Part shown: positions 1-64,000 of the stretch, in pieces
How positions within the stretch are numbered: the stretch's first letter is position 1
How the letters are laid out: every line of letters starts with the position of its first letter
Made by a program: the position numbers and the translations under genes
Source of the DNA: Chelativorans salis
GTDB taxonomy: Bacteria; Pseudomonadota; Alphaproteobacteria; Rhizobiales; Rhizobiaceae
Reading direction: 5' to 3'
Assembly: GCF_025336525.1 (NCBI RefSeq)
Contig: NZ_JAOCZP010000003.1
Coordinates: 372,001 to 436,000 of the forward strand
Length of the DNA stretch: 64,000 bases
The notes under the pieces: model-generated
Database searches by the model: none
Told to the model about the DNA's origin: nothing
What the model saw: the letters and a program-made list of their open reading frames with translations, nothing else

Positions 1-112
1 CCTGGCGCTGCTGTGCCTGACGACGCTGCTCTTCGGCTGCCGCGAGGGAAGCGTCAGACTTCTGCGGTGGGGCTGGCGCGGGCTTGGGCGTGGGCGGTCT
101 TGCGATGCACAT
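1..112 (-). CDS. Phage protein of unknown function, N-terminal part only
   Basis: A coding frame opens with ATG at 112-110 and runs off the left edge of the window; 37 residues are visible. The ATG overlaps the TGA stop of the preceding gene (ATGA), the junction used repeatedly in this operon. The N-terminus is a Met-Cys-Ile start followed by a proline/alanine-rich stretch and then a Gln/Arg-rich segment. It has no recognisable domain. Phage structural operons often contain small proteins with this kind of start, but that resemblance is weak evidence. Confidence 0.55.
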   Translation of the reverse strand, partial: MCIARPPTPKPAPAPPQKSDASLAAAEEQRRQAQQRQ

Positions 113-540
113 CATCGCCTCCCTGGTTTTTGCTCGCCCATGGCCTGCGAGAAGAATATCCAGCTCAGGATTCCGGCCTCGTCGTCCCGCTCGCTGTGCA
201 TGTGCGGGCGCGACTGCCGAGGGGCTGGCCTGTCCTTTTCCGCCTCAGCACGCTCCCGGATCATCGCGCGATCCTGCTCTGCCGCCCGTTCCATCGACGC
301 CTCAAAGCCGAACGCGTTGGGGTATCTTTGGAAAAACAGGTCGCGCAACCCGCTCTCGACCGCAGTCATAGCTATCTCGACCGCATTGTAGCGGTCCCAC
401 CAATAGTATTTGTGCCGAGGCGTTGTAACATTCTCTGACGGCTTCTGTTGCGCTATCAGCCGGTCACGGAACGAGCGCCCGGACGGCTCTTCCAGATAAT
501 CAACAACGCTCAGCTCCTTGCGGCGCGGGAATTTGGGCAT
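112..540 (-). CDS. Phage-element protein of unknown function (142 aa)
   Basis: A hydrophilic, charged protein of 142 residues, not recognised. A basic N-terminus is followed by a Trp/Tyr-rich segment (KYYWWDRYN near residue 46) and a helical Arg/Glu-rich second half. ATG at 540 is preferred; a GTG one codon upstream (543) is in frame. The start touches the stop of the upstream gene as TGATG, so translation is probably coupled. It sits in the run of small genes downstream of the terminase, where head or tail morphogenesis genes usually lie. No function can be assigned. Confidence 0.6.
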   Translation of the reverse strand: MPKFPRRKELSVVDYLEEPSGRSFRDRLIAQQKPSENVTTPRHKYYWWDRYNAVEIAMTAVESGLRDLFFQRYPNAFGFEASMERAAEQDRAMIRERAEAEKDRPAPRQSRPHMHSERDDEAGILSWIFFSQAMGEQKPGRR

Positions 541-1139
541 CACGCGGCGTCCTTCTTCTGGACACGTCCGGGAAACAGGCGCTCAAGCGGGGGCATCTTG
601 CTAGCGACGGAGCCAGCGGGCGTTCCAGAGACCAGCACCCTGTCCATCGTCATGCGCATGCCGCGCGAAGTGTCGGTCTTCATGCGCTGCAATATTTGGC
701 CGTTCCATGAACCCATTTGCAGGATAGTACGGCAGCCGCCGTTCATGCCTAACGAGCCATATTCAGCGATAAGGGAGCGACCTTGGCTTTCTGCGCGCTG
801 CATCAGCGTGGCCAGTTTCTCCAAGGTCCTGTCGATTGCCTCGCCGGTAGCGCGAAGGTCATGAACCGCATGTTCCGCCGCAGACCATTTGGCCTCAATG
901 TCAGCCTGGCGCACGGCCTCAGATGCATCTCGTTCGGCCTGTTCTGCACGAACGGTGGCCGCCTGAATGACCTTTGCGGCAAGCTGGGCGTCTTCCAGCG
1001 CGGCTTCTGCCTTCTGGACCTTTGCCTTTAGAGCAGCGCTGGCCTTGCCGTCAGCAAGAGCCTCGCCATATTCAGCTTGAAGGCGCTCAAGTTCCTCTTG
1101 CGCCGCCAGGACTGCGGCATGTGCTTCCTGAGGTGTCAT
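540..1139 (-). CDS. Coiled-coil phage-element protein (199 aa)
   Basis: The frame is open further upstream, but ATG at 1139 is chosen because it overlaps the upstream TGA as ATGA, matching the neighbouring junctions. Residues 1 to about 120 are Ala/Glu/Lys/Gln-rich with heptad-like spacing, consistent with a long coiled coil. The C-terminal 70 residues contain Gly/Asn- and Met-rich stretches and a basic end. Scaffolding or tail proteins can look like this. No family is recognised, and any structural role is inferred from position only. Confidence 0.6.
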   Translation of the reverse strand: MTPQEAHAAVLAAQEELERLQAEYGEALADGKASAALKAKVQKAEAALEDAQLAAKVIQAATVRAEQAERDASEAVRQADIEAKWSAAEHAVHDLRATGEAIDRTLEKLATLMQRAESQGRSLIAEYGSLGMNGGCRTILQMGSWNGQILQRMKTDTSRGMRMTMDRVLVSGTPAGSVASKMPPLERLFPGRVQKKDAA

Positions 1140-1786
1140 GCGAAATATCCTTTTCGTTTCGCAACAGTGATTAGCTTGTCGATAACCTGAGGATTCGCAG
1201 CGAAAGCCGGGTTTTGGTCCAGAAACTCCCGCAAGCCGAATGTCTCGTCCGCTACTCGTAGCGCTGCCGTGGCAGTCGCGCCCATGTCCGGGCCGTATTT
1301 CCTGCGCATGTGCTCTTGAGCGATGATCTCGGCACGTTCCAGCGCCACCGGGTCGGCTTGGGTTTCCAGGGCTGCGGCGTATTGCAGGGAAAGGCCCTCG
1401 ACTTCGACAGCGTTCAACTCGCCGGCAACCGCCCATTCTCGGGCGACGGCTTCAAGCTGCTCGTCAGATTCAGCGCCGGGAATGTCCTTTGCCTTGAGGC
1501 TGCTGAAATCCACCTCCGACGCCTGCGAGATCGGCTTATCTAGGCTTTGCGCCGGCTCATCGCCGCCCACCACGTCAAGTTCGCGCTCAGGGGCTGCTGC
1601 CGGTTCGGTCGACGTGGTGTCACCGGAATACTTCTTTTCGAACAACGCGCTCAGCTGCGCCGACCGTACGCTGTGCTCGGGATGCGCGCGAGAGTTCAAA
1701 GCCTCGTCGTATTGCGCCCGGAAGTCGGTGATTTCGGTGTCTATCGCCGGTGGTGGCGCAGGCACATCAATGATGGTGTCCGTCAT
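1136..1786 (-). CDS. Acidic phage-element protein, scaffold-like (216 aa)
   Basis: The protein has a low-complexity acidic, Pro/Glu/Ala-rich N-terminal half with little predicted structure, and a more ordered C-terminal half ending in a basic motif (KRKGYFA). A disordered acidic body with a basic C-terminal tail is a common layout for phage capsid scaffolding proteins, but no sequence family is recognised and no capsid gene is visible. Start and stop overlap the neighbouring genes by 4 nt (ATGA). The scaffold suggestion is a low-confidence inference. Confidence 0.6.
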   Translation of the reverse strand: MTDTIIDVPAPPPAIDTEITDFRAQYDEALNSRAHPEHSVRSAQLSALFEKKYSGDTTSTEPAAAPERELDVVGGDEPAQSLDKPISQASEVDFSSLKAKDIPGAESDEQLEAVAREWAVAGELNAVEVEGLSLQYAAALETQADPVALERAEIIAQEHMRRKYGPDMGATATAALRVADETFGLREFLDQNPAFAANPQVIDKLITVAKRKGYFA

Positions 1787-2247
1787 GGGATCATCTCCTC
1801 TACTGTCGGTACGGCCTTCCGCGCATCGCGGATTTGCTCATATCGAGGCACCCAGGCCGACAGGCGGCGGGAACGGCCCTCAGCAGACAGGCGATCACTG
1901 ATGACTGGCGCCCATAGGCTTTTGTGTAGCGGTGAAACGTCCATATGGTCCGCCAGCTCAGCCGCCACCGAACGAGCCGCGTCGTCAAAATCGGCCATGT
2001 GCGCAAGCAGCTTGTCCATTGCCGCATCTACACCGGAAGCTTTAGCAACGAGGTTCCTTAGACCGTGCTCGGCGGCGCGATGGCGTGCCCGCGCTCGCTT
2101 CAAGGCGCGTTTGACGGTCTTGAACGCCTCTTCCGAATCCATCCCCGTGCGAACGGCAGCTGCTTCAAGCGCATGTACGGCAGTGAACGTGTCCTGCCCG
2201 CGTTCCTCCGCAACGATGATCTGACCGGCTTCCGATTCCAGTGTCAT
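1783..2247 (-). CDS. Phage-element protein of unknown function (154 aa)
   Basis: An alpha-helical, charged protein of 154 residues without signal peptide or membrane segment. Residues of about 40-60 form an Arg/Lys/Ala-rich helix (AFKTVKRALKRARAR) that could contact nucleic acid. It overlaps the upstream 61-residue gene and the downstream gene by 4 nt each. No family is recognised. It is kept as a real gene because of its place in an unbroken overlapping operon. Confidence 0.55.
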   Translation of the reverse strand: MTLESEAGQIIVAEERGQDTFTAVHALEAAAVRTGMDSEEAFKTVKRALKRARARHRAAEHGLRNLVAKASGVDAAMDKLLAHMADFDDAARSVAAELADHMDVSPLHKSLWAPVISDRLSAEGRSRRLSAWVPRYEQIRDARKAVPTVEEMIP

Positions 2248-2429
2248 TTGCGTTTTCCTTCTATCAGTTCAAACAACGTGGCCGCCTCGTCGCCACGAAG
2301 CCGAAACCGGTCCATCAGCAATCTGTGCGATGTCATCCCGGCGCATGGACCCTGGCGATAGGCGTACGAGAGAAAGTGGCGCGCCTGGTCAATGAGTGCG
2401 GGCTCAAGAATGGTCGTGTGGCTTTCCAT
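2244..2429 (-). CDS. Small phage-element protein (61 aa)
   Basis: ATG at 2429 lies one base beyond the terminase stop codon (2431-2433), and the TGA overlaps the next start as ATGA. An open frame extends upstream to 2495 inside the terminase gene, but the spacing favours the shorter form. The product is a 61-residue helical protein ending in a basic tail. No family is recognised. It is probably made by coupled translation after the terminase. Confidence 0.5.
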   Translation of the reverse strand: MESHTTILEPALIDQARHFLSYAYRQGPCAGMTSHRLLMDRFRLRGDEAATLFELIEGKRK

Positions 2430-2430
2430 C

Positions 2431-4011
2431 TCACACGCCCCCAAAAGGATTGAAATCATCGACACCGGCAGTCGCCGGCTGACGCCGCCAGTCACCGTTG
2501 CCGCCTCCAGACACGTCCTGAATGCCCTGGCGACCCGTCATCCTCCGATGCGAGCCTTCGGTATCGAGAATGTCGTAGTCACCGTCCGCGACCGACTGAT
2601 GATGCGTGGCGTGCCATGAAGGCGTAGCGCTCCCGGACATTGCCAGGACCAGCGCACCCATCGCGCTATTGGCCAGATCGTCCGCGCCGCCACGTTGATG
2701 ATCGATGGCATCACGCCCGCCACGTGTCACACGCCGCTCAAGCTGCGAAACCTGGGCTACAAGGCGGGTATCATCCAGCAATATGCATGTCCCAGCCATC
2801 AACAGTGGCAAGGCGTCCAGGTAGATTTCACTGCGTGAACGCTCAGACGGGCTGTAGCGAATGCCACGCTGTGTGAAGGCTTCCTGGACCCATTGGCCGC
2901 CAAAGCGATCCCCGGTGACCGTCCCGACCCCGTAAGCCTTCAGGAGCCGCGAGAACTCGTCACAGACGTCAGCAGGCGCAAACGGTGGCTTCACCTCCCT
3001 GGTGCAGTCCAGTACCACCCGCTCGCCTTCTCGGTGGCCGATAGCCAACGTCATCGAGTCGTGTGCGCCGCCAGAAGGGTCGCAGAAGCCAAGGTAGCGG
3101 TAACGCCGGTCAAACGGACGTTCGTGCACCCCCGCCTCGACACAGCGCTCAACAACAGCACGCTCCACGAAGGTGGACAGATCAGACCGAAATTCAGCGT
3201 CCCATTCACTCGCAGCAGCTTCGGGATCGTCATCCTTGGCCCGTGCGATCACCTGGGCGTCAATCGTCGGATTAAACACCACAGTTGGCGCTTTCAGAAC
3301 CAGGACGCCACTGTCCCCCTTGCCGAATGAGCTGGTGAACTTCTGGTGCAATAGGCCGCGTTGTGCGTAGGGCGAGCTAATACCCACCAGCATGCCCTGC
3401 GTCGTCGCCAGGGAGGGCAGGACCGCGCGATACGTCTCGATATCGGGCATGGTGGACGCCTCGTCGCGCCAGAAGGCGGCCTCATCGAAGATGCAGGCAA
3501 CCAGCGTGCGACCGCGAACGGATCGGTAGTTGTTGCTGTGGACGGAAATGCTGATGTTGCCCTTGAGGCGGATTTCTTCCGCGCCGACGCTCTCGACCAT
3601 CTGCTTCAGGATCGGTGAGGCATCGAAGAACCCTTCGACGTACTGGAACACCGCCTGTGCCTGCATCTTGCTGGCCGCGAGAACCAGGACGTGCCCGCGC
3701 TCGCCACGGCTCAGCTTGTCGCTGTAATCCACGAAGGCAGCGAGATAGGAGGCGATCAGCGCAGCCATGCGAGACTTGCCCGAACGGCGCCCGAGAATGG
3801 CCCATAATTCACGGACACGAGAGCCGGGAACATCGCGCCCGCCAGCGATATCCTTGAACGTGGCAAGCTCACCGGCATCGAGTGTCACGCCAAACGCAGC
3901 CTTGAGCGCAACCCGCCACGTGGCCCACGGTGCGACATCGCCCAGCGCGGCCCCGAGCAGGTGCGGATCGGCAAGCGCTTCGTCTATCGTCGTGGAAGCA
4001 AGCCCCGTCAC
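2431..4011 (-). CDS. Phage terminase large subunit
   Basis: The DNA-packaging motor: an ATPase that drives DNA into the prohead and a nuclease that cuts the concatemer. At 526 residues it has the usual length. Walker A is GRRSGKS at 74-80 and Walker B is CIFDE at 173-177. Nuclease-domain acidic residues are D301 (FCDPSGG), D358 (TGDRFGG) and D434/D435 (GADDLANSA). The start is GTG at 4011, overlapping the upstream stop as GTGA, with GAGG seven bases before it. All catalytic motifs appear intact. It is followed by several small genes rather than directly by a portal gene, which is unusual. Confidence 0.93.
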   Translation of the reverse strand: MTGLASTTIDEALADPHLLGAALGDVAPWATWRVALKAAFGVTLDAGELATFKDIAGGRDVPGSRVRELWAILGRRSGKSRMAALIASYLAAFVDYSDKLSRGERGHVLVLAASKMQAQAVFQYVEGFFDASPILKQMVESVGAEEIRLKGNISISVHSNNYRSVRGRTLVACIFDEAAFWRDEASTMPDIETYRAVLPSLATTQGMLVGISSPYAQRGLLHQKFTSSFGKGDSGVLVLKAPTVVFNPTIDAQVIARAKDDDPEAAASEWDAEFRSDLSTFVERAVVERCVEAGVHERPFDRRYRYLGFCDPSGGAHDSMTLAIGHREGERVVLDCTREVKPPFAPADVCDEFSRLLKAYGVGTVTGDRFGGQWVQEAFTQRGIRYSPSERSRSEIYLDALPLLMAGTCILLDDTRLVAQVSQLERRVTRGGRDAIDHQRGGADDLANSAMGALVLAMSGSATPSWHATHHQSVADGDYDILDTEGSHRRMTGRQGIQDVSGGGNGDWRRQPATAGVDDFNPFGGV

Positions 4012-4424
4012 GATGCGGCCTCTGTGGTCTTCTGAGCGGCCTTCTGAGCTAGATACGTGCGCAAGTCGGGCGTCACATCACGGGCGCGGCGCTCCAAGCC
4101 GATGTCCTGAAGAATGCGGCGCAGGCTATTGGCGGCAGTCGTCAGCGGCCCGATCTCGATATCCTCACCATTGGCAAGCCGCACTTCCTGAGCCTCACAC
4201 CATGTCGACAGAGAGGCAGCGCGGCGGATGAGCTGCTTCTGGCTCTCGCTGGGATCGCCGCCGATGTCTGTTGTGAACGACGCCACAAGGTCACGATAAC
4301 GGCGCGCAAGGGCGCTGCGACCGTCCAGGCCCTCAACAAACAGCCGCGAGCCATTGGCGACGGCAGAGCGAGCCGTGGGCGGTGGCGTGGTGACGGTGAC
4401 GCTATCGGCAGACAAGTTTTGCAC
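4008..4424 (-). CDS. Candidate terminase small subunit (138 aa)
   Basis: The gene lies immediately upstream of the large terminase and overlaps it by 4 nt, the standard position for the DNA-recognition subunit. The protein is helical with an Arg-rich central part (RRYRDLVAS, QLIRRAASL) and a Thr/Pro-rich N-terminus. No helix-turn-helix is convincing by eye. The ORF begins at GTG 4424 with an AGAGG too close to it, so a TTG a few codons downstream could be the true start. The small-subunit assignment rests on position; the protein itself is not recognised. Confidence 0.55.
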   Translation of the reverse strand: MQNLSADSVTVTTPPPTARSAVANGSRLFVEGLDGRSALARRYRDLVASFTTDIGGDPSESQKQLIRRAASLSTWCEAQEVRLANGEDIEIGPLTTAANSLRRILQDIGLERRARDVTPDLRTYLAQKAAQKTTEAAS

Positions 4425-4601
4425 CTCTTATTGGCTTCTCGTTGGACATAATAGACGAGGAACCGCTAAGGCGCATTGTTTTTATTGGTTTATTCCAGTC
4501 CAGGAGCGTTTAGTTTCCGCTCTGTCGAGGCGGTAAGCTGTAATTTCAGGTGGGGTTTCGCCGCAAAATGCGACCGGGGAGAAAAGGCCGAAATGGGTAG
4601 T

Positions 4602-4689
4602 GTGAAGGATGTGAACCATTCTCTGCTTATAGGCGTCCCGCGCGCGCGCATGAGACGGTGATAAAGGGAAAACCCTTCACATCCTTCAC
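4602..4689. repeat. Perfect 14-bp inverted repeat between primase and terminase genes
   Basis: GTGAAGGATGTGAA at 4602-4615 is exactly inverted at 4676-4689, 60 bp apart. Each arm contains two GTGAA half-sites in direct orientation, 9 bp apart, giving four half-sites in all. The right arm begins 9 bp past the primase stop. The 273-bp gap (4425-4697) holding it contains no supportable gene. Sites of this kind beside P4-type primases can act as replication-origin repeats; transcription termination or processing is the alternative. Confidence 0.7.
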
Positions 4690-4697
4690 AGCAGCCA

Positions 4698-5741
4698 TTA
4701 CCCGTGCCAATCTGCTGTCTGCTGGACAACTCTCAGGCCGAAGAAGACCCTTCCTGTCCTCTGGTGCTGCTGTTGATATCCTTTGTCCAGAAGCGCTTGG
4801 CTGAAGACTTTCTGCGATCCCGCGCCACCTACACGCCCAGTGCGCTCTGCCCAGCTCTTCCATGACGCATAGAGTTCAGAGCTTCCGGCTTGTGCGGTGG
4901 GCTCTTCCATGCAGCATTCGCCAAGCCATGACTGAATATCGTCCTCGGCTTCGAGATATTCCGCCGTGGCTTTGGTGACGGATTCGGGCGGGTTGAGGCC
5001 GTTCCGGCGCCATTCGATTGTCCCGTCGATTGCCCATTGCAGGATGGCGGGCCATTCCGCTTTCAGTTTTTCCGGCAAGTCCGGGTCGCGTTCCTCGGGC
5101 GGGATGGTGACAGTGAAAGGGATCAGGTGAAGCCGACGTCGCATGGCTTCGTCTACGTTGCGCAGGGCGGGCTTGTGGTTGCCGCTGATCATCAGCTTGA
5201 ACGTCGGCGTGAACTCGAAGAAGTCGCCGCGCATGAAACGGGCCTGAATGCGATCACCACCGGTAAGAGCCTTGATGCGTGCCTCGTTCCAATGCCTGCC
5301 GGCTTGAGTTTCAGAAGCGGCCACAAGGCGCGCGCCGCGCAGCATGGCAAGTTCTGTCGGGTGACGGTCGTGCTTGCTTTCAATGAATGTGTCCATTGGC
5401 GCCGTCATGGCGTAATCGCCCATCATTCCGACGAGCGTATTGACGAACACAGACTTGCCGTTGGCTCCTAGGCCGTACAGGAAGAAGATCGCATGTTCGG
5501 AGGTGTGCCCGGTGAGGCAGTAGCCCGCCACCCGCTGAAGGTAGCCTTGCAATTCGATATCGCCGTCCGTTACTCGGGCCAGGAAGGTGCGCCACAACGG
5601 ACAGTTGCCACCATCCGGCTCGACGGCGGCACATTTCGTGCAATAGTCCTGCGGATTAGGAGCATATTGCTCTCCGGTAATCAGGCTCACAGTCAAGGGT
5701 TTGTCCTTTTCGTGTTGAAGGTGTCGGGCTCGGCGTCCCAT
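4698..5741 (-). CDS. D5/P4-type phage primase-helicase, C-terminal part (frameshifted gene)
   Basis: This part carries the helicase domain of the D5/P4 family of phage replication proteins, which prime and unwind element DNA. Walker A is GLGANGKS (residues 90-97 of this frame); downstream are a TGGD element and MISGNHKP, typical of the superfamily 3 helicase core, then a C-terminal Trp-rich region. The N-terminal part lies in another frame (5693-6070), and the two frames overlap at 5693-5741. The ATG at 5741 has no clear ribosome-binding site. A conserved stretch that should be continuous (NT..TVxLxTG) is broken there, so the gene is probably disrupted, or expressed by frameshifting. Confidence 0.85.
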   Translation of the reverse strand: MGRRARHLQHEKDKPLTVSLITGEQYAPNPQDYCTKCAAVEPDGGNCPLWRTFLARVTDGDIELQGYLQRVAGYCLTGHTSEHAIFFLYGLGANGKSVFVNTLVGMMGDYAMTAPMDTFIESKHDRHPTELAMLRGARLVAASETQAGRHWNEARIKALTGGDRIQARFMRGDFFEFTPTFKLMISGNHKPALRNVDEAMRRRLHLIPFTVTIPPEERDPDLPEKLKAEWPAILQWAIDGTIEWRRNGLNPPESVTKATAEYLEAEDDIQSWLGECCMEEPTAQAGSSELYASWKSWAERTGRVGGAGSQKVFSQALLDKGYQQQHQRTGRVFFGLRVVQQTADWHG

Positions 5742-6070
5742 TGATCTAGGGATGCGGCAAGTTGGCGATCAGCCTTGGCGAGCCGTTCCACCGCCGCCAC
5801 GGTCTTGGCGCTGGCAAGTACGGTCGCCACCCTCTCATTGTTGCAGTCAGCCGCCATCTCACGGCAGACGCTTCGCACAAGGTCGAAAGCGAGCAAGGTG
5901 TCATCGATCCGCCAATGCGTTCCGGTCCAGTGAAACCACCGCGACTGAGCCGCGACATAGCGGAGATTGTCGACATGGCGATCCGCAAAGAGCAGCGCCA
6001 CCGCCTCATCAGTGAAGGCAGGCGGGATGGCTTCGTGTTCCTCGATAGGGATCGCCTGCACGTTGTTCAT
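5693..6070 (-). CDS. D5/P4-type phage primase, N-terminal part (frameshifted gene)
   Basis: 125 residues matching the region before the helicase in D5/P4-type primases: a YVAAQSRWFHWTGTHW segment (the W..W.G..W signature of the family) and a helical stretch ending LDQWDAEPDTFNT, after which an intact family member would run on into a TVDLRTG-like sequence. Here the frame ends at a TGA (5693-5695) and the continuation sits in the other frame. The ATG at 6070 overlaps the upstream gene's stop by 4 nt. See the 4698-5741 entry; together they make one gene with a frame break near 5720. Confidence 0.8.
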   Translation of the reverse strand: MNNVQAIPIEEHEAIPPAFTDEAVALLFADRHVDNLRYVAAQSRWFHWTGTHWRIDDTLLAFDLVRSVCREMAADCNNERVATVLASAKTVAAVERLAKADRQLAASLDQWDAEPDTFNTKRTNP

Positions 6071-6375
6071 GCTGACGTCCTCCTGCCGCCATCGCGGCGG
6101 CCACGGGTGCGCCGGTATTCGCGCGCAGCATCGGCAACGTAGGCCGGCACCAGCCCCGACGATGGGTCACACGGGTTCCACAAGCGGCGCACGTCTGGTG
6201 GGACAGGCCTCAGCCTACCCTGCCAATCGCAGATGAGGCCGGCTGCATCGGCGTGCAGATCGTCAAGCGCCGGGCAACGGAAGCCCCGGTAATCGAGCCG
6301 GAATTGCGCGTCAGCCAAGAAGTGGCGGGCGAGCTTGACGGCATGAAGCACGTTGTCGGGAACGGGCACAGTCAT
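6067..6375 (-). CDS. Small phage-element protein (102 aa)
   Basis: ATG at 6375 is chosen over a longer open frame because it overlaps the stop of the preceding gene as ATGA, and the gene's own stop overlaps the primase start the same way. The product has an N-terminal helical segment (AVKLARHFL), a central ALDDLHADAAGLICDW and a basic C-terminal tail. No family is recognised. Its place directly before the primase suggests a replication accessory role, which is only inference. Confidence 0.55.
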   Translation of the reverse strand: MTVPVPDNVLHAVKLARHFLADAQFRLDYRGFRCPALDDLHADAAGLICDWQGRLRPVPPDVRRLWNPCDPSSGLVPAYVADAAREYRRTRGRRDGGRRTSA

Positions 6376-6572
6376 GCCGTACCTCCCGCCGAATAGGCGA
6401 GATCCGCGATAGTGCGGGCGAGCGGCCACGACACGCCGAAGCGCTGGCGGACACGAATTGCTTGCAATAGTGGGGCTGCTTCGGTAATCTCTGGATTGTT
6501 CAGCCTTGACTTATTTTCCAGAAAGCCGGTCTGTGGCAAGACCGGCTTTCGCTTGTCAGGAGGCGCGTCCAT
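6372..6572 (-). CDS. Small phage-element protein (66 aa)
   Basis: A 66-residue protein with a polar Pro/Lys-rich N-terminus and a C-terminal stretch VRQRFGVSWPLARTIADLAY that could form a short helix-turn-helix-like unit. It ends in an ATGA overlap with the next gene; its start overlaps the upstream gene by 17 bp. A DNA-binding role is possible from the C-terminal pattern, but the protein is not recognised. Confidence 0.5.
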   Translation of the reverse strand: MDAPPDKRKPVLPQTGFLENKSRLNNPEITEAAPLLQAIRVRQRFGVSWPLARTIADLAYSAGGTA

Positions 6573-6750
6573 TGGCGCCTCCCCTGGCTAGATCGCTGGC
6601 CTCGCGCAACACCTGCACGGCCTCCAAGGCGCTCAGCTCGGGAAACCTCTTGCGCAGGTTTGCAATGAGCGGCCGGGGGAAATTCCACCAGTGCACCGTC
6701 AGATGTACCAGCGCCTCGTCGCCGGCACTGCTCAGTTGAGGGGAGGCCAT
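6556..6750 (-). CDS. Small phage-element protein (64 aa)
   Basis: A 64-residue protein directly coupled to the AlpA-like gene (TGATG junction). It contains a Trp-rich segment (VHLTVHWWNFPRPLIANLRKRFPE) followed by a helix (ALEAVQVLREASDLAR). No family is recognised. Gene order alone places it in the early control and replication part of the element. Confidence 0.5.
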   Translation of the reverse strand: MASPQLSSAGDEALVHLTVHWWNFPRPLIANLRKRFPELSALEAVQVLREASDLARGGANGRAS

Positions 6751-6953
6751 CAGGCGGCCTCCCCATCAGTGATGGAAGCCTCCGCTTCGCAGCGACGACG
6801 CCACTCAGCAGCGGATTCCCTGGAGATTAGCACCCGATCCCGAACCCGCATGAGGCGCGGGGCGGTTCCGTCTTTCAGAAGATTGTAAAAGGTCGAGCGG
6901 CTGATTCCGTGGGCGCGGCAGAAATCGGGGATGTTGTAAGCTTCGTTAGTCAT
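6750..6953 (-). CDS. AlpA/excisionase-like DNA-binding protein (67 aa)
   Basis: A short winged-helix or helix-turn-helix protein of the AlpA/MerR-like class that regulates or assists excision in integrated phages. The motif NIPDFCRAHGISRSTFYNLLKDG (about residues 7-29) is the DNA-reading unit, followed by the typical PRLMRVRDRVLISRESAAEWRR wing with ISxESxxEW. ATG at 6953 is chosen because AAGGA lies about 9 bases before it; an upstream start adds seven unrelated residues. It begins the replication segment and lies two genes from the integrase, as excisionases often do. Whether it acts as excisionase or activator is not determinable. Confidence 0.85.
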   Translation of the reverse strand: MTNEAYNIPDFCRAHGISRSTFYNLLKDGTAPRLMRVRDRVLISRESAAEWRRRCEAEASITDGEAA

Positions 6954-7039
6954 CTCGCATCCTTTCTTGCCCAAAGTTCAAATGGGCTGCTGTGGATGCA
7001 GGAAGACTTACCGGCCTTGGATGAGGTCAGCACCGAAGC

Positions 7040-7058
7040 ATAACGGAGTTTCCGTTAT
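7040..7058. promoter_or_regulatory. Perfect palindrome ahead of the AlpA-like gene
   Basis: ATAACGGA is exactly inverted after a 3-nt spacer (GTT), giving a 19-bp palindrome. It overlaps the stop codon of the 7055-7522 gene and lies about 90 bp upstream of the AlpA-like start. No T-tract follows in the transcribed direction, so a terminator is unlikely. It is a candidate operator for a phage repressor or for the AlpA-like protein itself. Confidence 0.5.
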
Positions 7059-7522
7059 TCTCCGTAGGTCTCCTTATAACGACCGACCAGGCGCCTGATC
7101 TTGCTTTCGGGTGTTCCGGCCCCGGCAGCGCCTGAACCGTCACCCACGATTTGTTTTGCGGCAGCGGTTGGGGATGGAAGATGTGAGTTGGAAATTAGGT
7201 CGCGCATCTGGCCAACGATCTCAGCGTCTGCCGCTTCGAGACTACGTCCTGCCGGACGATGTGGCTTTGTCGGCTTCTCGTCTGGTTCGCCCGACAATTC
7301 GCTGATCCAGCGATTTAGGTCGGGAACACTGACAGACCGACCATCTGTCGCATGTATCCCACGGTAAAAGTTCAAGCCGCCTGGGACAGTAAGCAACGTC
7401 CCATCGCACTTAACTTGGCCGCGCTCTATAGCATCGGCAAGCAGTGCCTCAGCATTGGTAAGCTTAGTGCGCATTGCTACGCGCGCGACGGCTTCGTGAA
7501 AGCCAATCCAGTCGGCCATCAT
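7055..7522 (-). CDS. Phage-element protein of unknown function (155 aa)
   Basis: The start ATGATG overlaps the integrase TGA, so it is translated from the integrase message. The first half (residues 1 to about 75) is a compact fold with a helix-rich N-terminus and an LTVPGG turn. A Pro/Lys-rich linker follows, then a second helical part ending in a basic segment (ESKIRRLVGRYKETYGE). The layout suggests two small domains, but none is recognised. Genes between integrase and excisionase often modulate recombination, which is inference only. Confidence 0.6.
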   Translation of the reverse strand: MMADWIGFHEAVARVAMRTKLTNAEALLADAIERGQVKCDGTLLTVPGGLNFYRGIHATDGRSVSVPDLNRWISELSGEPDEKPTKPHRPAGRSLEAADAEIVGQMRDLISNSHLPSPTAAAKQIVGDGSGAAGAGTPESKIRRLVGRYKETYGE

Positions 7523-8811
7523 ACTCTACCCTCAAGCTGCGCCACATTGGTTTCCGGCACCGTCCCAAACCGTGGAGCCCCGGCGCGGATTGCATCGGCC
7601 ACATAGGAGGGCGACAGGTGGCCGTAATGCTTCTCCACCATGCGCGTGTCCGAATGGCCTAGATTCTTGGCCACCACCATGAGCGGCACGCCGTTCATCA
7701 CTGCATGGCTCGCCCATGTGTGCCTGAGGCCATGGAAGCCAATTGGTGGGGTGATTTTGGCATTCTTGCACGCCTCGGTCATTGGGCGCGTCTGATGCGA
7801 TTTCAGCCATTGGCCTCCCGAGGGTGTGGCCAATATCAAAGCCCCGTGCTGCTTGCCGGCAACGAGCTGTGCGAACAGTTCCTTGCCTTCGTCCGTCAGC
7901 ACGACATGACGAGCCTTGCCGGACTTGCTTTCTCGGATTGTGAGTGTTCCGACATCGGCATTGAAGTCCTCGACGCGGAGCCGTGCAAGCTCACTGTAGC
8001 GGGCGCCTGTCTGCAACGCAGCCTGGATGAGATGGCGGAACGCGCCGCTGGAAGCGTTCACAAGCCGCTGCGCTTCGGCAATGGTGAGATAGCGCACGCG
8101 GGCTGTTTCAACGTCCTCGTAGGGCTCGACGCGGCGCCATTCCTTATCTGACGCGACCTTCCCCTCTCTCCAGGCATAATTGAGCGCAGCCTTTAGAACG
8201 GTTAGGACGCGGTTCGCACTGGCGCGGCGGCGGCGAACTGCTTCCGCGTCGTCTGCCGGTTCCCGGAACTTCTGTTCAGCGCCCTTTTTGGTGCGCAGTC
8301 TGGGCGCCGTCTCTGCAATTTTCCGCTGCCAGTGGCGAATATCCTTCGCGGTCAGCTTGGCGATATCCTTGTCGCCTAGATCGGGCAGGATCAGCGCTTC
8401 CGCCCGGTAGCGGGCATCCTGAGCCGATTTCCGGTTGCCCTCCATCCAATGGAGATAGTCTTCAATCGCTTCCTTAACAGTATGGACGCCGGCAACCTTG
8501 CCGCCTTCCCCTGAAAGCTGCTTGTGAAGCCCCCGCGCCTTCTCCTGCGCCTGCCAGAAATCGAGGATGGTCTTGCCGTTGGCGTCCAGCTTGTCGTCAG
8601 CGTCGGCAATGGTCTCGACGCGGTAGCAGTCTTTCCCTCCGTCCTGCTTGCCAAGATAGAGACGGACCACCCACCGGCCACCGGCCTTGCCCTTCCGGTA
8701 GCCGACATGAAGGCCGGGGCCTATTGCTTTGTAATAGGGCTTGCCTCGCGCCTTCAGTTTTTCCCTAGCCGCTCGGCTTTCAAGATTGGAATCCCTTACC
8801 CGCTTCGCCAT
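7519..8811 (-). CDS. Tyrosine-family site-specific integrase
   Basis: Catalyses integration and excision of the element at the tRNA-Glu site. Counting from ATG 8811 (430 residues), the catalytic set is complete: R271 (TGARYSEL), a Lys near 296-299, H360 and R363 (HGLRHTW), H386 (LGHSD) and nucleophile Y396 (EKHYGHL). An N-terminal arm-type DNA-binding domain (about 25-85) and a core-binding SAM-like domain (about 105-215) precede the catalytic domain. AGAGGA about 10 bases before ATG 8811 supports that start over an open frame reaching 8883. It lies at the element's right end, close to the tRNA remnant, and probably recognises the repeats at 8826-8871. Confidence 0.95.
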   Translation of the reverse strand: MAKRVRDSNLESRAAREKLKARGKPYYKAIGPGLHVGYRKGKAGGRWVVRLYLGKQDGGKDCYRVETIADADDKLDANGKTILDFWQAQEKARGLHKQLSGEGGKVAGVHTVKEAIEDYLHWMEGNRKSAQDARYRAEALILPDLGDKDIAKLTAKDIRHWQRKIAETAPRLRTKKGAEQKFREPADDAEAVRRRRASANRVLTVLKAALNYAWREGKVASDKEWRRVEPYEDVETARVRYLTIAEAQRLVNASSGAFRHLIQAALQTGARYSELARLRVEDFNADVGTLTIRESKSGKARHVVLTDEGKELFAQLVAGKQHGALILATPSGGQWLKSHQTRPMTEACKNAKITPPIGFHGLRHTWASHAVMNGVPLMVVAKNLGHSDTRMVEKHYGHLSPSYVADAIRAGAPRFGTVPETNVAQLEGRV

Positions 8812-8825
8812 GACTTTGCGTCCTC

Positions 8826-8871
8826 TGTCCAACACTTTGTCCAATATACCAGTCTGGACGATATTGGACAA
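8826..8871. promoter_or_regulatory. Repeated TGTCCAA sites and perfect inverted repeat upstream of the integrase
   Basis: TTGTCCAATAT (8837-8847) is perfectly inverted as ATATTGGACAA (8861-8871) with a 13-bp spacer, and another direct TGTCCAA lies at 8826-8832, 12 bp from the next. They fall between the integrase start and the attachment site. They are candidate arm-type integrase or excisionase binding sites, or an operator for the integrase promoter. Confidence 0.6.
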
Positions 8872-8951
8872 GCATAAACGCAACAGGGCAGAAAGCCAAG
8901 GTTTTCAGGAGATACAATGTTCTCGCGTGGACGAGAGTGGAGGCGTTTGAA

Positions 8952-8998
8952 GCCCTTTCACGGCGGAAACACGGGTTCGAGTCCCGTTGGGCGTGCCA
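8952..8998 (+). other. Attachment site (attR): 3' half of a tRNA-Glu(TTC) gene
   Basis: The block holds the anticodon loop CTTTCAC (8955-8961, anticodon TTC), the 3' anticodon stem GGCGG, a 4-nt variable loop, a T arm (ACGGG/TTCGAGT/CCCGT), the 3' acceptor strand and an encoded CCA ending at 8998. The 5' half of the tRNA is absent: the bases before it do not pair as an anticodon stem. This is the remnant left when an element inserts into the 3' half of a tRNA gene. The intact tRNA-Glu is expected at the left end, outside the window. Confidence 0.88.
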
Positions 8999-9861
8999 AG
9001 AAAATCGATGACTTAAACCACCCTCCTCCAAAAAACGTCGAACAACGGCCGAATAAACGTTCGTGAATTTCGGCGAACGTGGGCGCCATTGAGTCCCTCC
9101 AGATTCCTGCCACCTCGCCTTCTTTGTGATCGACTCCGTGGTGAGGGAGATCCCCGGCATCGGCTGGAGGGTCAGCGCAATGCGGGATTCAAGCTGCTGC
9201 GTTGATTGGGATGGGCGCTCAAATCCCACTGCCTGCTAGTGAAGGTTCTGAATACTGGCAGGGCAAAGGAGGCAAAGGAGACACATGAGACACAGGCGCA
9301 GCAACGCATCTGTGCAACACTTGTTCGGTGATCGCATTCCATGAGGGTTTGGTGGCCCGCTGTGCGTTGGGGTTCGCACAGCGGGCCGGTTCCCCGTCCC
9401 TGGGAATTATCTAGTATGGTGAATTATCGATTAATTGCAATGCAGTCGCCGCGAAGGGGGTATGCCGATCAACTTAGGTTCGTCAGCGGAGATGGAAGAA
9501 CAGGCTCGGGAGTTGTCCGATGCAGCGCTGACTGAAATTGCGTGGTGCAACGGGACGCGCGGGTCGGACAAGGCGATCATCAGCCCCGGCCCGACAAGAA
9601 GGCGTTCTCGCGTCGTCAGGCGTTTGCTTTCTCGTATTTGTGGGTGGCGTGTAAGTGCCGTCGCCGAGAGCCTTCGGTGTCACCAGAAGAGAGCATGCCT
9701 GCAGAAGGGTTGCCTCACGGGGATACCGCAGTCTGGACTCAGTCGTTCCGTTAGCTGCAAGCACTCGACGCGGCCGGCATGGACCGGTATGAAACCCGCG
9801 TTGTCCGGGGTCCCGATTCCGGCCGTGCATCCACCTAATTCTGCCGGACGGTCGCTGGCTC
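8999..9861. other. Gene-free stretch between the element and sfsA
   Basis: No open frame here has a convincing ribosome-binding site, codon pattern or recognisable product. A 221-residue open frame from 9435 on the plus strand runs into sfsA out of frame and looks non-coding. The only clear structure is the strong hairpin at 9354-9387. The stretch may hold degraded genes from earlier insertions next to the tRNA. Confidence 0.6.
9354..9387. repeat. Perfect 13-bp stem hairpin in the gene-free stretch
   Basis: GGCCCGCTGTGCG (9354-9366) is exactly inverted at 9375-9387 around an 8-nt loop. No T-run follows on either strand, so it is not a typical intrinsic terminator. It stands alone between the tRNA-Glu remnant and sfsA. 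Confidence 0.6.
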
Positions 9862-10578
9862 ATGAAATTCCCCTCCCCATTGATCGAAGCGCGTCTGGTG
9901 CGGCGTTACAAGCGCTTCCTGGCGGATGTCACGCTCACCGACGGCACGGCGCTTACCGTGGCCGTGCCCAATACCGGCTCCATGCTCGGCCTGACCGATC
10001 CCGGCTCGCGCATCCTGCTTTCGAAATCCGACAACCCGAAGCGCAAATACGCGCATACGCTGGAGGTGGTGGAGGCGGACGGCACGCTGGTGGGCATTAA
10101 TACCGGTCTGCCCAACAGGCTGGCGGCCGAGGCGATTGGCGCCGGGCTCGTCAGTGATCTTGGCACCTATCCCGTCATCCGGCCCGAGCAGCGCTACGGC
10201 GAGCGCTCGCGCATCGATTTTCTCCTGGAACACCCTGAGCGCCCGCCGGCCTATGTGGAAGTGAAGAACGTCCACTTCATGCGCGAGGCGGGGCTGGCGG
10301 AGTTTCCCGACACGGCGACAGCGCGCGGCACACGCCATCTCGAAGAGTTGGCGGCGATGCGGGCGGCCGGCGCCCGCGCGATCATGGTCTATGTGGTGCA
10401 GCGGAGCGACTGCCACCGCTTCCGTCTGTGTGACGACCTCGATCCCGCCTATGCCGCCGCATTCACCAGGGCGCACAGCGCCGGGGTCGAAGCGTTCGTG
10501 ATCGGATGCCGTGTCAGCGCGGAGGCGATCATGCCCGACCGCGTGATGAAGATGGAAGCCTGCGGCCAGACGTGCTGA
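9862..10578 (+). CDS. sfsA: SfsA family DNA/RNA nuclease-like protein
   Basis: SfsA (sugar fermentation stimulation protein A) has an OB-like N-terminal domain and a nuclease-like fold; its cellular role is unsettled. Full length at 238 residues. Family hallmarks are VAVPNTGSM near residue 34, the ERSRIDFLL segment, YVEVKNVHF (catalytic-like E and K) and a C-terminal [17 protein letters not shown] stretch. In Rhizobiales sfsA usually lies directly before map; here a lipid kinase is inserted between them, and a decayed second sfsA tail is found before map (11616-11713). This copy looks intact. Confidence 0.93.
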
Positions 10579-10588
10579 CGCCGCGCCG

Positions 10589-11479
10589 TCAGGCCGCGGC
10601 GGGGGCGAAGATGGAGATGGCTTTGGGGTGGACCTTGAAACGCGCCGGGGTCGCGGTGACGATCTCGCCGTCGGCATTCACCGGCAGCGGTTTCGTCGTC
10701 TCGATGTCGAACTCCACGCAGCGCGCCGTACGCACCTCCTCCCAGGCGCCGTGCCTGCCGGAGCGGAAGGAGTGCAACATCAGCGCCAGCTTCCAGAGGT
10801 TGGTCATCTCCAGGCTGTAAAGGTCGAGATGGCCGTCATCGATCTCCGCCGTCTCCTCCACCACGTTGCCGCCGCCATAGTGCCGGCCGTTGCCGACGGC
10901 GATCTGGTAGGTTTCGACCTTCGTCACCATGCCCTTCTCGGTGATCCGGGCGCGGAAGCGAGAGGCCTTGGTCAGCACCTTGATCGCCGCCAGCGCATAG
11001 CCCAACCGGCCGTAGCGCCGCTTCAGCGCCGGGTCGAGGCCCTGGGCGAGATCCGTGCTGAGCCCGATGCTGGCGACGTTGAAGAAGGCGTGGCCGTTGA
11101 CCGTGCCGACGTCAATCTGGCGCGTGTGGCCCTTGGCGATGACGTCGGCCGCCTGCGACAGGTCCATGGGGATTTGCAGCGTACGGGCGAGGTCATTTGC
11201 CGTGCCCATCGGGATGATGCCCATCGGCAGGCCGCTTTCCATGGCTGCTACCGCCGCCGAAGATACGGAGCCGTCGCCGCCGCAGACGACCACCAGATCG
11301 GCCGTAGTGCGCAGGCGCACGATGTCGCGGGCGATCTCGGGCAGTGCTTCGAAAGGCTCGACCGTCACCGCCAGCCCGCCGGCTTTGAGCCGTCCGATGA
11401 CGGGTTCGATCGATTCCCGCCCGCGCCTCGCCTTGGAATTGGTGAGCATAAGTGCGCGCCGGGCGGTAGTCTCTTCCAT
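10589..11479 (-). CDS. YegS/DagK-type lipid kinase
   Basis: A soluble lipid kinase of the diacylglycerol kinase catalytic-domain family that phosphorylates diacylglycerol or a related lipid with ATP. At 296 residues it has normal length. The nucleotide-binding GGDGS motif is at 67-71 and GTANDLAR near 92-99; a NADGE near the C-terminus is also typical. It converges on sfsA with a 10-bp gap and diverges from map. Its position splits the usual sfsA-map pair, so it probably arrived with a rearrangement. The lipid substrate cannot be told from sequence. Confidence 0.88.
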   Translation of the reverse strand: MEETTARRALMLTNSKARRGRESIEPVIGRLKAGGLAVTVEPFEALPEIARDIVRLRTTADLVVVCGGDGSVSSAAVAAMESGLPMGIIPMGTANDLARTLQIPMDLSQAADVIAKGHTRQIDVGTVNGHAFFNVASIGLSTDLAQGLDPALKRRYGRLGYALAAIKVLTKASRFRARITEKGMVTKVETYQIAVGNGRHYGGGNVVEETAEIDDGHLDLYSLEMTNLWKLALMLHSFRSGRHGAWEEVRTARCVEFDIETTKPLPVNADGEIVTATPARFKVHPKAISIFAPAAA

Positions 11480-11615
11480 CGGGGAACTCTGTGGCAGGGG
11501 AGGTCAGATGGTGCAGATAGGGTCCTTAGCCACGGATTGCGACCGCCTCAGGGCGTGGTTGAGCAGGTTCCTCCATTAAATCTTCGTAACATGCCTCCCT
11601 CGCCCAAAGCCGGTC

Positions 11616-11713
11616 CCGGGCTTGAAGCTTTCGTGATAGGGTGCCACATCTGTGCGGACGCGATCGCGCCCGATCGCCTGATCGAGATGGAAGCTGATGG
11701 TCACTTATCTTGA
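11616..11713 (+). pseudogene. Decayed 3' end of a second sfsA gene
   Basis: The frame ending at 11713 encodes EAFVIGCHICADAIAPDR and a MEADGH end, colinear with the SfsA C-terminus [18 protein letters not shown] and MEACGQ encoded at 10488-10570. The DNA is roughly three-quarters identical over about 80 bases. No upstream SfsA sequence remains: the frame enters unrelated sequence antisense to the lipid kinase. The stop overlaps the map start region by 17 nt. It marks the place where sfsA adjoined map before the kinase arrived. Confidence 0.8.
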
Positions 11714-12524
11714 TGCCGACGCAGCACCCCTGCGCAACACCGGCCAGATTCGCCTCTACAACGAAGAGGGCTTCAAAGGCATGCGCAAGGCCTGCCAGCT
11801 CACCGCCCGCTGCCTGGACGCACTTGCCGACATTGTCGAGCCGGGAGTAACGACGGAGGCGCTCGACCGTTTCATCTTCGAATACGGCATGGACCACGGC
11901 GCCATTCCCGCCACGCTCAACTACCGCGGCTACACGAAGTCGTCCTGCACCTCGATCAACCATGTGGTCTGCCACGGCATCCCCGACGCCAAGCCGCTGA
12001 AGGAAGGCGACATCGTCAATATCGACGTGACCTATGTGCTCGATGGATGGCATGGCGATTCCAGCCGCATGTACCCGGTCGGCCGGATCAAGCGTGCTGC
12101 CGAGCGGCTTCTCGAAGCCACCCACGAGTGCCTGATGCGCGGCGTGGCGGCGGTGAAGCCGGGGGCGCGCACCGGCGCCATAGGCGCTGCCATACAGTCC
12201 TATGCAGAAAACCAGCGCTGCTCGGTGGTGCGTGACTTCTGCGGCCACGGCGTCGGGCGGCTCTTCCACGACGCGCCCAACATCCTGCACTACGGCAACG
12301 CGAACGAGGGAGTAGAGATGCGGCCGGGCATGATCTTCACCATCGAACCGATGATCAATCTCGGCCGGCCGCATGTGAAAGTGCTGTCGGACGGCTGGAC
12401 GGCGGTCACCCGCGACCGCTCGCTCTCGGCGCAATACGAGCACTCGGTCGGCGTTACGGAAAACGGTTGCGAGATCTTCACCTTGTCACCAGGAGGGCTG
12501 GACCGGCCGGGCCTCGCCTCGTAG
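11697..12524 (+). CDS. map: Type I methionine aminopeptidase
   Basis: Removes the initiator methionine from nascent proteins. 275 residues, normal length. The metal ligands of the pita-bread fold are in place: D in VNIDVTYVLDGWHGD, H in FCGHGVG, E in FTIEPM and E in QYEHSVGV. CHGIPD (near residue 98) is the substrate-binding stretch. It is followed after 37 bp by radC, a common rhizobial pairing. ATG at 11697 lies inside the sfsA remnant, so the upstream region that controlled map has been altered by the rearrangement. Confidence 0.95.
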   Translation: MVTYLDADAAPLRNTGQIRLYNEEGFKGMRKACQLTARCLDALADIVEPGVTTEALDRFIFEYGMDHGAIPATLNYRGYTKSSCTSINHVVCHGIPDAKPLKEGDIVNIDVTYVLDGWHGDSSRMYPVGRIKRAAERLLEATHECLMRGVAAVKPGARTGAIGAAIQSYAENQRCSVVRDFCGHGVGRLFHDAPNILHYGNANEGVEMRPGMIFTIEPMINLGRPHVKVLSDGWTAVTRDRSLSAQYEHSVGVTENGCEIFTLSPGGLDRPGLAS

Positions 12525-12561
12525 ACTTCTCCCCGAGGGACCCGGGGCATAGGCGGCGATC

Positions 12562-13317
12562 ATGGGGGAAGACGAACAGGGTCTCTTCGGCGAGGGTGCA
12601 TTTCAGCCCGCGGGAAAAGAGCCGAAGGCGGTCAAGGCCAGCCAGAAAAAGCACTATGAAGGCCATCGCGAGCGCTTGCGTCAGCGCTTTGCCGAAGCCG
12701 GCAGCGACGCGCTGTCGGATTACGAGCTTCTGGAGATGATGCTGTTCCGCTCGGTGCCGCGTGCCGACACCAAGGTGCCGGCCAAGGCGCTTCTCGAGCG
12801 GTTCGGCTCGATCGGCGAGGTTTTGGGCGCGCCCGAGCACCGGTTGAAGGAAGTCACCGGCATCGGCGATGCAGCGGCGCGCGACCTGAAGCTGGTCGCC
12901 GCCCTCACCCAGCGCATGCTTCGCGCCGAGGTGCGCGGCAGGGAGGTTCTGTCCTCCTGGTCGCAGGTGCTCGACTATTGCCGCGCGGCCATGGCCTACG
13001 AGGCCCGCGAGGAGTTCCGCATCCTCTTCCTCGACAAGAAGAATCTGCTGATCCGCGACGAGCGGCAGCAGACAGGCACGGTCGACCACACGCCAGTCTA
13101 TCCGCGCGAGGTGGTGCGCCGGGCGCTGGAACTTTCCGCCAGCGCCATCATTCTCGTGCACAACCACCCCTCCGGCGACCCAACGCCCTCGCGCGCCGAC
13201 ATAGAGATGACACGGATGATCATCGCCACGGCCGAGCCGATGGGGATCACCGTTCATGACCACATAATCATCGGCAAGGAAGGGCATGCCAGTATGAAGG
13301 GGCTGCAGTTGATTTGA
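12562..13317 (+). CDS. radC: RadC/JAMM-domain protein
   Basis: A RadC-family protein of 251 residues with an N-terminal helix-hairpin-helix part (about 75-110, [10 protein letters not shown] and VTGIGDAAA) and a C-terminal JAMM metalloprotease-like domain. The zinc-site pattern is intact: H200, H202 and D213 in [16 protein letters not shown], with an upstream Glu (EFRILFLD). The original link to recombinational repair is now doubted and the substrate is unknown. It lies 37 bp after map, in the same direction, probably in one transcript. Confidence 0.92.
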
Positions 13318-13390
13318 GTGAATAGTGGATGCCCTCTCACGATGATGCATTCCGCCGCTGCTCTACTGACTACTCACTATTCACTATTCA

Positions 13391-16243
13391 CTATTCAGCC
13401 GCAACCACCAAATTCGCCTCAAGAATCCCCCTGATCTCTGCCCGGCAGGAGCCGCAGTTGGTGCCGGCTTGTAAGGTTTCGCCGATGGCCGCCACGCTGG
13501 TGCAGCCGCCGCGGGCGGCGGCGGCGATCTGGTTAGCGCCGACGCCGAAGCAGGAGCAGACGATGGCGCCGGGGTCCGGCCGGTCGGCCCCTGCCCTGCC
13601 GGCGATGACGCGGTAGCGGGAGCGTGGATCGGGATGCGGCTCGCCGAGCTGCTCGACGGCGAAGCCGCGCGAGGCGGCGACGGGGGCTCTTGAGAGATAG
13701 AGGGCGCCGAGGAGCCTGTCGCCATCGAATGCGGCCATACGGTGACTGCCCTGGCGGGCATCGTGATAGGCGATGATTTCCACGCCGTGCGGGGCCAGGA
13801 TCAGGAGCCGGCGCAGGAGGTTTTCAGGCGTCTCCAACGGCTTGCCGTGGGCAAGCTCGAGGCGCCAGCCGTCGGTGCAGCGTGCCAATGCCCAGTAGTC
13901 GAGCCCGTCCATGACGGGCCGCGAGGCGGAGACGGCAAAGCCGTAGTACTCGGCCTCGAAGCGGGTGAGGCGGACGGCGACGTTCTTGGAGGCGGGCTGG
14001 CCCGAATGAGGGTCGGTAATGGGGGGCACCAGCGCATCGACGCGGCCCCTGGCGGAGAACTGGTCGGTCCAGTGCATGGGCACGAAGACGGAGCCCTGGC
14101 GCTGCCTTGGTGAGACGAGAGCGCGCACGAGGACCGCGCCATGGCTGCTTTCCACCCGCACCAGCTCCGCTTCGCCAATGCCGAAGCGTGCGGCATCGGC
14201 TGGATGAAGCTCGGCATAGGGCTCGGCCATGTGGCCGGAAAGGCGCGGGCTTTTGGCCGTGCGGGTCATGGTGTGCCAGTGGTCGCGCACGCGGCCGGTG
14301 TTGAGAGTGAAGGGGAAGGCGGCGTCCGTCACGGCGCGGGGGCGCGGCGCCACGGGCAGGAAGCGGGCGCGGCGGTCGGGGGTGTAGAAGTTGCCGGCGG
14401 CGAAGAAGCGAATACTGTTCCCCTCCACCCTCCGAAGCTCTGGTCGGGGCATGCCTGTCTCTCGTCCGTCGTCATCCCGGCCAAGGGAGCTTTGCTCCCG
14501 CGAGCCGGGGCCCGTTCCGTGACTCCTCCACGTTTCGGAATGGGTCCCCGACAGCCTCCGCTTCGCTGCGGCTTCCGGGATGACAGCTGGGGGGTGGACC
14601 CGCGCGTCCCCTGCTGGTGCCGGCCACTGGAATGACGGCAGGGCCGCGTACTCGGGCGCCGTGATGCCGGCATAGGCGCCGATGTCGAAATCTCGCGCGC
14701 CGTTGTTCTCATGGGCCGACAGCCCGGCATGCTCGCGGAAGACCTCGACGGGACTCGAATAGGCGAAGGCTTGCGCGAAACCCATCCGCTTCGCCACTTC
14801 GACGATCTGCCACCAATCCGGCCGCGCCTCGCCGGGCGCCGGCAGAAAGGCGCGCTGGCGGGAGATGCGGCGCTCGGAATTCGTCACCGTGCCGTCTTTC
14901 TCGCCCCAGCCGGTCGACGGCAGCTTCACATGGGCGTGGCGGAGTGTGTCGGTCTCGGACGCTATGTCGGAGACGACGACGAAGGGGCAGGTTTTCAGCG
15001 CCGCTTCCACGGCGTCGGCGTCGGGCAGCGAGTCGGCGGGATTGGTGGCCATGATCCACAGCGCCTTGATGCGCCCGTCGGCAACGGCCTCAAACATGTC
15101 CACGGCCTTGAGCCCAGGCTTTTCCGCCATGCGCGGGGCGCGCCAGAAGTGCTGCACAAGATTGCGGTGCAAGCCGTTCTCCAGGTCCATGTGGGCGGCC
15201 AGCATGTTGGCGAGCCCGCCGACCTCGCGCCCGCCCATGGCGTTGGGCTGACCGGTGACGGAGAACGGGCCCATGCCGGGACGGCCGATGCGGCCGGTCG
15301 CCAGATGGCAGTTGAGGATCGCATTCACCTTGTCGGTGCCGGCGGCGGACTGGTTGACGCCTTGGCTGTAGACGGTGACAGTGCGCTCGTGTTCGGCGAA
15401 AAGCTGGTAAAAAGTCTCGATCTCGGCTGGTTGCAGCCCTGTGGAAGCGGCCACCTCGTCGACCGTCAGCTGCCCGGCTGCCGCCAATGCCTGGTTGAAG
15501 CCGGTTGTGTGCTTTTCGATGTAACCTTCTTGAAGAACTTCCTTTTCCGCGAGGTAGCGCAGCAGGCCGGCGAAGAGTGCCACGTCGCCGTCCGGCGCGA
15601 TTGCCAGATGCAGGTCGGCGATGTCGGCGGTCATGGTACGGCGCGGGTCGACGAGCACCACCTTCATCTCGGGGCGCTTTTCCTTGGCGGCGGCGAGCCG
15701 CTGGTAGAGCACGGGATGGCACCAGGCGAGATTGGAGCCGGTGAGGACCACGAGGTCGGCAAGCTCCAGGTCCTCGTAGGTTCCCGGCACCGTGTCGGAG
15801 CCGAAGGCGCGGCGGTGGCCGGCGACGGACGAGGCCATGCACAGGCGGGAGTTGGTGTCGATGTTGGCCGAGCCGATGAAGCCTTTCATCAGCTTGTTGG
15901 CGACGTAATAGTCCTCCGTGAGAAGCTGGCCCGAGACATAGAAGGCGACGGAATCGGGGCCGTGCTCGGCGACCGCCGCCGCAAAATTTTGCGCCACCAG
16001 ATCGAGCACCTCGTCCCAGCCGGCGCGGCGGCCGCCGATCTCCGGGTAAAGCAGCCGCTCCTCGAGGCCGACGGTTTCGGCAAGGGCGGAGCCTTTCGAG
16101 CAGAGCCGACCGAAATTGGCCGGGTGCTCGGGGTCACCCTTGATCGATACCGAGCCGTCGGGCTCCAGAGCCGCCAGGACGCCGCAGCCGACCCCGCAAT
16201 ACGGACAGGTTGTTTTCGTGGGGAGGCTGGCCGTCTGCGTCAT
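13391..16243 (-). CDS. nasA: Assimilatory nitrate reductase, molybdopterin subunit with C-terminal BFD-like domain
   Basis: Reduces nitrate to nitrite for nitrogen assimilation. 950 residues. The N-terminal [4Fe-4S] cysteines are C13, C16, C20 and C48; the molybdopterin-binding body follows (SNLAWCHPV, GQPNAMGGREVGG) with the dinucleotide-binding C-terminal domain (FTLNTGRVRDHWHTMTRT). A BFD-like [2Fe-2S] domain closes the protein (C896, C898, C930, C933). Residues of about 553-592 are encoded by a palindromic intergenic-type repeat (14471-14584) inserted in frame, so the protein is longer than usual and carries a Ser/Arg-rich insert. Last gene of the leftward nas operon. Confidence 0.93.
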   Translation of the reverse strand: MTQTASLPTKTTCPYCGVGCGVLAALEPDGSVSIKGDPEHPANFGRLCSKGSALAETVGLEERLLYPEIGGRRAGWDEVLDLVAQNFAAAVAEHGPDSVAFYVSGQLLTEDYYVANKLMKGFIGSANIDTNSRLCMASSVAGHRRAFGSDTVPGTYEDLELADLVVLTGSNLAWCHPVLYQRLAAAKEKRPEMKVVLVDPRRTMTADIADLHLAIAPDGDVALFAGLLRYLAEKEVLQEGYIEKHTTGFNQALAAAGQLTVDEVAASTGLQPAEIETFYQLFAEHERTVTVYSQGVNQSAAGTDKVNAILNCHLATGRIGRPGMGPFSVTGQPNAMGGREVGGLANMLAAHMDLENGLHRNLVQHFWRAPRMAEKPGLKAVDMFEAVADGRIKALWIMATNPADSLPDADAVEAALKTCPFVVVSDIASETDTLRHAHVKLPSTGWGEKDGTVTNSERRISRQRAFLPAPGEARPDWWQIVEVAKRMGFAQAFAYSSPVEVFREHAGLSAHENNGARDFDIGAYAGITAPEYAALPSFQWPAPAGDARVHPPAVIPEAAAKRRLSGTHSETWRSHGTGPGSREQSSLGRDDDGRETGMPRPELRRVEGNSIRFFAAGNFYTPDRRARFLPVAPRPRAVTDAAFPFTLNTGRVRDHWHTMTRTAKSPRLSGHMAEPYAELHPADAARFGIGEAELVRVESSHGAVLVRALVSPRQRQGSVFVPMHWTDQFSARGRVDALVPPITDPHSGQPASKNVAVRLTRFEAEYYGFAVSASRPVMDGLDYWALARCTDGWRLELAHGKPLETPENLLRRLLILAPHGVEIIAYHDARQGSHRMAAFDGDRLLGALYLSRAPVAASRGFAVEQLGEPHPDPRSRYRVIAGRAGADRPDPGAIVCSCFGVGANQIAAAARGGCTSVAAIGETLQAGTNCGSCRAEIRGILEANLVVAAE
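14471..14584. repeat. Palindromic repeat element inserted in frame in nasA
   Basis: A 114-bp element bounded by GTCATCCCGG and its exact inverse CCGGGATGAC, with internal hairpins (GGGAGC-TTT-GCTCCC) and a GGAATGGGTCC block. The same termini and a closely matching right half occur between genes at 23680-23784. 114 is divisible by three and the element has no stop in the nasA frame, so reading continues through it. Confidence 0.85.
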
Positions 16244-16252
16244 CGCGCCGTC

Positions 16253-17098
16253 CTATTCGGCCGGGACGCGGGCGGGGGCGGCCATGTCGCCCGGCTCGCG
16301 CTTCGGGCCGGTGCGGTGGTGGGTGGAATAGAGCGTGAGGCCGACAAAGGTCAGGCCGCCCACTAGGTTGCCGACCACGGTGGGGATCTCGTTCCATAGG
16401 AGGTAGTCCATGATCGAGAAGTTGCCGCCAAGCATCAGGCCCGAGGGGAACAGGAACATGTTTACGATCGAGTGCTCGAAGCCCATGTAGAAGAACAGCA
16501 TGATGGGCATCCACATGCCGATGACCTTGCCCGAAACGGAGGTCGACATCATCGCCGCCACGACGCCCGTCGAGACCATCCAGTTGCAAAGCACGCCGCG
16601 GATGAAGAGGGTAAGCATTCCGGCAGCGCCATAGGCGGCATAGCCCACCGTGCGGCCCTCGCCGATGGTGCCGATCTTCTGGCCGACCGCGTTCGGCGCC
16701 TCACTGAAGCCGTAGGTGAAGGTGATCGCCATCATCAGCGCTACGAGCAGGGCACCGGCGAAATTGCCGACAAAGACAAGCCACCAGTTGCGCATAACCC
16801 CGGCCCATGTGACGCCCGGCCGCTTGTCGATGAGAGCCAGCGGCACGAGCGTGAAGACGCCGGTCAGAAGATCGAAGCCCATCAGATAAAGCAGGCAGAA
16901 GCCCACGGGGAAGAGTATGGCGCCGGCCAGCGGCTCTCCGGTCTGCACCGTGATGGTGACGGCGAAGGCGGCAGCGAGCGCCAGTATGGCACCGGCCATG
17001 AAGGCGCGGATCAGGGTGTCGCGCGTCGACATGAACACCTTCGCCTCGCCGGCGTCGATCATCTTGGTCACGAATTCATTGGGTACAACATAGGCCAT
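16253..17098 (-). CDS. Formate/nitrite transporter family channel (NirC-like)
   Basis: A pentameric-type FNT channel of 281 residues with six predicted membrane segments. Family signatures are the LAAAFAVTI helix, the GFDLLTGVF loop helix, NWWLVFVGNFAGAL, GVLCNWMVSTGV and the FYMGFEHSIVNMFL stretch. Placed between nirD and nasA, it most likely moves nitrite (in or out) during nitrate assimilation. Formate transport is less likely in this context. It ends 10 bp before nasA and belongs to the same operon. Confidence 0.88.
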   Translation of the reverse strand: MAYVVPNEFVTKMIDAGEAKVFMSTRDTLIRAFMAGAILALAAAFAVTITVQTGEPLAGAILFPVGFCLLYLMGFDLLTGVFTLVPLALIDKRPGVTWAGVMRNWWLVFVGNFAGALLVALMMAITFTYGFSEAPNAVGQKIGTIGEGRTVGYAAYGAAGMLTLFIRGVLCNWMVSTGVVAAMMSTSVSGKVIGMWMPIMLFFYMGFEHSIVNMFLFPSGLMLGGNFSIMDYLLWNEIPTVVGNLVGGLTFVGLTLYSTHHRTGPKREPGDMAAPARVPAE

Positions 17099-17144
17099 GC
17101 AATCGCTCTCCTGGGTTGGAAGGAAGAAGATGGCGGCGGGACCC

Positions 17145-17480
17145 CTACTCCGCCGCCACGGCCAGCATTATCGAGGCGTCCATGAGAATGCGCTCGCCCT
17201 CGCGCTTGAGCGCAAAGGTGCGCACAGCGCCTTCGTCGGCGCCCTGGGCATCCCCGGTCTCCAGCGAAAAGACCCAGTTGTGCAGCGGACAGGTGACCTG
17301 CGCCCCGTGCACGATGCCCTGGCTCAGGGGGCCGCCCCTGTGTGGGCAGCGGTCCTCGATGGCGTAGACCTCGTCGGTGGCGGTGCGGAAGACGGCGATC
17401 CGTCCGATGGGGGTGTTGACGCAGCGCGCACCGCGCTGCGGGATGTCATCGAGCTTGCCGACCTCGATCCAGTCGCTCAT
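17145..17480 (-). CDS. nirD: Nitrite reductase (NADH) small subunit
   Basis: A Rieske-type [2Fe-2S] protein of 111 residues that partners NirB in cytoplasmic nitrite reduction. Cluster ligands are in CPHRGGPLSQG (about 44-54) and CPLHNW (about 64-69), with the Cys-X-His spacing of the family. It lies 4 bp after nirB in the same orientation, as in most nir operons. Nothing unusual is seen. Confidence 0.93.
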   Translation of the reverse strand: MSDWIEVGKLDDIPQRGARCVNTPIGRIAVFRTATDEVYAIEDRCPHRGGPLSQGIVHGAQVTCPLHNWVFSLETGDAQGADEGAVRTFALKREGERILMDASIMLAVAAE

Positions 17481-17484
17481 CGTT

Positions 17485-19932
17485 TCACTCCGCTGCCTGG
17501 GGGAAGCCCAGTTCGGCCATGGGTTTGAACTCGTGCTTGTCCTTGCCCGAGACGCGCTCGGACCAGGGATCCACCTGGGCGAATTTCTGGGAGAAGACGA
17601 AGCGGTCGAAAAAGGCCTTGCGCTTGCCAGTGTCTTCCATGATCTGGCGGCGGATCTCTTCGATGCCGACGCGCTTGGCCCATTTGTAGATGCGTTCCAG
17701 ATAGCGTGCCTGCTCGCGGTACATCTGGACGAGCGCCACGATCACCTCCAGCGCTTCGTCTTCCGTCTTCACCAGGCCCAGCACCTCGGTGCCCTTGATG
17801 TCGAGGCCGGCGGCACCGGCGAAATGAATCTCGAAGCCTGAATCGACACAGACGACGCCGACATCCTTGCAGGTGGCCTCGGCGCAGTTCCTCGGACAGC
17901 CGGAGACGGCCATCTTCACCTTGGCCGGCGTCCAGGAGCCCCACATGAACTTTTCGATGCGGATGCCGAGGCCGGTGGAATCCTGCGTGCCGAAGCGGCA
18001 CCAGTCGGAGCCGACGCAGGTTTTCACGGTTCTGAGGCCCTTGGCATAGGCATGGCCCGAGACGAAGCCGGCCTTGCTGAGATCGGCCCAGACGGCGGGC
18101 AGGTCCTCTTTTTGGATGCCCAGCATGTCGATACGCTGGCCGCCGGTGACCTTGACGGTCGGAATATTGAACTTGTCGACCACATCGGCGATGGCACGTA
18201 GCTCCTTGGAGCTGGTCACGCCGCCCCACATGCGCGGGACCACCGAGTACGTACCATCCTTCTGGATGTTGGCGTGCACGCGCTCGTTGACGAAGCGCGA
18301 CTGGTAGTCGTCGGCATATTCGTCCGGCCAGTCGGCCACGAGATAATAGTTGAGCGCGGGGCGGCACTTGGCGCAGCCGCAGGAAGTCTTCCATTCCAGC
18401 TCCTGCATGACGGCGGGGATGGTCTTCAGCCCCTTCGCCTTGATGAGGCGGCGCACGTCGTCATGGCCAAGGTCGGTGCAGCCGCACATGGGCTGCACCG
18501 CGGCCGGATTGTAGGTGTCACCCAGGGTGAGCCGCATCAGCTGCTCGACGAGCCCGGTGCAGGTGCCGCAGGAATTGGAGGCCTTGGTATGGGCGCGCAC
18601 GGCGTCGAGCGTCGTCAGGCCCTTTTCGGTGATCGTGCCGACGATCTTTCCCTTGCATACGCCGTTGCAGCCGCAGATCTCCGTATCATCCGGCAAGGCT
18701 GCAACGGCCGCCATAGGGTCCAGCTGACCCCCTCCCTGATAGGCTTGGCCGAAAATGAGGGTGTCACGCATCTCGGCGACGTCAGTGCCCTTCTTGAGCA
18801 TGTTGAAAAACCAGGAGCCGTCGGCCGTCTCTCCATAGAGCACAGCGCCGAGAATACGGTTTTCCTTCAGCACCAGGCGCTTGTAGATGCCGGCCGAGCC
18901 ATCGCGCAGGACGATCTCCTCGCGGTCGTCGCCCTCGGCGAAATCGCCCGCGGAATAGAGGTTTACGCCGGTCACTTTAAGCTGGGTGGCGGTCTCCACG
19001 GGACGGAAGGCGGCGTCCTCTTTGACGAGTGTCTTCGCCGCCACCTTGGCCATGTCGTAGAGCGGGGCGACGAGGCCGTAGCAGATGCTTTCATGCTCGA
19101 CGCACTCGCCGACGGCCAGGATGTCGGGATCGGAGGAGACCATCTGGTCGTTGACGACGATGCCGCGCTCCACATAAAGGCCGGCGTCGACGGCGATGCG
19201 GGTCTCCGGCCGGATGCCGACAGCCATGACGACGATATCGGCGGGATAGATCGTGCCGTCTTCCAGAACCACGGCCTCGGCCCTCTCCTCGCCGAGGACG
19301 GCCTTGGTCTGCGCCTTGCAGTGGATCTTTATCCCCCTGCCCTCCAGCTCCTTCTGCAGAAGATAACCTGCGGCCGGGTCGAGCTGGCGCTCCATCAGGT
19401 GGCCCATCAGGTGCAGCACCACCACCTCCATGCCGCGCAAGCGCAAGGCGGCAGCCGCCTCGAGGCCCAAAAGGCCGCCGCCGATGACGACCGCCTTGGC
19501 ATTCGGCTTCCCGGCCGCCGCCGCCATGGCATCGACGTCGTCGAGGTCGCGGAAGGCCATGACGCCGGGCAGGTCCTTGCCGGCGATGGGGATGATGAAG
19601 GGTGCGGAGCCGGTGGCGATTACCAGCTTATCGTAAGGTGTCTCGCGCTCGCCGGAGAAAACCACCTTGGCCTTGCGGTCGATCCTGGTAACGGTCTCGC
19701 CGAAGCGGCAGTTCACACCGTTTTCGGCATACCAATTCGCGTCGTGGGTGACGATCTCGTCATAGGTCTTTTCGCCGGCCAGCACTGGCGAGAGCATGAT
19801 GCGGTTGTAGTTGCCGCGCGGCTCGGCACCGAAGAGGGTTACGTCGAAGGCGTCCGGATTGGCCTCGAACAGGTGCTCGAGCATGCGCCCGGAGGCCATT
19901 CCGGCACCGACGACGACGAGTTTCTCAGTCAT
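17485..19932 (-). CDS. nirB: Nitrite reductase (NADH) large subunit
   Basis: Reduces nitrite to ammonium with NADH. 815 residues. Order of parts: FAD-binding domain (VVVGAGMASGR at the N-terminus), NAD-binding domain (VVIGGGLLGLEAA), a BFD-like [2Fe-2S] domain (CGCNGVCKG ... NSCGTCTG) with a second Cys set (PMCGCTDLGH ... CGCAKC), and the sulfite/nitrite reductase haem domain with siroheme-[4Fe-4S] ligands in TCVGSDWCRFGTQ and SGCPRNCAEA. ATG at 19932 is chosen because the sequence starts directly with the FAD motif; the open frame continues upstream into narK-overlapping sequence. Confidence 0.95.
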   Translation of the reverse strand: MTEKLVVVGAGMASGRMLEHLFEANPDAFDVTLFGAEPRGNYNRIMLSPVLAGEKTYDEIVTHDANWYAENGVNCRFGETVTRIDRKAKVVFSGERETPYDKLVIATGSAPFIIPIAGKDLPGVMAFRDLDDVDAMAAAAGKPNAKAVVIGGGLLGLEAAAALRLRGMEVVVLHLMGHLMERQLDPAAGYLLQKELEGRGIKIHCKAQTKAVLGEERAEAVVLEDGTIYPADIVVMAVGIRPETRIAVDAGLYVERGIVVNDQMVSSDPDILAVGECVEHESICYGLVAPLYDMAKVAAKTLVKEDAAFRPVETATQLKVTGVNLYSAGDFAEGDDREEIVLRDGSAGIYKRLVLKENRILGAVLYGETADGSWFFNMLKKGTDVAEMRDTLIFGQAYQGGGQLDPMAAVAALPDDTEICGCNGVCKGKIVGTITEKGLTTLDAVRAHTKASNSCGTCTGLVEQLMRLTLGDTYNPAAVQPMCGCTDLGHDDVRRLIKAKGLKTIPAVMQELEWKTSCGCAKCRPALNYYLVADWPDEYADDYQSRFVNERVHANIQKDGTYSVVPRMWGGVTSSKELRAIADVVDKFNIPTVKVTGGQRIDMLGIQKEDLPAVWADLSKAGFVSGHAYAKGLRTVKTCVGSDWCRFGTQDSTGLGIRIEKFMWGSWTPAKVKMAVSGCPRNCAEATCKDVGVVCVDSGFEIHFAGAAGLDIKGTEVLGLVKTEDEALEVIVALVQMYREQARYLERIYKWAKRVGIEEIRRQIMEDTGKRKAFFDRFVFSQKFAQVDPWSERVSGKDKHEFKPMAELGFPQAAE

Positions 19933-19960
19933 GGATATCCTTTCCCTTTCGCGGGCGGTT

Positions 19961-21238
19961 TCAAGCCGGCTGCATCTCGGTGCGCCGCTCCATCCGGCGC
20001 ACGGCGAAATGCATCCAGGCGAGCGAGAAGGCGACGAGGACGAAGAGCGCCATGAAGCAGCTCGTCCACAGGCCGGTAAGGTCGTTGAGGTAGCCGAAGA
20101 GCAGCGGCAGGACGAAGCCGCCAAGCCCGCCGATCATGCCCACGAGACCGCCCACCGCGCCGACGTTCTGCGGGTAGTAGACGGGGATGTGCTTGTAGAC
20201 GGCGGCCTTGCCGAGGCTCATGAAGAAGCCAAGCACGAAGATGAGGACGACGAAGGCCCAGGGGCCGACTTCGAAGTGGAAGGTCTTGGGGCCGTCGATG
20301 CCCTGCACCATGTAGTCGGCCGCCGGTATCGACAGAAGAGCTGTGCAGACGGCGGAGACGGCGAAGGTCCAGTACATGACTGTGCGCGCGCCCGCCTTAT
20401 CCGACAGCGCGCCGCCATAGGCGCGGAAGACAGAGGCGGGGATGGAATAGGCCGCACCGATCATGCCGGCGGTGGCGATGTCGAAGCCGTAAACGCCGAT
20501 CAGATAGCGCGGCAGCCACAGGGCCAGCGCAACGAAGGCCCCGAAGACGAAGAAGTAGTAGAGCGCGAAACGCCAGACCTGCAGGTTCTTCAGCGGCTCG
20601 AACTCGGACGCGAAGCTGCGCCGGCGGAGCTGGCCGGCGCGCTGGGCGCGGATCACCGGATCGTCTCCTGTGGTGAACCAGAAGACCACCGCCATGACGA
20701 CCAGCACCAGGGCCCACACCTGGGCGACGGCCGCCCAGCCCCAGGCGATCAGCAAGAAGGGGGCGAGGAACTTGGTCACCGCGGCGCCCACGTTGCCGAC
20801 GCCGAAGATGCCGAGCGCGGTGCCCTGTTTCTCAGCCGGATAGAAGCGCGAGACATAGGCGACGCCGACGGCGAAGGAACCGCCGGCGATGCCGACCCCG
20901 AGGGCCGCGATAAGCATCTGAGTATAGGTATGGGCGAAGGAGAGCAGGAAGGTGGCGATCGCCGCCGCCAGCATGGTGGCGGTGTAGACGAGGCGGCCGC
21001 CGTAGCGGTCGGTCCAGATGCCGAGCAACATGCGAACGAGCGAGCCGGTGAGGATCGGCGTGCCGACGAGCAGGCCGAACTGGGTCTCGGAAAGCCCCAG
21101 ATCATCCTTGATGCGCACGCCGATGATGGAAAATATCGTCCACACGGCGAAGCAGACCGTGAATGCGACGGTGGACATTGTGAGCGCGCGCGTGGGCGTG
21201 GTGTCTTGCGTTTGTGCGGCTGGCGTTGATGCGGTCAT
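19961..21238 (-). CDS. MFS nitrate/nitrite transporter (NarK/NasA type)
   Basis: A 425-residue, 12-helix major facilitator of the nitrate/nitrite porter group, bringing nitrate into the cell. The nitrate-signature-like glycine-rich segments are GIAGGSFAVGVAYVSRFYP and GGLVGMIGGLGGFVLPLLFG, with the charged loop DRYGGR. ATG at 21238 is preferred over a TTG at 21250. It is the first gene of narK-nirB-nirD-focA-nasA and is preceded by an attenuator-like hairpin (21286-21359), fitting antitermination by NasT. Named narK or nasK in different genomes. Confidence 0.92.
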   Translation of the reverse strand: MTASTPAAQTQDTTPTRALTMSTVAFTVCFAVWTIFSIIGVRIKDDLGLSETQFGLLVGTPILTGSLVRMLLGIWTDRYGGRLVYTATMLAAAIATFLLSFAHTYTQMLIAALGVGIAGGSFAVGVAYVSRFYPAEKQGTALGIFGVGNVGAAVTKFLAPFLLIAWGWAAVAQVWALVLVVMAVVFWFTTGDDPVIRAQRAGQLRRRSFASEFEPLKNLQVWRFALYYFFVFGAFVALALWLPRYLIGVYGFDIATAGMIGAAYSIPASVFRAYGGALSDKAGARTVMYWTFAVSAVCTALLSIPAADYMVQGIDGPKTFHFEVGPWAFVVLIFVLGFFMSLGKAAVYKHIPVYYPQNVGAVGGLVGMIGGLGGFVLPLLFGYLNDLTGLWTSCFMALFVLVAFSLAWMHFAVRRMERRTEMQPA

Positions 21239-21285
21239 CGGCTGTTCCAATCCAACTGCTCGTGCCTCGTGCGAGGTTTTCGTTG

Positions 21286-21359
21286 CTGCAAAAAGAAAAG
21301 CTGCCGGCCAGAAATCGCTCGCCCGCGGTCAACGGCGGCAATCCCCGATCGGCAGCTTT
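21286..21359 (-). promoter_or_regulatory. Attenuator-like leader hairpin upstream of the nitrate operon
   Basis: On the minus strand AAAGCTGCCG (21359-21350) pairs exactly with CGGCAGCTTT (21306-21297) and is followed at once by a T-rich run (TTTCTTTTT). This is an intrinsic-terminator layout inside the leader, 48 bp ahead of the transporter gene. NasT proteins with ANTAR domains act by preventing termination at such leaders when nitrate is present, so this is the probable NasT target. A G/C-rich inner stem-loop sits between the arms. Confidence 0.7.
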
Positions 21360-21778
21360 GCCTCAGCGCCCTTCATTGGACGCTTGTTTTTGGTGTCCCC
21401 TCTGGACCCGCTTTTAGCTATGCACGGGGCGTGCCAACTTCAGTTTCGAGAGTGGATTCGTTTGTTTTCAATGGGTTACTTAAAAGAGAATTTGCACCCC
21501 TTCACCGGCGCTGCTGATTCTGGTGACTAATGCTGCAGCGCAGCGATCAAACTTTAGGCATGCCCGCAATGTGCCTGCGAATTAGGCAGTGAATTTCTAG
21601 GGTCGTTCCGGAATGGATCCTCGGGTCAAGCCCGAGGATGACGAAGGTGGAGGCGTTGCCGCTCGTCTCGACGTTGGAGAATCATGCAGATATTTCACTT
21701 CGTCATCCTCGGGCTTGACCCGGGGATCTATGCCAGAACATCGACGCTACGCCGGCGGTCACCAGCTAGGCCGCTCGA
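21360..21778. other. Upstream control region of the nitrate operon and downstream flank of nasS
   Basis: No gene is seen in this stretch. Its left part should carry the promoter of the leftward nitrate operon, but no consensus elements can be assigned with confidence. Its right part holds a pair of inverted repeat units (21615-21735). Confidence 0.5.
21615..21735. repeat. Two inverted copies of a hairpin repeat unit
   Basis: ATCCTCGGG-TCAAG-CCCGAGGAT (21617-21639) and ATCCTCGGG-CTTGA-CCCGGGGAT (21705-21727) are copies of one unit in opposite orientation, each extended by a shared GACGAAG flank. Together they could fold into a long stem. They lie between nasS and the nitrate operon and resemble the short dispersed palindromic units common between rhizobial genes. 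Confidence 0.75.
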
Positions 21779-23011
21779 TCAATCCACCGCACCGGCAGGC
21801 TTTTGGCCGACGATGTAGTCGCCCAGTTTCGCCGGGTCGAATATGGCCCCGTCGAAGAAGCCGTCGGGACCGAGGGTCAGCCGGCCGGAGGTCGCGCCCA
21901 CGGGCGTCGGGGCTGTCAATGCGCCCTCCACCTTCATGCTGGCGGATGGCAGTGCCGCGCCGAGGGGGCCGAGGGCGGCGCGGTAGATGTCGGGGCGGAA
22001 GGAGGCCCTTGCCTTCTCTGTGTTCACCTCCGTGTGTGGAACCTGCCCCCAGCGCACCATCTGCGAATAGAACCAAAGCGCATGGCTCTGCCAGGGAAAG
22101 GTTGCCGCCTTCTCTACCGGCAGAAAGAAATCGGGGAAGCGGTGGATGCCGTTGCCCGTCTCCAACCGCCCGTCGAGCGCGCCGAGGAGGAGTTTCGCAG
22201 GCTGGCCGAGATAGGCTTCGCCGGAGAGGATCGCCGCCAGTTCCTCGTGGTTTTCCGCTTCGCCGCACCAGGCGGCGGCGCGGTAGAGCGCGCGCAGGAG
22301 GCGGGCGAGCGTATCACTGTGCGCCTCGGCCCAGTCAGCGCGCACGCCCAGCACCTTTTCCGGGCTCGACCGCCAGATGGCCGCCTTGACCGTGGCGATG
22401 CGGGCATGGCCGGCGGCCACCGCCACGCTGTTCCACGGTTCGCCGACGCAGAAGCCGTCGATGCGGCCGGCGGCCATGGCGTCGGCCGTCAATGGCGGCG
22501 GCACGATGGTAATGTCGATGTCGCGCTCGGGATCAATGCCGCAGGCAGCGAGCCAGTAGCGCAGCTCGAAATTGTGCCCCGAATGGGGATGGACGACGCC
22601 CAAGCGCAGTCTGTCGCCCCCCTGCTCCCGCCGGCCCTCGATCACCTTCCTGAGCGCCGCCCCTGCTGCTGCCGGATCGTCCGGCCCGGTAGCGCCGGCT
22701 TCCGCCATCGCCTGCCACAGGGCGTTGCTGACGGTGACGGCGTTGCCGCCGAGGCCGAGCGCCAGCGGCGCAATGAGGTTCAGGCGCATCGGCGTCAGGC
22801 CGAGATTGGCGGCGATCGGCATGGGCGCCAGCATGTGCGCCACCTCGAAATGGCCGACAGCGATGCGGTCGCGGATGCTCGCCCAGGAGGTTTCGCGCAC
22901 CAGCGTCAGATCGACGCCTTCCACCGCCGCAAAACCTTTCTCACGCGCCGCCACCAGGATGGCGCTGTCGAGCAGCGGCAGGAAACCGGCGGTGATGTGG
23001 TGGTCGCTCAT
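21779..23011 (-). CDS. nasS: Nitrate/nitrite sensor protein NasS
   Basis: A 410-residue soluble protein of the NrtA/CmpA nitrate-binding family. It lacks a signal peptide, which separates the cytoplasmic sensor NasS from the transport proteins. Typical segments are AGFLPLLDSAILVAAREKGF, HMLAPMPIA and GFCVGEPWN. NasS holds NasT inactive and releases it when nitrate or nitrite binds. ATG at 23011 has GAGG seven bases before it; another start at 23023 overlaps the nasT stop. It forms a nasT-nasS pair ahead of the nitrate operon. Confidence 0.92.
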   Translation of the reverse strand: MSDHHITAGFLPLLDSAILVAAREKGFAAVEGVDLTLVRETSWASIRDRIAVGHFEVAHMLAPMPIAANLGLTPMRLNLIAPLALGLGGNAVTVSNALWQAMAEAGATGPDDPAAAGAALRKVIEGRREQGGDRLRLGVVHPHSGHNFELRYWLAACGIDPERDIDITIVPPPLTADAMAAGRIDGFCVGEPWNSVAVAAGHARIATVKAAIWRSSPEKVLGVRADWAEAHSDTLARLLRALYRAAAWCGEAENHEELAAILSGEAYLGQPAKLLLGALDGRLETGNGIHRFPDFFLPVEKAATFPWQSHALWFYSQMVRWGQVPHTEVNTEKARASFRPDIYRAALGPLGAALPSASMKVEGALTAPTPVGATSGRLTLGPDGFFDGAIFDPAKLGDYIVGQKPAGAVD

Positions 23012-23019
23012 TGCGCGCC

Positions 23020-23610
23020 TCACTCGTCGAGCAGCCCGGAGGCCAGGATCAGGCTCTGGGCGATTTCCGAAATCTTGCGGTTCTGGTTCATCGCCGTGCG
23101 GCGGAGCAGCGTGTAGGCCTCCTCCTCGGAAATTCCCTTTGAGCGCATGAGGATGCCCTTGGCCCGGTCGACGAGTTTGCGGCCTTCAAGCGCGCTCTTC
23201 GCCTCTTCCAGTTCGCGCGCAAGGCGCGAATAGGCGTTGAAGCGGCTGATCGCCATGTCGACGATCGGCTTGACGCGCTCCTGCCTCAGCCCATCGACCA
23301 CATAGGCCGAAACGCCGGCATCCACCGCCGCCTCGATGGCGCTCTGGTCGGACTGGTCGACGAACATGGCGATCGGCCGCCTGACAGCGCGCGACAGGTT
23401 GAACATCGCCTCCAGCATGTCGCGGTTGGGGTTTTCCAGATCGATGACGATGACATCGGGCTGGATCTCGGCGATACGCTGGGCGATGCCGTTGACGTCG
23501 TGCACGACGGTGACCTGTTCGTGGCCGGCCTCGCGCAGCCCCGCCTCGATGATGGCGGCGCGCACGGTATTTTCGTCGATGACCAGGACGGAGAGCGAAC
23601 GAGACGGCAT
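23020..23610 (-). CDS. nasT: ANTAR-domain antiterminator NasT
   Basis: A 196-residue response-regulator-like protein: a receiver-type domain (about 5-120, with DENTVRAAIIE and VIVIDLENPNRD) and a C-terminal ANTAR RNA-binding domain (about 130-190, KLVDRAKGILMRSKGISEEEAY then LRRTAMNQNRKISEIAQ). It promotes read-through of leader terminators of nitrate assimilation genes when NasS is loaded with nitrate. ATG at 23610 is chosen since residues upstream of it look non-coding and contain repeat-like sequence. Confidence 0.94.
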   Translation of the reverse strand: MPSRSLSVLVIDENTVRAAIIEAGLREAGHEQVTVVHDVNGIAQRIAEIQPDVIVIDLENPNRDMLEAMFNLSRAVRRPIAMFVDQSDQSAIEAAVDAGVSAYVVDGLRQERVKPIVDMAISRFNAYSRLARELEEAKSALEGRKLVDRAKGILMRSKGISEEEAYTLLRRTAMNQNRKISEIAQSLILASGLLDE

Positions 23611-23679
23611 GCCTCTATTTTGCGCATGCACAATGATTGTGCAATGCAAAAATTTGGGCGCACGCGGTTCCAACGGGTC

Positions 23680-23784
23680 GTCATCCCGGGGAAGTTGAAG
23701 GCTTGCCGGGGACCCATTCCGGAACGTCGACGTCACGGAATGGGTCCCGGACAGTCTCCGGTTCGCTCCGACTTCCGGGATGAC
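23680..23784. repeat. Palindromic repeat element between nasT and the copper ATPase gene
   Basis: A 105-bp element with the same GTCATCCCGG/CCGGGATGAC ends as the copy inside nasA. Inside it, GGACCCATTCCG is inverted as CGGAATGGGTCC around a short central loop. It lies between the nasT start and the end of the copper ATPase gene. It is the intergenic relative of the nasA insertion. Confidence 0.8.
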
Positions 23785-23818
23785 GCGCGTCTTTGCAGAG
23801 CCGCGCCAACACCAGCCG

Positions 23819-26290
23819 CTAAAGCTGGACGCGCCTCAACCTAAGCGCATTGCCGATGACGGAGACCGACGACAGGCTCATGGCCGCCGCGGCGATCATC
23901 GGCGACAGGAGCACGCCGAAGACCGGATAGAGGATACCGGCGGCGATGGGCACGCCGGCGGCGTTGTAGACGAAGGCGAAGAAGAGGTTCTGCTTGATGT
24001 TGCGGATCGTCGCGCGGGCGAGCTTACGCGCCCTGACGATGCCCGTCAGATCTCCCTTCACCAGCGTGATGCCGGCGCTTTCCATGGCCACGTCGGCGCC
24101 GGTGCCCATGGCGATGCCGACTTCCGCCGCGGCAAGTGCGGGCGCGTCGTTGACGCCGTCGCCGGCCATGGCCACCTTGGCGCCACGTGCATGGAACTCG
24201 TCGACCAGCGCCTTCTTGTCCTCCGGCAGGACCTCGGCGCGCACGTCGTCGATACCGAGTTTTTCGGCCACGGCGCGGGCGGTGCGTTCGTTGTCGCCGG
24301 TCGCCATGATGATGGTGAGGCCCAGATCGTGGAGGGCGCGGATGGCGCCGGCCGTCGTTTCCTTGATGGGATCGGCGACGGCGACGATGCCGGCCGCCTT
24401 GCCGTCGATGGCGACGAACATGGCCGTTTTGCCTTCGGCCTGCAGGCTCTCGGCCTGCCCGGCAAGCGGCCCGGAATCGAAGCCGAACGCCTTCATCATG
24501 GCCGCGTTGCCGAGCGCCACGCGCCTGCCAGACACCACGCCCGAGACGCCCTTACCAGTCACGGCCTCGAAGTCGACGGCATTGGAAAGGGTGGCGCCTT
24601 CAGCTTCCGCCCCTTCGACGATGGCCTCGGCAAGCGGATGCTCCGAGCCGCGCTCCAGGCTTGCGGCCAGCGACAGAAGCTCGGCGCGCTCGATGCCCTC
24701 GGTCGTCACCACGTCAGTCAGTTTCGGCCGTCCTTCGGTGAGCGTGCCGGTCTTGTCGACGATCAGCGTGTCGACGCGGGCAAAACGCTCCAGCGCCTCG
24801 GCGTCGCGGATCAGGACGCCGCCTTGAGCGCCGCGGCCGGTGGCTGTCATGATCGACATCGGCGTGGCCAGCCCCAACGCACAGGGACAGGCGATGATAA
24901 GCACGGAGACCGCCGAGACGATGGCGAAGATCATGCTCGGCTGCGGTCCGAAGATACCCCAGACGATGAAGGCAAGCACGGCGATCGCCACCACCGTGGG
25001 CACGAACCAGGACGCCACCCAGTCGGCCAGCCCCTGGATCGGTGCGCGCGAACGCTGGGCCGAGGCCACCATCTCGACGATCTTCGCCAGCATGGTCTCG
25101 CTGCCCACCCGCTCGGCGCGCATGACCAGCGTTCCGTTCTTGTTGAGCGTGCCGCCGGTGAGTTGGTCGCCGGCCTCCTTCTCCACCGGCAGGGGCTCGC
25201 CGGAGATCATGGATTCGTCGAGCGAGGAGCGGCCCTCCTCCACCACGCCGTCGACCGGCACGGCGTCGCCCGGCCGCACGCGCAGGAGGTCGCCCACCTG
25301 CACCTCCTCGAGCGGCACGTCCGTCTCCTTGCCGTCGGCGCCGATGCGGCGCGCCGTCTTGGGCGATAGGTCGAGCAGCGCACGAATGGCCGAGCCCGTG
25401 CGCTCGCGCGCCTTCAGTTCCAGCACCTGACCGACGAAGATGAGCGTCACGATCACCACCGCGGCCTCGAAATAGACCGGGACGGTGCCTCCATGGGTTC
25501 GGAAAGAGGCGGGGAATATCTCCGGGAAAAGCGTGGCAACGACGCTGTAGCCATAGGCCGCGCCGACGCCGATGGCGATCAGCGTCCACATGTTGGGACT
25601 GCGGTTGACGATCGACTGCCAGCCGCGGTGGAAGAAGGGCGCGGCCGCCCACAACACCACCGGCGTCGCCAGCAGGAGTTCGAGCCAGCCCGCCAACGGC
25701 TCGCCGAGCCAATGCCGCACGGGCAAGCCCACCATCGGCCCCATAGCGAGCACCACCAGCGGTATCGCCAGGATGGCGCTAACCCAGAGGCGGCGGGTGA
25801 AGTCGATCAATTCCGGATTGGGGCCTTCCTTGCCCGTGGGCACGCCCATCGGCTCCAGCGCCATGCCGCAGATGGGGCAGCTTCCCGGTTCGTCGGTAAC
25901 GATTTCCGGGTGCATCGGGCAGGTGTACTTTGTGCCCTTCGGCATCGGCTCGGGCTTCGGCTTATCCCCCAGATAGCGCTCGGGGTCGGCGGTGAATTTC
26001 TCCGCGCAGCCGGCGGAACAGAAATAGTAACCCTCGCCGTCGTGGCGGTGGAAATGGCGCGCCGTTGCGCGCTCCACGTTCATGCCGCACACCGGGTCCT
26101 TTGCCGTCAGAAAAGCCTCCGGGTCGGCGGCAAAGCGCTTGCGGCAGGATTCGCTGCAGAAATGATAGGTGTGTCCGGCATGCTTCAAGCTGGGCTTGTC
26201 TTTTGACGGATCGACGGTCATACCGCAAACCGGGTCGCGGACGACCTCCGCCTGATCGGCAAGGGACGTGTGGTGTGCTTTCTGTTCCAT
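23819..26290 (-). CDS. copA: Copper-type P1B ATPase with N-terminal YHS and metal-binding domains
   Basis: Pumps Cu(+) (or a related soft metal) out of the cytoplasm. 823 residues. The N-terminus has two YHS domains ([10 protein letters not shown] ... [10 protein letters not shown] and [10 protein letters not shown] ... [10 protein letters not shown]) and then a heavy-metal-binding segment (YTCPMHPEI ... [10 protein letters not shown]) instead of GMxCxxC domains. The ATPase core has the metal-passage CPC motif (IIACPCALG), phosphorylation site DKTGTLT, HP motif (SEHPLAEA) and [13 protein letters not shown] at 26290 has GGAGA about 7 bases ahead. Copper specificity is inferred from CPC and the family. 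Confidence 0.92.
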
Positions 26291-26357
26291 TCGGCTCTCC
26301 GGAATCATATCGAGCCGTCCAGATAGGGCTTCCAGTTACTGGAAGGTCAAGACGTAT

Positions 26358-27089
26358 TCAGCTCGACCGTGAAACGGCAGGTCGGAGCGAGCGTTCGCCC
26401 TCCTCCTGGCGAGCGGGATGCGCCTCGGCGTAAAGCCTGGCGAAGCTCATGGCAACGTGGGAGCGCCTGATATGGCCGACGACCTTGAGATCGCCGATCT
26501 CTATGGCCGCGACAGTGTCGGCCATCTCGCGCAGAAAGAAGCGGATCTCGTTCATCAGCATTTCCCGGTACTGGGCAAGCCGCGAGGCCGTCTTCAGCCA
26601 GTTGCGCGTCGTCTGATAGTAGAGCCGCTCGGAAATCTCGCGCAGCGGCTCGTTGGCGGTGAGCTCCATCAGGAGGTGGAAGAACTCCATGTTGAGGCGG
26701 GCGAATTCGCGCGCGTCGGGCCGGGCGACCAGCGCCTCGCCACGTGCCATGAGCTGGCGGAATTCCTCCAGCGTCCGCCGGTCCGGCGGCACCGGGGACA
26801 GCTTGCCGACGAGCTCGGCCAGCTCGACGCGGAGCTGGTAGACCTGCTGCAGGTCGTCGATATGGATGTCGGTGACGATGGTGCCGACGCCGTGGACGGA
26901 GCGCAGGAGACCTTCGTCCTCCAGCCGCGCCAGAACGCGGCGTATGGGCGTGCGGCTGGTCTTGAATTCCTCCGCCAGATCCTCCTCGCGCAGGCGGCGG
27001 CCGGGGGGATAGTCGAGCAGGCAGATGCGCCGGCGCAGCGTCCGGTAGATGCGCTCGAAACGGGCGCGCGCCTCGCTGCCGTTGCTCAT
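26358..27089 (-). CDS. GntR family regulator, FCD type, probable ectoine-cluster repressor
   Basis: A 243-residue regulator with an N-terminal winged helix (IYRTLRRRICLLDYPPGRRLREEDLAEEFKTSRTPIRRVL, about 14-52) and a C-terminal FCD all-helical ligand domain (about 85-220). The gene ends the leftward arm of the ectoine island, 7 bp after the M20 deacetylase. Ectoine clusters are usually controlled by the MocR-type EnuR; none is visible here, so this FCD protein probably replaces it. The palindrome TGATGTATACATCA at 29607-29620 is the best candidate operator. Confidence 0.88.
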   Translation of the reverse strand: MSNGSEARARFERIYRTLRRRICLLDYPPGRRLREEDLAEEFKTSRTPIRRVLARLEDEGLLRSVHGVGTIVTDIHIDDLQQVYQLRVELAELVGKLSPVPPDRRTLEEFRQLMARGEALVARPDAREFARLNMEFFHLLMELTANEPLREISERLYYQTTRNWLKTASRLAQYREMLMNEIRFFLREMADTVAAIEIGDLKVVGHIRRSHVAMSFARLYAEAHPARQEEGERSLRPAVSRSS

Positions 27090-27096
27090 CGCCGCC

Positions 27097-28254
27097 TCAC
27101 GTCAGCTTCGGCCTCAGCCGCTCCAGCATGCCGAGGCAGGCGGACAACTGCTCGACGGACACGAACTCGTCCGGCTTGTGCGCCTGCTCGATCGAGCCAG
27201 GGCCGCAGATGACGGCGGAGATGCCGGCACTCTGGAACAGCCCGGCCTCCGTGCCGAAGGCCACCACCTCCGCCTCGGTCAAGCCCGTCAGTTCGGAGAC
27301 GATGCGCCGCGCCTCCGATTGGGCAACCGGCTCCAGCCCCTCCACCTCACCCACCACGTGGGTGACGATGTCGGCATCCTCGGAGACGATCTTCATCGCC
27401 GGGCGCAGAACCTGGTCGATATAGGCTTGGATATCGTCCTTCACGAACGCGGCATCCCCCTCCTGCACCGGCCGCATCTCCCACTCCACCGTGCAGTGGC
27501 CCGGAATGACGTTGCGTGCCGCGCCGCCCTGCATAAGGCCGACCTGCAGCGTCGTCCAGGGCGGGTGGAAGCGGCTTTCCGCAGGCGCCCGCACCTTCAG
27601 CTCCTCGGCCAGCGCCATCAGGCGCGAGACGTAGCGCACCGCATACTCGACCGCGTTGACGCCGCGGCCGGGGTCGGAGCCGTGCCCTTCCAGCCCGCGG
27701 AACTCGGTCGTGTATTCGTAGCAGCCTTTGTGCCCCTCGATGATGCGCATCAAGGTCGGCTCGCCGATGATGGCCGCGGCGGGGCGAATTTCGGCCCGCG
27801 CCAGCTCATCCATCAGGGCACGGGCGCCGAAGCAGCCCACCTCCTCATCATAGGTGAAGGCGAAGTGCAGCGGTCGTTTCAAAGGCTTTTGGGCGAAGAC
27901 CGGTGCCATGGCGAGGCAGCAGGCGATGAAGCCCTTCATGTCGCACGTGCCGCGGCCGTAGAGGCGCCCGTCCGCCTCGCGCAAGGCGAACGGGTCGCTC
28001 GTCCATTCCTGCCCCTCCACAGGCACCACGTCGGTGTGACCCGACAGCACGATGCCGCCATCACCTTCCGGGCCGAGCGTGGCGAAGAGATTGGCCTTGG
28101 TGCCGGCCTCGTCCTGGTGCACGGAAAGCCGAGCGCCGGCATCGCCGAGGATTTCCGCCGCGTAGTCGATCAACTGCAGATTGCTGTCGGCAGAGACGGT
28201 GGGAAAGGCCACTAGGTCGGCGAGGATTTGCCGCGTTCGTGCGATGTCGGGCAT
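27097..28254 (-). CDS. M20 family deacetylase (ArgE-like), probable N-acetyl-diaminobutyrate deacetylase
   Basis: A zinc amidohydrolase of the acetylornithine deacetylase group, 385 residues. Metal and catalytic residues are H73 and D75 (SGHTDVVP), D105 (RGTCDMKG), E137/E138 (YDEEVG) and a late His (EQAHKPDEF). It is 7 bp downstream of the ectoine hydrolase gene, which yields N-acetyl-L-2,4-diaminobutyrate, one carbon shorter than N-acetylornithine. The usual EutE/DoeB deacetylase is absent from the window. It is therefore proposed to do the DoeB step; a plain acetylornithine deacetylase remains possible. Confidence 0.85.
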   Translation of the reverse strand: MPDIARTRQILADLVAFPTVSADSNLQLIDYAAEILGDAGARLSVHQDEAGTKANLFATLGPEGDGGIVLSGHTDVVPVEGQEWTSDPFALREADGRLYGRGTCDMKGFIACCLAMAPVFAQKPLKRPLHFAFTYDEEVGCFGARALMDELARAEIRPAAAIIGEPTLMRIIEGHKGCYEYTTEFRGLEGHGSDPGRGVNAVEYAVRYVSRLMALAEELKVRAPAESRFHPPWTTLQVGLMQGGAARNVIPGHCTVEWEMRPVQEGDAAFVKDDIQAYIDQVLRPAMKIVSEDADIVTHVVGEVEGLEPVAQSEARRIVSELTGLTEAEVVAFGTEAGLFQSAGISAVICGPGSIEQAHKPDEFVSVEQLSACLGMLERLRPKLT

Positions 28255-28261
28255 GGCTGTC

Positions 28262-29446
28262 CTAATCCTTCACGATCAGCTCGCGCGGCCGCTTGCACAG
28301 CGCTTCCGCCGACCCTTCTTCCTTGATCAGGATGCTTTCGGTGATCTCCAGCCCCCAATCGGCCATCCATAGGCCCGGCATGAAGTGGAAGGTCATGCCC
28401 GGCTCGAGGATTGTCTCGTCCTCACGGCGGAAGGAGATGGTGCGCTCGCCCCAGTCCGGCGGGTAGGAAATGCCGATGGAGTAGCCGCAACGCCCGTCGC
28501 GCCTGATGCCGCCCTTCTCCAATTCGCCGTAGAGCGCCTCGGCAACCTGCCCTGCCCGGTTTCCGGCGCGCGCCATATCGAGACCGGCCTCGATACCGGC
28601 GGCCAGCGCTTTCTCCGCATCAAGCATGTATTGCGGTGGCGTGCCGAGGAAGACCGTGCGGCAGAAGGGCGTGTGATAGCGGCGGTAGCAGCCGGCGATC
28701 TCGAAGAAGGTGGCGTGCCCCTGCTCGAAGCGCCGACCGTCCCACGTCAGATGCGGGGCAGCGGCGTCGGAGCCGGTAGGCAGGAGCGGCACGATGGCCG
28801 GATACTCGCCCCAGTCGTCGTCAACGCCGCGGATGGCGTCGCCGTAGATCTCGGCCACCAGGTCGTTCTTCTTCATGCCCGGCTCGATGCGCTCAACGAT
28901 TCCGTCGATCATCTTCTCCGAGATGCGCGCGGCGCGGCGCATGAAAACCAGTTCCTCGTCCGACTTCACCGCGCGCTGCCAGTTGACCAGCCCGGTGGCA
29001 TCGACGAACTTGGCGTCGGGCAGTTCTTCGTGCAGCACGAGATAGGCCTTGGCCGAGAAATAGTAGTTCTCCAGTTCCACGCCGATGCGCTTGTTGGCGT
29101 AGCCATGGGCGCGGATGACCTCGGCCAAATGCTGCATGGGATGCAGCGTGTTGGCCTGCACATAGTGATCGGGGTAGCGCAGCACCCGCTCATCGTCCAT
29201 GTAGCAGGTACGCACGGCGCCGTTGCCGTCCATGGAACGGCCCCACCAGATGGGGTCGTCGTCCTTGAAGACCAAAACTCCCTGGTGGACATAGAAGGAC
29301 CAGCCGTCGTAGCCGGTGAGCCACGCCATGTTGGAGGGGTCCTCGACGAACAGGATATCGATCCCTTTCGCTTCCATAGCCCGGCGGGTCTTGTCCAGCC
29401 GGTTTGCGTATTCCTGGATGCTGAAGGGCAAGTGGGATGCGGGCAT
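28262..29446 (-). CDS. eutD: Ectoine hydrolase (M24 family, EutD/DoeA type)
   Basis: Opens the ectoine ring to N-acetyl-2,4-diaminobutyrate. 394 residues with a creatinase-type N-terminal domain and a pita-bread catalytic domain. The N-terminus (PASHLPFSIQEYANRLDKTR, then DPSNMAWLTGYDGWSFYVHQ) and the middle (DATGLVNWQRAVKS, YPAIVPLLPTG, FEIAGCYRRYH) match the characteristic EutD/DoeA pattern rather than general Xaa-Pro peptidases. ATG at 29446 has GGAGGTAGC before it. First gene of the leftward arm, divergent from ehuB. A second, more distant M24 protein lies at 37017. Confidence 0.9.
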   Translation of the reverse strand: MPASHLPFSIQEYANRLDKTRRAMEAKGIDILFVEDPSNMAWLTGYDGWSFYVHQGVLVFKDDDPIWWGRSMDGNGAVRTCYMDDERVLRYPDHYVQANTLHPMQHLAEVIRAHGYANKRIGVELENYYFSAKAYLVLHEELPDAKFVDATGLVNWQRAVKSDEELVFMRRAARISEKMIDGIVERIEPGMKKNDLVAEIYGDAIRGVDDDWGEYPAIVPLLPTGSDAAAPHLTWDGRRFEQGHATFFEIAGCYRRYHTPFCRTVFLGTPPQYMLDAEKALAAGIEAGLDMARAGNRAGQVAEALYGELEKGGIRRDGRCGYSIGISYPPDWGERTISFRREDETILEPGMTFHFMPGLWMADWGLEITESILIKEEGSAEALCKRPRELIVKD

Positions 29447-29582
29447 GCTACCTCCGGAACTGTGTCATTCCCCCGGCGCCCCTGGAAGCGTCACGCCCGT
29501 GACCGCGGCCGAGTTGTGCACAAATGTTGCAGTCTGAAATGTTCGGGAACTCTCGTGAGACCTGAAGCCCGACCGAAGGCCG

Positions 29583-29620
29583 TTGACAATCCCTCGATCC
29601 GCGTGATGATGTATACATCA
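29583..29620 (+). promoter_or_regulatory. ehuB promoter with overlapping palindromic operator
   Basis: A TTGACA -35 element lies at 29583-29588 with an ATGATG-like -10 about 17 bp downstream (29606-29611). The perfect 14-bp palindrome TGATGTATACATCA (29607-29620) covers the -10 region, a repressor-type position. The start codon of ehuB is 52 bp further on. The likely binder is the FCD regulator encoded at 26358. Confidence 0.6.
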
Positions 29621-29671
29621 GGCGCTTCTAGCCAGCAATTTCATTTTTCACGAAAAAAGCAGGGAGAGATC

Positions 29672-30529
29672 ATGAGACGCACGGTTCTGAAGGGAATGGT
29701 GGCGCTTGCAGCTGTCGCCGCCGCACTCGGCACCACCGCCATCACGGCGGTTGCGCAGGACGCGCTCGAGCGGGCGCGGGAGGCCGGCTATATCCGCGTC
29801 GGTTTCGCCAATGAGGCTCCCTACGGATTTGCCACGCCCGCTGGCGAGCTGACTGGCGAGTCGCCGGAAGTAGCCAAGGCGGTGCTCGAGAGGATCGGCA
29901 TTTCCGAGGTGGACGGCGTCTTGACCGAGTTCGGCTCGCTCATTCCGGGCCTCAAGGCCGGTCGTTTCGACATCATCGCCGCCGGCATGTTCATCACGCC
30001 CGAGCGGTGCCAGCAGGTGCAGTTCTCCGAGCCGTCCTACGGCATCGGCCAGGCCTTCCTGGTGCAGGAGGGCAACCCGCAGGACATCCAGGACTATGCC
30101 ACCGTTGCCGAGAACAGTGACCTGAAGCTCGCTGTCATGGCCGGCGCGGTCGAAGCCAATTATGCTGAGATGGCGGGCATTCCGCAGGACCAGCTCGTCA
30201 TCCTGCCGGACCAGTCGAGCCTGGTGAGCGCCGTGAAGGCCGGACGCGCCAACGCGGCGGCGCTGACGGCCCTTTCGATCGAGCGGATGGCCGAGAACAA
30301 TGAGGGTGTGGAGGCCACGGAGCCGTTCGGCGAGGTCGCCGGGGAGTCCGTGAAGGGCCATGGCGGCTTCGCCTTCCGCCCGGAGGATCAGGCCCTCTAC
30401 GAAGCTTTCAATGAAGAGCTGAAAAAATTCATCGGCACCGAAGAGCACATCCAGCTGGTCGAACAGTTTGGCTTCGGCGAAGCATATCTGCCGAACAAGA
30501 CCACCGAGGAACTCTGCGCTGGCGAATGA
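29672..30529 (+). CDS. ehuB: Ectoine/hydroxyectoine ABC transporter substrate-binding protein
   Basis: Periplasmic binding protein that captures ectoines. 285 residues from ATG 29672, with AGGGAGAG 9 bases ahead. Signal peptide at about 1-29 (MRRTVLKGMVALAAVAAALG ... AVAQD), then a family 3 solute-binding fold with YIRVGFANEAPYGFATPAGELTGESPE, a stretch characteristic of EhuB, and FDIIAAGMFITPERCQQVQFSEPSY. An aromatic-lined pocket is expected. A hairpin (30548-30580) separates it from the permease genes, fitting its higher expression. The open frame upstream of 29672 is antisense to eutD and not coding. Confidence 0.93.
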   Translation: MRRTVLKGMVALAAVAAALGTTAITAVAQDALERAREAGYIRVGFANEAPYGFATPAGELTGESPEVAKAVLERIGISEVDGVLTEFGSLIPGLKAGRFDIIAAGMFITPERCQQVQFSEPSYGIGQAFLVQEGNPQDIQDYATVAENSDLKLAVMAGAVEANYAEMAGIPQDQLVILPDQSSLVSAVKAGRANAAALTALSIERMAENNEGVEATEPFGEVAGESVKGHGGFAFRPEDQALYEAFNEELKKFIGTEEHIQLVEQFGFGEAYLPNKTTEELCAGE

Positions 30530-30547
30530 CACGCCTCTGGCCTTGGG

Positions 30548-30580
30548 GCCGACGCGCCTCCTTATGGGCGGCGCGTCGGC
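30548..30580 (+). terminator. Hairpin between ehuB and ehuC
   Basis: GCCGACGCGC (30548-30557) pairs with GCGCGTCGGC (30571-30580) around a 13-nt loop. No T-run follows, so it is more likely a 3'-end stabilising or partial attenuation structure that raises binding-protein mRNA over permease mRNA. Confidence 0.55.
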
Positions 30581-30678
30581 AGGCAAATCCGCATCAGACT
30601 CCTGCGGTGGGTGAAACACGGGGTCGGACGGCGGGGGCCATACATGCTTCCGTCAGTGGGGGTTGAGGGGTTCTCGCG

Positions 30679-31401
30679 ATGCAGCTTCGTCCGCTCGCGG
30701 TTTGCGCGATCGTCTTCTTCACCGCGGGTTTGGCGGTCTCGAGCTTCGCCGGTTTCCGCGAATTCATTCCCGGCCTTCTGCAAGGCGCCGCGGTCACCAT
30801 TCAGATCACGGTCGGCGGCTGCATTCTCGCCATGGTCATGGCGCTGATCGCAGCCATGGCTAAGATGTACGGGCCGCTGCCGCTGCGCTGGCTGGCAGTC
30901 GCCTATATCGAGGTCTTCCGCGGCACCTCGGCGCTGGTGCAACTCTTCTGGCTGTTTTTCGTCCTGCCGCATTTCGGCATTCTGCTCGATCCGCTGACGG
31001 TCGCCATCACCGCGCTCGGCCTCAATGTTGGCGCCTATGGCGCGGAAGTGGTGCGGGGCGCCGTAAATGCGGTGCCGCGCGGCCAGTGGGAGGCTTCCGT
31101 TGCGCTCAACATGCCGCGAGCCCTGTCGCTCAGGCGCATCATCCTGCCGCAGGCCTTTGTCGCCATGATCCCGCCGTGGGGAAACCTGTTCATCGAGCTG
31201 TTGAAGGCCACGGCGCTAGTCTCGCTGATCACCATCTCAGACCTGACCTTCAAGGCGCAGCAGATGAACCAGACCACCTTCCGCACGGTCGAGATATTCA
31301 CCATCGTGCTCGTCGTGTATCTGGCCCTTTCGGTGCTGATCACGGTCGGCACGCGCACGCTCGAAACCTTCGCCGCTCGCGGCATCGCACGGGGGAGGTA
31401 G
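30679..31401 (+). CDS. ehuC: Ectoine/hydroxyectoine ABC transporter permease EhuC
   Basis: A 240-residue His/Glu-type amino-acid permease subunit with about five membrane segments. It has FRGTSALVQLFWLFFVLP and the cytoplasmic EAA loop (GQWEASVALNMPRALSLRRIILPQA) that docks on EhuA. Together with EhuD it forms the membrane channel of the ectoine importer. The product name follows the gene order ehuB-C-D-A and the downstream eut genes. It ends 3 bp before ehuD. Confidence 0.9.
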   Translation: MQLRPLAVCAIVFFTAGLAVSSFAGFREFIPGLLQGAAVTIQITVGGCILAMVMALIAAMAKMYGPLPLRWLAVAYIEVFRGTSALVQLFWLFFVLPHFGILLDPLTVAITALGLNVGAYGAEVVRGAVNAVPRGQWEASVALNMPRALSLRRIILPQAFVAMIPPWGNLFIELLKATALVSLITISDLTFKAQQMNQTTFRTVEIFTIVLVVYLALSVLITVGTRTLETFAARGIARGR

Positions 31402-31404
31402 GCC

Positions 31405-32082
31405 ATGTTCTGGGACTGGAACTATGTCTGGGAGATCACGCCGACGCTTTTGAGAGCATCGGTCGTCACTATCCAGGCCACTCTGCTGGGCTTCGCGCTC
31501 GCGGCCGTGCTCGGACTGGTGCTCGCCATCCTGCGCATGTCGAAGACGGGCTGGATCTCCGTGACGGCCGCCGGCTTCGTCGAATTCATCCGCTCGACGC
31601 CGGTTCTCATCCAGATCTTCTTCATCTTCTTCGTCTTCCCGGAGTTCGGCGTCGTGCTCCCGGCGATGACGGCCGGTGTCATCGCTCTCGGTCTGCACTA
31701 CGGCTCCTACTGCTCGGAGGTCTACCGGGCGGGGCTGGAAAACGTGCCGAGGGGCCAGTGGGAAGCCTCCACGGCGCTCAACCTGAGCCCGTACATCACC
31801 TTCCGCGACATCATCATCCCGCAGGCGATCCCGCCCGTAGTGCCGGCACTCGGCAATTATCTGGTGGCGCTGTTCAAGGAAACGCCGCTTCTTTCAGCCA
31901 TCGCCGTGCTGGAGCTCATGCAGACGGCGAAGATCCTGGGTTCCCAGAGCTTCCGCTACGTCGAGCCCATCACACTGGTCGGCGGCTTCTTCCTGGTCAT
32001 GAGCCTGATAGCGGCCGCCTTTATCCGCCAGGTGGAAACATATCTTAACAGAACCCTGCGCAACCCCGGAGGCGCGCGATGA
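31405..32082 (+). CDS. ehuD: Ectoine/hydroxyectoine ABC transporter permease EhuD
   Basis: Second permease subunit, 225 residues. It starts with the EhuD-like [18 protein letters not shown], contains the [20 protein letters not shown] segment and an EAA loop ([20 protein letters not shown]). GGGGGAGG precedes the ATG. The stop overlaps the ehuA start as ATGA, so the two are translationally coupled. No anomaly is seen. Confidence 0.9.
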
Positions 32083-32855
32083 CCACACCCATGGTCAAAT
32101 TCGACAATGTGACCAAGAGCTACGGCACGCTGACGGTTCTCGATTCGCTCAATCTGGAGATCGCGCCCAACGAGAAAGTCGCCATCATCGGCCCGTCCGG
32201 CTCCGGCAAGACAACAGTGCTGCGCATGCTGATGACGCTGGAGCGCATCAATGACGGCGTCATCTATGTCGACGGCGATCCGCTGACGCATATGCAGAAG
32301 AACGGCAAGCTGGTGCCGGCCGACGAGCGCTATCTGCGCAAGGTGCGCGGCAATATCGGCATGGTGTTCCAGCACTTCAACCTATTCCCGCACATGTCGG
32401 CGATGAAGAACTGCATGGAAGCGCCGATCCATGTTCTCGGCCTGTCGAAGAAGGAAGCCGCCGAGCGGGCGGCGGAACTGCTCGACATGGTCGGCCTCGG
32501 CGACAAGAAGGACCAGTATCCGAGCCAGCTTTCCGGCGGTCAGCAGCAGCGCGTGGCGATCGCCCGGGCGCTTGCCATGCGGCCCAAGGTGATGCTGTTC
32601 GACGAGGTGACTTCAGCGCTTGATCCCGAGCTTGTCGGCGAAGTCCTGAACGTAATCCGCAAGCTCGGCACGGAGCACAACCTGACCATGCTCATGGTCA
32701 CGCACCAGATGGGCTTCGCGCGCGAATTCGCCGACCGCGTGTGCTTCTTCTACGGCGGCAAGATTGCCGAGGCAGGCAAGCCGGACGAGATATTCAACGA
32801 ACCGAAGGAAGAGCGTACGCGGCAGTTCCTGAGCGCGGTCCTAGAGGCCAACTGA
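32079..32855 (+). CDS. ehuA: Ectoine/hydroxyectoine ABC transporter ATPase EhuA
   Basis: Nucleotide-binding subunit of the importer, 258 residues. Walker A GPSGSGKT at 38-45, signature LSGGQQQR, Walker [14 protein letters not shown] and switch His in MVTHQMGFA. An acidic insertion around [18 protein letters not shown] is typical of the EhuA subgroup. The stop codon shares its last A with the eutB ATG (TGATG). Confidence 0.93.
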
Positions 32856-33871
32856 TGCAGGATGCGTTGTCACTGGCGGACGTTCTGGCCGCGCGTCAGA
32901 GGATGGAGGGTGCCGCCACCCTCGACACGCCGCTCGTCTCCTCCCCGTTCCTGAGCAAGGTTGCCGGCAGCGACGTGCTCCTGAAACTGGAGATCACGCA
33001 GGCGACCGGCGCCTTTAAGCTGCGCGGGGCGGCAAGTGCCGTGGCATTGCTGCCGCCGGAGACGGCAGGGGTGACCTGCTGCTCCACCGGCAATCATGGG
33101 CGCGGCGTGGCCTATGCCGCGGCAAGGCGGGGCCTGCGCGCCGTCATCTGCATGTCCACTCTGGTGCCGCGGTCCAAGGTCGACGGCATCCGCGACCTCG
33201 GTGCCGAGGTGCGCATCGCCGGCAAGAGCCAGGACGAGGCGCAGGCGGAAAGCGAAAGGCTCGTGCGGGAAGAAGGCCTGACGGAGATCGCGCCCTTCGA
33301 CGCCCTGCCCGTCATCGCGGGCCAAGGCACCATCGGGCTGGAGCTAATGGAGCAGCGGCCGGACCTGGAGACCGTGCTGATCCCGCTATCGGGCGGCGGG
33401 CTTGCCGGCGGCATCGGCTTTGCGCTGAAGCGCATGAAGCCGTCGATCCGCGTCGTCGGCATCACCATGGAGCGGGGGGCGGCGATGTACGCGGCGTTGG
33501 AGACCGGTCGGCCTGTGGAGGTGACGGAGGTGGAAAGCCTGGCCGATTCGCTGGGCGGCGGCATCGGTACCGACAACCGCTACTCCTTCGAACTGTGCCG
33601 CGAATGCCTGGACGATGTTGTGCTCGTTTCCGAGGAAGAGATCTACCGCGCCATGCAGGCGCATTATTTCGAGGACCGCATCGTCTGCGAGGGCGCGAGC
33701 GCTGTGGGCGCGGCGGCGCTGATGGCCGGCAAGCTCGGCACGGTGAAAGGCCCCGTCGCCACCATCGTCACGGGCCGCAACGTCGACATGGCGGTCTACA
33801 CCGACATCATGAACGGTCGCGACATCAAGCTCGGCGACTATCTCATCAAGGGCTCTTCTTATGCCGCGTGA
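32855..33871 (+). CDS. eutB: Hydroxyectoine utilisation dehydratase EutB
   Basis: A PLP-dependent threonine dehydratase-like enzyme (338 residues) proposed to act with EutC in converting hydroxyectoine to ectoine. PLP lysine K55 lies in GAFKLRGA; the phosphate-binding loop is LSGGGLAGG. ATG at 32855 is used because the open frame upstream overlaps ehuA and the TGATG junction matches coupling. The next gene, eutC, overlaps it by 11 bp. The usual partner eutA is not found in the window, so the hydroxyectoine branch may be incomplete or use another enzyme. Confidence 0.9.
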   Translation: MQDALSLADVLAARQRMEGAATLDTPLVSSPFLSKVAGSDVLLKLEITQATGAFKLRGAASAVALLPPETAGVTCCSTGNHGRGVAYAAARRGLRAVICMSTLVPRSKVDGIRDLGAEVRIAGKSQDEAQAESERLVREEGLTEIAPFDALPVIAGQGTIGLELMEQRPDLETVLIPLSGGGLAGGIGFALKRMKPSIRVVGITMERGAAMYAALETGRPVEVTEVESLADSLGGGIGTDNRYSFELCRECLDDVVLVSEEEIYRAMQAHYFEDRIVCEGASAVGAAALMAGKLGTVKGPVATIVTGRNVDMAVYTDIMNGRDIKLGDYLIKGSSYAA

Positions 33872-34850
33872 CATCTTCATCCTCACCGAAAACGAGCTGC
33901 GCAACGCCGTCCGTCTCGACGTGAAGGCCGTCGACGTGGTGGAGGAAGCCTTCGCCGCCCTCGGCACCGGAAAGGTGGTCATGCCGCCGATCCTCTCGAT
34001 GGCCATCCCCGAGGCCAATGGTGAGGTGGACGTGAAGACGGCCTACATCCCCGGTTTCGACGGCTTCGCCATCAAGGTCAGCCCCGGCTTCTTCGACAAT
34101 CCGAAACTCGGCCTGCCGAGCCTCAACGGGCTGATGATCCTGTTTTCAGCGAAGACCGGCCTAGTGGAGGCGTTGCTGCTCGACAATGGCTATCTCACCG
34201 ACGTGCGCACGGCTGCAGCCGGCGCTGTCGCCGCCCGTCATCTGGCACCGCAAGCGGTGGAGACGGCGGGCGTGATGGGCACCGGCGTGCAGGCGCGCCT
34301 GCAGATCGAGGCGGCGCATCTCGTGCGGCCCTTCAAGCGGGTGCTGGTGTGGGGCCGTAATGCGGAAAAGGCCGCGGCCTGCGCCAAGGATATCGCCGCC
34401 AGCCTCGGCATTGAGGCCCGCGCGGAGAAAGATCCCGCCCGTCTTGTCGCCGAAAGCCAGCTCGTCGTGACGACGACACCGGCGGAGGAGCCGATCTTGA
34501 AGGCCGACTGGCTGCACCCTGGGCTCCATATCACCGCCATGGGCTCGGACCAGGAGGGCAAGAACGAGATCGACCCGAGGGCGCTCGTTGCGGTTGACCT
34601 CTATGTTGCCGACCGCGCCAGCCAATGCGAGAAGCTGGGGGAACTGCGTTCGGCCATCGCCGCGGGAGTGTGGAAAGGTGGGACGCCGGCAGAGCTGGGA
34701 GGGATCCTTCAGGGCCAGCCGGGGCGCGCGAACGAGGACCAGGTGACGATCTGCGACCTCACCGGCACCGGCGCGCAGGATACGGCGATTGCGACGTTTG
34801 CACTGGCCGAGGCCAAGGTGGCGGGTGCGGGGAGCGTTATCGAGAGCTGA
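33861..34850 (+). CDS. eutC: Ornithine cyclodeaminase-like protein EutC
   Basis: A 329-residue member of the ornithine cyclodeaminase/mu-crystallin family with a dimerisation N-terminal part (VKAVDVVEEAFAALGTGKVVMPP), substrate-loop K in FAIKVSPGFFDNP, and a Rossmann NAD-binding core (VMGTGVQARLQIEA). In ectoine clusters this protein is EutC, acting with EutB on hydroxyectoine. It overlaps eutB by 11 bp. Assignment as EutC rather than a true cyclodeaminase rests on context. Confidence 0.9.
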   Translation: MPRDIFILTENELRNAVRLDVKAVDVVEEAFAALGTGKVVMPPILSMAIPEANGEVDVKTAYIPGFDGFAIKVSPGFFDNPKLGLPSLNGLMILFSAKTGLVEALLLDNGYLTDVRTAAAGAVAARHLAPQAVETAGVMGTGVQARLQIEAAHLVRPFKRVLVWGRNAEKAAACAKDIAASLGIEARAEKDPARLVAESQLVVTTTPAEEPILKADWLHPGLHITAMGSDQEGKNEIDPRALVAVDLYVADRASQCEKLGELRSAIAAGVWKGGTPAELGGILQGQPGRANEDQVTICDLTGTGAQDTAIATFALAEAKVAGAGSVIES

Positions 34851-34900
34851 GAAATGTGGGGGCTGGTTTTTGTCGCCCCTACCCGCAGGATCACGCCAAG

Positions 34901-35401
34901 ATGCTCAAACTCGACGACCGCGACCTGAAAATCCTCTCCATCCTGCAGAAGGAAGGCCGCATCTCAAAGGCGGCGCTTGCCGAGCGCGTCAACCTGACGC
35001 CGGCGCCATGCTGGGAGCGGCTGAAGCGGCTGGAGAAGGCTGGTGTCATCACTGGCTACCACGCGGACGTGGCGCTTGCCCGAGTCGCGCCGCACGTCGT
35101 CGTCTTCATGGCTGCCGAACTGGAAGGGCACCGGGCGGAAAACTTCCAGCTTTTCGAGCGCTGGGTGCAGAAGGTCGACGAGATCGTCGGCTGCTGGGCC
35201 GTCGGCGGCGGCTTCGACTACATCCTGCAGGTCGTCGCCCGCGACATCGACGGCTATCAGCGCCTGGTGGACGGGCTTCTGGAGGCACGCGTCGGGCTTG
35301 TGCGCTACTTTACCTATATCGTCACGAAGCCGGTGAAACAGCCCAAAGCCATGCCCCTATCCTCCCTACTTGGGGACCCATCTGGGCGCCAGAAGGATTG
35401 A
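34901..35401 (+). CDS. AsnC/Lrp family regulator (DoeX-like)
   Basis: A 166-residue feast/famine regulator: N-terminal helix-turn-helix (LDDRDLKILSILQKEGRISKAALAERVNLTPAPCWERLKRLEKAGVI split over about 4-50) and a C-terminal RAM ligand-binding domain (about 65-150). Members next to ectoine-degradation genes are called DoeX or AsnC and bind pathway intermediates. ATG at 34901 is chosen because the protein starts directly with the family N-terminus. A 118-bp gap separates it from the dehydrogenase gene, which may hold its own operator. Confidence 0.9.
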   Translation: MLKLDDRDLKILSILQKEGRISKAALAERVNLTPAPCWERLKRLEKAGVITGYHADVALARVAPHVVVFMAAELEGHRAENFQLFERWVQKVDEIVGCWAVGGGFDYILQVVARDIDGYQRLVDGLLEARVGLVRYFTYIVTKPVKQPKAMPLSSLLGDPSGRQKD

Positions 35402-35519
35402 TCGGCAAGCGCCCGTAAATTCAGAAGAATCATCGGCGGCAGGCGGCATTTCCCTTGGAAAATTTGCCGCCGAAAACCCCATCTCAAGGGAAGAATAGAA
35501 CCCGCCAGGGAGTGAGCCG

Positions 35520-37004
35520 ATGTCTGCCCTTGCCGCCCTTGAAAAAACTGCCCTTTCCGCCTTGCGTGACCCGCGCCTCTTCCGCGAGTACGCCTATGTC
35601 GGCGGCCGCTGGATCGCCGCGCCCGGCGACGCGGCTATCGACGTCCTGAACCCCTCCGACGGCGCCCGCATCGGCTGTGTGCCGGCACTCACGTCAGCGC
35701 AGGCGGACGAGGCAATCGCCGCCGCGCATCAAGCCTTCACCGGCTGGGCCGCGCGCCTGCCGCAGGAGCGCGCGGAGCTTCTGAAGCGCTGGCACGCCCT
35801 GATCGTCGAGGCGCGTGAGGATCTGGCGCACCTCATGGTGCTGGAGCAGGGCAAGCCCCTCTCCGAAGCGCGCGGCGAGATCGATTATGCCGCCTCATTC
35901 GTAGAGTTCTATGCCGAAGAGGCCAAGCGCCTGAACGTGGAGAGCGTCACCTCGCACCTGACCGATGCGGAGATGCGGATTTCGCGCGAGCCGGCGGGCG
36001 TGGCGGGGCTCGTCACGCCGTGGAATTTCCCGTCCGCCATGCTGACGCGAAAGGCCGCGGCGGCACTGGCCGCCGGCTGCACGGTGGTCGCCCACCCCTC
36101 CTCCGAAACCCCCTTCTCCGCCCTGGCGCTCGCCGAGCTTTCCGAGCGCGCCGGCCTGCCCGCTGGCGTCTTCAACGTTCTCACTGGTAAGGCTGCGGAA
36201 GTCGTTGGCGCGATGACCGCCTCGCGCCATGTCCGCATCGTGTCATTCACCGGCTCGACGGAGATCGGCCGCCTGCTCTATGGCCAGTCCGCACCCACGG
36301 TGAAGAAGCTGGTGATGGAGCTTGGCGGACACGCCCCCTTCATAGCCTTCGCCGACTGCGACCTCGAACGGGCGGTGGAAAGCGCGATCACCGCGAAATT
36401 CGCCACCTCCGGCCAGGACTGCCTAGCCGCCAACCGCTTCTATATCGAGCGCCCGATCTACGAGGCCTTCGTCGAAGCCTTCGCCGAAAAGGTGCGTACG
36501 CTCACCGTCGGTCAGGGCCTCGAGGACCCGGACATCGGTCCGCTCATCAACGCCCGCGCGTTGAAAAAGCAGGAGGAGCACGTGGCCGACGCACTTGAGA
36601 AGGGCGCGAGGCTGGTTGCCGGCGGCAAGGAAGCCAATGCCGGCGAGAACTTTTTCCTCCCGACGGTGCTGGCCGACGTGCCGGAGAACGCGCTGATTTT
36701 CCATGAGGAGACCTTCGGCCCTGTCGCCGCCTTCGCGCCCTTCGACGCGGAAGACGAGGTGCTTGCCCGCGCCAACGACACCGAGACCGGGCTCGTCGCC
36801 TACCTGCACACGCGGGATTCCGGCCGCATCGCCCGGCTGTCGCGCGCGCTCGAATTCGGCATGGTGGCGGTCAACCGCACCAAGATCACCGGCGCGCCCA
36901 TACCCTTCGGCGGCATCAAGCAGGCGGGGCTTGGCCGGGAAGGCTCGCGAATGGGGATGGAGGAGTTCACCAACGTCAAATATGTCTGCCGCGACATCGG
37001 CTGA
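35520..37004 (+). CDS. Aldehyde dehydrogenase, probable aspartate-semialdehyde dehydrogenase (DoeC/Ssd)
   Basis: An NAD(P)-dependent aldehyde dehydrogenase, 494 residues. Catalytic Cys is in GQDCLAANRF, the general-base Glu in MELGGHAPF, and the cofactor loop in FTGSTEIGRLL. NPSDGARIG and PWNFPSAM are also family marks. In ectoine degradation the DoeC/Ssd enzyme oxidises L-aspartate semialdehyde, produced by the aminotransferase, to aspartate. A succinate-semialdehyde dehydrogenase is the nearest alternative by sequence; context favours the ectoine role. Confidence 0.9.
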   Translation: MSALAALEKTALSALRDPRLFREYAYVGGRWIAAPGDAAIDVLNPSDGARIGCVPALTSAQADEAIAAAHQAFTGWAARLPQERAELLKRWHALIVEAREDLAHLMVLEQGKPLSEARGEIDYAASFVEFYAEEAKRLNVESVTSHLTDAEMRISREPAGVAGLVTPWNFPSAMLTRKAAAALAAGCTVVAHPSSETPFSALALAELSERAGLPAGVFNVLTGKAAEVVGAMTASRHVRIVSFTGSTEIGRLLYGQSAPTVKKLVMELGGHAPFIAFADCDLERAVESAITAKFATSGQDCLAANRFYIERPIYEAFVEAFAEKVRTLTVGQGLEDPDIGPLINARALKKQEEHVADALEKGARLVAGGKEANAGENFFLPTVLADVPENALIFHEETFGPVAAFAPFDAEDEVLARANDTETGLVAYLHTRDSGRIARLSRALEFGMVAVNRTKITGAPIPFGGIKQAGLGREGSRMGMEEFTNVKYVCRDIG

Positions 37005-37016
37005 GGAGCGCTGCAC

Positions 37017-38231
37017 ATGTTCGCGAATCCTTTTACCGACGAAGAGCTGGGCCAAAGGCTGGAGGCAGTGCGCAGCGCCATGGAAGCGCGCAGCCTCGAC
37101 ATGGTGCTGCTCTCGACGCCCGAGAACATCTTCTATCTGACTGGCCTCGACCACTGGGGCTATTTCGCGCCGCACCTTCTGATCGTGCCGCCCGAGGGCG
37201 ACATGGTGCTGGTGACGCGGCAGATGGAGCGCGTCTCCATTGAAAAGCAGGTTCGCAACGCCCTCTTCCACGGCCATGCCGACAACGAGACGGCCGCCGA
37301 CCTCGCCGTGCGTTTCCTGAAAGATTCCTTCGTAGCGAAGGAGCGCTCGCGCGCGGTGCTGAAGGCGGTTGTGAAGGAGATCGAGGAGCAGGCCGACGGC
37401 GCCTTGCGCATCGGCGTGGAGACTTGGTCATCGGGCCATTCCTACGGCTTCGGCCATGCGCTGCGCGAGAGCCTGCCGGACGTCCACTGGGCCGATATCA
37501 CCGGCCTGGTCGACAATCTGCGGCTTGTCAAATCGCCCCTGGAGCAGGACCTGATGCGCAGGGCCGCCGCCATATCGGACATCGCGGCCGAGGCAGCCAT
37601 CGCCGCCATCCGCGACGGGGCGAGCGAGCGCGATGTGGTGGCCGAATGCCATGCCACGATGATCCGCGCCGGCGGCGAGGTGCCCGGTTTCGGCCCCTTC
37701 ATCCGCCCAGGCAAAAGGCTGGGCGAGGAGCACACGACCTGGGGCGACGGCGTCTATCAGGACGGGGAGCCAGTGTTCATCGAGCTGTCGGGCTGCGTCA
37801 GCCGCTATCATTCGCCGCTCGGCCGGCTCGTCCATGTCGGCTCCATCCGCGACGAGGACGCCCGCATGGCGGAAGTGTCGCGCCAGGCTTTCGACGCGGT
37901 GCTTAGCGCGCTGCGCCCCGGCGTGCTTGCGCGCGACGTCTATGCAGCCTGGCAGGCCATCGTCGACGAGGTGGGGCTTTCCCACTATCGCCGCCACCAC
38001 TGCGGCTATTGCGTCGGCATCGGCTTCCCGCCGTCATGGACCGGCGGCAACCGCGTCACCGGCTTGCGCCATGATTCGGATCTCGAAATCCGCGAGGGCA
38101 TGACCTTCCACATCCTCTCTTGGCTGATGGGCACGGGCAAGGGCGACTTCTTCGTCTCCAACGCCGTGTTGCTCGGGCCGGACGGGACGGAAGTCCTCAC
38201 CAAGACGCCTCTCGGCCCAACCATCAGATAG
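37017..38231 (+). CDS. Second M24 family protein (Xaa-Pro dipeptidase/creatinase-like)
   Basis: A 404-residue M24 protein with an N-terminal creatinase-like domain (VLLSTPENIFYLTGLDHWGY) and a pita-bread domain. The segments FIELSGCVSRYHSPLGRLV and HHCGYCVGIGFPPSW sit where M24 active sites lie, and one usual metal Asp appears replaced (IELSG). It resembles the ectoine hydrolase at 28262 only distantly. It is placed between the dehydrogenase and aminotransferase genes, 12 bp and 9 bp from them, so it belongs to the pathway operon. Candidate roles are a second ectoine-ring hydrolase or a step replacing EutA or EutE. Confidence 0.85.
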   Translation: MFANPFTDEELGQRLEAVRSAMEARSLDMVLLSTPENIFYLTGLDHWGYFAPHLLIVPPEGDMVLVTRQMERVSIEKQVRNALFHGHADNETAADLAVRFLKDSFVAKERSRAVLKAVVKEIEEQADGALRIGVETWSSGHSYGFGHALRESLPDVHWADITGLVDNLRLVKSPLEQDLMRRAAAISDIAAEAAIAAIRDGASERDVVAECHATMIRAGGEVPGFGPFIRPGKRLGEEHTTWGDGVYQDGEPVFIELSGCVSRYHSPLGRLVHVGSIRDEDARMAEVSRQAFDAVLSALRPGVLARDVYAAWQAIVDEVGLSHYRRHHCGYCVGIGFPPSWTGGNRVTGLRHDSDLEIREGMTFHILSWLMGTGKGDFFVSNAVLLGPDGTEVLTKTPLGPTIR

Positions 38232-38240
38232 GAGACATCC

Positions 38241-39611
38241 ATGCTGCTGAAGAACGACCAGCTCGACCAGTGGGACCGGGAGAGTTTCTTCCATCCCTCC
38301 ACGCACCTCGCCCAGCATGCTCGGGGGGAAAGCCCGAACCGCATCGTCACCGGCGGCAGCGGCGTCTATATCGAGGACCGTGACGGCAAACGCCTGCTCG
38401 ATGCCTTCGCCGGGCTCTACTGCGTCAACGTCGGCTACGGGCGCACGGAGATCGCCGAGGCCATCGCCGCCCAGGCGAAGGAGCTTGCCTACTATCACGC
38501 TTATGTCGGCCACGGCACCGAGGCCTCGATCACGCTGGCGAAGATGATCCTCGATCGGGCGCCCGAGAACATGTCCAAGGTCTATTTCGGCCTTGGCGGG
38601 TCAGATGCCAATGAGACCAACATCAAGCTCATCTGGTACTACAACAACATCCTCGGCCGGCCCGAAAAGAAGAAGATCATCTCGCGCTGGCGCGGCTATC
38701 ACGGCTCCGGCCTGATGACCGGCTCGCTGACGGGGCTGGAGCTGTTCCACAAGAAGTTCGACCTGCCGCTGGCGCAGGTGGTCCATACGGAAGCGCCCTA
38801 CTACTATCGCCGTGCGGACCTTGCCATGAGCGAGGAGAATTTCACGGCGCATTGCGTGGCCGAGCTCGAAGCGCTCATCGAGCGCGAGGGGGCCGATACC
38901 ATCGCCGCCTTCATCGGCGAGCCGGTGCTGGGCACGGGCGGCATCGTGCCGCCGCCGGCAGGCTATTGGCAGGCGATCCAGAAGGTCCTGAACAAGCACG
39001 ACATCCTGTTGATCGCCGATGAGGTGGTCACCGGCTTCGGGCGGCTCGGCTCCATGTTCGGCTCGCACCATTACGGCATCGAGCCGGACCTGATCACCAT
39101 CGCCAAGGGCCTCACTTCGGCCTATGCGCCGCTGTCGGGCTCCATCGTCGGCAAGAAGATGTGGCAGGTGCTCGAAAAAGGCACGGACGAGAACGGCCCG
39201 ATCGGCCATGGCTGGACCTATTCCGCCCATCCCATCGGCGCGGCTGCCGGCATCGCCAATCTGAAGCTGGTCGACAGCCTCGGCCTGGTGACGAATGCCG
39301 GCGAGACGGGCGCCTATTTTGTCGAGGCCATGAAGAATGCTCTGGGTGCCCATCCCCATGTCGGCGATGTCCGCGGTGAAGGCATGTTGTGCGCCGTCGA
39401 GTTCGTGGAAGACCGGGACAGCCGCCGTTTCTTCGACCCGGCGCAAAAGATCGGCCCGCAGGTAGCCGCCGCCGTCCTCGCCGAAGGCGTCATCGGTCGC
39501 GCCATGCCGCAGGGCGACATCCTCGGCTTCGCCCCGCCGCTGTGCCTGACGCGGGCCGAGGCGGACAGGGTCGTGGATGCAACGGCGAAGGCTGTGAAGG
39601 CGGTGTTTTAG
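38241..39611 (+). CDS. Class III aminotransferase, probable diaminobutyrate transaminase (DoeD/Atf)
   Basis: A PLP enzyme of 456 residues. PLP-binding D260-E261 (LLIADEVVTGFGR) and Schiff-base K289 (TIAKGLTSAY) are present, as are the cofactor stretch FGLGGSDANETNIKL and GEPVLGTGG. In ectoine degradation this enzyme converts L-2,4-diaminobutyrate to aspartate semialdehyde for the dehydrogenase at 35520. Other omega-amino donors are possible for the family. It closes the rightward arm, and a repeat-rich gap follows. Confidence 0.9.
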   Translation: MLLKNDQLDQWDRESFFHPSTHLAQHARGESPNRIVTGGSGVYIEDRDGKRLLDAFAGLYCVNVGYGRTEIAEAIAAQAKELAYYHAYVGHGTEASITLAKMILDRAPENMSKVYFGLGGSDANETNIKLIWYYNNILGRPEKKKIISRWRGYHGSGLMTGSLTGLELFHKKFDLPLAQVVHTEAPYYYRRADLAMSEENFTAHCVAELEALIEREGADTIAAFIGEPVLGTGGIVPPPAGYWQAIQKVLNKHDILLIADEVVTGFGRLGSMFGSHHYGIEPDLITIAKGLTSAYAPLSGSIVGKKMWQVLEKGTDENGPIGHGWTYSAHPIGAAAGIANLKLVDSLGLVTNAGETGAYFVEAMKNALGAHPHVGDVRGEGMLCAVEFVEDRDSRRFFDPAQKIGPQVAAAVLAEGVIGRAMPQGDILGFAPPLCLTRAEADRVVDATAKAVKAVF

Positions 39612-39614
39612 CGC

Positions 39615-39798
39615 TCTTTCTCCCCTTGGAGGGGGAGGTGTCGAGCGAAGCAAGGCGGAGGGGGGCGGCGGCGACCGCGTGCCGGCGTTTGAAGTTCAGC
39701 CTATGCGCTACCTGAATATGAAAGCGCGGCGCCGCGACCACCCGAACCCGCCGGTAACCGGCGGGCCCACCCTCCCCTCAAGGGGGAGGGAGAGGGCG
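39615..39798. repeat. Repeat-rich intergenic stretch after the ectoine island
   Basis: It contains two imperfect inverted units, CTCCCCTTGGAGGGGGAG (39620-39637) and CCCTCCCCTCAAGGGGGAGGG (39770-39790, counted with its outer C), and a near-continuous palindrome CCCGCCGGT/ACCGGCGGG (39747-39765). No gene is seen. The composition matches mosaic intergenic repeats found in many rhizobial genomes, and one hairpin probably terminates the aminotransferase transcript. Confidence 0.65.
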
Positions 39799-40359
39799 CT
39801 ACTGCATCGAAAGCGCGCCGGCGGCGAGCGCCGGCAGATAGACGGCCGACAGTTCCGCATCGCTTTGGGAGGCCGGTTCGAGGTCAATGTGCCCCACCGT
39901 CTCGCCCTTCTCGAAGCTCAGCCGGGCGTTGAACCTTCGCGCTAACGCCCGCATCGCATCATTGTGCGGGTGGGTGGTCACGCGAAGCTGCGTATAGCCG
40001 AGCGCGCGGGCGTGGGCGATGAGGCGCTGGAAAAGCTGGCTGCCGAGCCCGCGATGCTGCAGCGCCTTTTCGACGCTGAAGGCGATCTCGGCCGTGGGCG
40101 GGTCGCTTTCCGGGCGTTCGTGCAGCTCCGCCGCCCCGAGAACGTGCCCGTTCTCGACATAGCCGACCACCGTCGCGCCCTGGCTGAAGGAGCGCGCGGC
40201 ATAGTCTTTGAGAAAGGCGTCGCTGGCGGCGCCGTTGAAGCGGTCGCGCCGGCTCCCGGCGTCGAGGCGCATCAGGTGATCGCGGAAAAGGGTAAACTCG
40301 GACGGCCTCAGGCGGCGCACCACGCCGCGCGGTTCTGGTTTTCTTGCCATACGGGCCAT
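39799..40359 (-). CDS. GNAT family N-acetyltransferase
   Basis: A 186-residue acetyl-CoA-dependent acetyltransferase. GNAT motif A is in VEKALQHRGLGSQLFQRLIAHAR (acetyl-CoA loop HRGLGS), preceded by VVGYVENGHVLGAAEL, with motif B around RVTTHPHNDAMRALARRF. ATG at 40359 has GAGGAG about 8 bases upstream; the open frame continues to 40464 without a better start. The substrate is unknown. It is transcribed away from rirA. Confidence 0.8.
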   Translation of the reverse strand: MARMARKPEPRGVVRRLRPSEFTLFRDHLMRLDAGSRRDRFNGAASDAFLKDYAARSFSQGATVVGYVENGHVLGAAELHERPESDPPTAEIAFSVEKALQHRGLGSQLFQRLIAHARALGYTQLRVTTHPHNDAMRALARRFNARLSFEKGETVGHIDLEPASQSDAELSAVYLPALAAGALSMQ

Positions 40360-40542
40360 AAGTCGCACTCCTCGCGGGTTCCTCCCCGAGCCGTTCGACT
40401 CGGCGCGAATATGTGCAGTGCAGCAACGATGCGCAAGAACACCGCGCCGCGCGCATTGCCGCATTGCGTGTGCTGCATGGCTCGCAATCCAGGCATTTTC
40501 CTGATAATCTAGGTCATGTTTTTAGCATTCATCTCTGGAATT

Positions 40543-40569
40543 ATTCTAAACTATGAGCCATATTAGAAT
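40543..40569. promoter_or_regulatory. Inverted repeat in the rirA promoter region
   Basis: ATTCTAA (40543-40549) is inverted as TTAGAAT (40563-40569) with a 13-bp spacer, 24 bp before the rirA start. Its half-site resembles the iron-responsive Irr/ICE-type TTCTAA/TTAGAA sequence. It may serve autoregulation by RirA or control by Irr. Confidence 0.5.
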
Positions 40570-40592
40570 TTGCACGTGACGAAAGGGAATCC

Positions 40593-41054
40593 ATGCGCCT
40601 GACTCGGCAAACCAACTACGCGATCCGCATCCTCATGTATTGCGCTGCCAACGAGGGGCGCCTGAGTCGAATTCCGGATATCGCGCAGGCCTATTCGCTG
40701 TCCGATCTCTTCCTGTTCAAGATCCTGCAGCCGCTGGTGGAGAACGGGCTGGTGCAGACCGTGCGCGGGCGCAACGGCGGCGTGCGGCTTGCCAAGCCCG
40801 CCGAGGAGATCACGCTGTTTGACGTGGTGCGCGTGACGGAAGAGAACTTCGCCATGGCTGAGTGCTTCGAGAACGACGGGACGGACTGCCCGCTTATCGA
40901 TGGCTGCGGCCTCAACGAGGCGTTGCGCAAGGCCCTCGGCGCCTTCTTCGAAGTGCTTTCCTCCTACACCATCCACGATCTGGTCGAGGCCCGGCCCAAC
41001 ATGCGCGGCCTGCTCGGTATCGAGGAGCGGCCGGCGCAGGTGGCAGCGGGTTAA
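40593..41054 (+). CDS. rirA: Iron-responsive Rrf2 family regulator RirA
   Basis: The master iron repressor of rhizobia, sensing iron through a [4Fe-4S] cluster. 153 residues. Winged-helix N-terminus MRLTRQTNYAIRILMYCAAN and the recognition part SLSDLFLFKILQPL followed by VRGRNGGVRL. The three cluster cysteines are C91, C99 and C105 in AECFENDGTDCPLIDGCG. All family residues appear present. The inverted repeat at 40543-40569 lies in its promoter. Confidence 0.95.
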   Translation: MRLTRQTNYAIRILMYCAANEGRLSRIPDIAQAYSLSDLFLFKILQPLVENGLVQTVRGRNGGVRLAKPAEEITLFDVVRVTEENFAMAECFENDGTDCPLIDGCGLNEALRKALGAFFEVLSSYTIHDLVEARPNMRGLLGIEERPAQVAAG

Positions 41055-41081
41055 GCAGACGGACCGCTTGGCTGTGGCCCC

Positions 41082-41624
41082 TCAAATCGCAGCCGCCATG
41101 TCCCGCAGCGCCAGCACGGAGCGCCAGTTGCGGGCGGACATCGCCACTTTCAATGTCGGCTCGATCTTCGGCGCGAAGAGCGATCTGCCCATGCCGTCGG
41201 GCGTGTGCAGGTAAAGGACCCTGCCCCGGATGGCGAAGGTCTCGGTGCTTCTCGGCTTCTCCTGAAGCGCGGCCATCCTTTTGGCCTCCGGCGCACCCTC
41301 CATTAGAAAGGCGTGCAGCATCGTCGGCTGTTCGACGGCGTGCGGGAAAGGGTTCTTGGCGATGAGATCTTCCCACTCTTCAAGGCTTGCCACCAGAACG
41401 GACTTGCGGAAATCCATCTTCTCGCGCACCAATGCGGCGACCTTTGCGGCCACCTCCTCTCCCGCCATCGGGGAGGAAAGCACAGCGTTGCCGCTGTTGA
41501 TGTAGGTCGCAACATTGGCGAAGCCGGCGTCCGAAAGCACCGCACGCAGCGTCTCCACCGGAAGCTGCGTGGCACCGCCGACGCCGCGGAACAAGACGAT
41601 ATAGGCCGTCTCTTTATTACTCAT
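41082..41624 (-). CDS. DUF1697 family protein
   Basis: A 180-residue protein of the DUF1697 family, recognised by YIVLFRGVGGATQLPVETLRAVL, NVATYINSGNAVLSSP and the C-terminal RNWRSVLALRDMA. Its function is unknown. Its ATG overlaps the ilvA stop (41621-41624, ATGA), so it is co-transcribed with threonine deaminase. No signal or membrane segment is seen. Confidence 0.88.
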   Translation of the reverse strand: MSNKETAYIVLFRGVGGATQLPVETLRAVLSDAGFANVATYINSGNAVLSSPMAGEEVAAKVAALVREKMDFRKSVLVASLEEWEDLIAKNPFPHAVEQPTMLHAFLMEGAPEAKRMAALQEKPRSTETFAIRGRVLYLHTPDGMGRSLFAPKIEPTLKVAMSARNWRSVLALRDMAAAI

Positions 41625-42874
41625 ATCAGCAGGCCCGCGATGGTGTCGTTGTCGGTAATGTCCTGATAGGCCCAGCCGGCATCGTCGAAGCGCTTGGTCA
41701 GGACGGCGAAATTGCGCCGTTCCTTGGTCTCGAGACCAATCAGTACGGAGCCGAAATTGCGCGCCGACTTCTTCAGATACTCGAATCGCGTGATGTCGTC
41801 GTCCGGCCCCAGAAGATCGAGAAAGTCGCGCAGCGCGCCCGGCCGCTGGGGAAAGCGGAAGATGAAGTATTTTTTCAGTCCCTCGAAACGCAGCGCCCGC
41901 TCCTTGACGTCCGGCAGGCGCTCGAAATCGAAATTGCCGCCGGAGACGACGGCGACCACCGTGCGCCCCTTCAGTTCCTTGCGCGAAAAGTCCTTGAGCG
42001 CGTCGATGGCGAGCGCGCCGGCCGGCTCCAGCACCACGCCCTCGATGTTCAGCATCTCGATCATGGTGGCGCAGAGGCGGTTTTCGGGAATGAGGCGAAC
42101 GGTTTGCGCGGGAAAGCTCTTCAACCGCCTGAAGGGCTCGCGGCCAATCTCGGCCACCGCCGCCCCGTCGACGAAATTATCGACCTGCGCAAGCTTCACC
42201 CGCTTGCCTGCGGAAAGGCTCCGCTCCAGGCTCGGCGCGCCGGCGGGCTCGGCGAAGAGGAAGCCGGCGTTGCTGCCCGTATCGTGCAGAAAGCCTGTCA
42301 CCCCCGCCGCAAGGCCGCCGCCGCCCACGGGCAGGAGCACCAGTGCATCGTCGAGCCTGCCAAGCTGCTCGGCAAGCTCATGCGCCACCGACGCCTGCCC
42401 TTCTATGATGTCGGGATGGTCGAAGGGCGGCACCATGAGGGCCGCACTTGCCGCGGCGAAGCCGGCGGCCGCCTGGTAGCACTCGTCGAAATAGTCGCCG
42501 ACAAGGCGCACCTCGATGAACTCGCCACCAAACAGCTTCGTCTTGTCGATCTTCTGCTGCGGCGTCGTTACCGGCATGAAGACCACGCCCTTGCGGCCGA
42601 AATGGCGGCAGACGAAGGCAAAGCCCTGGGCATGGTTGCCGGCGGAGGCGCAGACGAAGCCGTCCGGCCCGACGCCGGCGGCGATGGCTTTGCGCATGAA
42701 ATTGAAGGCGCCGCGGATCTTGTAGGAGCGTACCGGCGTCAGGTCTTCCCGCTTCAGAAGCACCCGCGCGCCGGTTTTCTTCGACAGATAGTCGTTCTCC
42801 TGCAGCGGTGTCTCGGGGAAGAGCGCGCGCAGGGCACTGGCCGCCTGCCCGACCCGCTCGACAAATGCACTCAT
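41621..42874 (-). CDS. ilvA: Threonine ammonia-lyase (biosynthetic-type)
   Basis: Deaminates threonine to 2-oxobutyrate, the first isoleucine step. 417 residues: a PLP domain with K52 in YKIRGAFNF, SAGNHAQGFAF and the glycine loop PVGGGGLAAG, then one ACT-like regulatory domain (about 330-415, KKYFIFRFPQRPGALRDFLDLLGPDDDITRFEY split). The short single-ACT form is common in alphaproteobacteria. It leads a two-gene transcript with DUF1697. Confidence 0.92.
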   Translation of the reverse strand: MSAFVERVGQAASALRALFPETPLQENDYLSKKTGARVLLKREDLTPVRSYKIRGAFNFMRKAIAAGVGPDGFVCASAGNHAQGFAFVCRHFGRKGVVFMPVTTPQQKIDKTKLFGGEFIEVRLVGDYFDECYQAAAGFAAASAALMVPPFDHPDIIEGQASVAHELAEQLGRLDDALVLLPVGGGGLAAGVTGFLHDTGSNAGFLFAEPAGAPSLERSLSAGKRVKLAQVDNFVDGAAVAEIGREPFRRLKSFPAQTVRLIPENRLCATMIEMLNIEGVVLEPAGALAIDALKDFSRKELKGRTVVAVVSGGNFDFERLPDVKERALRFEGLKKYFIFRFPQRPGALRDFLDLLGPDDDITRFEYLKKSARNFGSVLIGLETKERRNFAVLTKRFDDAGWAYQDITDNDTIAGLLI

Positions 42875-42911
42875 CTCGTCTCCTTTGCCTGGTTTTTCTG
42901 CGGGCGTGCTC

Positions 42912-44732
42912 TTACGGCAAAAGCAGATCGACCTTGCGGAAGGTCGTGACGTCGATGATGCCGATGTCGGAAATGCGCAATTCGGGAATGACGACCAGAG
43001 CGAGCAGCGAGTGCTGCATGTAGGCGTTGTTGAGTGTGCAGCCCATGTCGCGCATGGCGGCGGCGAGCTTCGCCGCCTTCCCGGCCACCACCTCCGCCCG
43101 CTCGTCCGACATCAGGCCGGCGATCGGCATCTCCACCAGCGCCAGCTCCTTGCCCTTCGAGATCATCACCACGCCGCCGCCCACCTGGCCCAGCCGGTTT
43201 GCCGCCTTGGCCATGTCTTCCTTGTTGGTGCCGACGACGATCATGTGGTGCGAATCGTGCGCCACGGTGGAGGCCATGGCGCAGTCCTGCGTGTAACCGA
43301 AACCGGAGACGAAGCCGTTGGTGACGGCTCCCGTGCCGCGATGGCGCTCCACCAGGGCGATCTGGCATACGTCGTTGCGCCGGTCCATGGCCACCACGCC
43401 GCCACTGACGGGAAGTTCCGCGGCAAGCGCGCGCGTCGGCGCCTGGTTCTCGATCACGCCGATGACGCGCGCCTTGACGCTGCGCGCGCCCTTGGGCGCC
43501 GGGATGTTGAAATCGTCAGCTGTTAGGCGCTTGCCGAGCCGCACTGTCTTTTTGGCTGTCGCCGGATAGGCGTAGGCGGGGATTTTCGCCTCCAGCTTGC
43601 CGTCGCGGGCAAGGCGGATGCCGCGCGCATAAACCTCGTCGATAACGAGCGCGGCCAGGTCGGAGACGATGAGAAGGTCGGCGCGCCTACCTGGCGTGAT
43701 CGAGCCCAGCTCGCGCTCCAGCTTGAAGTGCTCGGCCGTGTTGATGGTCGCCATCTGGATCGCTGTCACCGGCTTCAGCCCTTGCGCGATGGCGTGGCGC
43801 ACGACGCGGTCCATATGCCCTTCCTCTACGAGGGTGCCGGAGTGGCTATCGTCAGTGCACAGGATGAAGTTGCGCGGGTCGAGCCCCTGCTCCGTCACCG
43901 CCTTGATCTGGCTTGCCACGTCATACCAGGCCGAGCCGAGTCTCAGCATCGCCTTCATGCCCTGGCGCACGCGGGCGATTGCGTCCTCCATGCGCGTGCC
44001 TTCGTGGTCGTCCTCGGGCCCGCCGGCAACATAGCCGTGGAAGGCGCGGCCGAGGTCCGGCGAGGCGAAGTGCCCGCCCACCGTCTTACCCGCTTCCACA
44101 GTGGCAGCGATCTCGCCTGCCATCACCGGATTGTTCGCGGCGACACCGGGAAAATTCATCACCTCGCCGAGGCCGATGATGTTGTCCCAGCCCATCGCCT
44201 CGGCCACGTCCTCGGCGCCGAGCTGCGCCCCGGCATTCTCCAGCCCCGGCGCGGACGGCACGCAGGAGGGCATCTGCACATAGACGTTGATCGCCTGCGC
44301 CGCCGCCTCGTCATGCATCAGCCGCACGCCTTGAAGCCCCAGCACATTGGCGATCTCGTGCGGGTCAATGAACATCGATGTGGTGCCATGCGGGATGACG
44401 GCGCGGCAGAATTCCGTCACCGTCACCATGCCGCTTTCCACATGCATGTGCGCATCGCACAGGCCCGGCACCAGATAACGGCCCCTGGCGTCCACCACCT
44501 TGGTTTTGTCGCCGATGGCGTGGCTGGCGTCCGGTCCGCAATAGGCGAAGCGGCCGGCGACGATGGCAAGGTCGGTGCCGGGAATCACCTCGCCCGAGTG
44601 AACGTTGACCCAGCGCCCGTTGCGAACCACCAGATCGGCAGGCTTGCGCCCCATGGCGACATCGACGAGCAGCGGCGCGACGGCGCTCCAGGGTTTCGGC
44701 TTCTTGGACGAATCTGCGGCTGACGCTGGCAT
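42912..44732 (-). CDS. ade: Adenine deaminase
   Basis: Deaminates adenine to hypoxanthine in purine salvage. 606 residues from ATG 44732, which has AAGGAG seven bases ahead; a longer frame to 44783 adds no homologous sequence. The amidohydrolase metal site is DAHMHVESG (about 90-98), a metal-site Asp is in CTDDSHSG, and the C-terminal domain has SGFGYTQDCAMASTVAHDSHH. The length matches the long alphaproteobacterial form. It diverges from the acetyltransferase gene, with repeated TAATT motifs in between. Confidence 0.93.
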   Translation of the reverse strand: MPASAADSSKKPKPWSAVAPLLVDVAMGRKPADLVVRNGRWVNVHSGEVIPGTDLAIVAGRFAYCGPDASHAIGDKTKVVDARGRYLVPGLCDAHMHVESGMVTVTEFCRAVIPHGTTSMFIDPHEIANVLGLQGVRLMHDEAAAQAINVYVQMPSCVPSAPGLENAGAQLGAEDVAEAMGWDNIIGLGEVMNFPGVAANNPVMAGEIAATVEAGKTVGGHFASPDLGRAFHGYVAGGPEDDHEGTRMEDAIARVRQGMKAMLRLGSAWYDVASQIKAVTEQGLDPRNFILCTDDSHSGTLVEEGHMDRVVRHAIAQGLKPVTAIQMATINTAEHFKLERELGSITPGRRADLLIVSDLAALVIDEVYARGIRLARDGKLEAKIPAYAYPATAKKTVRLGKRLTADDFNIPAPKGARSVKARVIGVIENQAPTRALAAELPVSGGVVAMDRRNDVCQIALVERHRGTGAVTNGFVSGFGYTQDCAMASTVAHDSHHMIVVGTNKEDMAKAANRLGQVGGGVVMISKGKELALVEMPIAGLMSDERAEVVAGKAAKLAAAMRDMGCTLNNAYMQHSLLALVVIPELRISDIGIIDVTTFRKVDLLLP

Positions 44733-44782
44733 GGCGGTCTCCTTCGGCCGCACTTTCGCAAACCTCCAGGCGCGATGCCACA

Positions 44783-44831
44783 TAATTGATCTATAATTCG
44801 GGCGACACCTAATTCAGGTGCCGCATAATTC
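44783..44831. promoter_or_regulatory. Four repeated TAATT(C/G) motifs between ade and nat
   Basis: TAATT units begin at 44783, 44794, 44810 and 44826, spaced 11, 16 and 16 bp, most followed by CA, CG or GA. One sits inside the small palindrome CACCT-AATTC-AGGTG. The cluster lies in the control region of two divergent genes and is a candidate operator. Confidence 0.4.
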
Positions 44832-44913
44832 AGTTGGTTGTCAGTATCCTGCTTGCATCGCGATCGATGCACCCCCACATCAACGGCTTCTTTAGCAATC
44901 CGGAGGGACACGG

Positions 44914-45729
44914 ATGAACGTCGCCACGCAGACGATCAACCTCGCGGCCTATCTGCGCCGTGTAAAATATGAGGGCCCGCTGGAGCCGACGCTGGAGACG
45001 CTTTCCGCCCTCCACCTTCACCATCCCCTTGCCATCGCCTTCGAAAATCTTGATCCGCTTCTGCGGCGCCCAGTCAATCTCGACCTGGCTTCGCTCCAGG
45101 AAAAGCTCATCTTCGGTGGCCGCGGCGGCTATTGCTTCGAGCACAACCTGCTTTTCATGCATGTGCTTTCGACCCTGGGTTTCCAGGTTTCGGGGCTGGC
45201 CGCGCGCGTATTGTGGGGCCGCGAGGAAGATGCCGTCACCCCGCGCGGCCACATGCTCCTGCGCGTCGAGCTTCCCGAGGGGACCTATCTCGCCGATGTC
45301 GGCTTCGGCGGACTGACGCTGACGGCGCCGCTGCGGCTTGAAGCGGGGCTTGAACAAGAAACGCCGCACGAGAGCTTCCGCCTCGACCGTGACGGCGACA
45401 CCTGGCGCATGCGCGCCGATGTCGACGGCGAATGGCGCTGCCTCTATCGCTTCAGCCTCGAAGAGCAGTTCCCGGTCGATTACGAAGCCACCAACTATTT
45501 CCTGTCGACCAGCCCAGCCTCTCACTTCCGGAATTCTCTGATCGCCGCCCGCCCCACTCCCGAGGGCCGCTATGCGCTCCTCAACAACCGCCTGAACGTC
45601 CACGGCGGCAACGGCTCGCGGCGCGAGCTGAAGGAGGCGGAAGAGATCGAGGCGGTGCTGTGGGACATCTTCGGCATCGACGTGCCGGAGGGACTGCCGG
45701 AGGCGCTGAAGCGCGAGGCGATCGCGTGA
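44914..45729 (+). CDS. nat: Arylamine N-acetyltransferase
   Basis: Transfers acetyl from acetyl-CoA to arylamines and hydrazines. 271 residues, normal length. The catalytic triad is C74 (GGYCFEHN), H113 (RGHMLL) and D128 (ADVGFGG). CGGAGGG precedes the ATG by six bases. It converges on the aldo/keto reductase gene. The physiological substrate is unknown. Confidence 0.93.
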
Positions 45730-45760
45730 CGCGCTGATCGGGAACCGACCGCCGACGGCA

Positions 45761-46591
45761 TTAGACGGCATCCCACTCGGGCGAAAAGCCGTAATCGCAG
45801 AGGCGCCGCCCGGCGCTTCTCAGGCGGCTGATCGCCGTCATCTCGCCGGCGTCTAGCGAGAAGTCGAAGATGTCGGCATTCTCGGCCAGGCGCTCCTTGC
45901 GGCTGGTGCGGGGGATGACGGCGACATCCTCCTGCTCGATGTGCCAGCGAAGCACGATCTGCGCCGGCGTCTTGCCGTGGCGCGCCGCAGCCTCGGCCAC
46001 CGCCGGCTCCCCAAGAAGTTGGCCGCCGCGATAGATGGGGCAGTAGGAGACCATGGCCATGCTGTTTTCCCGGCAGGCGGCGTGCACTTTGTCCTGGTTG
46101 AGATAGGGATGGTACTCGACCTGATTGGCCACCAGCGGCGCCTCGGACAGAAGTACCGCCTCCGCCAGGAGCTGCGAGGGGAAGTTGGAGACGCCGATGT
46201 GACGCGCAAGCCCCTCCTCGCGCACGCGGTTGAGCGCGTCCATGGTCTCGGCCAGCGGAACGGCCGGGTTCGGCCAATGAACGAGCAGGAGGTCGACATG
46301 GTCGAGACGCAGGCGTTTCAGGCTCTCGGCCGCCGAGCGCTTCAGGTCGGCGGGCGCCAGATCCGTCCACCAGACCTTGGTGGTGAGGAAGATGTCGTCG
46401 CGGGGAACGCCGGAGCGTCGGACGCCCTCGCCGACCGCGCGTTCGTTGCCATAGATCGCCGCCGTATCCACATGGCGGTAGCCGATGCCGAGCGCATGGC
46501 TGACGAGATCGGTGCAGGTGCCGCCATCGAGGGTCCAGGTCCCAAGGCCGATCGCCGGCATTTCGGCACCGTTCACAGATAGCTTCTTCAT
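45761..46591 (-). CDS. Aldo/keto reductase
   Basis: A 276-residue NADPH-dependent aldo/keto reductase with the TIM-barrel signature set: GLGTWTLDGG at the start, catalytic D (YRHVDTAAIYGNE, D and Y present), K (LTTKVWW), H (LLLVHWPNP), and the cofactor segment VIPRTSRKERLAEN. ATG at 46591 follows AAGGAGG; the open frame to 46693 has no better start. The 2,5-didehydrogluconate/methylglyoxal reductase group is the closest fit by eye, and the substrate is not known. Confidence 0.9.
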   Translation of the reverse strand: MKKLSVNGAEMPAIGLGTWTLDGGTCTDLVSHALGIGYRHVDTAAIYGNERAVGEGVRRSGVPRDDIFLTTKVWWTDLAPADLKRSAAESLKRLRLDHVDLLLVHWPNPAVPLAETMDALNRVREEGLARHIGVSNFPSQLLAEAVLLSEAPLVANQVEYHPYLNQDKVHAACRENSMAMVSYCPIYRGGQLLGEPAVAEAAARHGKTPAQIVLRWHIEQEDVAVIPRTSRKERLAENADIFDFSLDAGEMTAISRLRSAGRRLCDYGFSPEWDAV

Positions 46592-46719
46592 GGGCTTCTC
46601 CCTCCTTGCGCTGTTATCCGCTTGCGGCAAAGGCGCTTTGCGCGCCCAAACGCATTGAACGGCGGCCAAGAATATGCGTTCCTGCGCCGGCATTTCATGA
46701 CGCTGCGGGGACGCTGAAG

Positions 46720-47676
46720 GTGCAACTGCCGCCGACGGATCATCGACGAATAGAGCTCATCGACATCGCCCGCGGCACCGCCCTGGTCGCCATGGCCATA
46801 TACCATTTTACATGGGACCTCGATTTTTTCGGCTATATCGAGCCCGGCACGTCGGTGACGGGCGGATGGAAGATCTTTGCCCGCTCCATCGCCAGCTCTT
46901 TCCTGTTCCTGGTGGGCGTCAGCCTTTATCTCGCGCATGGGCAGGGAATCCGCTTGCGCTCCTTCGCCAGGAGGCTGGCGATGATCGCCATTGCGGCGGC
47001 GGCGATTACGGCGGTGACCTATTTCACCATGCCGGATGCCTTCATCTTCTTCGGCATCTTGCACAACATCACGGTCTCAAGCGTGCTCGGCCTTTTGCTC
47101 CTGAGGCTGCCGGTCGTCGCGCTCGTGGCGGTGGCCGCGGCGGTTGTCGCCGCGCCGCATTTCGTGCATGCGCCGTTCCTCGACCAGCCGATCTTCTGGT
47201 GGACCGGGCTTTCGCGCAACGTTCCCGGCACCAACGACTATATCCCCATCTTTCCCTGGTTCGGCGCCGTGCTCATGGGTGTCGCGGCCGCCAAAGCGGC
47301 GGCGCGCGCGGGCCTCTTCGCCCGCATGGCGGTATTTGCGCCGGCGAAGCGGGTGCCGCTTCTGGGGGCGGCCGGGCGCCACAGCCTGGCCTTCTACCTG
47401 CTGCACCAGCCGGTGCTGTTCTCCAGCGTCTGGCTCTTTGCCCAGATCATGCCGCCGCCCGCGCCCGATCAGGGGCAGTTCTTTCTTGAAGCGTGCGATA
47501 GCCAGTGTACGGCCGAACACGAGGAAAATTTCTGCCGCGCCTACTGTGCGTGCGTGCTGGAGGAGGCCACGGCCGAGAACCGGCTCGACGAGCTTTACAA
47601 TCCACAGCGCAGCGAGGCGACGCAGTCCTGGCTGGAGGATGTTGCCTTTCGTTGCAGCGTCGAAAACAATGGATGA
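46720..47676 (+). CDS. DUF1624-type membrane acyltransferase with Cys-rich C-terminal tail
   Basis: A membrane protein related to heparan-alpha-glucosaminide N-acetyltransferases (DUF1624), starting RRIELIDIARGTALVAMAIYHF split across the first helix, with eight or more membrane segments and the FPWFGAVLMGVAAAK motif. GTG at 46720 is proposed because the sequence before it looks non-coding; a TTG at 46606 is in frame. After the last membrane segment comes a soluble tail of about 65 residues with six cysteines (CDSQC, CRAYCAC, RCS), unusual for the family. The substrate is unknown. Confidence 0.75.
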   Translation: MQLPPTDHRRIELIDIARGTALVAMAIYHFTWDLDFFGYIEPGTSVTGGWKIFARSIASSFLFLVGVSLYLAHGQGIRLRSFARRLAMIAIAAAAITAVTYFTMPDAFIFFGILHNITVSSVLGLLLLRLPVVALVAVAAAVVAAPHFVHAPFLDQPIFWWTGLSRNVPGTNDYIPIFPWFGAVLMGVAAAKAAARAGLFARMAVFAPAKRVPLLGAAGRHSLAFYLLHQPVLFSSVWLFAQIMPPPAPDQGQFFLEACDSQCTAEHEENFCRAYCACVLEEATAENRLDELYNPQRSEATQSWLEDVAFRCSVENNG

Positions 47677-47732
47677 GGCCCGCCGATGAGCCGGCCTGAA
47701 AGGCAGGCGCCGCGCCTGGAGGAGGAGAGCCT

Positions 47733-48212
47733 ATGAGCGATTCGACCGAGCACGCTCCAAGCCGCATTCCATGGCCGCCGATCCTTTATCTATGCGCCAT
47801 CGCGGCAAGCGTGGCGCTGGCTTATGCAGTGCCGCTGCCCTGGTTCGGCCCGCCGCTCTCCGACCTGCTTTTCGCTATCGGTTGGCTTCTGCTTGTGGCG
47901 GGCGTGGCGATGGAGATTTTTGCCGTCAGGACTCTGCGCCGCGCCAACACCACCATCATGGTGAACAGGAGCGCCGAGCATCTGGTGACGAGCGGGCCCT
48001 ACGCCTTCAGCCGCAATCCCATCTATCTGGGGAACACGGCGATCATGTTTGCTATCGGCATGATCAGCGGTGTGGTCTGGTTTTTCATCTTCGGCATCGT
48101 CGCTGCGATCGCGACGCAGAAGCTTGCCATTGAGCCAGAGGAACGGCATCTGGCGCTGCGCTTCGGCAAACGCTACCGCGACTATCAGAAGAAGGCGCGG
48201 CGCTGGTTCTAA
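47733..48212 (+). CDS. Isoprenylcysteine/phospholipid methyltransferase-like membrane protein
   Basis: A 159-residue integral membrane protein of the ICMT/PEMT superfamily with about four hydrophobic helices. The SAM-binding part is LVTSGPYAFSRNPIYLGN and the C-terminal EERHLALRFGKRYRDYQKKARRW, both family hallmarks. GGAGGAGGAG precedes the ATG. Members methylate small hydrophobic molecules or lipids; the substrate is unknown. It follows the DUF1624 gene by 56 bp and may be co-transcribed. Confidence 0.85.
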   Translation: MSDSTEHAPSRIPWPPILYLCAIAASVALAYAVPLPWFGPPLSDLLFAIGWLLLVAGVAMEIFAVRTLRRANTTIMVNRSAEHLVTSGPYAFSRNPIYLGNTAIMFAIGMISGVVWFFIFGIVAAIATQKLAIEPEERHLALRFGKRYRDYQKKARRWF

Positions 48213-48300
48213 GAAGGCCTTTAGGCCACATGGGTATGCCAGCGCCCCTTCGCGCATACCTAGGCCTTCTGATTCGATCTCGCCCTGATACAAGAGCTTC

Positions 48301-48687
48301 TCAGGTCTTTACGCCGAGCTCCGCCAATCGCTCCACGCAGGCTTCCTCCGCCTGGTCCAGTTCCTGAAGCGTGTCTTCCAGATCGCGGCGCTTCTGGCGC
48401 AGGTTCTGCCGCTTCTCTTCGATCTTCTGGATCATCAGGTGCAGTTGCGCCACCTCGCCGGGCGGGGTTCTGTAGACCTCGATGATCTCGCGGATCTCGT
48501 TGATGGAGAATCCCAGCCGGCGGCCGCGCAGGATCTGGCGCACCAGGTGCCGGTCGGAAGGGCGATAGAGGCGCGTGCGCCCGCGGCGCACGGGATGGAT
48601 GAGCCCCTCGTCCTCATAGAATCGCAGCGTGCGTGTCGAGATGCCGAATTCGCGGGTGAGTTCCGTAATCGTGTAATATTCCCGCAT
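48301..48687 (-). CDS. MerR family regulator (LiuR-like)
   Basis: A 128-residue MerR regulator: YTITELTREFGISTRTLRFYEDEGLIHPVRRGRTRLY (about 5-41, split here) is the DNA-binding domain, followed by a coiled coil ending with Cys. The coiled coil (KIEEKRQNLRQKRRDLEDTLQELDQ) fits the dimer antiparallel helix. The site TTTACGTAAAAGTCAA at 48734-48749 resembles LiuR-type operators. It diverges from an MFS transporter gene. A role in branched-chain or fatty acid catabolism is inferred from family, not from neighbours. Confidence 0.85.
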   Translation of the reverse strand: MREYYTITELTREFGISTRTLRFYEDEGLIHPVRRGRTRLYRPSDRHLVRQILRGRRLGFSINEIREIIEVYRTPPGEVAQLHLMIQKIEEKRQNLRQKRRDLEDTLQELDQAEEACVERLAELGVKT

Positions 48688-48733
48688 GCGCTCGCCAGTT
48701 CCGCTTTCCAGAGGGGGCGACACTGCCACCTGA

Positions 48734-48749
48734 TTTACGTAAAAGTCAA
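48734..48749. promoter_or_regulatory. Candidate MerR operator between the regulator and the MFS gene
   Basis: TTTACGTAAAAGTCAA is close to the TTTACGT/ACGTAAA-type palindromes bound by LiuR-class MerR proteins. It lies 47 bp upstream of the regulator and 109 bp upstream of the divergent MFS gene. Confidence 0.5.
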
Positions 48750-48857
48750 TTCACACCGCGCGCTTTCCCCCCGGGAACAACCGATACCGCGCCCTGGCCC
48801 TACCACCTCCACCGGTAGCAAGGCTACGGCTGGTCGGCGAACACCCGGAGACCTGCC

Positions 48858-50099
48858 ATGCTTCAGCCCTTGCCGACTGCGGAGGAGCGCCGGCCAGACG
48901 ACGTCCATTCCTGGCTTCGGCTGGCCCTGTGCCTGCTGCTGGGCACAATCGGCAGCGTGGGCATGTGGGCCGTGGTGGTGGTGCTGCCAAGCGTGCAGGC
49001 GGACTTTGGAGTCGAACGGGCTGACGCCTCCCTGCCCTATACCACCGCCATGATCGGCTTTGCCGCAGGCAACGTGCTGATCGGGCGCTATGTCGACCGC
49101 ATGGGCGTGGCACTGCCGGTGGCGCTGGCGGGCGTGGCGCTGGGAAGCGGCTTCATCCTATCCTGCTTCGCGCAGTCGATCTGGCAGTTCGCCCTATTGC
49201 AGGCGGTGGTCGGGTTCGGCGCCTCGTCCACCTTCGGGCCGCTGATCGCCGACATCTCGCACTGGTTCGAGCGCCGGCGCGGCATCGCGGTGGCGGCGGC
49301 GGCCAGCGGAAACTACCTGGCGGGCGTCGTCTGGCCGACGGTCATCAAGCTCATGCTCGCCGGTACGGGCTGGCGCATCACCTTTCTCTACATCGGCGTC
49401 TTTTGCATCGTGGCGATCGTGCCGCTGGCGCTGCTCTTGCGCCCACGTCCGCCCGCCGCCTCTCCGCTCGGCAGCGACGGGATGCCCACGGGCCTCCGCC
49501 GGCGGGCCGGGCCCAGCCCCTTCTCTCCGCGCGTTCTGCAGGGGCTTCTAATCATCGCCGGCGTGGCCTGCTGCGTGGCGATGTCCATGCCGCAGGTGCA
49601 CATCGTCGCCTATTGCGTCGACCTCGGCTTTGGCGTGGCGCGCGGCGCGGAAATGCTGTCCCTGATGCTGGCCGGCGGCATCGTCAGCCGGCTTGCCTCC
49701 GGCTTCATCGCCGACTATATCGGCGGCGCGCGCACCGTGCTCATCGGCTCTGTGCTGCAGTGCCTGGCGCTGATGCTCTACATCCCCTTCGACGGGCTCG
49801 CTTCGCTCTATGTCGTGTCGCTGGTTTTCGGGCTTTCGCAGGGAGGCATCGTGCCCTCCTACGCCATCATCGTGCGCGAATACCTGCCGGCGCGCGAGGC
49901 GGGACAGCGGGTCGGTATCGTCATCATGGCGACCATCGCCGGCATGGCGCTGGGCGGCTGGATGTCGGGGTGGATCTACGACCTCACCGGCTCCTATCAG
50001 GCCGCCTTCCTCAACGGCATAGCCTGGAACCTGCTCAACATCAGCGTCATCCTTCTTATCCTCACGCGCCGGCCACGCACGGCGCCGGCGGTAACCTGA
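48858..50099 (+). CDS. MFS transporter, monocarboxylate-type
   Basis: A 413-residue, 12-helix major facilitator with the GRYVDRMG loop-2 motif, SHWFERRRGIAVAAAASGNYLAG in helix 4-5 and SGFIADYIGGARTV between helices 8 and 9. These resemble the OxlT/monocarboxylate-type branch seen in alphaproteobacteria. The substrate is unknown. It is divergent from a MerR regulator and may be its target. It converges on a truncated hydroxylase. Confidence 0.85.
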   Translation: MLQPLPTAEERRPDDVHSWLRLALCLLLGTIGSVGMWAVVVVLPSVQADFGVERADASLPYTTAMIGFAAGNVLIGRYVDRMGVALPVALAGVALGSGFILSCFAQSIWQFALLQAVVGFGASSTFGPLIADISHWFERRRGIAVAAAASGNYLAGVVWPTVIKLMLAGTGWRITFLYIGVFCIVAIVPLALLLRPRPPAASPLGSDGMPTGLRRRAGPSPFSPRVLQGLLIIAGVACCVAMSMPQVHIVAYCVDLGFGVARGAEMLSLMLAGGIVSRLASGFIADYIGGARTVLIGSVLQCLALMLYIPFDGLASLYVVSLVFGLSQGGIVPSYAIIVREYLPAREAGQRVGIVIMATIAGMALGGWMSGWIYDLTGSYQAAFLNGIAWNLLNISVILLILTRRPRTAPAVT

Positions 50100-50100
50100 A

Positions 50101-50565
50101 CTATTCCTTCAATCCTGCCATGCGTTCGAGCGCGGGGCGCTGCAGGAAAGGCATGGCGCCGAGTGTGCGGAACGCGAGATCGCGCAAGGCGGCTTTGCCG
50201 GGGGCTGATGTCTGGGCGACGCTCAGGAGCCTCTCGCTCAGCTCGATCCAGCGCTTTCCTACCGGCCGCCGCTCCTGCGTGTAACCATCGAGCCCGCCCT
50301 CCCCATATCGGCTCGCGAAGGCGGCGGCATCCTCGATACCGAGATTCATACCGCGCGCGCCCACTGGCGAGTGCACATGCGCTGCATCGCCGCCGAGAAA
50401 GACGCCGTCTTTCTGATAGGTCGGCGCCTGGCGTATCGGGATGTGAAGGGTATCGGTGCGCAGAAGGCGGGTGACGCGGTAGGCGTCGGGGATGCGCGCC
50501 CGTATAAGCCGTGGGGTAGCCGGGTGTTCCGGCCGGCGATGTGTCGCGATGGAATCTCTTCCGCC
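50101..50565 (-). pseudogene. Truncated FAD-dependent hydroxylase (C-terminal part)
   Basis: The frame from about 50565 to 50101 encodes PRLIRARIPDAYRVTRLLRT, IPIRQAPTYQKDGVFLGGDA and VHSPVGARGMNLGIEDAAAF in succession, the second FAD-binding region (GD motif) of PHBH/UbiH-type aromatic hydroxylases, then about 85 C-terminal residues. The N-terminal GxGxxG domain and a start codon are missing; just upstream an in-frame TAG coincides with the mgtE stop. The gene has lost more than half its length. Confidence 0.75.
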
Positions 50566-51990
50566 CTAGAGAAGACCAAACCACCAGGTCGCCAGCCCCA
50601 GAAAGGCAAAGAAGCCGACGACGTCGGTCACCGTGGTGAGGAAGACGGCGGAGGCGACGGCGGGGTCGGCGCCCAGCCTGTCGAGAAGAAGCGGGATGAG
50701 GATGCCGGCAAGGGCGGCGACGAACATGTTTATGATCATGGCCGCGGCAATGATGCCGCCGATGTTGACGTCCTGGAACCATATGCCGGCGACGAGGCCG
50801 ATCAGCGTCGCGAAGATAACGCCGTTGAGGATGCCCACCGCCATCTCACGGCGGATGATGCGGCCGGCATTGTAGATGTCGAGGTCGCGGGTGGCGAGTG
50901 CGCGCACCGTCACCGTCATCGTCTGTGACCCCGCGTTGCCGCCCATGCCGGCGACGATCGGCATGAGGATGGCGAGCGCCACGATCTGCTCGATCGTGCC
51001 GTCGAACAGGCTGATGACGGAAGCTGCGAGGAAGGCCGTAACCAGGTTGACCATCAGCCAGGGCACGCGCGAGCGGCCGGCGGCCAGCACGGAGTCCGAC
51101 AATTCCTCGTCGCCGACGCCGCCCATACGCATCAGATCTTCCTCGGCCTCCTGCGTGATGACGTCGACCACGTCGTCGATGGTCAGCACGCCGACCAGAC
51201 GCTCGTTCTCATCGACGACGGCGGCCGACAGGAGATCGTACTGCTCGAAGATCTTCGCCGCCTCCTCCTGGTCCATCGTGGCGGGGATGGCATGGCGCGT
51301 CTCGCGCATCACGTCCTCGATCTTGACCGCGCGCTTGGTGCGTAGGATGCGGTCGAGATCGACGGCGCCGACGAGCCGGAAGGTCGGGTCGATGACGAAT
51401 ATCTGCGAGAAGGATTCCGGCAGGTTCTGCTCATCCCGCATGTAATCGATGGTCTGGCCGACGGTCCAGAACGGCGGCACGGCGACAAACTCCGTCTGCA
51501 TGCGTCGGCCGGCTGTCTCCTCGGGATAGCCGAGCGAGCGGCGCAGGCGCACGCGCTCTGTAAACGGGAGCCTCGACAGGATCTCGTCCTGGTCCGCCTG
51601 CTCGAGATCCTCAAGGATATAGACGGCATCGTCGGATTCGAGATGCTGAAGCGCCTTGGCGATCTGCGCGTTGGGCAGGCTGCCGACGATATCGAGGCGG
51701 ATGGCCTCGTCCACCTCGGTAAGCGCGGTGAAGTCGAACTCCTCGCCCATGAGTTGGACCAGTGCCCGGCGCTGCTCGGGGATCAGGGCTTCGAGCAAGT
51801 CGCCGACCTCGGAGGTGTGCAGGCTGCCGACATCCTCCTTCAGCGCCAGCGTATCGCGGTCGGCGATGGCGGCACCGATATGCGCGAGAAAGGGAGCGGC
51901 GATGACCCCGTCCTCGCCATAGATACCGTGCTCCGGCGCGTCGGCCGGGGTGCCATCAATCCCTTGCGTTTCCGGCTCGCCCAACGGCAC
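50566..51990 (-). CDS. mgtE: Magnesium transporter MgtE
   Basis: A Mg(2+) channel of 474 residues: N-terminal MgtE superhelical domain (about 45-145), two CBS domains (about 150-275, VPPFWTVGQTIDYMRDE ... IFVIDPTF and AIPATMDQEEAAKIFEQ), a plug helix and five membrane helices with the pore signature MPIVAGMGGNAGSQT. The ORF start is GTG at 51990, but GAGGAG lies directly against it; a TTG two codons later (51984) has better spacing and may be the real start. A strong hairpin (52152-52201) lies upstream. Confidence 0.93.
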   Translation of the reverse strand: MPLGEPETQGIDGTPADAPEHGIYGEDGVIAAPFLAHIGAAIADRDTLALKEDVGSLHTSEVGDLLEALIPEQRRALVQLMGEEFDFTALTEVDEAIRLDIVGSLPNAQIAKALQHLESDDAVYILEDLEQADQDEILSRLPFTERVRLRRSLGYPEETAGRRMQTEFVAVPPFWTVGQTIDYMRDEQNLPESFSQIFVIDPTFRLVGAVDLDRILRTKRAVKIEDVMRETRHAIPATMDQEEAAKIFEQYDLLSAAVVDENERLVGVLTIDDVVDVITQEAEEDLMRMGGVGDEELSDSVLAAGRSRVPWLMVNLVTAFLAASVISLFDGTIEQIVALAILMPIVAGMGGNAGSQTMTVTVRALATRDLDIYNAGRIIRREMAVGILNGVIFATLIGLVAGIWFQDVNIGGIIAAAMIINMFVAALAGILIPLLLDRLGADPAVASAVFLTTVTDVVGFFAFLGLATWWFGLL

Positions 51991-52151
51991 TCTCCTCGGT
52001 TTTGACCCTGAAGCCGATCCGGCTCACGATGCGGCACCTGTAGCGCGCGCCCGGCGCGAATACAAAGCCTGTCGCAGGCAATGCCGCAATAAGATTCCCA
52101 GGGGAAGAGGCATTTGGCTGAAGGAGAGCTATCTGCCGGCATCGGGGGAAG

Positions 52152-52201
52152 GCAGCTTAGTGACGTTCGCCGCGACGGGCGGCGAACTCCCACTAAGCTG
52201 C
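52152..52201. repeat. Nested hairpin upstream of mgtE
   Basis: The outer arms GCAGCTTAGTG (52152-52162) and CACTAAGCTGC (52191-52201) are exact inverses. The inner arms TTCGCCGC (52166-52173) and GCGGCGAA (52179-52186) close a 5-nt loop. The rest of the 51991-52256 gap holds no gene. It may terminate the 52257-52802 transcript or act in the mgtE leader; it is not an M-box by eye. Confidence 0.55.
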
Positions 52202-52256
52202 CGAGACATCAACGAGCGACGCGCCGGGAGAGGGGTTCGCACCTGCTCCGCTGACC

Positions 52257-52802
52257 TTAACCCGGGGTCTCGATCTCAAGACGGTAGCGGCGTGGCCTGG
52301 CCTTCCAGAGGTCAGCGATCGTGCGCCGTATCAATGCGGCACGCTTGACAGCCAGGCGGCGCTCGGCGGTGACGTCGTTATAGGCCAGGCGCAGGACGGA
52401 GACCTCAGGCTCGAGCAGGCTGATGATCTCGGACAGCTTCGCCTGCCACCCCGGCCTGAGTTCCAGCGCACCACGAGCGCCGCTCACGGGGCCCTCACTT
52501 CCACGTCGAGCGTGCCCGGCTCGAAGGGCGGCGTTGTTGAGGTCGAGGCGTACCACGTGGCCGAGGGCGGCGGAGCGCCGGGAGAGAAGGCGCAGGTCGA
52601 CAGAAAGGATGCGAAGATCTTCGGTTTGCGCTGGCATCAGCATGGCGGGCAAGGGCGCTGCTCGGACATCAGGCCAACCATTCGCGTCCTGCCAAGACCG
52701 GCTCCACGTCAAATGCCCGATAGGACGCGGTAAAGGCCGGAAAAGAGGGCGCGAAACATGCGCTTCGCTTGCGCCCGCCACCAGCGTGACAGGCAGAAGC
52801 AC
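52257..52802 (-). CDS. Uncharacterised protein, possible remnant of a larger surface protein (181 aa)
   Basis: The frame encodes a hydrophobic N-terminus that could be a signal peptide ([13 protein letters not shown]), a basic Pro/Arg-rich middle and an ordered end ([30 protein letters not shown] split here) closing in [11 protein letters not shown]. That end resembles the C-terminal module of some alphaproteobacterial surface repeat proteins, where LRLSY and YxLEIE elements occur. The body of such a protein is missing, so this may be a decayed fragment. It lies just after tRNA-Leu and reads toward mgtE. Confidence 0.4.
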
Positions 52803-52843
52803 CGCGAAGTCAGAATCTTACGAAAATTGAGGGAAAGAAAAAA

Positions 52844-52928
52844 TGGTGCGGTCGAGAAGACTCGAACTTCCACGGGTTGCCCCACAGCGACCTCAACGCT
52901 GCGCGTCTACCAATTCCGCCACGACCGC
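52844..52928 (-). tRNA. tRNA-Leu(GAG)
   Basis: Read on the minus strand, an 85-nt class II tRNA: 7-bp acceptor (GCGGTCG/CGACCGC), D arm, anticodon stem CAGCG/CGCTG around TTGAGGT (anticodon GAG), a long variable arm, T loop TTCGAGT and encoded CCA at 52846-52844. The long variable arm and GAG anticodon identify leucine (CUC/CUU codons). It lies between a small minus-strand frame and lipB. Confidence 0.95.
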
Positions 52929-53095
52929 ACGCAACGAAAGGCCGGTTGGCACCGGCCACGGCGCATGTAGCAAATCGCCCCCGGCGAAACAAGTCTGTCG
53001 TGGATCGAATCCGCCGGAAAAACGATTGCCTGAGCAGGACCTGTCGGAGACCGCTGGTTCTGGACCTTTTCGTGCTTTCAAGGTCATATAGCGGC

Positions 53096-53845
53096 ATGGA
53101 GAAAGGACCAGTGAACGAGACGGCTCCCCTCACCTTCTTCCCGCGCGAGGCGGCGGCGGTGGAATGGCGCGTCGAGCCGGGGCTTGTACCTTATGAGGAG
53201 GCGCTTGCCTTCATGGAGGCGCGGGCCGACGCGATTCGCGCCGGTGCGGCCGGTGAGATGGTGTGGCTGGTCGAGCACCCTCCCCTTTATACGGCGGGCA
53301 CGAGCGCTGCGCCCGAGGACCTGCTCGATGCGGCGCGCTTTCCGGTGCACAAGGCCGGGCGCGGCGGCGAATACACTTATCACGGGCCGGGCCAGCGCGT
53401 GGCCTATGTGATGCTCGATCTCAAGCAGCGGCGCGAGGACGTGCGCGCCTTCGTCACCGCGCTCGAGGACTGGATCATCGCCAGCCTTGCCCGCTTCAAT
53501 ATCAAGGGGGAGCGGCGGCAAGGCCGGGTCGGCGTGTGGGTGGTGCGGCCGGACAAGCCGCCGCTGCCGGACGGCACGCCGATGGAAGACAAGATCGCCG
53601 CCATCGGCATCCGCCTGCGCCGCTGGGTGAGCTTTCACGGCATCGCCGTCAACGTCGAGCCTGACCTTTCGCACTATTCGGGCATCGTGCCCTGCGGCAT
53701 TCCGGGTTTCGGCGTCACCAGCCTGGTCGATCTCGGGCTGCCGGTGACGCTGACCGATTTCGACGTGGCGCTGAAACAGGCCTTCGAGGAGGTTTTCGGG
53801 GCGGCAGAAGCAGGGCGGGACGGGGCATTGGCAAGGAGTGCATGA
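53096..53845 (+). CDS. lipB: Lipoyl(octanoyl) transferase
   Basis: Moves the octanoyl group from acyl carrier protein to lipoyl domains. 249 residues from ATG 53096; the open frame upstream overlaps the tRNA. The catalytic Cys and Lys region is [18 protein letters not shown], and the [16 protein letters not shown] segment is the family signature. The stop is one base before the ggt ATG. Full length and apparently intact. Confidence 0.94.
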
Positions 53846-53846
53846 T

Positions 53847-55610
53847 ATGCAGGAGAAGGGATTGACGATCGGTGCGCTGACGCTGGCTGCGGGGCTGGCG
53901 CTCGGCCTGCCCGCCGCGGCCCAGCAGGCAGCCGATACGCTGGCGCCGGAGATCGGCAGCGGCAGCGGGGAAAGGACAGTCGTCCCGGCGAAGCGGCAGA
54001 TGGTGGCGGCGGCCAATCCGCTCGCCGCGGAGGCGGGGACCGAGGTGCTGCGGCAGGGCGGAAGTGCGGCCGATGCGCTGGTGGCCGTGCAGACCGTGCT
54101 CGGCCTCGTAGAGCCACAATCCTCCGGCCTCGGCGGCGGCGCCTTTCTCGTCTGGTACGATGGGGAAAGCGGCGAAATCACTACCTTCGACGGTCGCGAG
54201 ACCGCGCCGATGGCCGCCTCGCCCGACCTTTTCCTCGACGATGAGGGCGAGCCGCTCGCCTTCTTCGACGCCGTTATCGGCGGCCGCTCGGTGGGAACAC
54301 CGGGCACGGTGCGGCTGATGGAGACGGTGCACGAGCGCTATGGGGCGCTCGACTGGGCGGACCTTCTGGCGCCGGCCATCGAACTGGCCGAGGGCGGCTT
54401 CGCCGTTTCGCCGCGGCTTCACACGCTGATCGCCAACGACCGGGGCAAGCTCGACCAGGAGGAAGCGGCGCGCGCCTATTTCTACGACGCGGACGGTGAA
54501 CCGCTTGCCGAGGGCACGCAGCTCAAGAATCCCGAATACGCCGAAACGCTGCGGGCGATCGCCGAGGGCGGCTCCGAGGCCTTTTATACCGGTGAGATCG
54601 CCGAGAAGATCGTCGCCGCCGTGCAGGACCACCCGAGCAACCCGGGCCTCCTGAGCCTCGAGGACCTGGCGGCCTACGAGGTGAAAGAGCGTCCCGCAGT
54701 CTGCGCGCCCTATCGTGGCTATGACGTCTGCGGGATGGGACCGCCCTCCTCCGGCGCCCTGACCGTGGGGCAGATTCTCGGCATGGTCTCGCATTTCGAC
54801 CTTGCCGCACTTGGGCCGGACGATCCGGAGACCTGGCGCATCATCGGTGATGCGACGCGGCTCGCCTTCGCCGACCGCGGGCTCTATATGGCCGACAGCG
54901 ACTTCGTCTCCATGCCGCAGGGGCTCTTGAACCAGAATTATCTGGAGAGCCGCGCTGCCCTCCTGCGCCGGCCGACGGCGCTTGGCGAGGACGAGGTTGA
55001 GGCCGGCTCGCCGCCCTGGGACAAGGCGGAACTGCGCATGCCCGGCCTTGAGCCCGAGCGCCCGTCTACCTCGCATTTCGTCATCGTCGACAAGGACGGC
55101 AATATCGCCTCCGTCACCACCACCATCGAGAACGGCTTCGGCTCGCGGCAGATGGCGGCGGGCTTCCTGCTCAACAACGAGCTCACCGACTTCTCCTTCG
55201 CGCCGGAAAGCGATGGCGAGGCCGTGGCCAACCGGGTGGAACCGGGTAAGCGCCCGCGTTCCTCAATGTCGCCGACGATCATCCTGGAAGACGGTGAACC
55301 CGCCTTTGCGCTCGGATCGCCGGGCGGCTCCAACATCATTCCCTATGTCGCCAACAGCATCATCGCGCTGATCGACTGGGATATGGACATGCAGCAGGCA
55401 ATCTCCCTGCCGCATCTAACCAACCGCTTCGGCACCTATGCGGTCGAAGCCGGCACGCCCGCCGAAGCGTTCGCCGACGAGCTTGAAGCGCTCGGCTTCG
55501 AGGTCGACATCACGGACCTCACTTCCGGCCTCCACGGCGTCGCTTTCACGCCTGAAGGACTGGAGGGCGGCGCCGACCCGCGGCGCGAGGGCGTGGCTAT
55601 AGGCGACTGA
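53847..55610 (+). CDS. ggt: Gamma-glutamyltransferase
   Basis: A periplasmic Ntn-hydrolase that cleaves glutathione and other gamma-glutamyl compounds. 587 residues from ATG 53847, with AAGGAG 8 bases upstream; a GTG at 53838 is in frame. Signal peptide at about 1-26 (LTLAAGLALGLPAAAQQA). Autoprocessing nucleophile T408 begins the small subunit (RPSTSHFVIVD), and later GSPGGSN holds the gamma-glutamyl group. It is transcribed with lipB and ends at a strong terminator. Confidence 0.93.
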   Translation: MQEKGLTIGALTLAAGLALGLPAAAQQAADTLAPEIGSGSGERTVVPAKRQMVAAANPLAAEAGTEVLRQGGSAADALVAVQTVLGLVEPQSSGLGGGAFLVWYDGESGEITTFDGRETAPMAASPDLFLDDEGEPLAFFDAVIGGRSVGTPGTVRLMETVHERYGALDWADLLAPAIELAEGGFAVSPRLHTLIANDRGKLDQEEAARAYFYDADGEPLAEGTQLKNPEYAETLRAIAEGGSEAFYTGEIAEKIVAAVQDHPSNPGLLSLEDLAAYEVKERPAVCAPYRGYDVCGMGPPSSGALTVGQILGMVSHFDLAALGPDDPETWRIIGDATRLAFADRGLYMADSDFVSMPQGLLNQNYLESRAALLRRPTALGEDEVEAGSPPWDKAELRMPGLEPERPSTSHFVIVDKDGNIASVTTTIENGFGSRQMAAGFLLNNELTDFSFAPESDGEAVANRVEPGKRPRSSMSPTIILEDGEPAFALGSPGGSNIIPYVANSIIALIDWDMDMQQAISLPHLTNRFGTYAVEAGTPAEAFADELEALGFEVDITDLTSGLHGVAFTPEGLEGGADPRREGVAIGD

Positions 55611-55639
55611 GGACGGCTTGGGGCTCTACCATTTCCGGA

Positions 55640-55669
55640 GGGGCCGCCTTCGCGCGGCCCCTTCCTTTT
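55640..55669 (+). terminator. Intrinsic terminator of the lipB-ggt transcript
   Basis: GGGGCCGC (55640-55647) pairs exactly with GCGGCCCC (55654-55661) around CTTCGC, followed by TTCCTTTT. It lies 30 bp after the ggt stop. It also lies just past the stop codon of the minus-strand small gene, so it could work in both directions. Confidence 0.8.
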
Positions 55670-55674
55670 CGCTT

Positions 55675-55761
55675 CTACAGCGCACCGATCCAGGTGGCGA
55701 CGACGACGATGAAGGAGCTGACGGCAACCAGCGAAGCAACATCCTGAATGAGATCGGTCAT
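55675..55761 (-). CDS. Small single-span membrane protein (28 aa)
   Basis: A 28-residue frame from ATG 55761 (MTDLIQDVASL, then a hydrophobic span of about 17 residues to WIGAL). AGGAG lies 6 bases ahead of the ATG. A near-consensus promoter (TTGACA-17 bp-TATAAG, 55833-55805) sits upstream with a predicted start about 37 nt before the ATG. The terminator at 55640-55669 follows. The set of promoter, ribosome-binding site, frame and terminator is strong evidence for a real small gene. Its function is unknown. Confidence 0.75.
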   Translation of the reverse strand: MTDLIQDVASLVAVSSFIVVVATWIGAL

Positions 55762-55804
55762 GGAACTCTCCTGTGGATAAGCGTCGAATGATCTTGATAC
55801 GATC

Positions 55805-55833
55805 CTTATATGTTCTAGTTTTGTTCGTGTCAA
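55805..55833 (-). promoter_or_regulatory. Near-consensus sigma-70 promoter of the small membrane protein
   Basis: On the minus strand TTGACA (55833-55828) and TATAAG (55810-55805) are 17 bp apart. The expected start is near 55798, giving a leader of about 37 nt before the ATG at 55761. It is one of the strongest promoter matches in the window. Confidence 0.75.
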
Positions 55834-55995
55834 TTGGGTTGCCTGATACCTGCTGCCACGCTAGCCGGCAGCGTTAACGGCCGGTAAAGGGCAGCGCCAT
55901 GGCGGGCGACGAAAGCTTGGAATAGAAGGGAATTTCAGAGAAGTACCGGCACCTCAACGGGAGGTGTCGTGCAGCAGAAGCGTGGGAGGCGTGGC

Positions 55996-56346
55996 GTGAA
56001 GGTCAAGCGGATTGTTGCCAACATAAGCACGAAGGACATTGCGGCGGCGCGGCGTTTTTACGAAGACGTGCTGGGTCTCGACCTGCTCATGGATCACGGC
56101 TGGATCGCGACTTATGGCACGCACGAAGAAGCACGTGTGCAGATCAGCTTCGCCACTGAGGGCGGCTCGGGGACGCCCGTGCCCGACCTGTCTATCGAGG
56201 TGGATGATCTGGAGGCGGCACTGGAGCGTATGAAGCAGGCGGGCTTTGCGGTGGAATACGGGCCGGCGGACGAGCCCTGGGGCGTGCGCCGGTTTTTCGT
56301 GCGCGACCCGTTTGGCAAGCTGGTCAACATCCTCGTCCATGCATGA
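55996..56346 (+). CDS. VOC/glyoxalase family protein
   Basis: A 116-residue vicinal oxygen chelate domain protein: NISTKDIAAARRFYEDVLGLDLLMDHGW at the start and VRRFFVRDPFGKLVNILVH at the end, the second beta-alpha-beta unit. GTG at 55996 is chosen since GGGAGG lies about 7 bases ahead; a GTG at 55969 is in frame. Metal ligands are not clearly complete. It may be a resistance or dioxygenase-type protein; the substrate is unknown. Confidence 0.75.
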   Translation: MKVKRIVANISTKDIAAARRFYEDVLGLDLLMDHGWIATYGTHEEARVQISFATEGGSGTPVPDLSIEVDDLEAALERMKQAGFAVEYGPADEPWGVRRFFVRDPFGKLVNILVHA

Positions 56347-56477
56347 GACGACGCGAACGCTTGCGGAGGTCGGGCGCCTGGAGCGGATCATCGTGTCTCG
56401 GGGAATCGATGACCCCGATACTTTGGTTCTGCCGCCATTTCGGACGGGAACCTGTCCCACTTTCTCGCGGAATTGAT

Positions 56478-57164
56478 CTATGCTGGTACGTCCACCACCT
56501 TACCTTCCGAGAGCGTCACGCGGCGATCCATGCGGGCGGCGAGGCCTTCATTGTGCGTGGCGATAAGGGCGGCGAGACCGGACTGGCGCACCAGCGCTTC
56601 CAGCGCCTCGAACACGTAGCCCGCCGTCCCCGGATCGAGGTTCCCCGTCGGCTCGTCGGCCAGAAGAACAAGCGGCGCGTTGGCGACGGCGCGGGCGATG
56701 GCCACGCGCTGCTGCTCGCCGCCAGAGAGCTCGGCTGGCCGGTGCGCCGCGCGCTCGCCGATCTTCATGTAGGCGAGGAGCTGGTCTGCCCGCTCCTTCG
56801 CCTCGGCCGGCTCCAGACCGGCAATAAGCTGCGGCATCATCACGTTTTCCAGCGCGGAAAACTCCGGCAGGAGGTGGTGGAACTGATAGACGAAGCCGAT
56901 CTCGCTGCGGCGGATCGCCGTGCGCCTGTCGTCCGAAAGGCCGGCGCAGGACTGGCCGTTGACGATGACGTCGCCGCCCTCGGGATGCTCCAGCAGCCCG
57001 GCGATATGCAGAAGCGTCGACTTTCCGGTGCCCGACGGCGCCACCAGCGCCACCATCTCCCCGGGCGTCAGCGTGAAGTCGGCGCCGCTGAGGATGGTCA
57101 GCTCCTTCGGCCCCTGCACATATCGGTGTTCGACTGCTTTCAGTTCCAGCACGCTGTCGGCCAT
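56478..57164 (-). CDS. lolD: Lipoprotein-releasing ABC transporter ATPase
   Basis: ATPase of the Lol system, powering release of lipoproteins from the inner membrane. 228 residues. Walker [10 protein letters not shown] (43-51), signature LSGGEQQR, Walker [14 protein letters not shown] and switch His in IATHNEGLA. It follows the permease gene by 16 bp, in the order proS-lolC/E-lolD typical of Rhizobiales. Confidence 0.93.
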
Positions 57165-57180
57165 TTATTTGTATCTCGAG

Positions 57181-58464
57181 TTATTCGTATCTCAGGGCTT
57201 CAACAGGATCGAGGCGCGAGGCGCGCCAGGCGGGGAAGAGCGTGGCGAGGAAGGACAGCAGCAGCGCCATCAGCACCACAGAGAGCGTTTCGCCCGTCTC
57301 CATCTCGGCCGGCAATTGGCTCAGGAAATAGACTTCCGGATTGAAAATCGTCGTGCCGGAGAGCCAGGAGAAAAACTGACGGATCGATTCCACGTTGAGG
57401 CAAAGCAAGGTGCCGAGGATGAACCCGGCGATCGTGCCGGCGACGCCGATCGCCGCCCCCGCCATCAGGAAGATGCGCATGATGGCGCCACTGGTCGCCC
57501 CCATCGTGCGCAGGATGGCGATGTCGTGGCCCTTGTCCTTCACCAGCATAATCATGCCGGAAATGATGTTGAGAGCCGCCACCAACACGATCATGGTCAG
57601 GATCATGAACATGACGTTGCGCTCCACCTCGAGCGCGGAGAAGAAGGTCTGGTTGCGCTGGCGCCAGTCGCTGATGGAGACCGGACGCTGGGCCGCTTCC
57701 TCGACCAGCGGCCGCAGCGCACCCACGTTGTCGGGGTTGTCGACGAAGACCTCGATGACCCGAGCCAGACCCTCCACGTTCAGATAGAGCTGCGCTTCCT
57801 CTATGGGCATATAGACGAGGGAGGCGTCGTATTCCGACATGCCGATCTCGAAGATTGCCGTCACCGGATAGGACTTGACGCGCGGCGTCGTGCCGAAGGG
57901 TGTGACGTCGCCTTCCGGCGAGACCAGCGTAATGGAATCGCCAAGCGCAAGGCCCAGCGCCTGGGCAAGGCGCGAGCCGACCGCCACCCCCTCGCCTGCA
58001 GCAAAATCGATCAGCGAGCCGTGGCGGATGTGCTGTGCCACGAGGTCCATCCTGGTGAGGTCCTCGGCGCGCACGCCGCGGACGAGCGCGCCGGTGCCCT
58101 GGCCGCTGCGCCCGCTCGCCAGCACCTGCCCTTCCACCAACGGGACCGCGAGTTCGACGCCCGGCACCTCGGCGATGCGCCCGGCGACGGCTTCGTAGTC
58201 GTCGAGCGGCATGTCGACCGGCTGCACGATCAGATGGCCGTTGACGCCGAGAATGCGGGTGAGCAGCTCGGCGCGGAAGCCGTTCATCACTGCCATGACG
58301 ACGATCAGCGTAGCCACGCCCAGCATGATGCCGATGAAGGAGATGGAGGCGATGACGGAAACCACCGTCTCCTTGCGCCGCGAACGCAGATAGCGCCAGG
58401 CGACGAGTCGTTCGAACCGCGAGAAGGGACCCGCCCCTGCACTGGCTTCCGCGGTCGCGCTCAT
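57181..58464 (-). CDS. Lipoprotein-releasing ABC transporter permease (LolC/LolE family)
   Basis: A 427-residue permease with an N-terminal membrane helix ([29 protein letters not shown] region), a large periplasmic domain (about 60-260) and three C-terminal helices with a FtsX-like [14 protein letters not shown] coupling segment. Only one permease is present, so it probably works as a homodimer (LolF-like) rather than a LolC/LolE pair. The ATG overlaps the proS stop by 4 nt (ATGA). Confidence 0.92.
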
Positions 58465-59789
58465 GCGCCGGCGCCGAACCTGTCAGCCACCGACGCAACC
58501 GGCATCGCCTCGCGCTCTCCGGTGGCGCGGTTCTTCACTTCCACCTCGCCGGCAGCCACGCCGCGCGGGCCGACGACGATCTGCCAGGGCAGGCCGATGA
58601 GGTCCGCGGTGGCGAACTTGGCGCCGGCGCGGCTCTCGGTGTCGTCGTAGAGCACCTCGCGGCCAGCCGCCGTCAGCCCGGCATAGAGTTCTTCGCAAAC
58701 GCGGTCGCACTCCGCATCGCCCACCTTCATGTTGATGAGCGCGATGTCGAAAGGTGCGATGCTTTCCGGCCAGATGATGCCGTTGTCGTCGTGGCTCGCC
58801 TCGATGATGGCGGCGGCCAGACGGCTCGGCCCGATGCCGTAGGAGCCCATAGAGACGAGATGCTCCTGCCCGTCCGGCCCCGTGACGGTGGCCTTCATGG
58901 GCTTGGAATATTTGGTGCCGAAGTGGAAGATGTGGCCCACCTCGATACCACGTGCCGAAAGCCGCTTGTCCTCCGGCACGTCTGCCCAGGCCGCCTCGTC
59001 GTGCATGTCGTCGGTCGCCGCATAGGGTGCAGTCCACTCCGAGACGATGCCGGCAATCTCGGTATCGTCCGCGAAGTTCACATCCGCCCCGGGCACGGAA
59101 AGGCCGAGGAAATCCCTGTGGCAGAATACCTCGCTCTCGCCCGTGGAGGCGAGGATGATGAACTCGTGGCTCAAATCGCCGCCGATGGGCCCGGTCTCCG
59201 CGCGCATGGGGATGGCCTGTAGCCCGAGGCGCGTGAAGGTTCTCAAGTAGGCGACGAACATCCGGTTATACGCGGCCTTGGCGCCTTCGAAATCCAGATC
59301 GAAGGTGTAGGCGTCCTTCATCAGGAATTCGCGCGAGCGCATGACGCCGAAGCGCGGGCGCACCTCGTCGCGGAACTTCCACTGGATGTGATAGAGGTTC
59401 AGCGGCATGTCCTTGTAGGATTTCACATAGGCGCGGAAGATGTCGGTCACCATCTCCTCGTTGGTGGGGCCGTAGAGCATCTTGCGCTCGTGCCGGTCGG
59501 TGATGCGCAGCATCTCCTTGCCGTAGTCATCGTAGCGGCCGCTCTCCATCCACAGATCCGCCGACTGGATTGTGGGCATCAGAATCTCGTGAGCGCCGGA
59601 GCGATCCTGTTCCTCGCGAACGATCCGGCACACATTGTCGAGGACACGCTTGCCCAAGGGCAGCCAGGAGAAGCTGCCGGCCGCCTGCTGGCGGATCATG
59701 CCGGCGCGCAGCATCAGCCGGTGCGAGACGATCTCCGCCTCGCGGGGGTTCTCCTTCAGGATGGGCAGGAAGTAGCGCGACAGTCGCAT
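58461..59789 (-). CDS. proS: Prolyl-tRNA synthetase (short alphaproteobacterial form)
   Basis: Charges tRNA-Pro. 442 residues from ATG 59789 ([15 protein letters not shown], the family start); an ATG at 59807 adds six residues. Class II motifs are present: motif 2 around [22 protein letters not shown] and motif 3 in [20 protein letters not shown]. The inserted editing domain of longer forms is absent, and the C-terminal anticodon-binding domain ([17 protein letters not shown] onward) closes the protein. Co-transcribed with the lol genes. Confidence 0.94.
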
Positions 59790-59971
59790 GAACCGGTCCG
59801 TGAGCATGAGGGGGCGGAATCATCCCCGCCAGAGATATCGTCAGGCTTCTTAGCTATTTCATGACGGGTTGAAAACCCGGCGCTTTGCCCGTGTCTCCCG
59901 TCCTCTGCGATGCGTGCCGGCGGACGAGAGAAGCAAAGTGGTAACAGGGCTATGGTGACGCAAAATTTTTC

Positions 59972-60000
59972 GTGACATTGCGTCGGAATTTGGTCTAATG
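59972..60000 (+). promoter_or_regulatory. Promoter-like elements ahead of a candidate small RNA
   Basis: GTGACA (59972-59977) and CTAATG (59995-60000) are 17 bp apart, resembling the CTTGAC-N17-CTATAT pattern of rhizobial housekeeping promoters. The predicted start is near 60006. Confidence 0.5.
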
Positions 60001-60005
60001 TACCC

Positions 60006-60165
60006 ATCACAAAATAAGAGGGCGGAAGCTTAATCCGCTTCTCATCACGCGGTCAAAGTCTTGGGAGGATACGGTCCTGGCGCGGGCAATCGCAGCCGCC
60101 GTTTAACGAAACGGAAACGGATCGGACGCGTTTAGTTGCAAGGCCTGGTGCCTTGCATTTTTTTT
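60006..60165 (+). ncRNA. Candidate trans-acting small RNA
   Basis: Between proS and the DUF1467 gene, a promoter-like pair (59972-60000) is followed by about 130 nt with a hairpin (GCGGA-AGCTTAA-TCCGC, near 60023-60039), an unpaired A/C-rich stretch, and a perfect intrinsic terminator (60137-60165) ending in eight T. No coding frame fits. Rhizobiales carry conserved alpha-r small RNAs; I recall one (alpha-r9) lying beside proS in Sinorhizobium but cannot confirm it here. The identity of the family is therefore tentative, while a transcript is well supported. Confidence 0.65.
60137..60165 (+). terminator. Intrinsic terminator of the candidate small RNA
   Basis: TGCAAGGC (60137-60144) pairs with GCCTTGCA (60150-60157) around CTGGT, followed directly by eight T residues (60158-60165). 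This is a textbook rho-independent terminator on the plus strand. Confidence 0.88.
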
Positions 60166-60187
60166 GGGCCATAGGTGCCCGCCCTCC

Positions 60188-60454
60188 TCAGAAATCCGGC
60201 ACGATGCGCGGGATATCGTCGAAGGAATAGCCCAGCACGCGTGTGACGACGTAGAAGACCGCGACGACGATGGCCGTCAAAAGCGTCGCGCGGACGATTG
60301 CCCGCAGCATGTGGGGACCGCGCGGAGCACTCGAGGTGGTGCCGAGAACGACGTCCTTCTCGTCATCCTGGGTGCGCAGACCGACCGGCAGCGAGACGAA
60401 CAGCATCACCCACCAGACGATGAAGAAAACGGCGGCGAGCGATATCCAGTTCAT
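60188..60454 (-). CDS. DUF1467 family membrane protein
   Basis: An 88-residue protein with two membrane helices: NWISLAAVFFIVWWVMLFV at the start and LLTAIVVAVFYVVTRVLGYS near the end, joined by a loop with LRTQDDEKDVVLGTTSSAP, the DUF1467 signature. ATG at 60454 begins at the first helix. It is small, conserved in alphaproteobacteria and of unknown function. It lies about 120 bp after mce in the same direction. Confidence 0.88.
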   Translation of the reverse strand: MNWISLAAVFFIVWWVMLFVSLPVGLRTQDDEKDVVLGTTSSAPRGPHMLRAIVRATLLTAIVVAVFYVVTRVLGYSFDDIPRIVPDF

Positions 60455-60574
60455 TCGGGTGTCTCCGTTGCAGGCACGGCGCGGATGCCCGGTGCGCATC
60501 CAACCCGTCCTGCCAGCAAACTGAAAATAGCCGTTCGGGCCGCGGTTTTAAAACACCGGCGGCGCGGCGTGCCG

Positions 60575-60979
60575 TCACACCTCTTCGATCTCGACCAGCG
60601 TGCCGAAAAAATCCTTCGGGTGGAGGAACAGCACCGGCTTGCCGTGGGCGCCGGCCTTCGGCTCGCCGTCGCCAAGAACCCGCGCGCCTTCCGCCAATAG
60701 CCTGTCGCGGGCGGCGAGGATGTCGTCCACCTCGTAGCAGAGGTGGTGCATGCCGCCGGAAGGATTCTTTTCCAAGAAACCGGCGATGGGGGAACCTTCA
60801 CCGAGCGGCTCCAAAAGCTCCACCTTGGTGTTGCCGAGGTCGATGAAGACCACCGTCACGCCGTGCTCGGGCAAGGGTTGCGGCGCGGAGACTTGCGCTC
60901 CCAGCGTTCCTTCATAGACCGCCGCGGCGGCAGCAAGATCGGGCACTGCAATCGCCACGTGGTTGAGCCTGCCGAGCAC
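60575..60979 (-). CDS. mce: Methylmalonyl-CoA epimerase
   Basis: Interconverts (R)- and (S)-methylmalonyl-CoA in propionyl-CoA catabolism. 134 residues of the VOC fold with metal His in LNHVAIAVPDL, Glu in KVELLEP, His in MHHLCYEV and Glu near the end (GTLVEIEEV). Start is GTG at 60979, with GGAGGGG about 6 bases ahead. It lies 12 bp after rnj, in one transcript with rnj and birA. Confidence 0.92.
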   Translation of the reverse strand: MLGRLNHVAIAVPDLAAAAAVYEGTLGAQVSAPQPLPEHGVTVVFIDLGNTKVELLEPLGEGSPIAGFLEKNPSGGMHHLCYEVDDILAARDRLLAEGARVLGDGEPKAGAHGKPVLFLHPKDFFGTLVEIEEV

Positions 60980-60991
60980 TCGTCCCCTCCT

Positions 60992-62659
60992 CTACTGGGT
61001 CACGAAGACCGTCACAATCGGCTTCTTGCCCCAGGCGTCGTTGGCGGCAGCGCGGACGGCACGGCGCACCGATTCGGCCACCAGATCGAGGTCCTTTCGG
61101 CGCGGGCGCGGGATGCTGGAGACGGCGCCGACGGCGGCCTCCAGCATGATCTCCTCCAGCGGCTCGCCGCGCCCATCCACATCAGGCACGCCGAGAGCGA
61201 CCAGATCCGGATCGCCTGCGAGATCGTAGCGGTCGTCGAGGACGACGTTGACGGCAACATGGCCGGCGAAGGAGAGCTTGCGTCTTTCGCGCACGCCCAC
61301 CTCTTCGTCAGTGCCGATCACCCTGCCCTCCTTGAAGATGCGGCCGAAGGGCACCTGGTCGATGATCTCGGCGGCACCCGGCGCCAGCCGCAGCATGTCA
61401 CCGTTCCGCACCTGCGCCACCTCGGGAATGCCCGATATGGCACCCAGCGCGCCGTGGGCGACGAGGTGCGCCGCCTCGCCGTGGACCGGCACGAGGATTT
61501 GCGGCTTCACCCAATCATACATCTGCTTGAGCTCGCTGCGGCGCGGATGGCCGGAGACGTGGATGAGCGCGTCCTTATCCTCGATCACCTTCACTCCTTG
61601 CTCGATGAACAGGTTCTTTAGGGTCAGGATCGCCTTCTCATTGCCGGGAATGGTGCGCGAGGAGAAGACTACCGTGTCGCCCGGCGACAGCGCCACGTTG
61701 CGCATCTCGTCGCGCGCCAGCTTGGCCAGTGCGGCGCGCGGCTCGCCCTGGCTTCCCGTGCACAGGATGACGGCGTTCTCGCGCGGAATGTAGCCGAAAT
61801 CCTCCTCCGAGAGGAACGGCGGCAGGCCTTCGAGATAGCCGAGCTCGTCCGCCACCTCGATGACACGCTGCAGCGAGCGGCCGAGTACGAGCACCTGCCG
61901 CCCGGTGTCGCGCGCGGCCTCGGCGACCGAACGGATGCGCCCGACATTGGATGAGAAAGTGGTGACGGCGACACGGCCGCTCGCCCTCTCGATCACTTCC
62001 TTGATCCCCTCGCCCACCGCCTCCTCGGACGGGGACTCGCCCTCGCGCATGGCATTGGTGGAATCGCAGATGAGCGCAAGGACGCCGGCCTCGCCGAGCG
62101 CACGGAAGCGGGCTTCGTCCGTCTTGGGGCCTAGCGCGGGCGCGGGGTCGAGTTTCCAGTCGCCGGTGTGGATGATGGTGCCCGCGGGACTGGTGATGGC
62201 GAGCGACACAGGCTCGGGGATGGAATGGGTGACCTCGACCGCCTCTATTGAGAAGGGGCCGATTGTGAACGTCTCGCCGGCCTTGAAGATGGTCACAGGG
62301 ATGTCCGGCGCATTCTGCTCGCCGGCGCGCTTGGCCTCCAGTAGACCGGCGGTGAACGGCGTCATCCATACATCGACCTTAAGGCGCGGCCAGAGATCGA
62401 GAAGCGCGCCGTAGTGGTCCTCGTGGGCATGAGTGATGACGATGCCGGCGAGGTTTTCCACCTCACTTTCGATGAAGCGGGTGTCGGGCAACACGAGGTC
62501 GACGCCAGGCAGATCCGGCCCCGGAAAGGTGACGCCGCAGTCGACGATGATCCACGTACGCTTGTCGCGCGGGCCGTAGCCGTAAAGCGCGAAGTTCATG
62601 CCGATCTCGCCAACCCCGCCAAGCGGGCAAAACACCAGTTCTGCTTTTTCCGATGCCAC
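60992..62659 (-). CDS. rnj: Ribonuclease J
   Basis: A beta-CASP metallo-beta-lactamase nuclease with endo- and 5'-exonuclease activity in RNA turnover. 555 residues, usual length. Metal site THAHEDHYGAL (about 74-84) and HTGDWKLDP; beta-CASP motifs CTGSQGEPRAALAKL and HVSGHPRRSE are present, and a C-terminal domain follows. The start is GTG at 62659. It lies between birA and mce in the conserved nuoN-birA-rnj-mce order. Confidence 0.94.
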   Translation of the reverse strand: MASEKAELVFCPLGGVGEIGMNFALYGYGPRDKRTWIIVDCGVTFPGPDLPGVDLVLPDTRFIESEVENLAGIVITHAHEDHYGALLDLWPRLKVDVWMTPFTAGLLEAKRAGEQNAPDIPVTIFKAGETFTIGPFSIEAVEVTHSIPEPVSLAITSPAGTIIHTGDWKLDPAPALGPKTDEARFRALGEAGVLALICDSTNAMREGESPSEEAVGEGIKEVIERASGRVAVTTFSSNVGRIRSVAEAARDTGRQVLVLGRSLQRVIEVADELGYLEGLPPFLSEEDFGYIPRENAVILCTGSQGEPRAALAKLARDEMRNVALSPGDTVVFSSRTIPGNEKAILTLKNLFIEQGVKVIEDKDALIHVSGHPRRSELKQMYDWVKPQILVPVHGEAAHLVAHGALGAISGIPEVAQVRNGDMLRLAPGAAEIIDQVPFGRIFKEGRVIGTDEEVGVRERRKLSFAGHVAVNVVLDDRYDLAGDPDLVALGVPDVDGRGEPLEEIMLEAAVGAVSSIPRPRRKDLDLVAESVRRAVRAAANDAWGKKPIVTVFVTQ

Positions 62660-62680
62660 GTCTGCTTCCTTATTCTTTCG

Positions 62681-63499
62681 CTACGCGTGCGCCGACGCTA
62701 CTGCGCCGAAATGGACGTCGCCGGCAGCGATCCGCAGGCGCGAACCGTCGTCCTCGCGGATAACGAACCGGCACGCTTCGTCGATCGTTTCAAAGATACC
62801 TCGCACGACCCGCCCATCGACACGCACGGAAACCGCGCTGCCGAGGCCCGCGGCACGCTTCAGCCACCGCTCGCGGATAACCGCCAGGCCGCGCCCGCCG
62901 TTCCATAGGCGCATATTGTCGACCCAGGCGTCGGAAAGCGCCAGGAACAATTCTCCCGCATCCGCCTTGGCGCCGAGCCTTGAGAGCGATGTCGCGGGAT
63001 AGGGAACGTCCTCGGGGTGCGAGACCACATTGACGCCGATGCCGATGGCAAGCGCCAGGCGATCGCCTTCCAACATCGAGGATTCCAGGAGGATGCCCGA
63101 CAGCTTTGCCCCATCGGCCAGGACGTCGTTCGGCCATTTCAGCTCGAAGCGGCTGCGTCCGGCATCGGCGCCGTCGACGCCGAGCGCCACCTTCGCGGTG
63201 GGCACGACGGCGGAAAGTGCATCCCCCAGTGCCAGTCCGGCGACGAAACCGAGAGTGGCGGCGGTCGCCGCGTCGGGCGTTTCCTTGATCAGCAGAGTGG
63301 CTGCGAGATTTCCCGGTGGCGTCGCCCACGGGCGCCCTCGCCTGCCGCGGCCGCCGGTCTGCTGTGCTGCGACGACCCAGAGCTTGTCCGGCTCGCCCTC
63401 GCGCGCCCGCTCGAGGGCCAGAGCGTTGGTGGAGCCGACGCTTTCATGCGCTTCCAGCCGGTAGCCGGCGGCAAGAGCCGAAGGCGCGACCGCGAACAT
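62681..63499 (-). CDS. birA: Biotin-[acetyl-CoA-carboxylase] ligase
   Basis: Attaches biotin to the carboxylase carrier protein. 272 residues, catalytic part only: GRGRRGRPWATPPGNLAATLL (biotinyl-AMP loop, split), LKWPNDVLADGAKLSGILLE and a C-terminal SH3-like domain. There is no N-terminal helix-turn-helix, so it is a monofunctional ligase and not a repressor. It starts 3 bp after the nuoN stop, typical of rhizobial nuo operons. Confidence 0.93.
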   Translation of the reverse strand: MFAVAPSALAAGYRLEAHESVGSTNALALERAREGEPDKLWVVAAQQTGGRGRRGRPWATPPGNLAATLLIKETPDAATAATLGFVAGLALGDALSAVVPTAKVALGVDGADAGRSRFELKWPNDVLADGAKLSGILLESSMLEGDRLALAIGIGVNVVSHPEDVPYPATSLSRLGAKADAGELFLALSDAWVDNMRLWNGGRGLAVIRERWLKRAAGLGSAVSVRVDGRVVRGIFETIDEACRFVIREDDGSRLRIAAGDVHFGAVASAHA

Positions 63500-63502
63500 C
63501 GA

Positions 63503-64000
63503 TCAGAAAAAGGTCATCGCCGCGGCTTCCGCCAGACGCCCGACGGGGCCGCCGAAAAACACGTAGAACAGCACGAAGGCGCCGGAGAGCCCGAGCACGA
63601 AGCGCAGTTCGCCCGCCATCGGCTGGAAGGCGCCGACTGACTCGTCGAACCACATCACTTTGATGATGCGCAGGTAATAGTACGCACCCACCACCGAGGC
63701 CAGCACGCCGATGACCGCAAGCCAGTAAAGTTGGGCGTTGATGGCGGCCAGGAACACGTACCACTTGGCCCAGAAGCCGGCGAGCGGCGGGATGCCGGCC
63801 AGCGAGAACATGAGGATGGTCATGATGGTGGCCATCATCGGGTTGGTGGCCGAAAGTCCCGCCAGATCGTCGATCTGCTCGACATTCGTCTCGTTGCGGC
63901 GCATGGCCAGGATGAAGGCGAAGGTGCCGAGCGTCATCGCCAGATAGATCAGCATGTAGATGACGACGCCGCGCACGCCTTCCGGCGAATTCGCCGAGAG
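63503..64000 (-). CDS. nuoN: NADH-quinone oxidoreductase subunit N, C-terminal part
   Basis: The last 166 or so residues of NuoN, a membrane antiporter-like subunit of complex I; the gene continues beyond the right edge of the window. Visible features are [43 protein letters not shown] (the conserved helix with its proline-glycine break and Lys) and [14 protein letters not shown]. The frame is open through 64000. It ends 3 bp before birA. Confidence 0.93.

Follow-up and report, generated by a model that had tools for sequence, protein, structure and literature searches.

We suggest that element A, a 114-bp REP-like palindrome dispersed in the genome of Chelativorans salis, entered the nitrate reductase gene nasA in frame, within a flexible linker, and is probably carried there as a neutral passenger. 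This reading, which we hold to be likely, extends to related species, where the same tolerant linker holds several repeat families. Element A would have inserted into the linker between the molybdopterin and MGD-binding domains, and would presumably be transcribed and translated as 38 residues predicted to be disordered. Insertions that shift the frame or fall in folded parts would be purged, whereas in-frame ones might be tolerated by the NasA linker. Such tolerance could explain how the linker of relatives came to hold, nest, swap and sometimes lose several repeat families. We infer neutrality in the window species, continued activity of the enzyme and the mechanism of repeat movement. The window is the whole 64,000-nucleotide stretch of DNA analysed; labels in G and L are our own for genomes and loci, G000 being the window genome.

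Element A in nasA and across the genome

The gene nasA (13391..16243, minus strand) encodes an assimilatory-type nitrate reductase of 950 amino acids, in which the Fe4S4, molybdopterin, MGD-binding and BFD [2Fe-2S] domains all score above their Pfam cut-offs. None of the NCBIfam equivalog models reaches its cut-off (two stretches match the assimilatory NasC model, at 430.9 bits against 1100), so we named the gene from its domains, homologues and neighbours. The neighbours, all on the minus strand, are a formate/nitrite transporter family gene adjoining nasA (16253..17098, below the curated cut-off), nirD for the nitrite reductase small subunit (17145..17480, above cut-off), nirB for the large subunit (17485..20124, above cut-off) and a NarK-type nitrate/nitrite transporter gene (19961..21250, below the curated cut-off). 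The nirB match opens at residue 69, thus the true start is probably inside the open reading frame. At the other end of nasA, inverted and direct repeats of the ATTCACTATTCACT type lie at 13317-13397, between the ends of nasA and of a presumably radC-like gene. Elsewhere the window contains a tyrosine recombinase/integrase-like gene (7519-8883, below curated cut-offs) and the alphaproteobacterial sRNA ar9 (60009-60164; Rfam RF02343, 109 bits).

Element A occupies 14471..14584 on the minus strand and exactly fills codons 554-591 of nasA in frame (VIPEAAAKRRLSGTHSETWRSHGTGPGSREQSSLGRDD), within a reading frame of 950 codons and zero stops. Its 10-bp ends are exact inverted repeats: the left end GTCATCCCGG at 14471..14480 reads CGTC, a REP tag, together with the preceding base, and the right end CCGGGATGAC at 14575..14584 is its complement, with the tag TGTC on the other strand. 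The position, ends and preserved frame of the 114-bp element given in the original prediction are all correct. That the insert marks a decaying gene is scarcely credible. An insertion in a conserved enzyme and the missed NCBIfam cut-off might suggest a pseudogene, but the frame is open, all four domains exceed their Pfam cut-offs, codon-position G+C is gene-typical on both sides of element A, and nirB and nirD are adjacent.

The unit had also been proposed to be a dispersed repeat with a near copy at 23680-23784, and both points are borne out. The second window copy (23680..23784) lies at the start of a regulator-like reading frame (23020-23736), before a copper ATPase gene (23819-26308). Aligned with 10 bases of flank per side, the two copies have a mean column identity of 83%, with gaps. 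A two-ended pattern with a gap of 60-90 bases matches this second copy exactly and nothing else in the real window, and it has 0 matches in 100 shuffles; the nasA copy is missed because its gap (94) exceeds that range. Single 10-mer ends with one mismatch allowed are at chance level (12 found, 7.5 expected). A BLAST search with the 114-bp unit gives 28 matches (E<=0.001) in the window genome (5.66 Mb, 19 contigs), many of them partial and two of them from opposite strands of a single place. Among the other copies the best is full length and 93% identical, so the genome does hold the further copies on which the prediction depended. Across the 16 genus genomes searched, the window genome included, matches are present in six: 28 in G000, 46 in G002, 41 in G015, two in G009, one in G007 and one in G014.

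Element A has the features of an intragenic in-frame palindromic repeat, being dispersed, lying wholly within a conserved gene, keeping the frame and missing from most homologues. An Rfam search of the window returned nothing over element A at gathering score. The relatives compared did not include an empty nasA allele with flanks matching those of G000, and no clear target-site duplication was seen by eye at the flanks of element A. A further stretch of the G000 linker, adjoining element A, had zero other copies in the seven genomes searched.

Repeat families in the NasA linker

The NasA linker, taken from after QWP through RFF inclusive, spans 14402..14620 (minus strand; residues 542-614, 73 aa), with BLAST anchoring and coordinates set by hand. 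A NasA match is present in 12 of the 16 genus genomes (E<=1e-100) and in 151 of the 297 family genomes (E<=1e-150). Linkers were measured by BLAST anchoring in 212 loci, from 12 genus genomes, 120 family genomes outside the genus and 80 named loci, and dropping eight duplicates left 204 distinct NasA. The commonest linker is 13 aa; 176 linkers have at most 17 aa, 14 have 18-29 aa and 14 have 47-124 aa. The family genomes outside the genus are the best 120 of 146 listed with coordinates and were taken by score, which a long linker can raise, so the share of filled linkers may be somewhat high. All 14 long linkers belong to the window's family or to Mesorhizobium. With 13 aa as the commonest length, homologues without the repeat lack the inserted segment, and it is not the case that close relatives all carry the same segment without repeat-like DNA. 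In a Perlucidibaca MAG (L081, 4001-8073) the NasA match spans 4073 bases against about 2.6 kb in others, as a large insertion or joined matches.

All 14 long linkers match dispersed repeats. Element A is found in the window genome, B (about 155 bp) in ten (G006, G002, G015, G239, G189, G283, G088, G065, G219 and Mesorhizobium temperatum, L050), D in two (G156 and G179) and F in one (G225). The A insert of G000 and the ten B inserts match intergenic copies, and D and F match at many places of their own genomes. Repeat C is nested inside B in G002 and G015, and in G015 the nasA C copy has some intergenic counterparts at 97-98% identity. In G239 a D-like piece follows B in the linker. A fifteenth NasA, with a linker of 22 aa (G101), has the short hairpin E, of which the 26-bp unit occurs at five genome places including nasA. 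Genome searches match nasA plus other places in G006, G239, G189, G283, G002 and G015. B has 10-98 matches per genome in 17 of 18 genomes searched and four in G009, counting both strands of the palindrome and scoring at most 40 candidates per genome; the L050 genome lies outside these repeat searches. The arms common to C and D are about 22 bases long and match at 95%, and 13-23 bases of B recur in both, so some of the families are related. The peptides they encode at the linker have no mutual resemblance. With other dispersed repeats at the same spot in some relatives, this loop seems to be a site at which repeat DNA is recurrently made into protein.

A strong hairpin in the nasA message could tune translation or mRNA decay, a role at the RNA level that we regard as very unlikely. 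Element A folds with z of -6.0 and -5.4 on its two strands against dinucleotide shuffles, and 12 of the 14 long linkers are at z -7.5 or lower against mononucleotide shuffles. Yet such foldedness comes with any palindromic repeat, and the entire 219-nt G000 linker has a z of only -0.9 against mononucleotide shuffles. The site is also mid-gene, and the linkers of at most 17 aa in most NasA argue further against this role.

A single ancient B insertion, later lost, replaced or overwritten (in the window species also by A), is a reasonable possibility that we lean slightly away from, the alternative being repeated new insertions. The ten B inserts agree in frame and, to within about two codons, in position (4-6 residues into the linker), which would be unlikely from many independent random insertions. 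A stub and remnants exist as well (L058, G011 and, less surely, G272). However, eight nasA copies of B resemble one another (mean identity 0.781 over 28 pairs) no more than intergenic copies from different genomes do (0.777). In a quick tree of 57 NasA with the linker left out and with long-branch warnings, the presence of B requires 9 changes, at least 8 of them forced by starred branches; shuffles have a mean of 9.3, and 245 of 500 are as low. The six linker states together require 15 changes on that tree, which has a supported sister pair with a filled (G189, 63 aa) and an empty linker (G118, 13 aa). Remains of B in the flanks of G000 are not above chance either, with 72 of 300 shuffles as good on the right and 215 of 300 on the left (63 of 300 for G009); the flank test is moreover not specific, since the short-linker relative G012 scored 3 of 300. 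Gene conversion from dispersed copies could reconcile the shared place and frame of B with its patchy distribution.

In the linker of Mesorhizobium xinjiangense (L058) all that remains of B is its two ends, joined into a perfect 24-bp palindrome, ACCCCCCTCTGGCCAGAGGGGGGT. This is consistent with an in-frame collapse, like the footprint of a loss. Together with the remnant in G011, this palindromic stub shows that an insert can become shorter without losing the frame.

Constraint, coding copies and insertion sites

The original prediction placed the insert ahead of the conserved RFFAxGxFYTP segment, probably in a surface loop. A linker ahead of that segment is supported, and the structural model predicts disordered coil there. 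In an AlphaFold2 model of NasA built with 43 sequences (mean pLDDT 84.8), residues 549-607 (14423..14599, minus strand, coordinates set by hand) fall under pLDDT 50 and have no secondary structure. Other stretches under 50 are short (1-4, 333-338 and 340-342).

Amino-acid constraint on the linker is relaxed in the two species pairs compared. Nonsynonymous to synonymous codons are 15:6 in the linker and 51:78 outside it between G002 and G015 (p=0.009), and 26:2 and 136:214 between L050 and G283 (p=1e-8). Both pairs carry B-type inserts, and element A has no second copy at the site. Between the neutral passenger and the new linker offered by the original prediction, the passenger fits better given this excess of amino-acid change, as tested on B inserts in other species and not on element A. 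Longer repeat-derived linkers kept by selection, altering the motion of the C-terminal domains or the electron route to the molybdenum site, are unlikely in our view. The restriction of long linkers (14 of 204 NasA) to the window's family and Mesorhizobium, and inserts without stops, might speak for such a function. Against it are the dissimilar peptides of differing families, the excess change within the linker in the two B-insert pairs, the predicted disorder, and the supported sister without an insert (G118, which is in the tree with a third of its columns).

Coding copies of A and B are rare among the loci tested. A test based on open frame and codon-position G+C was applied to 58 loci, 28 of A (G000) and 30 of B (G006, G000 and G002), a few of the B loci being opposite strands of one place. 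It was passed by nasA in G000 and G006 and by one further gene in G002, and the nasA copy is the only one of the 28 element A matches in the window genome to pass as coding. The original prediction had called for this count within coding frames. Zero passed among the 30 of 77 element A copies in G002 and G015 that were put through the test. The weak short frames L264, L273 and L272 also passed, but were dropped after the translations of L264 and L272 were read, L273 being the other-strand match at the place of L264. Other reading frames spanning element A copies look like antisense shadow frames, judging from ten translations and codon-position G+C. The further gene in G002 (L279, contig G002:C33, element copy 3784-3838), by its sequence presumably uvrB, has a C-terminal tail with two in-frame pieces of B type, SPLEGEMPGRAEGG and SPLAGEMSGRTEGG. 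The uvrB of Rickettsia conorii carries two REPs (main text of PMC3733652).

The idea that the repeats are stop-poor, and hence predisposed to coding, fits B and fails for A. The 26 B copies are stop-poor (mean of 3.12 frames open against 2.52 in shuffles, with 0 of 200 shuffles as open), whereas ten A copies have a mean of 2.4 of 6 frames open against 3.36 in shuffles, with 200 of 200 shuffles at least as open.

A survey of insertions of at least 15 aa covered 90 full-length NasA, of which 12 are from the genus, 70 are named and 8 are family rows, taken at full length since the match spanned the linker. There are 14 rows with an insertion at the linker column, one just after it (G088, already among the 14), one at column 704 and three at the C-terminal end. 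One row at the linker column, L069 (16 aa), lacks a repeat-like insert. With the 8 family rows excluded, 6 of 7 internal insertions are at the linker, including the element A case itself and the non-repeat-like L069. The insertion after core column 704, in a Tepidiphilus MAG (L074), is 27 aa long (IRVRPELVEGQPFDKLGANGFTPLEPG) and presumably resembles a repeat-encoded peptide of beta- and gammaproteobacteria. The linker might be a true hot spot, which palindromic families enter preferentially, through target choice or conversion between dispersed copies, and which turnover continually remakes; we think this rather doubtful. If true, mobile DNA would supply a housekeeping enzyme with disordered peptides about 35-110 residues long.

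Relation to known palindromic repeats

Rickettsia offers the best-known in-frame palindromic repeats, for which its reduced and drifting genomes were a natural excuse. The genomes with filled linkers are larger (about 3.7-7.3 Mb), and the in-frame repeats lie in a metabolic enzyme, with several families at a single linker that relatives show filled, nested, collapsed or empty. This makes the neutral creation of protein sequence by repeats, and the movement of these repeats, directly testable in culturable bacteria.

The REPs of the CGTC superfamily in alphaproteobacteria have a terminal CGTC tag (or TGTC, CCTC), a stem opening with complementary AT and an unpaired CCA tail, and form units of 20-40 bp with loops of 4-5 bases (with exceptions) and predominantly HH-type dimers, as described in the main text of PMC3733652. 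The window copy of element A carries the tags CGTC and TGTC, one per end. Several copies read by eye CGTCATCCCGG, a loop, CCGGGATCCA and then the mirror image (e.g. L002), with the AT step and the CCA tail; the window copy departs from the CCA-tail form and reads CCGGGGCCCG there. Inverted pairing is also common to both, as is a mostly intergenic distribution with occasional in-frame copies within genes. In contrast to the loops of 4-5 bases, those of element A have about 20 bases or more by eye, and element A is an inverted pair with its tags outward. By these sequence features, element A resembles a long-loop relative of CGTC REPs and is not a proven member. Two REP units of the canonical CGTC type, each with a 5-base loop, also occur in the window (21617-21643 and 21701-21727), in opposite orientation with tags inward.

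The comparison with Rickettsia drawn in the original prediction may be closer than was thought, because element A shares its tag, AT step and CCA tail with the superfamily to which the 2013 paper assigned RPE-4 (CGTC-4) and RPE-6 (CGTC-1), although its loops are too long for the definition (PMC3733652, main text). Dispersed palindromes in frame within reading frames are common to element A and to RPE-4, RPE-6 and the longer RPE-1, the link to a named RPE family running through the CGTC classification of PMC3733652. The case differs in that one linker of one gene receives several repeat families across species, and in that 1 of 28 matches in the window genome passes our test as coding, while R. 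conorii has the most intragenic CGTC repeats in the account of PMC3733652. The repeats and MITEs with intragenic copies in Coxiella burnetii and enterobacteria (PMC5896051, PMC2759123) are likewise short non-autonomous repeats able to add peptides to proteins, a likeness of kind.

The view that such elements are unusual here is not supported, as different dispersed repeats occupy this place in frame in related species, and intragenic REPs are published for several species, also outside Rickettsia (PMC3733652, main text). Among the papers listed for the element DNA and peptide strings, the titles were unrelated, and the literature searched has no report of repeat capture by a nitrate reductase linker. 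The nearest relevant paper, PMC3733652, does not mention nitrate reductase or Mesorhizobium in its main text, its gene list being in a supplement. The closest precedent described there is the recB gene of Xanthomonas, where REPs lie at about the same site in X. campestris and X. oryzae. In both cases related species have differing REPs at roughly one site within a single gene, but recB concerns two species, whereas the NasA linker is filled in 14 of 204 NasA, by several families and with nesting. In-frame REPs are thus known already; within the literature searched, what is new is the capture of several repeat families by one linker.
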